Assembly: GCF_003287285.1 (NCBI RefSeq)
Contig: NZ_QMIG01000047.1
Span: 1 to 34,027 of the forward strand
Source: Phytoactinopolyspora halophila
GTDB lineage: Bacteria; Actinomycetota; Actinomycetes; Jiangellales; Jiangellaceae
Length of the DNA: 34,027 nt
Direction of reading: 5' to 3'
Below the pieces are notes generated by a model. That model worked only from the letters and a program-made list of their open reading frames with translations. It had not been told where the DNA came from and ran no database searches. A program made the position numbers and the translations under genes. This document shows positions 1 to 34,027 of this stretch, piece after piece (within the stretch, counting starts at the first letter, position 1; every line of letters starts with the position of its first letter).

Positions 1-90
1 CTCGCCCGGATCCTCCGGAGCATTACCCCGCTCGCCCGGATCCTCCGGAGCATTACCCCGCTCATCCGGATCCTCCGGAGCATTACCCCG
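1..90 (-). repeat. 30-bp tandem repeat, 3 copies at the window edge
   Basis: Copies 1-30 and 31-60 are identical and 61-90 differs at two bases. The period is a multiple of three, and on the minus strand each copy encodes RGNAPED(P)GE/DE in frame. The array is cut by the window edge, so the true copy number is unknown. Confidence 0.95.
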
Positions 91-600
91 CGAATCCACG
101 GGCTCCGGCTTCTTCGAACCGCTTTCGATAGTGCCCGCACCGACCTGGCGCGCGATGTCTTCGCCGACCTCCATCTGGCTCGTAAACGAGATCGGCGTCA
201 TTGCCTCGATGACACTGCGTACGCGATCCGGGATGGGATCGGGCAGCATTCCAGAGGCAGCGACACTCGTTCCGCCTATCACGATCAGCGCACAGCTCGT
301 GGCCGCCTTCACTCGCCAGCTCAATGCGGCCAGCGACGATCGCAGGCGCGCCCCGTTCCCCCGCCGGTGCGCATATGGCAACAGCTCCGCGTCGGGAAAT
401 TTCCCGCTCGCCATGCGATCGGCAAGTTCGGCCGACGGCTCGACCGGTGTGTTGGCCACACCCCGGATCGTTTCGACGGTGTCCGTCAAAGCAACCAGCT
501 CGGGACGCACCGACTCACCCCGCAGTATCGCCTCCACGGTGGCGTCATCGAGTGGCTGTAGCGAACGCATGTCACTAACGTGATCGTCGGACGGGCTCAC
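1..600 (-). CDS. Membrane protein coupled to ECF sigma factor, repeat-tailed (C-terminus off the window)
   Basis: The frame is open from a GTG at 600 to the left edge, giving 200 residues without a stop. The GTG overlaps the sigma-factor stop (GTGA, 597-600), so translation is probably coupled; an in-frame ATG at 570 is the alternative start. Residues 1-90 are hydrophilic and slightly acidic. Residues about 98-118 (core CALIVIGG) form a single membrane segment. The rest is a Pro/Glu/Asp-rich region ending in three decapeptides RGNAPEDPGE at the edge. Position behind the sigma gene, a cytoplasmic N-domain and one membrane span suggest an anti-sigma factor or sigma-associated regulator. I see no HxxxCxxC zinc anti-sigma motif, so this role is inferred from context only. 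Confidence 0.72.
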   Translation of the reverse strand, partial: MSPSDDHVSDMRSLQPLDDATVEAILRGESVRPELVALTDTVETIRGVANTPVEPSAELADRMASGKFPDAELLPYAHRRGNGARLRSSLAALSWRVKAATSCALIVIGGTSVAASGMLPDPIPDRVRSVIEAMTPISFTSQMEVGEDIARQVGAGTIESGSKKPEPVDSRGNAPEDPDERGNAPEDPGERGNAPEDPGE

Positions 601-1226
601 AGGGTTACGCCCTCCCGTGCGATTTTTTCCCTCAGTGCGGTCAAGGCTCGACGCTGGAGGGCTTTGACCGCACCGTTGGACCTTCCCACCACTCCAGCCA
701 CCTGTTCGACCGAGAGGTCTGCGACCACGCGCAAGAAGAGCACGTCACGCTGTTCCGCCGTGAGTTCGCTGCACAACTCGTGGACGTGGCGCGAACCGAG
801 CGCATCCAGCGCTTCCTTCTCCGCGTCGCCGCCGAGCCGGTCCAGCACGTCCGCGTCCGAGGTCGGCACCGTGGGCCGGCGCGAGAAGCGTCGACGCTCG
901 TCGGTGAGCCGGCGATGCGCGATCGTGAAGACCCACGAACGAAACTGCTGCTCGGAACCGTCGAACGACGAGAGACCGGCGAAGACCCCCATGAAGACCT
1001 CGCTGCACAGATCCTCGGGTTCCGCCGAGCCTTGCAAGCGGATGTATCCGTACACCGCCGGAGCGAGGTCATGGTACAGACGTTCGAATGCCCAGGGCGC
1101 GCCTGACCGCGCCGCCTCGAGTACGACGTCGAAATCGTCGCCGATGGACAGCTTGATCCTCCTAGGAGCGCGCACCTTCATTCGCGTAATCGCCAGCCTT
1201 GTCCCGCAGGGTACGTGAACCGTCAT
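597..1226 (-). CDS. ECF-type RNA polymerase sigma factor
   Basis: This 209-residue protein has the two-domain ECF layout. Region 2 spans about residues 35-112, with the DLCSEVFMGVFAGL stretch and the SWVFTIAHRRLTDERRR segment that contacts the -10 element. Region 4 spans about 150-205 (LTAEQRDVLFLRVVADLSVEQVA then VGRSNGAVKALQRRALTALRE, a helix-turn-helix). The start is uncertain. The ATG at 1226 has only a weak upstream purine run, and a second ATG lies at 1181. A perfect AGGAGG (1158-1163) sits inside the frame, 6 nt before an in-frame CTG (1149-1151) that would start just ahead of region 2. The gene overlaps the following membrane-protein gene by 4 nt. The target regulon is not deducible. 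Confidence 0.9.
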   Translation of the reverse strand: MTVHVPCGTRLAITRMKVRAPRRIKLSIGDDFDVVLEAARSGAPWAFERLYHDLAPAVYGYIRLQGSAEPEDLCSEVFMGVFAGLSSFDGSEQQFRSWVFTIAHRRLTDERRRFSRRPTVPTSDADVLDRLGGDAEKEALDALGSRHVHELCSELTAEQRDVLFLRVVADLSVEQVAGVVGRSNGAVKALQRRALTALREKIAREGVTL

Positions 1227-1237
1227 TTTTTCTTACA

Positions 1238-1259
1238 GACGTCATGCGCGCCTGACGTC
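1238..1259. promoter_or_regulatory. 7-bp inverted repeat upstream of the sigma gene
   Basis: GACGTCA (1238-1244) and TGACGTC (1253-1259) are separated by 8 nt, in the 111-bp gap in front of the ECF sigma gene. This could be an operator or an upstream hairpin. A CACCGCGGTG palindrome at 1270-1279 also lies here, just downstream of the lipoprotein stop. No assigned regulator. Confidence 0.35.
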
Positions 1260-1337
1260 GGCCGCGCACCACCGCGGTGTCCGGCGCCACGTTCGGCAGC
1301 GGCGCAGTGTCGAGCGGCAACGATCGACGGTGGCGCG

Positions 1338-2084
1338 TCAGCCTCCGTCGGTGGACGCCGCCTCCAGTTCCCGGGCTGCCTGGTCGAGGTTACGTTCTAA
1401 CGTGGCGGCGAGTTCGGCGAACCGGCCACGTACCGTCTGCTCATGGCCGCGGATGTAGAGGAATCCCACGAGATCTTTGACAGGTACCGCCACGATGAGC
1501 CCGGAGGTCGTCATGCCGTCGGGATAGGTCCATTCATCGCGCAATGCCACCGCACCCCACGGCAGGGACGCACGGTCCACGTCGGCTTCGTCGAACGTCG
1601 CCGTCGCGCCACTCGAGTATTCCGCCGATGGGCAGGTGTGCGGCACGTCGGCGAACGATGCCATCGCCGCCCCGGCGCCACCGTGCTCGTACAACACCAC
1701 CTCGACCCCCACGAGGTAGCCACCGTCATCCGGATGCGGCCACGCCTCATTGTGCCACCACCGCTGGGAACGAGCCAGGCGCAGCTGGTCCGTCGAATCC
1801 GGCTCGCCGTCACAGTACGCCAGGGTCGTCGCGCGCAGTCCCGACTCGCGCTCGTAGGACTCCTTCACCATCAGGTCGAGCCCCTCGCCGCTGAACCGGG
1901 CATCGTCGAGGATCCGCTGGATCTCGTCCTGCGACAGGCCGGGTACGACGTCGCCGGCACCCGGCCCCTCGCTTGCCAGGCGGGATGAGCCATCACCACC
2001 GTCGTCATCGGTACACGCGGACGTGCCTGCGGAGATCGCCACGATCATGACCATGGCAACACCGAGCCCCGCAAGGCGTCTCAC
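1338..2084 (-). CDS. Secreted lipoprotein of unknown function
   Basis: This 248-residue protein has a lipoprotein signal peptide: RR near the N-terminus, a hydrophobic stretch at residues 6-20 and a lipobox ending GTSAC with Cys24. A short acidic linker ([10 protein letters not shown]) follows, then a globular domain with several Trp and Cys residues. I do not recognise the fold; the general pattern resembles sensor-domain-like lipoproteins of actinobacteria. The start ATG overlaps the whiA stop as ATGA (2081-2084), so it is probably co-translated with whiA. It is the last gene of the rapZ-yvcK-whiA block before the sigma-factor pair. Confidence 0.85.
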
Positions 2085-3061
2085 GGTGCGAGCATCTCCG
2101 AAGTGACGTTGGCGTCGGTGCCCGGGATTCCCAGCTCGCTCGCCCGGCGGTCAGCCATGGACAGCAGCCTCCGGATTCGACCGGCGACGGCGTCCTTCGT
2201 CATCGGCGGATCGGACAGCTGGCCCAGTTCTTCCAGGCTTGCCTGCTTGTGCTTGAGGCGCAGCTCTCCTGCTGCCCGCAAGTGCTCGGGCGCCTCGTCG
2301 GCCAGGATCTCCAGAGCCCGCTCTACCCGCGCCCCCGCGGCCACGGCCGCCCGGGCGGAGCGTCGCAGGTTCGCATCGTCGAAGTTGGCCAGCCGATTCG
2401 CCGTCGCGCGGACCTCGCGACGCATTCGCCGCTCCTCCCATGCCAGCACGCTGTCATGGGCACCGATCTTCGTCAGGAGCGCGCCGATGGCCTCGCCATC
2501 GCGCACCACCACCCGGTCGATGCCGCGGACGTCGCGCGCCTTCACCTGGACGCCGAGCCGGCGCGCCGCCCCGACCAGCGCGAGCGCCGCTTCCGGGCCA
2601 GGGCACGTCACCTCCATCGACGACGAACGTCCCGGCTCGGTCAGCGATCCATGGGCCAGGAACGCTCCCCGCCAGGCCGCCTCGGCGTCGCACAGCGCGC
2701 CGTTCACCACCTGTGGTGGAAGGCCCCGAACGGGCCGGCCGCTCGCGTCGATCAGCCCGCTCTGGCGAGCCAGGTGTTCCCCGTCCTGCGTCACCCGCAC
2801 CATGTAACCGGTGCCCCGGCGCAAGCCTCCTGCGGCGACCGTGGCCAGCTCGCTGTCATGTCCGAACACGTCGGCTATGTCGCGTCGCAGCCGGCGGGCA
2901 GCGACCCCCGTGTCCAGCTCCGCCTCGATAACGATCTTTCCGCTGACGATGTGCAGACCGCTGCCGAATCTGAGCAACGCCGACACTTCTGCCTTGCGGC
3001 AGCACGTCTTGGTGACCTCGAGGCGAGCTAGCTCGTCTTTCACCGATGCTGTCATCGCCAT
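2081..3061 (-). CDS. whiA: WhiA sporulation/cell-division transcription regulator
   Basis: 326 residues, the usual WhiA length. The N-terminus [18 protein letters not shown] followed by [18 protein letters not shown] is characteristic of actinobacterial WhiA. The family has an N-terminal domain related to LAGLIDADG homing endonucleases, lacking catalytic residues, and a C-terminal helix-turn-helix, here about residues 275-315 ([23 protein letters not shown]). In Streptomyces WhiA acts with WhiB at promoters of sporulation-septation genes. The start codon lies inside the 3' end of yvcK (10-nt overlap), and the stop overlaps the next lipoprotein gene by 4 nt. Confidence 0.97.
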
Positions 3062-4065
3062 GGCCCGATCCTGCCACGCCCGAGGGTCTGTGCGAATGTC
3101 CTCCCCAAGAGTTCGGGGTCATGTCGCGGCGAGCCACCGGGAGCAACGACGTCGGCCACGACCAGTTCGGCGCCCATCTCCCCGGCAATCCGCCGCAAGG
3201 TCGGCTCGTCGGGCACCGACCCCTTGTCCGCGATAACCAGATCTATGTCCAGCTCGGGCGCGTAGGCACCGAGGACTTCCAGGTGCATCTCGGGGGTGAA
3301 GTTGGTCGTCTCGCCGCCCTCGGGGGTGAGATTCAGCGTCACGGCGCGCCGCGCAGATGTCGACGCGATCGCGTCGCGCAACTCGGGGACGAGCAGGTGG
3401 GGTATCACGCTGCTGAACCACGAGCCAGGGCCGAGGACGACCCACTCGGCATCCTCGATCGCGGCCAGCGTCTCGGGACACGACGGCGGATCAGGCGGGC
3501 TCAACGACACCGCGATCACGTCACCTTCGACGGTCGCCACCGAGTGCTGCCCCGACACGGTGCGGATTTCGCGCGCCCCGTTCGCCGACCGGCGAGTGCT
3601 TCCCACCAGCGCCTCGATGTTCATTGGCACCGACGCCATCGGCAACACACGTCCCTGCGCGCCCAGCAGCCGCGCCACCCAGTCGAGCCCTTCGACCAGG
3701 TAGTCACTGCCACGCTCGCCCAGCAAATCCCACAGCGCAACGATCAGCAGGTTTCCAGCCGCGTGATTGTGCAGCTCACCGCCGCCACTGAACCGATGCT
3801 GAAGTACCTGCGCCCATGTTCGGCCCCAGTCGTCGTCGCCGCAGAGTGCGGCGAGGGCCATCCGGAGATCACCGGGTGGCAGGACTCCCAGCTCGCGGCG
3901 CAAGCGCCCGCTCGAACCGCCGTCGTCGGCGACCGTCACGACCGCCGTGAGCCTGCCCGCCACCCGGCGCAGCGCCGCCAGCGACGCGGCTAGGCCGTGC
4001 CCTCCACCGAGGGCGACGACTTTCGGGCCGGCCAACGTGACCGGCGAGTGCGGCCGCGTGGTCAT
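3052..4065 (-). CDS. yvcK: YvcK/CofD-family gluconeogenesis factor
   Basis: This 337-residue protein opens with a Rossmann-type glycine-rich loop ([17 protein letters not shown], about residues 14-30). The family motif [15 protein letters not shown] follows, then [12 protein letters not shown]. Family knowledge: YvcK proteins bind UDP-sugars, affect carbon-source use and cell-wall precursor supply, and resemble the phospholactate transferase CofD without its known activity. The gene overlaps rapZ by 4 nt (ATGA) and whiA by 10 nt, the standard rapZ-yvcK-whiA arrangement of Gram-positive bacteria. Confidence 0.95.
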
Positions 4066-4946
4066 TCACGTCCAAGATCTCGGTGGACGACGAGCGTCTC
4101 CACGCTCTGATCACGTAGCCGCGCCGCCAGCGCCTCCCCCATGGCGACGCTGCGGTGCTTTCCGCCGGTACAACCGATACCGATGGTCACGAACCGTTTC
4201 CCCTCTCGCAGGTACCCTTCGGACACGACACTGACGAGCTCGCTGTACCGGTCGAGGAACTCCGTAGCGCCCGGTTGGTTCAGCACGTAGTCACTCACGG
4301 CGCTCTCCCGTCCGGTCTGGACTTGCAGCTCGGGTATCCAGTGCGGGTTCGGCAGGAATCGCATGTCTGCCACCAGGTCGGCGTCGACTGGAAGACCGTA
4401 CTTGAAGCCGAAGGATACGACGACCGCCCGCATGCCGATCTCGTCGCCGGCGAACGCCGTGCGGATCCGGGCAGTGAGCTCGTGGATGTTCAGCAACGAC
4501 GTATCGATCACGAGGTCGGCCGCGACTCGCAGCGAGGCAAGTTCCTGGCGTTCGCGCTCGATCGCTTCCACCACGCGGCCTCCGCCCTGGAGGGGGTGCG
4601 GGCGCCGGGCCGACTCGAAGCGGCGCACCAGTACCTCGTCGCTGGCCTCGAGGAACAGCACCGTGGGCGTGACGCCATCCTTCTCCATCTCATCCAGCGC
4701 GCCACGCAGCTCGCCGAAGAACACCCCACCGCGGACGTCGACGACGACGGCGAGACGGCGCGATGCCTCGTACTTGCCCACGGTGGAGACGAGGTCCATC
4801 AGCAGCGACGGCGGGAGATTGTCGACGACGAACCACCCTTGATCATCCAGCGCGGCACTGGCCGCCGTCTTACCGGCACCGGACATGCCGGTGACGAGCA
4901 ATACCTCGGGCATGGTTTCCGCCTCTCCCGCACGCGGTTCCGCCAT
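4062..4946 (-). CDS. rapZ: RapZ-family nucleotide-binding protein
   Basis: The P-loop GMSGAGKTAASAALDDQGW lies near the N-terminus. The conserved FVVDNLPPSLL follows, and the C-terminal signature IGIGCTGGKHRSVAMGE is present. I place the start at the ATG at 4946 (MAEPRAGEAE, 294 residues) because GGAGG lies 6 nt before it. An in-frame GTG at 4979 would add 11 residues. RapZ proteins bind nucleotides and, in E. coli, act as adaptors for small-RNA decay; in actinobacteria the role is less clear. The gene is separated from uvrC by an inverted-repeat element and is coupled by overlap to yvcK. Confidence 0.95.
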   Translation of the reverse strand: MAEPRAGEAETMPEVLLVTGMSGAGKTAASAALDDQGWFVVDNLPPSLLMDLVSTVGKYEASRRLAVVVDVRGGVFFGELRGALDEMEKDGVTPTVLFLEASDEVLVRRFESARRPHPLQGGGRVVEAIERERQELASLRVAADLVIDTSLLNIHELTARIRTAFAGDEIGMRAVVVSFGFKYGLPVDADLVADMRFLPNPHWIPELQVQTGRESAVSDYVLNQPGATEFLDRYSELVSVVSEGYLREGKRFVTIGIGCTGGKHRSVAMGEALAARLRDQSVETLVVHRDLGRE

Positions 4947-4980
4947 CGTGTCCTCCCCCGTTGTTCCAGATTGGCCCACC

Positions 4981-5079
4981 TCACCCCCGCCCTCACACTC
5001 CGATGATCATCGGCGATTTCATGGCCACATGGGTCAACAGATGTTCATGATCATCGGAGTGTGGGGCGCGGGTGAGGGT
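4981..5079. repeat. ATGATCAT-centred inverted-repeat element between uvrC and rapZ
   Basis: Perfect 17-bp arms lie at 4994-5010 and 5047-5063, around a 36-nt centre. Pairing continues imperfectly outwards for about 12 more bases (GAGGGCGGGGGTG against GGGCGCGGGTG). The left arm also contains a perfect 14-bp palindrome, CCGATGATCATCGG (5000-5013). The structure starts about 20 nt after the uvrC stop and could serve as its terminator. A related arm recurs at 24809-24839. Confidence 0.85.
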
Positions 5080-5083
5080 GCGG

Positions 5084-7177
5084 TCATGATGTGCTGTTGT
5101 CGATTATCTCGCCCGTCGTCGTGTTCACGGCCGCATCCGAGCGCTGTTCGGCCAGCGTGTCGACGATCGACTGCGCAAGTGCCGGACCGATCCCCTTCAC
5201 CTGCGCGATCTCCTCCGCACTGGCCGCTCGCACCTTCTTCAACGAACCGAAGTGTGCCAGCAATGCCTTGCGCCGTGTCGGCCCCAGACCCGGCACCTGG
5301 TCGAGAACGCTGGCCGTCACCGCCTTCGATCGGCGCTTGCGCTGGAATGTGATCGCAAATCGGTGTGCCTCGTCCCGAATGCGCTGCAGCAAGTACAGGC
5401 CCTCGCTGGTACGAGGCAGGATCACCGGATCGTCGGTGTCGGGCAGCCAGACCTCTTCCAGCCGCTTCGCCAACCCGATGACCGCGATGTCCGGCACCCC
5501 CGACTCGTCCATCGCCTGCCGGGCCGCATTCACTTGCGGCTGGCCACCGTCGACGACGACGAGGCTAGGAGTGTAGGCGAATTTGCGCACCCGCCCTGTC
5601 TCCGGGTCGATGCGCGACGGCCCGCCATTCCCGGCACCGTCGTCACCATTTTCGGCGCCATGTCCGTCGTCACCACGCGCGTCGACATCACGTTCGTTCT
5701 CGCCACGCCCGTTCTCGTCGCTTGCCGTCTCCTCCTCGCGTCCCTTCTCGTCGCCGCCCGCACTTTCATCGCCGTGCCCGTTGCTCCGGCGGAAACGCCG
5801 GCGAAGCACTTCCCGGATCGCCGCGACGTCGTCCGTGCCGTCCGTTCCGCGAATCGTGAACTTGCGGTACTCGCTCTTGCGTGCGAGACCGTCCTCGAAC
5901 ACCACCATCGAGCCCACAACTTCGGTGCCGGCGAGGTTTGAGATGTCGTAGCACTCGATACGTAGCGGCGGTTCGTCCAGTTCGAGCACCTCCTGGATCT
6001 CTTCCAAGGCGCGGTTGCGCGTGGTGAGATCGCTGGCTCGCTTGGATTTGTGCAGCTTCAGTGTCTGCGCGGCGTTGCGCCCCACCGTCTCCAGCAAGGC
6101 ACGTTTGTCGCCACGCTGGGGTACCCGCAGCTCGACCTTGCGTCCACGCAGTTCGGCCAGGAGCTCTCGCAGCGCCCGGGCTTCCGCGTCGTCGTCGGGT
6201 ACGGCGGGGACGAGGATCTCGCGGGGGATGGCCTCTCCCCCGGCCTCGCCATACACCTGGAGCAGGAAACGCTCGACGAGTTCACCTGCAGGTGCGTCCT
6301 CGGCCTTGTCGGCCACCCAACCGCGCTGTCCACGCACGCGACCACCACGCACGTAGAAGATCTGGATCGCCACCTCCAGAGGATCATCAGCCAGGGCAAT
6401 GACGTCGGCATCCGTGCCGTCGCCGAGCACGACCGCGTTCGCCTCCATGGCGCGCTCCAGCGCCGCGATGTCGTCTCGCAGGCGTGCCGCACGCTCGAAG
6501 TCCAGCTCGGCGGACGCCTCTTTCATCTCGCGCTCGAGCCGCTTGAGGTAGGTGGACGTCTTGCCGTCGAGGAAGGCGACGAGATCATCGACGATGGCGC
6601 GGTGCTCCTCGGCACTCACCCGATCGACACAGGGAGCGGAGCACTTACCGATGTAACCAAGCAGGCAGGGGCGGCCGATCTGACGAGATCGATTGAACAC
6701 ACCTTTGGAGCAGCTGCGTACCGGGAAGACGCGAAGCAACTGATCGAGCGTCTCGCGGATGGCCCACGCGTGCGCATAGGGGCCGAAGTAGCGTACACCC
6801 CGCTTCTTCGTACCGCGCATCACCAGAGCACGGGGGTACTCCTCGTTCAGCGTGACCGCCAGGTACGGATACGACTTGTCGTCGCGGTAGCGGACGTTGA
6901 ACCGCGGATCGTACTCCTTGATCCACGAGTATTCGAGCTGCAGCGCCTCGACCTCGGTGCGCACGACGGTCCACTCCACCTTGGCCGCGGTCGTCACCAT
7001 GGCCAGCGTCCGCGGATGCAACGCCGAGAGGTCCTGGAAGTATGACGACAAGCGAGCACGCAGGCTCTTCGCCTTGCCGACGTAGATCACCCGGCCGTCA
7101 GCGTCGCTGAACCGGTAGACGCCGGGTTCGACAGGAATCGACCCGGGTGCGGGACGGTACGTCGAAGGATCAGCCAC
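5084..7177 (-). CDS. uvrC: Excinuclease ABC subunit C
   Basis: UvrC makes both incisions in nucleotide-excision repair. With a GTG start at 7177 ([13 protein letters not shown]) it has 697 residues; a longer frame begins at 7231. I prefer 7177 because the family normally begins just before the GIY-YIG domain ([22 protein letters not shown], about residues 15-50). The UvrB-binding UVR motif is near residues 208-248, the RNase H-like nuclease domain near 400-610 ([35 protein letters not shown]), and tandem helix-hairpin-helix motifs are at 625-675. It is longer than usual because of a roughly 56-residue hydrophilic D/E/G/N/R insertion (about residues 464-519, bases 5621-5788) just before the LVVVDGG strand. 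Confidence 0.96.
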
Positions 7178-7318
7178 GCCTCCAACCCTATGATTCGCGA
7201 CCGACGACGGAGTCGGTCCCGTCCACGCCAACTGGGTAAATCCTTCCGCACCAACCGGTCGTGGCCCGCGGCAGGCACGACTCGCTTCACGTTTCTCATA
7301 GTACGCGCAGCGTGAGCT

Positions 7319-7346
7319 TTGACATTTCTTGATGTCACTCTATGAG
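7319..7346 (+). promoter_or_regulatory. Possible promoter of the membrane-channel gene
   Basis: TTGACA (7319-7324), a 16-nt spacer and TATGAG (7341-7346) lie in the 300-bp gap between divergent uvrC and the channel-like gene. This gap is visibly lower in GC than its surroundings. Apart from this promoter-like pair, I see nothing else in it. Confidence 0.45.
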
Positions 7347-7481
7347 TATTCACTCGGTATCGGAGCACATCGGAAAAAAGGGACGTCAATGACACGCCCT
7401 TTTCGACAATTGCCATACGCGCAGGCCGCGGTGCGGATACCTTTATTCACACGCCTAATTTCATCGAGAACAGGAGGCGGG

Positions 7482-8204
7482 ATGTACGTCCAAACGGCAG
7501 AGTTCGAATTTGTCGACCAACTTGTCACCTCGTTTTCCGAACTGGGCAGGGATATCGGAGAAGCCTTGCCCCGTATCGTCATTGCGCTCCTCATCCTTCT
7601 CGTGGGGCACTGGATCGCCAAAGGTATACGGCGCATCCTCACCGCCCTTCTAGAAAAGGTGGGAGCCGGCCGTCTCACCGAAGCGGCGGGAATCGAACCG
7701 GTATTGCAGCAAGCAGGCACCTCCGGCGTCCGGCTGGTCGGGCAAGTCCTTTATTTCCTTGTCTTCCTGATCTTCCTCCAAATCGCCGCCGAGGTTCTCG
7801 GTATCCGGCAATTGACGCAACTACTCAGTGACCTCATCGCCTACTTGCCGCTCGTGGCCGTCGCACTACTGGTTCTGTTCGTCGCGGCAGCCATCGCCAA
7901 TTGGGCGGCCGGTGTCGTGCGGCCCTTCGCGGAGAGCCGGAACATGGGATGGGTCGCCACGGCCGTCCGCGTCGGCGTGCTCGTGGTCGGGATTCTCGCC
8001 GCGCTCGATACCCTGAACTTCGCGCCATCGGTGACCAGCAAGATCGAGAACACGCTACTGCAGTACCTGCCCGTCGCCGTTCTCCTCGCCGGAGTGATCG
8101 CCTTCGGTGTCGGCGGGATCAACACTGCCAAGCAGTGGTGGGCAAAGCTCGCGCCGCGCCCAGATGGCCAGGCACCGGATACGAGCGAACAGCCCCGCGT
8201 CTGA
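7482..8204 (+). CDS. Small conserved-TM-helix membrane protein (mechanosensitive-channel-like)
   Basis: I start at the ATG at 7482 (MYVQTAEFEFVDQ) because AGGAGG lies 4 nt upstream; the frame is open back to 7329 but those codons look non-coding. The 240-residue product has an amphipathic N-terminus and hydrophobic helices near residues 30-48 (RIVIALLILLVGHWIA), 88-108, 120-148, 163-183 and 195-215. The pattern of GHWIAKGIRRIL followed by repeated TM helices is that of conserved-TM-helix proteins (CmpX-like) related to small-conductance channels, but the MscS beta domain is missing. It probably lies in the cytoplasmic membrane. It stands alone, with a hairpin 16 nt after its stop. Confidence 0.82.
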   Translation: MYVQTAEFEFVDQLVTSFSELGRDIGEALPRIVIALLILLVGHWIAKGIRRILTALLEKVGAGRLTEAAGIEPVLQQAGTSGVRLVGQVLYFLVFLIFLQIAAEVLGIRQLTQLLSDLIAYLPLVAVALLVLFVAAAIANWAAGVVRPFAESRNMGWVATAVRVGVLVVGILAALDTLNFAPSVTSKIENTLLQYLPVAVLLAGVIAFGVGGINTAKQWWAKLAPRPDGQAPDTSEQPRV

Positions 8205-8219
8205 TCTGACCTCCTCCTC

Positions 8220-8258
8220 GCGCCGGGCGTACCGATGACGTAGCTGTACGCCCGGCGC
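8220..8258 (+). terminator. Perfect 13-bp hairpin after the channel-like gene
   Basis: GCGCCGGGCGTAC (8220-8232) pairs with GTACGCCCGGCGC (8246-8258) across a 13-nt loop, 16 nt after the stop. There is no U-tract, as is common in high-GC actinobacteria. The right arm is also the first unit of a tandem repeat, so the left arm has several possible partners. Confidence 0.7.
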
Positions 8259-8331
8259 TTCGTTGCTGTACGCCCGGCGCTTCGCTGCTGCACGCCCGGC
8301 GCTTTGCTGCTGCACACCGGGCACATGACTG
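8244..8331. repeat. 22-bp tandem repeat, 3 good copies plus one degenerate
   Basis: Copies lie at 8244-8265, 8266-8287 and 8288-8309, with a degenerate fourth at 8310-8331. The core is CTG(T/C)ACGCCCGGCGCTT. The period is not a multiple of three and the repeat lies outside any gene. Between this array and the first operator at 8472 I see nothing recognisable. Confidence 0.85.
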
Positions 8332-8471
8332 CCGCCACGACCGGCACATCGCGTGCAAACGCTCCACCCTGAATCGCCCGTCGTCGAGTGCGAGTAGGCG
8401 CCATCATGGTGATACTTTTCGGCACTCCCCCCATGCGAATCGAGCCACGTGCGGTAACTGACGTAACACTT

Positions 8472-8485
8472 TGGGAACGCTCCCA
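8472..8485. promoter_or_regulatory. CebR/CelR-type operator 1
   Basis: TGGGAACGCTCCCA is a one-base variant of the 14-bp palindrome TGGGAGCGCTCCCA, known as the target of CelR (Thermobifida) and CebR (Streptomyces). It lies 151 bp before the cebE start and its centre is 56 bp from that of the second operator. Confidence 0.88.
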
Positions 8486-8527
8486 AGCTCGCTCTTGATT
8501 TCCACTGAGATGCGGCCCGAACGTATA

Positions 8528-8541
8528 TGGGAGCGCTCCCG
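8528..8541. promoter_or_regulatory. CebR/CelR-type operator 2
   Basis: TGGGAGCGCTCCCG matches the CelR/CebR palindrome at 13 of 14 positions. It directly follows GTATAT (8523-8528), a possible -10 hexamer, so a bound repressor would cover the transcription start. The 94-nt stretch from here to cebE would be the leader. Confidence 0.9.
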
Positions 8542-8570
8542 AACCGGGAGGCCGAGCCGCACCACCCCGT

Positions 8571-8598
8571 AGCCCCGCAGCCCCGCAGCCCCGCAGCC
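8571..8598. repeat. 8-bp tandem repeat in the cebE leader
   Basis: AGCCCCGC is repeated three times, followed by AGCC. It lies between the second operator and the ribosome-binding site GGAGGG (8626-8631) of cebE. A C-rich leader of this type could vary in length by slippage; function unknown. Confidence 0.7.
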
Positions 8599-8635
8599 AA
8601 GCCAGCCGAGAGCACATACGACCTGGGAGGGTCAG

Positions 8636-9967
8636 ATGAGCGTCCGACCGATTCGAAGAAGCAAGACTCTCGCCATGCTCGGCGCGACCGCCGTGCTGAT
8701 CGCCGCCTGTGGCGGCGACGACGATACCGAGCCCGCCGAACCAGAAACCGAGGCCGGGGACAACGGCGACGCCGAGCCAATCACCCTCGTGGTCGACGTC
8801 TTCGGCGAACAGGGCTTCGGCTACGAGGCCCTGTATGAGGAATACATGGAACAGAATCCCCACGTCACCATCGAGGAACGCGGGGCCGGACTCGGTGTGG
8901 GCGACTACAACGATCGGCTGGTGCAACAGATCACCGCTGGTTCCGGCGCCGGTGATGTGGTCGCTCTCGAAGAGGGCACCATCGTGCAGTTCTATGCGCA
9001 GCTCGACAAGTTCGTCGACCTCGCCGAGTACGGCGCCGGTGACTTACAAGACAACTTCTTGCCGTGGAAGTGGGAGCAGGGAACACCGGGAGGATTCATT
9101 CTCGGACTCGGTACCGACGTCGGCTCGATGGCCATGTGCTACCGCCGCGACCTGTTCGAGGAGGCCGGCCTGCCAACCGATCGCGACGAAGTCTCCGCCA
9201 TGTGGCCGACCTGGGACGAATACATCGACGTGGGCGGCGAATTCGTCGACGCCGACGTCGACGCCGAGTTCCTTGACGCGGCGACGAACGTCTACAACAC
9301 CATGCTGATGCAGATCGCCGGAAACAACTCCGGCTACACCTACTACGACACCGAAAACAATCTCGACCTCGACAATCCCGACATCAAAGCCGCGTGGGAC
9401 ATGACCATCGAGATGATCGAGAACGACCTGTCGGCCGGGCTCAACTCCTTCTCGGACGAGTGGAACGCGGGCTTCCAGGGCGCCAGCTTCGCCACAATCG
9501 CCTGCCCTGCCTGGATGACCGGTGTCATCGCAGGTGCGGCCGGTGACGAGGCCGAAGGGCTGTGGGACGTCGCCGACGCTCCGGGTGACGGCGGCAACTG
9601 GGGCGGCTCCTTCCTTGCGGTTCCCGCCGAGACCGAACACCCGGCCGAGGCCGCCGAGCTGGCGAAATTCCTCACAACACCGGAGGCACACATCGAAGCC
9701 TTCGAGGCCCTCGGCAACTTGCCGTCATCGCCCCAGGCACTCGAAGACGACGCGGTCCTCGAGTCGACCAACGAGTACTTCAACGACGCACCGACCGGCG
9801 AGATCTTCGGTAGTGGAGCCTTCGACCTGAAGCCGGTCCATCTCGGCCCGCAGAACAACGCGATCCGCACGGCCTTTGAGGATGCGCTGCGCTCCGTGGA
9901 GCAGGGTGAACGTTCTCCCGACGAGGCCTGGCAGGCCGCCCGCGATGCCGCTTCCGGCATCGGGTGA
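8636..9967 (+). CDS. cebE: Cello-oligosaccharide ABC transporter substrate-binding lipoprotein
   Basis: This 443-residue solute-binding protein has a lipoprotein signal: RR-containing start, hydrophobic core, LIAAC with Cys25, then the acidic linker GGDDDTEPAEPETEAG. The mature part is a family 1 (MalE-type) sugar-binding fold, with GTDVGSMAMCYRRDLFEEAGLP, WNAGFQGASFATIACPAWM and GGSFLAVPAETEHPAEAAELAKFL typical of actinobacterial oligosaccharide binders. GGAGGG precedes the ATG by 4 nt. The assignment to cellobiose/cellotriose rests on the upstream CebR-type operators and on the gene order cebEFG-bglC-cebR; the sequence alone would only say oligosaccharide binder. A strong stem-loop separates it from the permease genes. 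Confidence 0.92.
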   Translation: MSVRPIRRSKTLAMLGATAVLIAACGGDDDTEPAEPETEAGDNGDAEPITLVVDVFGEQGFGYEALYEEYMEQNPHVTIEERGAGLGVGDYNDRLVQQITAGSGAGDVVALEEGTIVQFYAQLDKFVDLAEYGAGDLQDNFLPWKWEQGTPGGFILGLGTDVGSMAMCYRRDLFEEAGLPTDRDEVSAMWPTWDEYIDVGGEFVDADVDAEFLDAATNVYNTMLMQIAGNNSGYTYYDTENNLDLDNPDIKAAWDMTIEMIENDLSAGLNSFSDEWNAGFQGASFATIACPAWMTGVIAGAAGDEAEGLWDVADAPGDGGNWGGSFLAVPAETEHPAEAAELAKFLTTPEAHIEAFEALGNLPSSPQALEDDAVLESTNEYFNDAPTGEIFGSGAFDLKPVHLGPQNNAIRTAFEDALRSVEQGERSPDEAWQAARDAASGIG

Positions 9968-9984
9968 CAAGCGTCCCTCCAGTC

Positions 9985-10030
9985 GCGGGCTCGGTCCGGC
10001 CTTAGGCCGCAACGGCTGGACCGAGCCCGC
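9985..10030 (+). terminator. 13-bp stem-loop between cebE and cebF
   Basis: GCGGGCTCGGTCC (9985-9997) pairs perfectly with GGACCGAGCCCGC (10018-10030), and the 20-nt loop itself contains GGCCTTAGGCC. It begins 18 nt after the cebE stop. It is probably a partial terminator or RNA-stabilising structure that favours the binding protein over the permeases. Confidence 0.75.
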
Positions 10031-10046
10031 ACCGGACCGGTGTCCC

Positions 10047-10139
10047 GGCCGCGAACGTCGCCGGCCTGAACGTCGTCGGCCGCGAACCTCGACGGCCGCG
10101 AACGTCGCCGGCCTGAACGACGTCGGCCGTGACCTCTGA
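10047..10139. repeat. 15/16-bp tandem repeat between cebE and cebF
   Basis: Six head-to-tail units begin GGCC and centre on (C/T)GAACGTCG: 10047-10062, 10063-10077, 10078-10093, 10094-10109, 10110-10124 and the degenerate 10125-10139. Units 1-2 and 4-5 form a higher-order 31-bp duplication. The array ends at the ribosome-binding site of cebF. Confidence 0.85.
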
Positions 10140-10152
10140 AGGAGATGAACTG

Positions 10153-11124
10153 ATGAACCTGCAGGCCAGCGTGGCGCCGCCGGGACAATCCACAGGCACG
10201 CCACGCCCGCGACGGGCGCGTCGGCCGTCCTGGGCGCGGCTGGACATGAAGATCTCTCCATACCTCTACGTCGCTCCGTTCTTTATCCTGTTCGCGATCT
10301 TCGGGTTGTATCCACTCGGCTACACGGTGTGGATCTCGATGACCGACACATCACCACTATCCGTCGATACGAGCTTCGTCGGGACCGAGAATTTCGTCCG
10401 ACTGTTCGGCGACACCAGGTTCTGGAACTCGGTCATCAACACGCTCGGCATGTTCGTCGTCGCAACCATCCCCCAGCTGTTGATGGCGCTCATCCTGGCG
10501 AACTGGCTGAACCGGCGCCTACGCGCCATCGGATTCTTCCGGATGGCCATCGCCATACCGATCGTCACGTCGACTGCTGTCGTCGCCCTCGTGTTCGGCA
10601 TGTTCTTCGCCCGCGATTACGGCCTGGCCAACGGCGTACTCGAGCTGTTCGGCTTCGACCGGATCGACTGGCGCTCCAGCACGTGGTCGTCATGGCTGGC
10701 CATCTCGTCAATGGTGGACTGGCGCTGGACGGGCTACAACGCACTGATCTATCTCGCCGCGATGCAAGCCATCCCCCGTGACATGTTCGAGGCGGCCGAG
10801 ATCGACGGAGCGTCCCGGATGCGGCAGTTCTGGCAGATCACGGTGCCTCTGCTCAAGCCGACGATCATATTCACGGTCATCATCTCCACGATCTACGGCC
10901 TGCAATTGTTCACCGAGCCACTCATGTTCACCAGCGGATCCGGGGCACTCTCCGGAGGCACAACCGGACAGTTCCAGACCATCACCATGTATCTCGTCCA
11001 GGTCATGCGCACGTACAACCAATGGGGTTACGCGGGTGCGATCGCGCTGGTGCTGTTCTTGCTGATCGTGATCATGTCGGCGATCAACTTCTTGCTGATC
11101 CGCAGAATCAGTTCGGACCGTTGA
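10153..11124 (+). CDS. cebF: Cello-oligosaccharide ABC transporter permease 1
   Basis: A MalF-type permease of 323 residues from the ATG at 10153, chosen because AAGGAG (10139-10144) lies 8 nt upstream; an in-frame GTG at 10129 lies inside the repeat array and has no site. A hydrophilic Pro/Arg-rich N-terminus precedes six membrane segments (first PYLYVAPFFILFAIFGLYPLGY). The cytoplasmic EAA loop is visible as EAAEIDGASRMRQFWQITVPLLKP, the site that contacts the ATPase. It pairs with the next gene. No ATPase gene is present, in agreement with the known use of the shared MsiK ATPase by CebEFG in Streptomyces. Confidence 0.93.
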   Translation: MNLQASVAPPGQSTGTPRPRRARRPSWARLDMKISPYLYVAPFFILFAIFGLYPLGYTVWISMTDTSPLSVDTSFVGTENFVRLFGDTRFWNSVINTLGMFVVATIPQLLMALILANWLNRRLRAIGFFRMAIAIPIVTSTAVVALVFGMFFARDYGLANGVLELFGFDRIDWRSSTWSSWLAISSMVDWRWTGYNALIYLAAMQAIPRDMFEAAEIDGASRMRQFWQITVPLLKPTIIFTVIISTIYGLQLFTEPLMFTSGSGALSGGTTGQFQTITMYLVQVMRTYNQWGYAGAIALVLFLLIVIMSAINFLLIRRISSDR

Positions 11125-11137
11125 GGGGACCCAGACG

Positions 11138-12064
11138 ATGACAGCGCCAACCACCACCCCGCCCTCGACCTCCCCGACGACACCACGCAAGACGGGTGCG
11201 CGCCGGGTGCCGCGGGCCACCTCCGGCACGGGAGAACCGGTACTCCGGGCGGGACCGCTGGCCATCGGCGGTCTCATCGTTGCCGCGATCCTCTCGATCT
11301 TCCCGCTGTACTGGATGGTTGTGGTCGCGTCGCGCACCAGCGACGCCGCCTACAGCTGGCCTCCGCACTTCCTCCCCGGCGGCAACCTCGGCGAGAACAT
11401 CCAGCGCGTGCTCGAGAACCCCGATGCCGCGATCCTGCGCGGCTTGATGAACTCGTTCATCGCTTCCGGCACCATCACGATCACGACGGTCTTCTTCGGC
11501 GCGCTCGCCGGATTCGCCTTCGCCAAGCTGCGTTTCCGCGGCAAGAACGCGCTACTGCTGTCGATCGTGCTCACCATGATGGTTCCGATCCAGCTGGGCA
11601 TCGTTCCGCTGTACATCATGATGGACGAGTTCGGCTGGTTGAACGACATCAAGGCAGTGACAGTGCCGTTCCTGATCAGCGGATTCGGGATCTTCCTGAT
11701 GCGGCAATACAGCATTCAGGCGATACCCGATGAGCTGATCGAAGCCGCGCGTGTCGACGGATGTTCGACCTGGCGAATCTTCTGGAACGTCGCCGCGCCT
11801 GCCCTCCGCCCAGCGGCCGGTGTCCTGGGCTTGCTGACCTTCATGCAGTACTGGAACGACTTCTTCTGGCCCTTCATCGTCCTGGCCGACCCGGGCAACC
11901 CCACGGTGCAGATCTCACTGCGCACCCTGAACTCGGCATACCACCAGGACCTATCGCAGATCTTCGCTGGCACGGTTATCGCCACCCTGCCACTTGTGAT
12001 CATCTTCATGTTCTTCTTCCGGCAAATCATCAGCGGAATCATGGAAGGCGCGACCAAAGGATGA
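11138..12064 (+). CDS. cebG: Cello-oligosaccharide ABC transporter permease 2
   Basis: A MalG-type permease of 308 residues. A Pro/Thr-rich cytoplasmic N-terminus (about 35 residues) precedes six membrane segments beginning LAIGGLIVAAILSIFPLYWM. The EAA loop reads EAARVDGCSTWRIFWNVAAPALRP, and the C-terminus has the GGIMEGATKG-like end common in MalG proteins (here ISGIMEGATKG). It starts 13 nt after the cebF stop behind GAGGGGA and ends in a 4-nt ATGA overlap with bglC, so the operon is translated as a tightly coupled unit. Confidence 0.93.
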   Translation: MTAPTTTPPSTSPTTPRKTGARRVPRATSGTGEPVLRAGPLAIGGLIVAAILSIFPLYWMVVVASRTSDAAYSWPPHFLPGGNLGENIQRVLENPDAAILRGLMNSFIASGTITITTVFFGALAGFAFAKLRFRGKNALLLSIVLTMMVPIQLGIVPLYIMMDEFGWLNDIKAVTVPFLISGFGIFLMRQYSIQAIPDELIEAARVDGCSTWRIFWNVAAPALRPAAGVLGLLTFMQYWNDFFWPFIVLADPGNPTVQISLRTLNSAYHQDLSQIFAGTVIATLPLVIIFMFFFRQIISGIMEGATKG

Positions 12065-13578
12065 CCCTCCGTCAACAGACCCCGGCACCGGCTGCCCAGA
12101 CCAGCAACGCCGACACGTTCCCCGCCGGATTCCGGTGGGGTGTGGCGACCGCTGCTTACCAGATCGAAGGTGCCGCCGCCGAGTACGGCCGGGGGCCGTC
12201 GATCTGGGACACGTTCAGCCACACCCCAGGAGCCATCACGGACGGTTCCACCGGCGACGTGGCGTGCGATCACTACCACAGATTCCGCGACGATGTCCGT
12301 CTCATGGCCGAGATGGGAATCCGTTCGTACCGCTTCTCGATCTCCTGGCCACGGGTGCAGCCGGACGGCCACGGGCCGGTCAACACCGCCGGTCTCGACT
12401 TCTACCGGGAGCTCGTCGACGAGCTCCTCGCACACGACATCGAGCCATGGCCGACGCTGTACCACTGGGACCTACCCCAGCCCTTGGAAGACGCCGGCGG
12501 CTGGCCGAACCGGGACACGGCACCCCGGTTCGCCGAGTACGCCGCGATCGTCCATGACGCGCTCGGCGACCGGATCGGGCACTGGACGACGCTCAACGAG
12601 CCGTGGTGTTCGGCCTTCCTCGGTTACGGCGCCGGCGAACACGCGCCCGGACGGCGTGACGGCCTTTCCGCCGTCCGGGCAGCACACCACCTGATGCTCG
12701 CCCACGGCCAGGCATGCGAGGTGATACGGGCGGCGAACAGCCAGGTCAAACTCGGCGTCACGCTGAACCTGTACGCTGTCTCCCCGGCGAGCGCCGCTCC
12801 AGCCGACGCCGACGCCGTACGCCGCATCGATGGCCTGGCCAACCGCATCTTCCTCGATCCGATCCTGCGCGGCGAATACCCGGCCGACGTCCTGGACGAC
12901 CTGAGCCCTCTGACGAGCTTCGAGCATTTACACGACGACGACCTCGGCATCATCTCGGCGCCCTTGTCGTTCCTCGGCATCAACTACTACAGCCGATATG
13001 TCGTGGCCGCGCCAGAATCCGGCGACGGTGCACGGCCCAGCGAAAATGCGCGGTCCAGCGGTGATACGTCGCCCTCCAGCGACGGCGGGGCACCTGACAA
13101 CACAACGATGTCGCCCGATGAAGCGAGCGCTTCCGCGTGGCCAGGTAGCGAGACGGTCCGATTCGTCGAACGCGACGTTCCGGTGACCGCCATGGGCTGG
13201 GAGATCGACCCCGTGGGACTCGCCGAGACCCTGGTACGGGTGCACCGCGAATACACGACACTCCCGCTGTACGTGACCGAGAACGGAGCTGCCTTCGACG
13301 ATGTGGCTGACGACCACGGGACCGTCGACGATCCCGAACGGATCGCCTTCATCGACGCCCACCTAAGGGCCTGCCACGACGCGATCGATGAGGGGGTGCC
13401 TCTGCGCGGGTATTTCGCATGGACGTTCATGGACAACTTCGAGTGGGCCCACGGATATACGAAGCGCTTCGGACTGGTCCGAGTCGACTTCTCCGATCAG
13501 CGGCGGATACCGAAGTCGAGCGCGGAATGGTACGCGGGAGTCATCCAGCGCAATGGACTCCCCATAATGGGCTCGTGA
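12061..13578 (+). CDS. bglC: GH1 beta-glucosidase (cellobiase)
   Basis: A glycoside hydrolase family 1 enzyme of 505 residues without signal peptide, so it cleaves imported cellobiose in the cytoplasm. The N-terminal GH1 signature is FPAGFRWGVATAAYQIEGA. The acid/base Glu180 lies in TTLNEPW and the nucleophile Glu407 in LYVTENGA. The aglycone-side WTFMDNFEWAHGY and KRFGLVRVDF are present. The start ATG overlaps the cebG stop. Odd: residues about 319-362 (bases 13015-13146) are a low-complexity Ser/Asp/Gly/Pro/Ala insertion between NYYSRYVVAAPE and TVRFVERDVPVTAMGWEI; the family normally has a short link here. It ends in a GTGA overlap with cebR. Confidence 0.94.
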   Translation: MTLRQQTPAPAAQTSNADTFPAGFRWGVATAAYQIEGAAAEYGRGPSIWDTFSHTPGAITDGSTGDVACDHYHRFRDDVRLMAEMGIRSYRFSISWPRVQPDGHGPVNTAGLDFYRELVDELLAHDIEPWPTLYHWDLPQPLEDAGGWPNRDTAPRFAEYAAIVHDALGDRIGHWTTLNEPWCSAFLGYGAGEHAPGRRDGLSAVRAAHHLMLAHGQACEVIRAANSQVKLGVTLNLYAVSPASAAPADADAVRRIDGLANRIFLDPILRGEYPADVLDDLSPLTSFEHLHDDDLGIISAPLSFLGINYYSRYVVAAPESGDGARPSENARSSGDTSPSSDGGAPDNTTMSPDEASASAWPGSETVRFVERDVPVTAMGWEIDPVGLAETLVRVHREYTTLPLYVTENGAAFDDVADDHGTVDDPERIAFIDAHLRACHDAIDEGVPLRGYFAWTFMDNFEWAHGYTKRFGLVRVDFSDQRRIPKSSAEWYAGVIQRNGLPIMGS

Positions 13579-14624
13579 CCACTAAGAAGTCGCCATCGGC
13601 AGATGCGCGCCCCACACTGGATGAGGTAGCCGAGTACGCCGGGGTTGGCCGCGGGACCGTCTCACGGGTGATCAACGGATCTTCGCAGGTCAGCCCGAAG
13701 GCACGGGAAGCCGTCGAACGAGCCGTCGCCGAGCTCGGATACGTTCCCAACCTGGCCGCCCGGTCACTCGTGACCCGGCGTACCAACGCGGTGGCACTCG
13801 TCGTGTCCGAAAGCCAGGAACGGGTCTTCGGTGAACCGTTCTTCGCGGGCATCGTGCGGGGCATCAGCTCCGGTTTGATCGACACTCAGATACAGCTATG
13901 GCTGGCGATGGCCCAGTCACGCGCCGAACGCCAGCGGGTAGAAAGTCATCTGACCACGCAGCACGTCGACGGAGTTATGTTGCTCTCGCTGCACGACGAT
14001 GATCCATTGCCCGCCCTGGTCGAGCGGCGTGGCCTGCCGCTCGTGCTGGGTGGCCGGCCGGCCCGCCTGACCAGGCCCGGCGCCTCGGTCGAGTGGTTCG
14101 TTGACGTGGACAACATCGGCGGCGCACGACGTGCCGTCGAGCATCTGTACCGCTCCGGGAGGCAAGTTATCGCCACGATCACCGGGCCCCAGGACATGGG
14201 TGGTGGCCTGGAGCGACTCTCCGGATACCAGCAGGCGTGCGAAGAGCACGATCTGTCCTGTGACGCCGACCTGATCGCCTACGGCGACTTCAGCTACGAC
14301 AGTGGCATGGCCGCCATGCGGCAACTACTGGAGCGCCGTCCCGACATCGACGGTGTGTTCGCCGCTGCGGATCTCATGGCGGCGGGCGCCTTACGCGTCC
14401 TGCGTGAGCACGGACGACGGGTTCCCGAGGACGTCGCTGTGGTCGGCTTCGATGACTCGAGTCTGGCCCGCCAGACGGATCCGAGCCTGACCACCGTGCG
14501 CCAGCCGATCGATGAGATGGGCCGCGCCATGGCGCGGCTCCTCGTAACCCGCATTTCGGACGAGGAGCCGGCGCAGCCACACGCGGTTCTCGATACCGAC
14601 CTGGTCATCCGCGAATCCGCCTGA
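13575..14624 (+). CDS. cebR: LacI-family repressor of the cello-oligosaccharide operon
   Basis: 349 residues from the GTG at 13575, which overlaps the bglC stop (GTGA). The N-terminal LacI helix-turn-helix is clear: PTLDEVAEYAGVGRGTVSRVINGSS followed by the hinge-helix region NLAARSLVTRRTNAVALVV. Residues 65-345 form the periplasmic-binding-protein-like sensor domain (FFAGIVRGISSGL, DGVFAAADLMAAGALRVLREHG, VVGFDDSSLARQTDPSLTTVRQP). CebR homologues release their TGGGAGCGCTCCCA operators when cellobiose or related sugars bind. Being the last gene of the operon it should autoregulate through the two operators before cebE. In Streptomyces cebR is usually next to cebE; here it is at the distal end. 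Confidence 0.9.
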   Translation: MTTKKSPSADARPTLDEVAEYAGVGRGTVSRVINGSSQVSPKAREAVERAVAELGYVPNLAARSLVTRRTNAVALVVSESQERVFGEPFFAGIVRGISSGLIDTQIQLWLAMAQSRAERQRVESHLTTQHVDGVMLLSLHDDDPLPALVERRGLPLVLGGRPARLTRPGASVEWFVDVDNIGGARRAVEHLYRSGRQVIATITGPQDMGGGLERLSGYQQACEEHDLSCDADLIAYGDFSYDSGMAAMRQLLERRPDIDGVFAAADLMAAGALRVLREHGRRVPEDVAVVGFDDSSLARQTDPSLTTVRQPIDEMGRAMARLLVTRISDEEPAQPHAVLDTDLVIRESA

Positions 14625-14698
14625 GCCGGCCTCCACCTCCGTCCTTGCCCGAAGGTCCGTTCCCCGTCCACAGCCGGTAGGCCCGCTCCGTCTACGCC

Positions 14699-14845
14699 GG
14701 AGACCTACTCCCCGTTCTCACCCCCGGAGACCCGCTCCCCATCCATACCGGTCGGCTCCACTCCCTCCACGTACCTGCGAGACCCGCTCGCCTCCACGTA
14801 CCCCCGAGACCCGCTCCCCGTCCCCGGAAGACCCGCTCTCCTTCC
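14699..14845. repeat. Degenerate GAGACCCGCTCCCC repeats
   Basis: GAGACC(C/T)(G/A)CTC(C/G)CC-type units recur five times with irregular spacing (starts near 14699, 14728, 14779, 14805 and 14827), separated by CCACGTACC-like links. A similar GCGGCTCCCC style of repeat precedes element copy C at 32911-33060. Confidence 0.6.
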
Positions 14846-14878
14846 TACGCCGAAGACGCGCTGCGTGCTCGGTCAAAC

Positions 14879-15020
14879 CCGTGGGCTTGCGACGCCGAGC
14901 ACCCGCGCCATGCACGCCGAGCACCCGCGCCGTGCACGGCGAGCCCACATGCCATGCACGCTCAATCCACCCCGGAAAGCGCTTACCACGATCGCCGCAC
15001 GTGGTTTCAGCGTGCACGGC
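14879..15020 (+). repeat. Composite TGCACG/AAGCGCTT element, copy A
   Basis: Order: CGTGGGCTTGCGACGCCGAG, then three roughly 21-bp units each centred on CC(A/G)TGCACG(C/G)C, then GGAAAGCGCTTACC (palindromic AAGCGCTT at 14977-14984), 22 nt, then TCAGCGTGCACGGC (15007-15020). On the minus strand GCCGTGCACGCT (15009-15020) can pair with AGCGTGCATGGC (14952-14963) through 12 positions including one G-U, enclosing an ACCACG/CGTGGT stem. Confidence 0.82.
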
Positions 15021-15298
15021 CCATCAGCAAAGACCTCAGAGCCACTCCAGGGGTGTCTTCGTTGATCGAACCCGCCCGGTTAACCGCGAGCCCATCCGAC
15101 CGTCCGCGAGTCCGTCCGGTCGTCCGCAAGGTCGGCGGAGACCGGAGCCTGCTGTGAGCGGGAAAGGGCACGCATCGGACGGCCACCCCGAACCGGACTT
15201 TCGCACCACGGCTCGGTCACCCGGAACCGGGATTTCACGGTATGGGCGTGCGACCTGGTGAATTGTCCACTAACGGCTGGGGCTTCCTTCGTTGCGGA

Positions 15299-15318
15299 GA
15301 TCAGAGCTTGCTCTGATC
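15299..15318. repeat. 9-bp perfect hairpin, TT loop
   Basis: GATCAGAGC, loop TT, GCTCTGATC. Its core ATCAGAGCTTGCTCTGAT is repeated exactly as the apex of the longer hairpin that starts 6 nt downstream. Confidence 0.85.
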
Positions 15319-15324
15319 AGCTGA

Positions 15325-15372
15325 GGGGACGGTCTCTTCATCAGAGCTTGCTCTGATGAAGAGACCGTCCCC
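15325..15372. repeat. 23-bp perfect hairpin, TT loop (REP-like palindrome)
   Basis: The left arm is at 15325-15347 and the right arm at 15350-15372; all 23 pairs match. The ends read GGGGACGGTCTC / GAGACCGTCCCC and the apex is ATCAGAGC-TT-GCTCTGAT. It is far from any gene end (700 nt after cebR, 900 nt after uvrA), so it is unlikely to be an ordinary terminator. Confidence 0.9.
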
Positions 15373-15410
15373 CGCAGCCCACTGGCCGGACATAGTGAGT
15401 CCCAGTCAGC

Positions 15411-15576
15411 CCGTTGGGCTTGCGACGCCGAGCGCCCGCACCATACATGCCGAGCACCCGTGCCGTGCACGCTGAGCCCTACGTGCCGTGCACGGCGAGC
15501 CCACATGCCATGCACGCTCAATCCACCCCGGAAGGCGCTTACCACCATCGCTGCACGTGGTTTCAGCGTGCACGGC
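15411..15576 (+). repeat. Composite TGCACG/AAGCGCTT element, copy B
   Basis: Near-identical to copy A in order and orientation, starting at CCGTTGGGCTTGCGACGCCGAG and ending TCAGCGTGCACGGC. It has one more TGCACG unit than copy A. Its palindrome is weakened to GGAAGGCGCTTACC. The last 70 bases match copy A almost base for base. Confidence 0.85.
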
Positions 15577-15599
15577 AGTCCAAAAGGGTGCGCGCCACA

Positions 15600-15910
15600 A
15601 CGTTTACGTGCCAGCCAACGGCGCACGCCACAACGGCCAGGCACGAAACCGCGAGCACACGAGAGTCAGACGGCAACGGCGCACGCCACAACGGCCAGGC
15701 GCCAAATCGCTTGCGCACAACAGTCAGACGCTTACCGCACGCACACGTGGGCCAACGGCAACGGCACGCGCACGAGAGTCAAATCGCAACGGCGTGCGCC
15801 CAACAGCCAGACGGGTTCCGTGCGCACGACGGTCAGACGCTTACCGCGCGCACGACGGCCAGGCGCCAACCACGCGCACGATGGACCGCGCGCACAAGAA
15901 CGGTCCGGTC
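15600..15910. repeat. Block of degenerate direct repeats
   Basis: A 26-bp sequence AACGGCGCACGCCACAACGG-CCAGGC occurs exactly at 15617-15642 and 15675-15700. AC(A/G)GTCAGACGCTTACCGC recurs at 15720-15738 and 15828-15846. Many GCGCACGA(C/G) blocks lie between. CGCTTACC links these to the palindromes of copies A and B, so the block may be decayed element copies. Confidence 0.7.
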
Positions 15911-16076
15911 CAACCGCGAGGACGGACATCGCCAATTCCGACACGCCGCCTTACAGACGCGGCCGGGTGGCGACGCACAGAGCCACCAAGGACGTCCGAG
16001 AGTGGCATGGAAATACGAATCCAGCAGATGTGGTGAAACCTCGAGAAGGAAGCTACTCCTCCAGGGAGGGCATCGT

Positions 16077-16128
16077 GAGGTGTGACGCCACCCAGCGGTG
16101 AAGAGGTGTGACGCTATTCAGCGGTGAG
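16077..16128. repeat. 26-bp tandem duplication
   Basis: Copies 16077-16102 and 16103-16128 share GAGGTGTGACGC and CAGCGGTGA and differ at only a few positions. Non-coding, 145 bp downstream of the uvrA stop. Confidence 0.8.
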
Positions 16129-16272
16129 CACGAGGGAACGGCAACTCACGACAGCTAAACGCCGCAAGCGATGACAGCAGCATTCTGAGACAGGAGCCGC
16201 CAACCGAGGCAGGAGCCACCACGGATGGGGCGCCACCACCGATGGCGGGCTCCTTCGCTGGCCCGGATTGTG

Positions 16273-19137
16273 TCAGGGCGCAAGTAGCGGTTGGAGAAAG
16301 CGCCCCGTATGCGAGTCCTCCATCTGCGTAACCTGTTCAGGAGTTCCGGTCGCCACCACGGTGCCGCCGCCGGTGCCACCTTCTGGTCCCATGTCGATGA
16401 TCCAGTCAGCGGTCTTGATGACATCGAGGTTGTGCTCGATGATCACCAGGGTGTTGCCCTTGTCGACCAGGCCCTGCAGCACACCGATAAGCCTGCGGAT
16501 GTCTTCGAAGTGCAGGCCCGTGGTGGGCTCGTCAAGAACGTAGAACGTACGCCCGGTCGATCGCTTCTGTAGCTCGGAGGCGAGCTTGACTCGCTGGGCC
16601 TCTCCCCCGGACAGCGTGGGTGCTGGCTGGCCCAGCCGGACATAGCCGAGCCCGACATCGACCAGCGTCCGCAGGTGCCGCGAGATCCGCTGGATGGGTT
16701 CGAAGAACTCGACCGCTTCTTCAATCGGCATCTCCAGCACCTCGGAGATGGTCTTGCCCTTGTAACGCACCTCGAGGGTCTCGCGGTTGTAGCGGGCACC
16801 GTGGCAGACCTCGCACGGCACGAAGACGTCCGGAAGGAAATTCATCTCGATCTTGATGGTTCCGTCACCGCTGCACGCCTCGCAGCGGCCACCCTTGACG
16901 TTGAACGAGAACCGCCCTGGCTGGTAGCCGCGTACCTTGGCTTCCTGCGTGTCGGCGAAGAGCTTGCGGATGTGATCGAAGACACCCGTGTACGTCGCGG
17001 GATTGCTGCGTGGCGTACGCCCGATGGGCGACTGATCGACATGAACGACCTTGTCGATCAGGCCCAGCCCGTCGATCCGACGGTGCCGGCCCGGAACGGC
17101 CTTCGATCCGTAGATCTCCTTGGACATGGCGGTGTAGAGGATGTCGTTCACCAGCGTCGACTTTCCCGACCCGCTCACACCCGTGACAGCGATGAAGCAC
17201 CCGAGCGGAAAGGAAACGTTGATGTTCTGCAGATTGTGCTCCCGCGCACCGACCACCGTGATCGAGCGGTCATCTCGCGCCGGCCGCCGCACGGGCGGAA
17301 CCTCGATCTCCCGCCGACGGGATAGGTAGTCACCCGTGATGGAGCTCTCGTGTTCCTCCAACTGGTCGACGGGGCCGCTGTGCACGATCTGCCCGCCGTG
17401 CTCCCCGGCGCCGGGGCCGATGTCGACCACCCAATCTGCAGTACGGATCGTGTCTTCGTCGTGCTCCACCACGATCAGCGTGTTGCCAAGATTCCGCAGC
17501 CGGACCAGCGTCTCGAGTAGCCGGTGGTTATCCCGTTGATGCAGCCCGATCGACGGCTCGTCGAGTACGTACAGTACGCCGACCAGGCCGGAACCAATCT
17601 GCGTCGCCAGACGAATGCGCTGCGCCTCGCCACCGGCCAAGGTGCCAGCCGCACGATCCAGGCTGAGGTAGTGCAATCCCACGTCCAACAGGAACTGCAA
17701 CCGCTCATTGACTTCCTTGAGCACCCGGGCGGCGATCTGCCGTTCCCGCTCGGTCAGTTCGAGCTCCCGCAGGAATCTTGCGCACTCCCCGATCGGCATG
17801 GCCGCCAGCTCGGCGATGCTCAGGCCACCTAGCGTCACCGCCAAGACCACCGGCTTGAGCCGGGCACCCTTGCACGCCGGACACGGAACTTCACGCATGA
17901 AGCCTTCGAATCGTTCCCGGCTGGAATCCGACTCGGCGTCGGCATAGCGACGCTGGACCCACGGGATCACGCCTTCGAAGTAGGTGTAGTACGAACGAAC
18001 CCGGCCATAGCGATTCTGGTAACGCACGTGGATCTGCTCGTCGTAGCCGCGCAACACGGCGTCGCGCGCCTTCTTCGGCAGTGTCTCGAACGGGACATCC
18101 GTGCGGAACCCGATGCTCTCGGACAATGCCGTGACCAGACGCCCGAAATACTCCGCCGAGTGGGCTGGAGCCCATGGCGCCAGGGCGCCATCATCCAGCG
18201 TGCGGGACGGATCGGGAACGACCAGTTCCTCGTCCACCTCCATCCGAGTTCCGATACCGGTGCATTCCGGGCACGCGCCGAACGGTGAGTTGAACGAGAA
18301 CGAGCGGGGCTCCAGCTCTTCGAACGACAGGTCATCATATGGGCAGTACAGATGCTCGGAATAGACCTTCTCGCGCTGCGGGTCGTCTTCGGGAAGGTCG
18401 ACGAAATCGAGCGTGACCAGACCACCCGAAAGCCCGAGAGCCGTCTCGATCGAGTCGGTCAACCGGCGCACCGCAGACGGCTTGACCGTCAACCGGTCGA
18501 CCACCACCTCGATCGTGTGTTTTTCCTGTTTCTTGAGCTTCGGCACGTCGGTGAGCTGGTAGACGGTGCCGTCGACGCGGGCGCGCGCGTAGCCCTGCGA
18601 CTGCAACGTGCGAAAGAGATCGACGTATTCTCCCTTGCGCTCCCGCACCACCGGCGCCAGAACCTGAAACCTCGTTCCTTCCTCGAGCTCGTGCACCCGA
18701 TCGACGATGGACTGTGGTGTTTGCCGCCCGATGGGACGGCGGCATTCCGGGCAGTGCGGCCGACCCGCCCGCGAGTACAGCAACCGGAGGTAATCGTGGA
18801 CCTCCGTGATGGTCCCCACCGTAGATCGCGGGTTACGCGACGTGGATTTCTGGTCGATCGACACGGCCGGCGAGAGACCCTCGATGAAGTCGACATCCGG
18901 CTTGTCCATCTGACCGAGGAACTGACGTGCGTAGGCGGACAACGACTCCACGTATCGGCGCTGCCCCTCGGCGAAGATCGTGTCGAAGGCCAGGCTGGAT
19001 TTACCCGAACCAGACAGCCCGGTGAAGACGATCAGCGAGTCTCGTGGCAGGTCCAGCGAGACATCCTTGAGGTTATGTTCGCGTGCTCCTCGCACGACGA
19101 GGCGATCACCCGAGTATGTGGTACTCCGTTCGGTCAT
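16273..19137 (-). CDS. uvrA: Excinuclease ABC subunit A
   Basis: UvrA is the dimeric damage sensor that loads UvrB. The protein has two ABC ATPase modules. In the first, [34 protein letters not shown] is interrupted by the UvrB-binding region and a zinc module (CPEC near its start, CPAC at the insertion domain), and closes with [17 protein letters not shown]. In the second, [16 protein letters not shown], the zinc finger CEACSGDG...CEVC and [15 protein letters not shown] are present. I start at the ATG at 19137 (954 residues), because family members begin a few residues before [15 protein letters not shown] and a GGAG lies upstream. An in-frame ATG at 19197 would add 20 residues with no family counterpart known to me and would bring the start close to the divergent gene. 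Confidence 0.96.
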
Positions 19138-19225
19138 CTGCAGCCCGGTTCTCCGATCCAGCCAGTATGGATATTCGCGTGTATCAGGCGTACTCATCGC
19201 ATCGTAAACGCCGGCACCGACAAAG

Positions 19226-19256
19226 TTGGCCTCCGCGACGTCGGCCCAGGTACATT
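19226..19256 (+). promoter_or_regulatory. Promoter of the isomerase-like gene, probably leaderless
   Basis: TTGGCC (19226-19231), a 19-nt spacer and TACATT (19251-19256) are followed by exactly 7 nt and then the GTG start at 19264. There is no ribosome-binding site. This is the geometry expected when transcription starts on the start codon. Confidence 0.55.
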
Positions 19257-19263
19257 CAAGACC

Positions 19264-20004
19264 GTGCCTGCCACGTCTTCCAAGAATGCCGAGGCCGAGG
19301 GAGAGTCCGCCGGCCCGGTCACCGCTGCCACCGACCGGCTGCTCGCGACCACGAGCACGTTCGATGCCGAGGCACTGACCGCATCTAGCTTATGTGCTGG
19401 CTGGACACGTGCACACGTGCTCGCGCATCTGGCGCGCAATGCCGACGCGTTGACCAACCTGCTGACCTGGGCGCGCACCGGTACCGAGAACTTCATGTAC
19501 CCCAGCAAGGAGCAGCGCGATGCGGACATCGAGACAGGTGCGTCACAACCACTCGACGATCTGATCGACGATCTCAAGAGGGCGTCGGACCGGTTCGCCT
19601 CGGCCGTCACCGAGCTCCCGGCTGCCGCGTGGCAACAGGAGGTGCGGATGGGGCCGGGAGGATCCGGCCCGACGATCCCCGCGCGCCGGACACTCTGGGC
19701 ACGGTTACAGGAGCTCGAGGTACACCATGTCGACCTCGACGCCGGCTACGCACCGGACGACTGGCCCGACATGTTCGTCCGGCGAGCCCTCGCCGAGACG
19801 ATCCGCGGGTTCGGCCAGCGCGACGACGTGCCGGACGTCACGCTGGCCATCGACGGGACGACGGCGCGCATCGGCAACGGCGGCCACGTCACGGTCAAAG
19901 GACCCCCTCGCCAGATTCTCGCGTGGTTGATCGGGCGCTCATCCGGCGAGCGTCTCGAGACCACGCCCGCACAGCCCTTGCCTCGCCTTCCCCAGTGGAA
20001 ATGA
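19264..20004 (+). CDS. Mycothiol-dependent maleylpyruvate isomerase-family (DinB-like) protein
   Basis: This 246-residue protein belongs to the actinobacterial MDMPI/DinB-2 group: a four-helix metal-binding N-domain plus a C-terminal domain. Visible metal-ligand candidates are His51 or His55 in [16 protein letters not shown] and the pair Glu150/His154 in [15 protein letters not shown], matching the His...Glu-x3-His pattern of the family. These enzymes use mycothiol as cofactor or transfer partner; the substrate is unknown here. Start chosen at GTG 19264 after a promoter-like TACATT. The stop overlaps the following gene by 4 nt (ATGA), so the two probably act together. Confidence 0.9.
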
Positions 20005-20660
20005 TGAGCTACACCGGACATGTCGACCCGGGTGGAACGCCTGCAGTCCACGAGCTGAGCCACCTGATCGTCACCAAACTCTCGGTCGGTGGTAGCTGGA
20101 ACAACAACGCTTACGTGCTGCGCTGTCGCGAAACCGGCGAGGAAGTTCTCGTCGACGCCGCCGACGAGCCCGAGCGGATCCTCGCCGTCTGCGGTGAGGG
20201 CCCCCTGACAACGATCGTCACCACCCACCGGCATCGCGACCACTGGCGCGCGCTCGCCGACGTCGTCGCCGCGACGAATGCCGAAACCGTCGCTCACGTC
20301 GACGACGCGCCCGCCATCCCGGTCCCCACCTCCCGGAACGTACGCGACGGCGACCTGCTCCGGTTCGGCCGATGCGAACTGGAAGTGATCCACCTCGTCG
20401 GGCACACCCCCGGCAGCATCGCGCTGTTGTACGACGATCCGAAGGGATCACCGCACTTGTGGACTGGTGACTCCCTGTTCCCAGGCGGAGTAGGCAAGAC
20501 CGCGTCACCCGCCGACTTCGCCTCACTCATCGACGACGTCGAGCGCAAGCTCTTCGAACGCCTCCCGGACGAGACATGGGTGTATCCGGGACACGGGGAC
20601 GACACCACGCTCGGCCGGGAACGGCCGCAGCTCGGGGAATGGCGCCGTCGAGGCTGGTAG
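20001..20660 (+). CDS. Metallo-beta-lactamase-fold hydrolase (glyoxalase II-like)
   Basis: 219 residues from the ATG at 20001 overlapping the upstream stop (a second ATG follows at once). The MBL metal set is complete: H76xH78xD80H81 in TTHRHRDHW, His135 in VGHTPGS, Asp157 in WTGDSLFPGGVGK and His198 in YPGHGDDT. This is the hydroxyacylglutathione-hydrolase-like subgroup. Coupled with a mycothiol-type enzyme, it may hydrolyse a mycothiol thioester or conjugate, which is inference from pairing only. Confidence 0.92.
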   Translation: MMSYTGHVDPGGTPAVHELSHLIVTKLSVGGSWNNNAYVLRCRETGEEVLVDAADEPERILAVCGEGPLTTIVTTHRHRDHWRALADVVAATNAETVAHVDDAPAIPVPTSRNVRDGDLLRFGRCELEVIHLVGHTPGSIALLYDDPKGSPHLWTGDSLFPGGVGKTASPADFASLIDDVERKLFERLPDETWVYPGHGDDTTLGRERPQLGEWRRRGW

Positions 20661-20716
20661 AGAGCTGATGGCGTCCGGACGGTGCCCCTGCCGACGTGCA
20701 CTGAAAGGCGCCACCT

Positions 20717-20778
20717 GTCACCGGCGCTGGAACCCGCGTCAACCGGCGCTGAGCCGATGTCAACCGGCGCTGAATGCG
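20717..20778. repeat. 21-bp tandem repeat, 3 copies
   Basis: GTCA(A)CCGGCGCTG begins each unit at 20717, 20738 and 20759. The third copy enters the last codons of the minus-strand gene ending at 20760, so it helps form that gene's C-terminus and the convergent intergenic space. Confidence 0.75.
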
Positions 20779-21188
20779 GTCACGGATAGGGCGAGGCCGA
20801 GGCAGAACAGCGCCACCCCCGCGCCGAGAATCCAGAGCGTAACCTTCGAACCGTTCGCCTTCTGCGGCGGAGGACCGAGCGATCCATCGAGAAAGGGCCA
20901 GAGCGGCGGAAAGTACTCGAGCTCGGCGACACTATCGGGCCGTGTGGACACGCTCACCTCGGCCGGCCCCAGCTTGCGGGGAACGACATGGCGGACATAC
21001 ACGTGCACGTGGTGCTCGCCCGGCTCCACGGATAGTTCGTTCTGTCCCCACGTGGCTTTCCGCTCGCCCTCGTCGACGACGATACGAGGCCTGCCCCAGG
21101 TGGCCCAGCTGCTGCGGATCAGGTGGTGGACGTCGATAGTGATTGTCGACCGCTCCTGACCGGGCTCGCCGGAGTCGTTCGCGGACAT
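20760..21188 (-). CDS. Hypothetical tail-anchored membrane protein
   Basis: 142 residues, start ATG preceded by GAGGTGAGGT. Residues 1-100 look like a compact beta-rich domain (TITIDVHHLIRSSWATWGRP, VEPGEHHVHVYVRHVVPRKLG), reminiscent of small surface or PEGA-like domains. A Pro-rich hinge follows, and one C-terminal membrane helix at about 115-138 (VTLWILGAGVALFCLGLALSV). Such a protein would be anchored with its main domain in the cytoplasm or outside; orientation is not clear. I do not recognise a named family. Confidence 0.75.
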   Translation of the reverse strand: MSANDSGEPGQERSTITIDVHHLIRSSWATWGRPRIVVDEGERKATWGQNELSVEPGEHHVHVYVRHVVPRKLGPAEVSVSTRPDSVAELEYFPPLWPFLDGSLGPPPQKANGSKVTLWILGAGVALFCLGLALSVTAFSAG

Positions 21189-21276
21189 ACCTCACCTCGT
21201 CGACACGACGCGATCAGTGCGATGCTCTCGAAGCACGCCAGAAGATCGAAGCCGAGCTCGTGTCGTCGTCGTGACG

Positions 21277-22260
21277 TCAGAGCTCACCGGCGTCGCCGTA
21301 GACGGTGACGTGCACGTGGTCGTAGTGGTTTTCGGTCGCCGAGCCGCGATCCTCCATCCAGCGCCAGCCCTCGCTGCTGCGCTCGACAGTCCAGATCCGC
21401 TGCGCCCAGATGACCTCACTGACACCCAGCTCCTGATAATGCTCACGCACCCACTCCGCGATCTGATCGCCGAGTGACTGGTTCGACACCATGATATCGA
21501 GCGCACGTCCCTCACTGTGCTCGCCGCCGCCCGATCGCAGACCGCCGTACGAGGTGACGTCGGGGAACTGAGCGCACACCGCCCGGTGGACACGGACGGC
21601 GTCGGGAGTCAGTCCGGACTCGACCTCCGAGCCCGACTCGCACTCGGCCATCGAGAGGCCACCCTCCTCTTCCTCCTCTTCCTCGGCCGGCTCGGACTCG
21701 GACAGGTAGTCTCCGCTGACCCAGGCCGCTTCACCGCTGACGATGATCTCGACCCACTCGTCCTCGGACTCACCGGTGATATCGACCTCGGCACCCCGCT
21801 CAAGGACGGTCACGACGTCGGCATCGGTGCCAGGAGCCGTGCGCACGTTCAGGGTGGTCGTCACGTACCGCTGCCCGACCGGCGTGGGTTCGGGCTCGGG
21901 TTCCTCCGTTTCCTCCGTTTCCTCCTCTTCCTCCTCGGGCTCGGGCGTCTCGGTCTCTTCTTCCTCGGGCTCCTCGTCCTCTTCGGTCGGCTCCGGCGTG
22001 GGGGTGCCATTGGGCGCGGGCGCGAACTCGGACGGATCTGGCCGCGGAGCACGATCCGTCGAGCCTCGATCGATCGACGACTCTCGTTGGATCTCCGCCA
22101 TTCCCGCTACGCCTTCCAGAGAGGGCGGCTCTTCCGCGGAATCCGGCCACACCGCCACCGCCGTCGGCACCGAGACGGCAAATACGGCCGGCACGACGAA
22201 CATCACGCCCCGGCGGGAGCGTGCTGCGCTTTTGCCGTGTTTGGAGCGAGGCCTCGGCAC
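21277..22260 (-). CDS. Secreted/membrane-anchored SH3-domain protein with peptidase-like C-domain
   Basis: 327 residues from a GTG behind AAGGTGATC. A basic N-terminus and a hydrophobic segment (residues 18-37) form a signal or anchor. Residues 80-128 are a Glu/Pro/Thr-rich spacer that would cross the wall. Residues 131-187 are a bacterial SH3 domain (TTLNVRTAPGTDADVVTVLERGAEV), followed by a Glu run. The C-domain (205-322), with GGLRSGGGEHSEGRALDIMVSN and ENHYDHVHVTVYG, has His248, Asp255 and His315/His317 in the spacing of the zinc site of LAS-type (M15/D-Ala-D-Ala carboxypeptidase-like) enzymes and resembles the ARB_07466-type C-terminal domain. It is likely a wall hydrolase or wall-binding protein. 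Confidence 0.87.
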   Translation of the reverse strand: MPRPRSKHGKSAARSRRGVMFVVPAVFAVSVPTAVAVWPDSAEEPPSLEGVAGMAEIQRESSIDRGSTDRAPRPDPSEFAPAPNGTPTPEPTEEDEEPEEEETETPEPEEEEEETEETEEPEPEPTPVGQRYVTTTLNVRTAPGTDADVVTVLERGAEVDITGESEDEWVEIIVSGEAAWVSGDYLSESEPAEEEEEEEGGLSMAECESGSEVESGLTPDAVRVHRAVCAQFPDVTSYGGLRSGGGEHSEGRALDIMVSNQSLGDQIAEWVREHYQELGVSEVIWAQRIWTVERSSEGWRWMEDRGSATENHYDHVHVTVYGDAGEL

Positions 22261-22432
22261 GTGAGGATCACCTTACGTCGTTATTGTCCCGTTACCAGGT
22301 CGTAGGTAATCACGACTCGGGCATTCGACGCAAGAGCCGCACGTCACAGCATCCCCGTCATTCCGTGACCATGACCACCAGGTGGACACATTGCTCACGG
22401 TAGTGTTTGTGATCACAGGAGATGAGGAGGGG

Positions 22433-24541
22433 CTAGCCGACGCCTGCCTCGTGCATGCCGCGAAGCTCGCGCTTGAGTTCGGAGATCTCGTCACGCAACC
22501 GGGCGGCCAGCTCGAACTGCAGCTCCGTAGCGGCCGTATGCATCTGCTCGGTCAGCTGCTGGATCAGCTCGGCGAGATCCGCTGCTGGCATATTCGCCAG
22601 GTCAGCCGCGTGCGCGCCGGCCTCCGAACTGCTCTGCATGCCCGGAACCGGCGCCTTCCCGCGGCTGGCCGTCCGACCGGAACCCGAGATCAGCTCGTCG
22701 GTGTCGGCGTCCTCACGCGCGAGCATCTCGGTGATGTCCCCGATGCGCTTACGCAGCGGCGTGGGGTCGATGCCGTGCTCGGTGTTGTAAGCGATCTGCT
22801 TCTGACGACGACGGTTGGTCTCGTCGATGGCCCGCTGCATCGACGGCGTCACCGTGTCCGCATACATGTGAACCTGCCCGGAAACGTTTCGCGCGGCGCG
22901 GCCGATGGTCTGGATCAACGACGTCTCGGAGCGCAGGAACCCTTCCTTGTCCGCATCGAGAATGCTCACGAGGGACACCTCTGGCAGATCGAGCCCCTCC
23001 CGGAGCAGATTGATGCCGACGAGCACGTCGAACTCGCCCATACGCAGATCACGCAGGAGCTCGACACGTCGTAGGGTGTCGACCTCACTGTGCAAGTAAC
23101 GCACGCGGACGCCGTTCTCCATCAGATAGTCGGTGAGATCCTCGGCCATCTTCTTGGTCAATGTGGTGACCAAGACCCGCTCGTGACGATGCGAGCGGCT
23201 GGTGATCTCGTGCATGAGGTCGTCGATCTGCCCCTTCGTCGGCTTCACGACGACCTCGGGATCAACCAAGCCAGTGGGCCGGATGATCTGCTCCACCACG
23301 CCATGGCTCTTGTCGAGCTCGTAAGAGCCCGGTGTGGCCGACAAGTACACGGTCTGCCCGACCCGTTCAAGGAATTCCTCCCAGCGCAGCGGGCGGTTGT
23401 CCACAGCACTGGGAAGCCGGAAACCATGCTCGACAAGTGTGCGCTTGCGGCTCATGTCGCCCTCGTACATGCCGCCGATTTGCGGCACGGACACGTGCGA
23501 CTCGTCGATCACGAGCAAGAAATCGTCAGGGAAGTAGTCCAACAGGCAATGCGGCGGCGAGCCGGGCTCGCGGCCATCGAAGTGGCGGGAGTAGTTCTCG
23601 ATCCCGGACGTGAAACCGACCTCGCGGATCATTTCGAGATCGTACGTGGTGCGCATCCGCAGCCGTTGCGCTTCGAGCAGTTTGTTCTGCCGTTCGAGCT
23701 CGGCCAGACGCTCTTCCAACTCGGCCTCGATGCTCCGCAGGGCGCGCTCCTGGGTTTCCGGCGCGGCGACATAGTGCGAGGCCGGGAAGACGTACATGAG
23801 GTCTTCCTCGCTGACGACCTCGCCGGTGAGCGGGTGCAGTGTCGTGATGCGCTCGATCTCGTCACCGAAGAACTCCACGCGCACGGCGAGCTCCCCGTAC
23901 TGTGGGATGATCTCGAGCGTATCGCCACGCACCCGGAACGTACCTCGGGTGAAGTTGTGGTCGTTGCGGGTGTACTGGATCTCGACCAGGCGCCGCAAGA
24001 GTGCCTCGCGATCCCGCTCCTCGCCGGTACGCAACCACACCATGCGCTCGGAATACTCTTCCGGGTTACCGAGGCCGTAGATACACGAGACCGTGGCGAC
24101 CACCACAACGTCACGGCGTGTCATGAGCGAACCGGTGGTGGAATGACGCAGCCGCTCTACCTCGTCGTTGATCGAGGAATCTTTCTCGATGTACGTATCG
24201 GTCTGCGGAACGTACGCCTCGGGCTGGTAGTAGTCGTAATACGAGACGAAGTACTCCACGGCATTGTTCGGGAGGAGCTCACGGAACTCCGTGGCTAGCT
24301 GGGCCGCGAGCGTCTTGTTCGGCTCGATCACGAGCGTCGGCCGCTGGAGCCGCTCGATCAGCCAGGCGGTCGTGGCGCTCTTTCCGGTACCGGTGGCACC
24401 GAGCAAGACGACGTCGTTCTCACCGGCCTTGATTCGCCGTTCGAGATCGTCGATCGCCTCGGGCTGGTCTCCGGATGGATCCCACTCGCTGACCACCTGA
24501 AACGGTGCGTCGCGGCGGGTGAATTCAGCGGTGGCGCGCAT
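22433..24541 (-). CDS. uvrB: Excinuclease ABC subunit B
   Basis: UvrB is the damage-verifying helicase-fold subunit that receives DNA from UvrA and recruits UvrC. Walker A GATGTGKS is at residues 48-55, the DNA-clamping beta-hairpin [21 protein letters not shown] follows, and later motifs are [36 protein letters not shown] and QTIGRAARN. The C-terminal UVR domain is [21 protein letters not shown] start at the ATG at 24541 ([20 protein letters not shown], 702 residues); an upstream in-frame start at 24571 adds ten residues. A TACTGT hexamer ends 7 nt before 24541, so the mRNA may be leaderless. Confidence 0.97.
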
Positions 24542-24548
24542 GTGTCCT

Positions 24549-24554
24549 ACAGTA
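24549..24554 (-). promoter_or_regulatory. -10 hexamer of uvrB (leaderless candidate)
   Basis: On the minus strand TACTGT is followed by 7 nt and the uvrB ATG. No clear -35 is seen. I found no GAAC-N4-GTTC LexA box in the gap. Confidence 0.4.
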
Positions 24555-24577
24555 CGCGCTCCCACCGACACCCGTCA

Positions 24578-24839
24578 GAATGATCATGCGCTGGAAGAGC
24601 GAGCCGCCGGAGACCTGGAAAGCCGCCGGACGCGAAAGACCGCCGGACGCCGAGGAGCGCCAGAGAACCGGAGAGCCGCCGAGCCGCCGGACCGCCGGAC
24701 CGCAAAGGATCGCCGGATGCGACGGGCGCGGCTCGAGCCCCCCCCGATACGCTTTCTCGGGCCGTACCACGTCTACAGCCGTGTTAAGGCCCGAGAAAAC
24801 GTACCAAACATGATCATTCGGAGGGCGGGGGTAGGTGAG
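24578..24839. repeat. Inverted ATGATCAT arms flanking a GCCGCCGGA-repeat stretch
   Basis: GAATGATCATG (24578-24588) and CATGATCATTC (24809-24819) are exact inverted copies. The right arm continues GGAGGGCGGGGGTAGGTGAG, closely matching the arm of the element at 4981-5079. Between them lie degenerate GCCGCCGGA(C/G) repeats (24607-24720) and a separate inverted repeat. This is the main content of the 413-bp gap between uvrB and the amidase gene. Confidence 0.7.
24753..24798. terminator. 11-bp inverted repeat, uvrB-amidase gap
   Basis: TTTCTCGGGCC (24753-24763) pairs with GGCCCGAGAAA (24788-24798) across 24 nt, and GTAC follows each arm. It might be a second terminator for the amidase transcript or a regulatory site upstream of uvrB. 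Confidence 0.5.
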
Positions 24840-24841
24840 CG

Positions 24842-24896
24842 CGACGAAGCGGCTGGGGTACGTGCCCGGGTGCGACGTACCCCAGCCGCTTCGTCG
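24842..24896 (-). terminator. 22-bp perfect stem terminating the amidase gene
   Basis: Arms 24842-24863 and 24875-24896 match perfectly around an 11-nt GC-rich loop. It begins 58 nt beyond the amidase stop on the minus strand. No T-run follows. Confidence 0.82.
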
Positions 24897-24954
24897 TGAG
24901 GAAGGTAGTGAGGAACGAGAGGGCAGGAAGGCGACTCCCCGCGCCCTCAGCTAA

Positions 24955-26490
24955 TCACTCCAACCGCGAGATCCGGACGGCGTCCGCGATCACGTAGCCT
25001 TCACCGGACGTCCAGCGGCTCACGCCGACAACCTGCTGGTATCCGCCATCGAACGAGAACGTGCCCAGCCTGTGCCACTGGCCACCTCCCGTACGCTGAT
25101 TGACGTGCACGCTCTGGTTGCCGCCGGACGCGGCCACCACATAGGGCGTTCTGTCGTTGTACCCGGAGTTGGCCGGGTACCAGGCTTCGATCCGGTACGT
25201 TCCGGCTTGGGGCAGGTCGGCCGAGTACCACGCCGGGTCGGACACCGGCTCCGGTGTGTTGAATCCGTACTCGTCGCCGTACTTCTGATCCGACCAGGAC
25301 GAGAAGTCCCAGCTGTCTCCGGCACTGAAATCCGGCGAGGTGGCGTCGACGACGACGTCCCATACGACCTCGCCCTCGTCGTCCTCGTTGACGTATCTGA
25401 TGTACTTGTTCCAGTCCCAGATCTGGCCCGGGCACGGCGTGGACGACACCTCGTTGTGCCCCACGATGTAATCCCTGGTCTTCGGGATGCCGTACTGGTC
25501 GCAGATGTAGCGGGTGAGGGCCGCCGAGGAGCGGTACATCTCCTCGGTGTACCACTCCGGCTCGTCGAACCATCCCTCGTGCTCGATGCCGATGCCGCGC
25601 TGGTTGTAGTACGAGTTGCCCGCGTGCCATGCGATGTCGCTGTGCCGGACCATCTGCGTGATCTGCCCGTCCGAGGAGCGGATGCAGTAGTGAGCGGACA
25701 CGTTCGAACTCGAATTCTTGAACCACGAGATGCTGCCCGCATACGTCCCTTGCATCACATGTATGACGACGTAGTTGATCGGGTAGCTGCCGGGCCGGTT
25801 CGACGAGGTGTAGTTGCTCGAGTGCGCCGAATCCCAGCGCGCTCCGGGGTAGTCGACAGCACTTGACAGGATCCTCGGCCCGCTCGCCACTCCACTCCGG
25901 TCGGGCTCGACCGGTGTCGGATCGACGACGACACCTCTCTTGTCCACTCCCGTCCAGAGGGCGTCATACACGGCGTCCGCATACAACCGCATGACGGACG
26001 ATTCGTCGGCTCCGGAGTAGCGCGCCACCACGGGATACCACGCCCCGAGGTCGCTGCGATCTCCACTGGACATACCGGCGTCGTCGGCGTACTCGCGGAG
26101 CACGGCAGCCGCGCCGTCGATGTTGACGCCGGCCTCGGCCTTCAGCGCACTCTCAGAGCGGCCGGTCAGTTCGGCCGCTTCCGGCAGCGTTTCGTGCGCT
26201 GAGTTCTTGACCAGGTGCATGATGCCGAAGCCGTTGGTCCTGCTCGGCTCGTCGTAGTTGTTCAGCCGCGTCTCCGCATAGCCGATCGCGACCAGAAGAT
26301 CGCGAGGCACGCCGTGCTTGGCCGCAGCCGCGTCGAATGCTCGTGCCAGGCCACGAGCCGCCACTCGGGCATGCGCCGGAAGGGTGACTCCCGAGGTGCC
26401 GGCGACGGCTCCGAGGAGCGCGCCGCCTCCCAGCATGAGCGCACGGCGGCGACTGAAAGCCCGGGACGTGGACGAGGGGTCTGGGGGCAT
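24955..26490 (-). CDS. Tat-exported N-acetylmuramoyl-L-alanine amidase with golvesin/Xly-like C-domain
   Basis: 511 residues from the ATG at 26490, set by GGAGGAGGAA 3 nt upstream; the frame is open back to 26544. A twin-arginine signal (SRRRALMLGGGALLGAVAG, residues 13-31) leads to a lysozyme/transglycosylase-like helical domain (about 45-190: LARAFDAAAAKHGVPRDLLV, IGYAETRLNNYDEPSRTNGF). An amidase-2 domain follows (about 235-365), with zinc-ligand candidates His244 (VVIHVMQG), His345 (VGHNEV) and Cys353 (TPCPG), and the EHEG motif. The C-terminus (380-511: VVDATSPDFS, WYPANSGYNDRTPYVV, VIADAVRISRLE) is the beta-rich golvesin/Xly-type domain, probably substrate-binding. It would cut peptide side chains from peptidoglycan outside the cell. 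Confidence 0.93.
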   Translation of the reverse strand: MPPDPSSTSRAFSRRRALMLGGGALLGAVAGTSGVTLPAHARVAARGLARAFDAAAAKHGVPRDLLVAIGYAETRLNNYDEPSRTNGFGIMHLVKNSAHETLPEAAELTGRSESALKAEAGVNIDGAAAVLREYADDAGMSSGDRSDLGAWYPVVARYSGADESSVMRLYADAVYDALWTGVDKRGVVVDPTPVEPDRSGVASGPRILSSAVDYPGARWDSAHSSNYTSSNRPGSYPINYVVIHVMQGTYAGSISWFKNSSSNVSAHYCIRSSDGQITQMVRHSDIAWHAGNSYYNQRGIGIEHEGWFDEPEWYTEEMYRSSAALTRYICDQYGIPKTRDYIVGHNEVSSTPCPGQIWDWNKYIRYVNEDDEGEVVWDVVVDATSPDFSAGDSWDFSSWSDQKYGDEYGFNTPEPVSDPAWYSADLPQAGTYRIEAWYPANSGYNDRTPYVVAASGGNQSVHVNQRTGGGQWHRLGTFSFDGGYQQVVGVSRWTSGEGYVIADAVRISRLE

Positions 26491-26582
26491 AGATTCCTCC
26501 TCCAGGTCGAAGTATTTATGGGGTGGATTGGAATATATTCGCAAAATTGCGCCTCGTCGACCCCCTGAAGGAGAATTCTTTT

Positions 26583-28097
26583 CTAACGGTCACCCCCGTC
26601 ACCATGAAGTAGCCGGGGGGAATCTGAACCCAATCCCGCTTGCACGGCAGCAAGCAACGCCCGAACTCCACGTTCGAGTTCCGCGCGCTCGGCAGGACCC
26701 CCATAACCGAGAGTTACACCCGCCACCTCCGGAGAGTCGGAACAACATCGAGACAGGCTATCGATGCCGACGCCGTTTTCTCGCGCGACATCGACGATTC
26801 GGCTTTCGAGCTCCACATCACCGAGCGGAACTGCCACATGCGCGCCTGCTCGATCCCCCATCACCTTGTGCCCGCTCTCCTCGAGCATCCGGACCACCAG
26901 CTCGCGCCGCGCCGTCAGCTCCCGGCGGACACGGCGGAGGTGGCGAGCGAGATCACCGCTCTCGGCCAGCGCCACGAGCACCTGCTGGCCGGCGGGTGCG
27001 GGCGAGGCCCCGGCCATGAGCCGACGTTCCAGGATCGCATCGGCCACAGCGGGAGGCGCCACCATCCACCCCACGCCCAGCGTTGGTGAAACGATCTTGC
27101 TGGTCGTGCCGAGATGAACGACGACGTCGGAGCCGACCGAGGCCAGGACCGGCAGCGGCGCGACGTCATGGCGCAGTTCGCCGTCATAGTCGTCCTCGAT
27201 GATCCACACACCACGCTGCCGCGCCCATTCCACCAATGCGACGCGCCGATTCGCGGGCAATCTGGCACCCAGCGGATACTGATGCGCTGGCGTGCAGTAG
27301 ACCGCCTGGACACCCTCGGGAAGCGCCTCGACCACCAGGCCATCGCGATCCACCGGCATCGGCCGAACATTCAGACCGGCCACCCGAAACGCCGCCACCA
27401 CCCGTGCGTAGCCGGGTTCTTCAACGGCGACGGTATCACCGGGCCGCAGCACGGTCGTGGCCAGTTCTCCCACCGCAGCCGTGGTTCCCGACGTCGCCAG
27501 GACGGTACTTCCCTCGACCGCCAATCCACGATGGCGTAGCAGGTGTTCCTCGACCACGCTCCGGTACGCCAGCAGCCCGGCCCGCCTCGGGTGCCGGTCC
27601 GGAGGCGCGTCCGCCGCACGCCGCCACGCCCGGCGCCAGACGTGTGCGGGCAGGCCGGCGACCCAAGGCACCCCCGGTCCGAGATCGATGTCTACGTCGG
27701 GCTCGCCACTTCGATCGGGCGCACCACGTGCCGGTACGGGACCCGACCTCGGCGCCCGGCTCTCCGGCGGCAGGTTCCCCGTCGGCGGGCTCCCCGGCGG
27801 GCTCTCCAGAGTCGAGCTCTCCCGCAGTGACGGCGGGATCGCCGACGACGGCGCCGTCGCCACGAACGTTCCGGAACCGTGCCGCGCGACAATCCACCCT
27901 TCAGAATAGAGCTGTTCATATGCCGCTGCGGTGACGGTACGGCTGACTCCGAGCCCCGCCGCCAGCTCGCGCGTCGATGGCAACCGGTCGCCCGCGCTCA
28001 CGATGCCCTGCGCCGCCGCCCCGCGCAGCTGGTCGGCCACTTGGCGAGACAGCGGAGTCGGCGCGGCCCGGTCAAGGATGATCGGCACATCTGTCAT
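26583..28097 (-). CDS. MocR/PdxR-type regulator (GntR helix-turn-helix plus aminotransferase fold)
   Basis: 504 residues from the ATG at 28097 (MTDVPIILDRAAPTPLSRQV). Residues 13-80 form a GntR winged helix-turn-helix (QVADQLRGAAAQGIVSAGDRLPSTRELAAGLGVSRTVTAAAYEQL). Residues 84-135 are a Pro/Ser/Gly linker and the rest is a fold-type I aminotransferase domain. The PLP lysine is Lys334 in LGTTSKIVSPTLGVGWM, preceded by IIEDDYDGELRHD. MocR-type proteins sense PLP or an amino-acid aldimine; the neighbouring flavin/PNPOx-like gene suggests vitamin B6 metabolism. An upstream ATG (28112) lies in the first operator box, and no ribosome-binding site is evident for either start. It is divergent from the PNPOx-like gene and 92 bp upstream of the amidase on the same strand. 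Confidence 0.93.
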   Translation of the reverse strand: MTDVPIILDRAAPTPLSRQVADQLRGAAAQGIVSAGDRLPSTRELAAGLGVSRTVTAAAYEQLYSEGWIVARHGSGTFVATAPSSAIPPSLRESSTLESPPGSPPTGNLPPESRAPRSGPVPARGAPDRSGEPDVDIDLGPGVPWVAGLPAHVWRRAWRRAADAPPDRHPRRAGLLAYRSVVEEHLLRHRGLAVEGSTVLATSGTTAAVGELATTVLRPGDTVAVEEPGYARVVAAFRVAGLNVRPMPVDRDGLVVEALPEGVQAVYCTPAHQYPLGARLPANRRVALVEWARQRGVWIIEDDYDGELRHDVAPLPVLASVGSDVVVHLGTTSKIVSPTLGVGWMVAPPAVADAILERRLMAGASPAPAGQQVLVALAESGDLARHLRRVRRELTARRELVVRMLEESGHKVMGDRAGAHVAVPLGDVELESRIVDVARENGVGIDSLSRCCSDSPEVAGVTLGYGGPAERAELERGVRALLAAVQAGLGSDSPRLLHGDGGDR

Positions 28098-28106
28098 GAT
28101 CGAAAG

Positions 28107-28170
28107 TGGCATTCCGGAATCGTCGACAATTGGACGTTCCAGAATGCCATGCCGGGCGACATCCTGGAAT
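28107..28170. promoter_or_regulatory. MocR operator array: three 10-bp boxes at 25-bp spacing
   Basis: ATTCCGGAAT (28111-28120), GTTCCAGAAT (28136-28145) and ATCCTGGAAT (28161-28170) begin exactly 25 bp apart in the gap between the divergent mocR-like and PNPOx-like genes. TGGCATTC (28107) and GAATGCCA (28142) also form an inverted pair around boxes 1-2. The third box ends one base before the GTG of the plus-strand gene. Confidence 0.75.
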
Positions 28171-28171
28171 C

Positions 28172-28909
28172 GTGACCGATCGAAGCCGCACGACATCGAC
28201 GACCACCGGCCAGGACGTGCCCCTCTCCCCCACGCCACGCAGCGTGATCAAACGCGGACGCGAGCGCGCACAGACTGACCGCGCGCAGCTCTACGCCGTT
28301 CTGGATTCCTGTCTCGTGTGCCATCTCGGCATCATCCACGACGCCGCTCCCGTGGTGCTGCCCACCGGCTATGGCCGCGAGGGCGACACTCTCTATCTGC
28401 ACGGCTCCACCGGCTCGGCAAGCCTCATGGCCGCCTCCCGGGGCGTCCCGGTCAGCGTCGCTGTGACCCGCCTGGACGGCATCGTCTACGCGCGCTCGGT
28501 GTTTCACCACTCCATGAACTATTCCAGCGCGGTGATTCACGGCGTCCCCGCACCGGTCACCGATCCAGAAGAGAAGCTGCACGCGCTCCGCGTCGTCACC
28601 GAGCACCTGGCGCCCGGCTCGTGGACCCACGCTCGCCAGCCCACCCGAAAGGAACTGGCGGCCACCGCCGTGCTGGCGCTCTCGCTGCACGACGCATCGG
28701 TGAAGCTGCGTTCTGGGCCACCCGGCGACGATGACGACGACGTCACCGGCCACGACGGCTGGGCCGGCGTGCTTCCCTTGCATCACATGTGGGGCACGCC
28801 CGAGTCGTGTCCCCTACTACCCGACGACGTGCCCGTGCCACCGCACGTCACGCGGCGGTCCACCCCGTCTCCGCCGCCCACCGATCCGCACGCTGCAGCG
28901 CACCGGTGA
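28172..28909 (+). CDS. PNPOx-like flavin-binding protein (pyridoxamine 5'-phosphate oxidase family)
   Basis: 245 residues from the GTG at 28172. Residues 20-170 show the split-barrel flavin-binding pattern of the pyridoxamine-oxidase-2/NimA-like group: VIKRGRERAQTDRAQLYAVLD, VVLPTGYGREGDTLYLHGSTGSASLMAASRG, FHHSMNYSSAVIHG and WTHARQPTRKEL. Members bind FMN or F420; whether this one oxidises pyridoxamine phosphate is not known. It shares the operator array with the divergent mocR-like gene, so it is probably its target. The Pro/Asp-rich C-terminus overlaps the end of convergent coaE by 62 nt. Confidence 0.9.
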   Translation: MTDRSRTTSTTTGQDVPLSPTPRSVIKRGRERAQTDRAQLYAVLDSCLVCHLGIIHDAAPVVLPTGYGREGDTLYLHGSTGSASLMAASRGVPVSVAVTRLDGIVYARSVFHHSMNYSSAVIHGVPAPVTDPEEKLHALRVVTEHLAPGSWTHARQPTRKELAATAVLALSLHDASVKLRSGPPGDDDDDVTGHDGWAGVLPLHHMWGTPESCPLLPDDVPVPPHVTRRSTPSPPPTDPHAAAHR

Positions 28910-30053
28910 TCCACGGAGTCTTGTCAGCCGCGTAGTCGTCGATGGTGGTGTACGTGCTCGCGGCCAGATCCCGCTTCAACGCGGCGTACTCCGCCACAGC
29001 CGCGGGTGTCGCTCGTAGCCAATCCCGCAGCAGCAGCACGTCTCGCCAGGCCGGCGACTCCTTCGGGCGGATGTGCACGTTCACCGCCCGGGCCGGGTCG
29101 GCATTCACGGCGAGCGCCTTGGCGAGCGTGCTGCCATCGCGCCCGGTGTCGACGCTGCCCCCGGGCATGCCTGCAGGCATATCCCGCGCAACCGGCACGA
29201 GACCGGCATCGAGCAGCTCTGCGGCCATCGCCTCCGCCGCGTCCACGTCGTCGACCACGACCTGGAGATCGATGACGTCCTTGGCCGGCAGGCCCGGCAC
29301 GGCAGTGGAACCGACGTGATCCACGCGGTGGGCACGCCCCCCGGCGACGTGCTGGATGCGCGCCGTCAGCCGCGCAGCCTCCTCTGGCCAGCGTGGATCC
29401 GCGTCGACGATCACCGGTTGCGACGGTCGCGCGGCCGGACGACGCCGCCGGCAGTTCTCCTCGAACGGAACCAACCGGGTACGCCACAGATCGTCGACGT
29501 CGGCCAGCGTCTGCTCGACCGCTCCGGAATTGTCCAGCCACACGTCGGCTACCTGGCGCCGCTCGTCGTCATCGGACTGCGCCCGAATCCGCGACCACGC
29601 GTCTCGCTCATCCATACCGCGATCGCCCGCCAGCCGCCGCAGGCGCTGCTCCTCAGTTGCCCCGACGACGATGACCAGCGGGTACGCCGGCGCGAGACCG
29701 TTCTCGACGAGCAGTGGTATGTCCTCGACGACGATGGCGTCCGCCGGGGCTCCGGCCACTATCTCCCGTCGCCTCTCGTGGACACGCGGGTGGATGATCG
29801 CGTTGAGCGCCGCACGACGCTCGTCGTTCCCGAACACCAGTTGGCCGAGCGCGGCACGGTCGAGCGTGCCGCCGTCAGTGATCACGCCGCTTCCGAACTC
29901 CTCGATCACTGCTTCGAGCCCATCAGTGCCCGGCGCCACCACCTCTCGTGCGAGCTCGTCGGCGTCGATCACCAGCGCGCCGTGCTCCCCTAACCGGCGA
30001 GCCACCGTGGACTTTCCCGAACCGATTCCACCGGTCAGTCCGACGCGCAGCAT
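28848..30053 (-). CDS. coaE: Dephospho-CoA kinase fused to GrpB/UPF0157 domain
   Basis: CoaE phosphorylates dephospho-CoA in the last step of CoA synthesis. The P-loop GLTGGIGSGKSTVARRLG is at residues 5-22, followed by IDADELAREVV and the helical lid (GDRGMDERDAWSRIRAQ). Residues about 212-395 are a GrpB domain (VDHVGSTAVPGLPAKDVIDLQV, NVHIRPKESPAWRDVLLLRDWLR), the same fusion known in Mycobacterium CoaE. I choose the ATG at 30053 (MLRVGLTGG, 401 residues) since family members start here and TACGAT ends 7 nt before it; an ATG three codons earlier (30062) is the alternative. Confidence 0.95.
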   Translation of the reverse strand: MLRVGLTGGIGSGKSTVARRLGEHGALVIDADELAREVVAPGTDGLEAVIEEFGSGVITDGGTLDRAALGQLVFGNDERRAALNAIIHPRVHERRREIVAGAPADAIVVEDIPLLVENGLAPAYPLVIVVGATEEQRLRRLAGDRGMDERDAWSRIRAQSDDDERRQVADVWLDNSGAVEQTLADVDDLWRTRLVPFEENCRRRRPAARPSQPVIVDADPRWPEEAARLTARIQHVAGGRAHRVDHVGSTAVPGLPAKDVIDLQVVVDDVDAAEAMAAELLDAGLVPVARDMPAGMPGGSVDTGRDGSTLAKALAVNADPARAVNVHIRPKESPAWRDVLLLRDWLRATPAAVAEYAALKRDLAASTYTTIDDYAADKTPWITGALQRADRWAAETGWTAA

Positions 30054-30060
30054 GGGCCGC

Positions 30061-30066
30061 ATCGTA
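30061..30066 (-). promoter_or_regulatory. -10 hexamer of coaE (leaderless candidate)
   Basis: TACGAT on the minus strand, then 7 nt, then the coaE ATG at 30053. No good -35 or ribosome-binding site is seen. Confidence 0.35.
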
Positions 30067-30109
30067 TCGTCCGGCCAGGAACTCCCGCGATGACACCTCG
30101 CGGGGTTGG

Positions 30110-30895
30110 TCAGGAATCGTCGGCGTCGCCGTCACCACCGTCGCCGTCGTCGGCATCGCCCTCGTCGCCGTCGTCGTCGGGATCGCCCTCGTCGCCGTCG
30201 TCGCCGTCGTCCGCGTCGTCGGCGGCATCCTCGGTAGGAGGCGAATCCTCGACATCGAGCAACTCGCCGGCAAGTTCGAGGATCACGACCACTTCGGCGT
30301 CCTCGGGCACCAAATCACGCATCAGCGTGATCACGTAGGTCCGAACACCTTCGGCAACGATGAACGTAACCTCGTCATCGCCGGCAAGCAGATATCCCTC
30401 ACGCCCGCCGATCGTCTGTGGTTCGACATCACGCGACGTCGCACCCAGCGTGGTGTCGATGCGCCCGGCCGCGGTTTCCTCGTCAACATACGAACTGACC
30501 GCGATCTCGACAGCTGGCTGGGGATCTTCCTCAGGTGACGGGGACGGAGATGCCGTCTCATCGGCCGTCGGCACCCCATACATGCAGGTGAGCCGCCCGG
30601 TCCTGCCGGAACTTTCGAGGAAGTCGTCGTTGTAGATCCGGCGGGTCTCACCATCCAGCGAGGCCTGCACGATCTGCACGACGCGGCCGGCGGTGAAAAG
30701 CTCGGAACACTCGAACGGAACGGAGACATCCGATTCGTCGGGTGTGGGCTCGGTCGTCTCCGCGGCATCGGTCTCCGTGGAGGTCTCGTCTGGAACCTCT
30801 GGGACTTCAGGCTCTTCGCGTTCGGTGCATCCCGCCACAACCAGCGCGGCCGGAATCACCGCCGCACCGATGGCACGTCGCAGAACTAGAGTCAC
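30110..30895 (-). CDS. Lipoprotein with DUF3558-like domain and Asp/Gly-rich tail
   Basis: 261 residues from the GTG at 30895 (MTLVLRRAIGAAVIPAALVVAGC); an ATG at 30910 would add five residues. The lipobox VAGC is followed by an acidic Glu/Thr/Pro linker. A globular part (about 60-220) with paired cysteines follows (FECSELFTAGRVVQIV and GRLTCMYG), reminiscent of DUF3558-type actinobacterial lipoproteins. The last 35 residues are almost only Asp, Gly, Glu and Ala, encoded by a GTC/GCC microsatellite (30117-30230). Exported and membrane-anchored; the tail could bind cations or the wall. A TATCTT hexamer ends 6 nt before the GTG. Confidence 0.85.
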   Translation of the reverse strand: MTLVLRRAIGAAVIPAALVVAGCTEREEPEVPEVPDETSTETDAAETTEPTPDESDVSVPFECSELFTAGRVVQIVQASLDGETRRIYNDDFLESSGRTGRLTCMYGVPTADETASPSPSPEEDPQPAVEIAVSSYVDEETAAGRIDTTLGATSRDVEPQTIGGREGYLLAGDDEVTFIVAEGVRTYVITLMRDLVPEDAEVVVILELAGELLDVEDSPPTEDAADDADDGDDGDEGDPDDDGDEGDADDGDGGDGDADDS

Positions 30896-30901
30896 GGGCC
30901 A

Positions 30902-30907
30902 AAGATA
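30902..30907 (-). promoter_or_regulatory. -10 hexamer of the Asp-tailed lipoprotein gene
   Basis: TATCTT on the minus strand followed by 6 nt and the GTG at 30895; it overlaps codons 2-3 of the alternative ATG start at 30910, which argues for the GTG. Confidence 0.35.
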
Positions 30908-30972
30908 CATCGTCGATGCGCTGACGCAGCAGCCCCGTGAGCTGCACCTTTAAAGGATCTTGGGACATACGC

Positions 30973-31013
30973 CGACGCTCCGGCGCCACCATCGAAGGGG
31001 CGCCGGAGCGTCG
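30973..31013 (-). terminator. 15-bp perfect hairpin terminating rpsA
   Basis: CGACGCTCCGGCGCC (30973-30987) and GGCGCCGGAGCGTCG (30999-31013) pair perfectly around 11 nt, beginning 57 nt after the rpsA stop. Confidence 0.82.
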
Positions 31014-31069
31014 ATGATACAGGTCGAGCGTGGCTGCCGGACCTCGTCCAAGAGTGAGTGTCCCCGGAA

Positions 31070-32554
31070 TCAGTCTCCGGTCAGCTTCTCCCGGAGTGCC
31101 TGCAGCGCTTCGTCGGAAGCGAGGGTTCCCTCGTCGACCTTCGGCTCGGGCTCCTGCGACGCGTACTCCGTCGGGTTCTCTTCCCGGGCCTCGGCATCGG
31201 CCTCCTGCGCGCTCTGAATCTGCGCCTTGTGAGCCTCCCAGCGCGCGTGGGCCTCGGCATACTGCCGTTCCCATTCGGCGCGCTGCTGCTCGTAACCGGG
31301 AAGCCAGTCGTTGGACTCGGGGTCGAAACCTTCGGGGTACTTATAGTTGCCGTGTTCGTCGTAGTCGGCTGCCATGCCGTAGAGCGTCGGGTCGAAATGC
31401 TCGGTGACATGTTCGGCCGTCTCGCCCTCGTTGGCCTGCTTCAGCGACAGCGAGATGCGGCGACGCTCCAGGTCTATGTCGATGACCTTGACCATGCAGT
31501 CCGAGCCGACCTCGACGACCTGCTCGGGTACCTCCACGTGCCGCTCAGCGAGCTCGGAGATGTGCACCAGGCCCTCGATGCCGTCCTCGACGCGGACGAA
31601 CGCACCGAACGGCACCAGTTTGGTGACCTTGCCCGGCACGATCTGCCCGATCTGGTGAGTACGGGCGAACTGCTGCCAGGGATCCTCGAGCGTTGCCTTG
31701 AGCGACAGCGAAACACGCTCGCGGTCCATGTCGACCTCGAGGACCTCGACCGTGACCTCCTGGCCGACCTCCACAACCTCGGACGGGTGGTCGATGTGCT
31801 TCCAGGACAGCTCGGACACGTGCACCAGACCGTCGACACCGCCGAGATCCACGAACGCACCGAAGTTCACGATCGAGGAAACCACACCCGAGCGGATCTG
31901 GCCCTTCTGCAGAGTCTGCAGGAACGTGGAGCGGACCTCGGATTGCGTCTGCTCAAGCCAGGCGCGGCGCGAGAGGACGACGTTGTTGCGGTTCTTGTCC
32001 AGCTCTATGATCTTGGCCTCGATCTCCCGGCCGACGTAGGGCTGCAGGTCCCGGACACGCCGCATCTCCACGAGGGAGGCAGGCAAGAAACCACGCAAGC
32101 CGATGTCGAGAATGAGGCCACCCTTGACGACCTCGATGACGGTGCCGGCCACCACACCGTCGGCTTCCTTGATCGCCTCGATCTTGCCCCAGGCGCGCTC
32201 GTACTGGGCGCGCTTCTTCGACAAGATCAGTCGACCTTCCTTGTCCTCCTTCTGCAGGACAAGGGCCTCCACCTCGTCGCCGACGGCGACGACCTCGTGA
32301 GGATCGACGTCGTGTTTGATCGAGAGCTCACGGGAAGGGATCACGCCCTCGGTCTTGTAACCGATGTCGAGCAGGACCTCGTCCCGGTCGACTTTGACGA
32401 CGGTTCCGGACACGATGTCCCCGTCATTGAAGTACTTGATGGTCTCGTCGATCGCGGCGAGGAAGGCCTCCGCGGACCCAACGTCGTTGACTGCTACCTG
32501 CGGGGACGCAGGGGCCTTGGCAGTGGGGGTATCAGCCTCGATGCTGCTCGTCAT
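31070..32554 (-). CDS. rpsA: 30S ribosomal protein S1
   Basis: 494 residues with four S1 RNA-binding domains (about 45-114, 132-197, 218-286, 303-372); the third and fourth show the strong NFGAFVDLGGVDGLVHVSELS and PFGAFVRVEDGIEGLVHISEL motifs. The C-terminal 120 residues are charged and include GYEQQRAEWERQYAEAHARWEAHK. Four-domain S1 is the actinobacterial type. S1 helps place mRNA on the 30S subunit. The only purine-rich site, CCGGAG, is 12 nt before the ATG. Confidence 0.97.
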   Translation of the reverse strand: MTSSIEADTPTAKAPASPQVAVNDVGSAEAFLAAIDETIKYFNDGDIVSGTVVKVDRDEVLLDIGYKTEGVIPSRELSIKHDVDPHEVVAVGDEVEALVLQKEDKEGRLILSKKRAQYERAWGKIEAIKEADGVVAGTVIEVVKGGLILDIGLRGFLPASLVEMRRVRDLQPYVGREIEAKIIELDKNRNNVVLSRRAWLEQTQSEVRSTFLQTLQKGQIRSGVVSSIVNFGAFVDLGGVDGLVHVSELSWKHIDHPSEVVEVGQEVTVEVLEVDMDRERVSLSLKATLEDPWQQFARTHQIGQIVPGKVTKLVPFGAFVRVEDGIEGLVHISELAERHVEVPEQVVEVGSDCMVKVIDIDLERRRISLSLKQANEGETAEHVTEHFDPTLYGMAADYDEHGNYKYPEGFDPESNDWLPGYEQQRAEWERQYAEAHARWEAHKAQIQSAQEADAEAREENPTEYASQEPEPKVDEGTLASDEALQALREKLTGD

Positions 32555-33124
32555 GTGGTAGCGGGCTCCGGAAAAATCTGATCTCGTACCTTAACGCCAC
32601 GGGCCCTTTGTATCGCCGTGCCGAGGGACGGAAAACTTGCTTGTAAACAACCGGCCGACCGACATGAACGAGCGCGAGCCTGCTCGGTCCGAGGTCGCGC
32701 AGGCCCACAGCGCAAAGCAAAGGTTACCTGCCCGCAGGCCGCAGGGTCAATTATGTCCTGCAGAACAGATACTGACGCCAGCGTGACTCCATGTGTCAGG
32801 CATGCGCCCGACATGTCCAAGCGTTGTGTCTCGTACTTTACCAATCCATCAGCTCCACAGTCGTGCCGGGATGCGTCCTCCGGGATGGGACTCCCCGTAC
32901 CCGAGACACCTCGCCGAGAGGGGGCTCACCGCGAGCGGCTCCCTACGAGCGGGCACCCCCGCGAGCGGCTCCCCACGGCCGCACTCCCCTCCGACAGGGC
33001 TCGCCGAGAGGGGTTCCCCACGGCCGGCTCCCCACCGACAGGGCTCCTCACCGGCAGGGACGACACGTCCGGGATCAGCATTTTCGGATACTCGACCGTC
33101 CGTCGCGCAACGGACACTGGCTCC

Positions 33125-33286
33125 GCCCGCAATGCACGCCGGGCCCTCGCGCCGTGCACGCCGATGCGCCACACCGTGCACGCTGGTTCCACCCGCCATG
33201 CACGCTGGCTCCACCCGCCGTGCACGTTGGCTCCTCGTCCATAGACCCGTGTAAGCGCTTTCCAGCGTGGACTCAGCGTGCACGGC
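33125..33286 (+). repeat. Composite TGCACG/AAGCGCTT element, copy C
   Basis: Same order and orientation as copies A and B but diverged: an array of about five units centred on (A/C)(C/A)(C/A)(G/A)TGCACG(C/T), then GTAAGCGCTTTCC (palindrome AAGCGCTT at 33253-33260), then TCAGCGTGCACGGC (33273-33286). The palindrome-to-end gap is 12 nt here and 22 nt in copy A. Units such as CCACCCGCCATGCACGCTGG recur at roughly 22-bp spacing. Confidence 0.75.
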
Positions 33287-33354
33287 TGGCGATCTGCGCA
33301 CTCGCAGCCGCCGAGGGCAAGGAAGTTACAGCTACACGAGGCAAACACAGCACG

Positions 33355-33440
33355 TCGAGCGGCGGTCGAGTGGCGGTCGAGCAGCGGTCCAGCGGCAGTC
33401 CAGCGGCGGCCAAGCGGCGGTCGAGCAGCAGTCCAGCGGC
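33355..33440. repeat. 10/11-bp degenerate tandem repeat
   Basis: About eight units of (G/A)GCGGC(G/A)GTC(G/C)A run head to tail. Non-coding. Confidence 0.75.
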
Positions 33441-33669
33441 GTAAGGGAACATGGACACGCCGATTTCCCCTGTTCGGGGCTACCAAGCTGCCCCCTTCAG
33501 AGGCACTGTGCTCACATCACGCGTCGGAACCGGGACGAACGCGCGAAACGAGTAGCTGGATGCGGATGAGTTGGCCGACGTGGCCGCGCTCCGGAATGCC
33601 GACGATCGGATGAGAGACCAAGACCGTCAAGATCGTCGCCGAAGCGCTTTCGCTCGACGAGCCGGTCTG

Positions 33670-34027
33670 TCAGTCTTCTTCACCCGGTTCTGATGGTGAG
33701 CGTCGAGGGGTCTCGTCCGGTGCAGACGACTCGCTGGACTTGGGCTCTTCTGGGTGATCGGGTTCTTCGGTGGAGTCCGAGTCATCGGCCCCGTCACCGC
33801 ACTCTTCTGGATCAGGCGACTCCTCGGATTCAGGCTCGTCCGATTCAGAATCCCCGGACTCGGGGTCGTCAGACTCGGGCTCCTCATCCTCCGGTTCGTC
33901 GTCCGACTCCCTGAGCACCTGTGGGCATTCCGGAGGTTCGGGTGACTCGGGCGAATCGGTCGGATCCGGCGACTCCGTGGGCTCCGGCGACTCCGTGGGC
34001 TCCGGCGACTCCGTGGGCTCCGGCGAC
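33670..34027 (-). CDS. C-terminal part of a repeat-tailed acidic protein (N-terminus off the window)
   Basis: The minus-strand frame is open from the right edge to a stop at 33670-33672, about 119 residues. At the edge it reads SPEPTE hexapeptides, then a long Glu/Asp/Ser/Pro region (DDEPEDEEPESDDPESGDSE), and ends RRSPSEPGEED. This is the same type of low-complexity tail as that of the protein at the left edge. Nothing can be said of the N-terminal domain or function. Confidence 0.75.
   Translation of the reverse strand, partial: SPEPTESPEPTESPEPTESPDPTDSPESPEPPECPQVLRESDDEPEDEEPESDDPESGDSESDEPESEESPDPEECGDGADDSDSTEEPDHPEEPKSSESSAPDETPRRSPSEPGEED
33962..34027 (-). repeat. 18-bp tandem repeat at the right window edge
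   Basis: Units at 33962-33979, 33980-33997 and 33998-34015 plus 12 bases of a fourth; the first differs at one base. In frame on the minus strand each encodes SPEPTE or a variant. Confidence 0.93.

Follow-up and report, generated by a model that had tools for sequence, protein, structure and literature searches.

Palindromic elements in a convergent gap

The window is the whole 34,027-nucleotide stretch of DNA that was analysed. It contains two related copies of a repeat element, A (14885-15020) and B (15418-15576), with 96% identity over the last 95 nt, as had been proposed in an earlier reading made without database searches. Both lie in a convergent gap, between a gene ending at 14624 on the plus strand, which we take to be of LacI type, and a gene at 16273-19197 on the minus strand that is presumably uvrA.

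The sequence-only reading had described a fixed architecture, comprising a head, an array of TGCACG units, a LacI-operator-like palindrome and an end that can fold back on the array. The head, the array and the TCAGCGTGCACGGC end are found in both A and B, but the unit itself is a 70-bp imperfect palindrome, with 23-bp inverted arms on either side of a 24-bp centre, and with 22-bp arm units repeated one-sidedly. In this 70-bp dyad 17 of the 23 positions of the left arm are complementary to the end. Both the head and the TGCACG units exist, as additional 22-bp repeats of the left arm that keep its register with the core. The operator-like palindrome is exact in A, as AAGCGCTT, whereas B has AGGCGCTT. 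Within the window AAGCGCTT occurs four times against 0.33 expected, and two of the four occurrences lie inside the elements. It had also been stated that no open frame crosses the copies; several mechanical open reading frames do so, although a codon-usage gene caller predicts no gene there.

A third copy (33129-33286) lies inside the window in the orientation opposite to A and B. The parts of all three are listed in Table 1, together with the palindromes around the partner gene described below. Taken alone, one 70-bp dyad pairing at 17 of 23 positions is not significant in the window, since 37 of 200 dinucleotide shuffles peak at 17 and eight at 18. Repetition of the element, unlike the single dyad, is far beyond chance. 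The exact head sequence was found in A and B only among 273 loci examined, and therefore looks like a local duplication and no feature of the family.

Other repeats occupy the same gap. Between A and B (15295-15375) ATCAGAGCTTGCTCTGAT is present twice, at 15300-15317 and 15340-15357, the second forming the tip of a perfect 23-bp stem (15325-15372) that is perhaps a terminator for the convergent gap. Its 16-nt core was found only at 15295-15375 among the 273 loci. Degenerate direct repeats fill much of the remaining gap (14640-14860 and 15580-15900), some of about 22-27 bp resembling GAGACCCGCTCCCC and others of about 58 bp resembling CAACGGCGCACGCC. Elsewhere in the window (4994-5063) there is a separate 70-bp dyad with 18 of 23 arm pairs, beginning CACACTCCGATGATCATCGG, which is outside this palindrome family.

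Table 1. Coordinates of the element copies in the window and of the palindromes on either side of the partner gene
Feature	Sequence	Coordinates	Strand	Parts	Evidence
Copy A, three extra left-arm units of 22 bp	window	14885-14950	+	14885-14906 (degenerate, the head of the earlier reading), 14907-14928, 14929-14950	sequence listing, repeat analysis
Copy A, 70-bp palindromic core	window	14951-15020	+	arms 14951-14973 and 14998-15020; centre 14974-14997 with GGAAAGCGCTTACC	alignment; E 8.4e-14 in own-genome model search (training copy)
Copy B, four extra left-arm units of 22-23 bp	window	15418-15506	+	15418-15439 (head), 15440-15461, 15462-15484, 15485-15506	sequence listing, repeat analysis
Copy B, 70-bp palindromic core	window	15507-15576	+		alignment; E 1.4e-13 in model search (training copy)
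Third copy, four extra 22-bp arm units beside core	window	33129-33216	-		sequence listing
Third copy, 70-bp palindromic core	window	33217-33286	-		blastn with copy A, E 7.8e-6; model search, E 1.2e-13 (training copy)
Palindromes around partner gene	G000 (C49)	142670 and 144096		gene 142943-143923, beyond the window	
Palindromes around partner gene	G004	110899 and 112009			
Palindromes around partner gene	G007	289528 and 290665			
Palindromes around partner gene	G010	278044 and 279504			
Palindromes around partner gene	G012	228920 and 230086			

A dispersed family with covarying arms

A blastn search with copy A alone gave matches on other contigs, the best with E 7.1e-13. Eighteen copies from the genome of the window (G000) align without gaps across 70 columns, and from these G000 copies only we built a model, R1. 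Searching the 5.04-Mb genome with R1 gave at least 31 distinct sites, a lower bound obtained by scoring the best 150 of 3817 first-look candidates; 30 are exactly 70 bp in length and one is 69 bp. Eighteen are the copies on which the model was trained and 13 are independent, with a best independent E of 8.2e-15 (E-values are rough). Among 22 family genomes, R1 sites at E<=0.01 were found in G000 and in genus g5 (four of its five genomes), the 16 others having none. The search of the full genome and its relatives that had been suggested at the outset has yielded many further copies, and relatives in another genus. The element is not confined to the copies first noticed, nor does it lack relatives or covariation.

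Seventy copies were analysed, 31 from G000, 18 from G004, nine from G007, eight from G010 and four from G012; G004, G007 and G010 hold further copies beyond these. In model coordinates 66 of the 70 are 70 bp long, three are 71 bp and one is 69 bp, and a length near 70 bp is kept in four genera despite the change in sequence. In copies of other genera the dyad persists, its core being close to GGAAA-CG or AAACCGG, and AAGCGCTT and TGCACG are mostly missing. The LacI-operator and TGCACG readings thus describe features of G000. A pattern match in Microbacterium (four loci) was rejected, as by eye it sits in an apparent coding stretch from which the palindrome is absent. One convergent junction (L109:2981-3081) carries a 70-bp element in G004 and none in G007, where the orthologous junction (L257) has an unrelated near-perfect palindrome of about 54 bp.

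Using gene calls from our own codon-usage caller, two of the 70 copies overlap a called gene, two are at contig edges and 66 could be placed, with 22 in convergent, 35 in tandem and nine in divergent gaps. Divergent gaps are avoided, the nine seen comparing with 17.9 expected by length and 29.3 by count (background A), or 21.1 and 19.1 (background B). Convergent gaps are favoured, with 22 seen against 13.2 and 13.9 (A) or 6.3 and 7.3 (B). Within tandem gaps 26 of the 35 copies are closer to the upstream stop codon than to the downstream start (p = 0.006). Copies are scattered between genes and biased to the 3' ends of these. No target-site duplication was seen around the 70 copies (k 2-9, offsets 0-7, without a shuffled control), where flank identity outside the arms was 0.19-0.41 with no match run.

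When the covariation check suggested in the sequence-only reading was run, the arms were found to change between species yet to stay complementary. Species-specific arms include GCCGTGCACG, GCATGGCACG, GCCTGGTGCG and GCTTGGTGCG, each paired with its complement. In 37 of the 70 copies, drawn from five genomes, both sides have changed at 16 of the 23 arm pairs, and 85.1% of cells are paired against 74.1% when shuffled. Double-change cells number 127, compared with 58.7 in shuffles and 6-31 in slid controls; these counts rest on five genomes only, and the cells are not independent events. At pairs 3, 4, 5, 7 and 8 one-sided changes are absent and there is a single G-U cell (pair 4). Switching of this kind would fit two equal DNA half-sites better than an RNA stem. 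A structured RNA as the primary nature of the element, one of the earlier suggestions, is unsupported, in that the element is near-symmetric on both strands, has the one G-U cell, and an Rfam scan of the window returned no family at its threshold. Folded as DNA, five single strands gave z between -1.8 and -8.4.

A predicted nuclease gene between palindromes

Copies lying 0.7-1.4 kb apart pointed to the genes between them, and in four genomes and then in G010 one such gene belonged to a single gene family. This partner gene is bracketed by a palindrome on both sides in five of the five genomes with R1 palindromes. An orthologue with 62-66% identity to the G007 protein is present in exactly these five genomes, the next match being at <=58%, and there is one close orthologue per genome (n = 5) besides distant paralogues. 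Each lineage keeps a gene neighbourhood of its own (three loci, one in g1/g5 and two in g2), and therefore the gene seems to have been inherited in place, vertically. The neighbour of the gene in g1/g5 is presumably ftsK-like, and the gene name rimO is likewise one that we assume from the sequence.

Two further genes lie between copies, one in G000 (L099:3370-3963) and one in G007, a DUF7711 gene. The first is by its look presumably a relative of dihydrofolate reductase, and the two element copies around it, at L099:3001-4383, are 1.3 kb apart. The DUF7711 gene adjoins the nuclease gene in both G004 and G007 (L118:4242-4865 and L126:3085-3693), and in G007 an additional palindrome copy is placed between it and the next gene, which we take to be ftsK-like. 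Near the partner gene of G000 there is a 68-bp near-perfect palindrome (L144:3440-3507), beginning TCTCTGCGCTGATCATGAACAC, that is outside this palindrome family.

The partner protein combines a winged helix of AbiEi type with a nuclease domain at the C-terminus that is Vsr/DUF559-like. AbiEi_4 is matched in 34 of 39 members and the PADLOC AbiEi profile in 36 of 39. The nuclease motif is D-x10-ExDGxxKY, and its D, E, D and K, which from the fold we take to be the catalytic residues, are present in 69 of 73 homologues. DUF559 is matched at E<=0.01 in 10 of the 39 members, and lies below the Pfam cut-off of 20.6 bits in five scored proteins (15.9-19 bits in four of them). PDB chain 3hrl_A, 'Endonuclease-Like Protein', is matched weakly (E 0.023). 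An AbiEii toxin domain was found in none of ten neighbouring proteins from eight loci, one of the ten being without any Pfam match. The Y1 transposase family PF01797 had no match at E<=0.001 in the 22 family genomes, two of which are only 75-81% complete, while five of 14 control genomes match. The P0001 protein query matched nothing in the phage collection; no relative on a viral contig was confirmed, and the one plasmid match was weak.

We tested the prediction that orthologues in other genera, with 44-58% identity, would be accompanied by their own palindromes of about 70 bp, and this held. Such palindromes belong to the orthologues of G018, G005, G011, G009, G015, G021 and G019, and there is one in G014 beside a partial gene match. 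The palindrome searches scored part of their candidates, at most 40 per genome for types 1 and 2 and for the L210 type, so that the counts are minimum values and some absences are not firm. Counting gene-flanking, partial and both-strand matches, type 1 palindromes gave at least 46 match rows in G011, 12 in G009, 10 in G006 and nine in G018, and type 2 palindromes at least 20 in G015, 15 in G009 and two in each of G021, G019 and G017 (one site in the last). The g6-type palindrome occurs at least 19 times in G005, and in G008, which belongs to the same genus and lacks a close orthologue, a single partial match was seen (two genomes searched). G009 holds both gene types and both palindrome types.

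Counted by hand with the four palindrome types taken together, dispersed copies of 60 nt or more are present in 13 of 13 gene-bearing cases and in three of 55 gene-lacking ones. The link between gene type and palindrome type has a Fisher p of 1.8e-11, uncorrected for phylogeny. To this count G019 and G021 each contribute one weak dispersed copy (E 8.9e-4 and 3.6e-5), and the G019 gene was matched in two pieces, without the K. Three exceptions have copies of a type whose gene they lack: G006, with nine full-length type-1 copies, and G017 and G007, with one copy each. The nine in G006 (G006:C1), where there is no close nuclease orthologue, are orphan repeats. Eight of ten gene-flanking copies best match dispersed copies of their own genome; the two flanking copies of G012 are closest to the G007 set, G012 itself offering one other 70-bp copy.

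Distant homologues (26-36% identity) were scanned as a negative control, and often had flanking palindromes of other sequences; 61 unrelated genes from the same contigs therefore became the controls. The homologue loci examined were 70 of the 83 match rows and seven further loci, the truncated loci L165, L167, L172 and L197 being dropped. A dyad lies within 500 bp at 52 of 73 homologue loci compared with 13 of 61 control genes (p = 6.6e-9), and the median dyad length at the 52 loci is 70 bp (quartiles 61.5 and 80). A strong match between the left and right flanks was observed at 31 of the 73 loci and at none of the 61 controls (p = 1.7e-10). No dyad above threshold was found at 21 of the 73, seven of which have repeated flanks. 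Among the seven further loci there are paired palindromes at L249, L251 and L254.

Nature of the palindromes and their proposed partner

On balance we believe that the elements are a family of dispersed 70-bp palindromes whose partner is the chromosomal protein combining an AbiEi-type winged helix with a Vsr/DUF559-like nuclease domain. Two of the original suggestions agree with this. A mobile or REP-like element fits the dispersed, intergenic and 3'-biased distribution, linked to a dedicated protein that is predicted to be a DNA-binding nuclease. An array of protein-binding sites would fit the arms. AbiEi and its relative Rv2827c bind 23-bp inverted repeats with gaps of 3 or 13 bp within pairs, and Rv2827c has two pairs of such 23-bp sites (PMC7319586, in excerpt). 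The arms of 22-23 bp agree with AbiEi sites in size only, and the arrays repeat every 22 bp.

Each arm of 22-23 bp would be one AbiEi-type binding site. Two monomers bound to the inverted arms would place two nuclease domains over the 24-bp centre, in the geometry of a zinc-finger-nuclease pair, an arrangement that would account for both the constancy of length and the conservation of the centre. The DNA might be nicked or broken in the centre or in an extruded hairpin, with repair from another copy or joining into a new intergenic site. Through cutting and repair the family would slowly spread and become more uniform, with the gene remaining in place and being inherited vertically, and copies would persist mostly at 3' ends and between convergent genes. 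The extra arm units would be added binding sites. We have counted against the partner-nuclease explanation the other genes that lie between copies, the orphan copies in G006, G017 and G007, and the homologue loci without a dyad. Also counted against it are the lack of a target-site duplication, the few places recorded for the L210 type, the DUF559 scores under the Pfam cut-off, the G012 flanking copies that are closest to the G007 set, the weak single copies of G019 and G021, and the absences that come from capped searches.

The protein has counterparts in two known groups. Like the AbiE type IV toxin-antitoxin systems it has an N-terminal winged helix of AbiEi type, with arms about the size of the 23-bp AbiEi sites (PMC7319586, in excerpt). 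Unlike them it has a C-terminal nuclease-like domain, lacks an AbiEii toxin among the ten neighbours, and has palindromes on both sides of its gene and genome-wide. The D-x10-ExDGxxKY motif and the weak 3hrl_A match resemble the Vsr/DUF559/MTES_1575 nucleases of the restriction-endonuclease fold. MTES_1575 is listed as having a Vsr-family REase domain together with wHTH domains in the excerpted text of PMC3710099, where such proteins are large multidomain conflict proteins, unlike the present gene, which is linked to repeats.

Alternatively the palindromes could be the operators of a regulon, with the AbiEi-type protein, or a LacI-type repressor reading AAGCGCTT, as the transcription factor. 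AbiEi proteins do autoregulate through 23-bp inverted repeats (PMC7319586, in excerpt), the nuclease gene itself has a palindrome upstream, and AAGCGCTT is over-represented in the window, twice within elements. Operators belong at promoters, however, and just nine of 66 copies are in divergent gaps, with 22 in convergent gaps and 26 of the 35 tandem copies near the upstream stop. The nuclease motif, kept in 69 of 73 homologues, would be needless in a pure repressor, and the AAGCGCTT centre is mostly lost in other genera. We consider operators unlikely in general, and the LacI-operator reading is rejected, given that the centre is mostly absent in the sister genus and divergent gaps are avoided.

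Next in order, and also improbable, is that the palindromes are bidirectional terminators or 3'-end hairpins, spread or converged upon by their usefulness, with the nuclease gene incidental. This is consistent with the excess between convergent genes and near stop codons, with the folding of the five single strands as DNA, and with the occupation in G007 of the junction of a G004 element by an unrelated long palindrome. Yet convergence does not explain why each species has one 70-bp sequence family or why palindrome type goes with gene type, and it does not yield repeated flanks at 31 of 73 homologue loci. By eye, no U-tract follows the copies inspected.

Were the palindromes MITEs moved by an unrelated DDE or other transposase, their shortness, inverted ends, dispersal and mostly intergenic position would be expected, and genes other than the nuclease would also be found between two copies, as at L099 and L126. 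We regard this as very unlikely. Unlike for a MITE, no target-site duplication was seen (70 copies); moreover the nuclease gene is flanked in five of five genomes, and the length stays near 70 bp across four genera while the sequence changes.

The closest parallel is with REPIN/RAYT systems and REPtrons. In these, short conserved arms stand as an inverted doublet around a spacer and could form a hairpin, copies are scattered between genes with local clusters, arm changes are compensatory, the flanked partner gene is kept vertically, a genome may have several cognate sets, and repeats persist without the gene (PMC3116915, PMC8049555 and PMC3733652, in excerpt); the present system is alike in each respect. 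As for REPINs we have a dispersed intergenic inverted doublet with covarying arms, at 31 sites in G000 and with two of 70 copies overlapping a called gene, and as for RAYTs a single-copy, vertically inherited partner gene with one close orthologue per R1 genome. The systems differ in that the partner is here an AbiEi winged helix with a Vsr/DUF559-like nuclease, no Y1 transposase being found in the 22 genomes. The arms of 22-23 bp are the size of AbiEi sites, and there is no GTAG/CGTC tag, the 70 copies by eye mostly beginning with GC and ending with GC. That these are true REP/REPIN elements mobilised by a RAYT is scarcely credible despite the shared organisation of inverted doublet, hairpin, clusters and flanked gene (PMC3116915 and PMC3733652, in excerpt), as PF01797 is matched in none of the 22 family genomes against five of 14 controls and the copies do not end in GTAG or CGTC. 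TIRtrons or TIRYTs, which are RAYT-like genes flanked by long terminal inverted repeats, also have a gene between inverted repeats, and some of these repeats occur scattered through the genome as well (PMC3733652, in excerpt). They differ from the present case in the enzyme, and here a whole palindrome is placed at each end of the gene.

Returning to the partner nuclease, the system would resemble REPIN-RAYT in its working, the enzyme being unrelated; binding of the arms and cutting of the centre are what we infer. A broader proposal, which we put forward tentatively and with more doubt than belief, is that this is a new class of element in Actinomycetota, extending well beyond the family. The fusion of an AbiEi reader with a Vsr-like cutter might then be a natural paired-site nuclease that copies and homogenises its own palindromes, readers and palindromes co-evolving into many specificities with several per cell. 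If true, it would be a second, independently evolved solution to the task of REPIN-RAYT, with a large natural set of readers and targets. The papers cited tie REP-type palindromes to RAYT; here the enzyme is wholly different and RAYT was not found. If the partner reading is right, a function would be provided for proteins that match only AbiEi and DUF559 models, and one source of dispersed palindromes in Actinomycetota would be explained. The question of why bacteria retain such repeat-enzyme pairs over long periods could then be put to a second system. The pairs of reader and target, which differ from species to species and in some genomes number two, would be a resource for decoding DNA recognition by AbiEi. 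No report of a link between palindromes and an AbiEi-DUF559 nuclease was found in the literature searched, which lay outside bioRxiv preprints and, for the most part, outside subscription journals.

Across the phylum, seven of 296 genomes match P0001 at E<=1e-20. The palindrome type of L210 was found in at least 1-4 places in each of 19 genomes, mostly 1-2, in a search that missed a known flanking copy in G004; this type may sit at its gene alone, and dispersal may not be general. At loci L156-L171 and L173-L212 there are many AbiEi_4-DUF559 paralogues, several per genome, and many of these have a palindrome type of their own.
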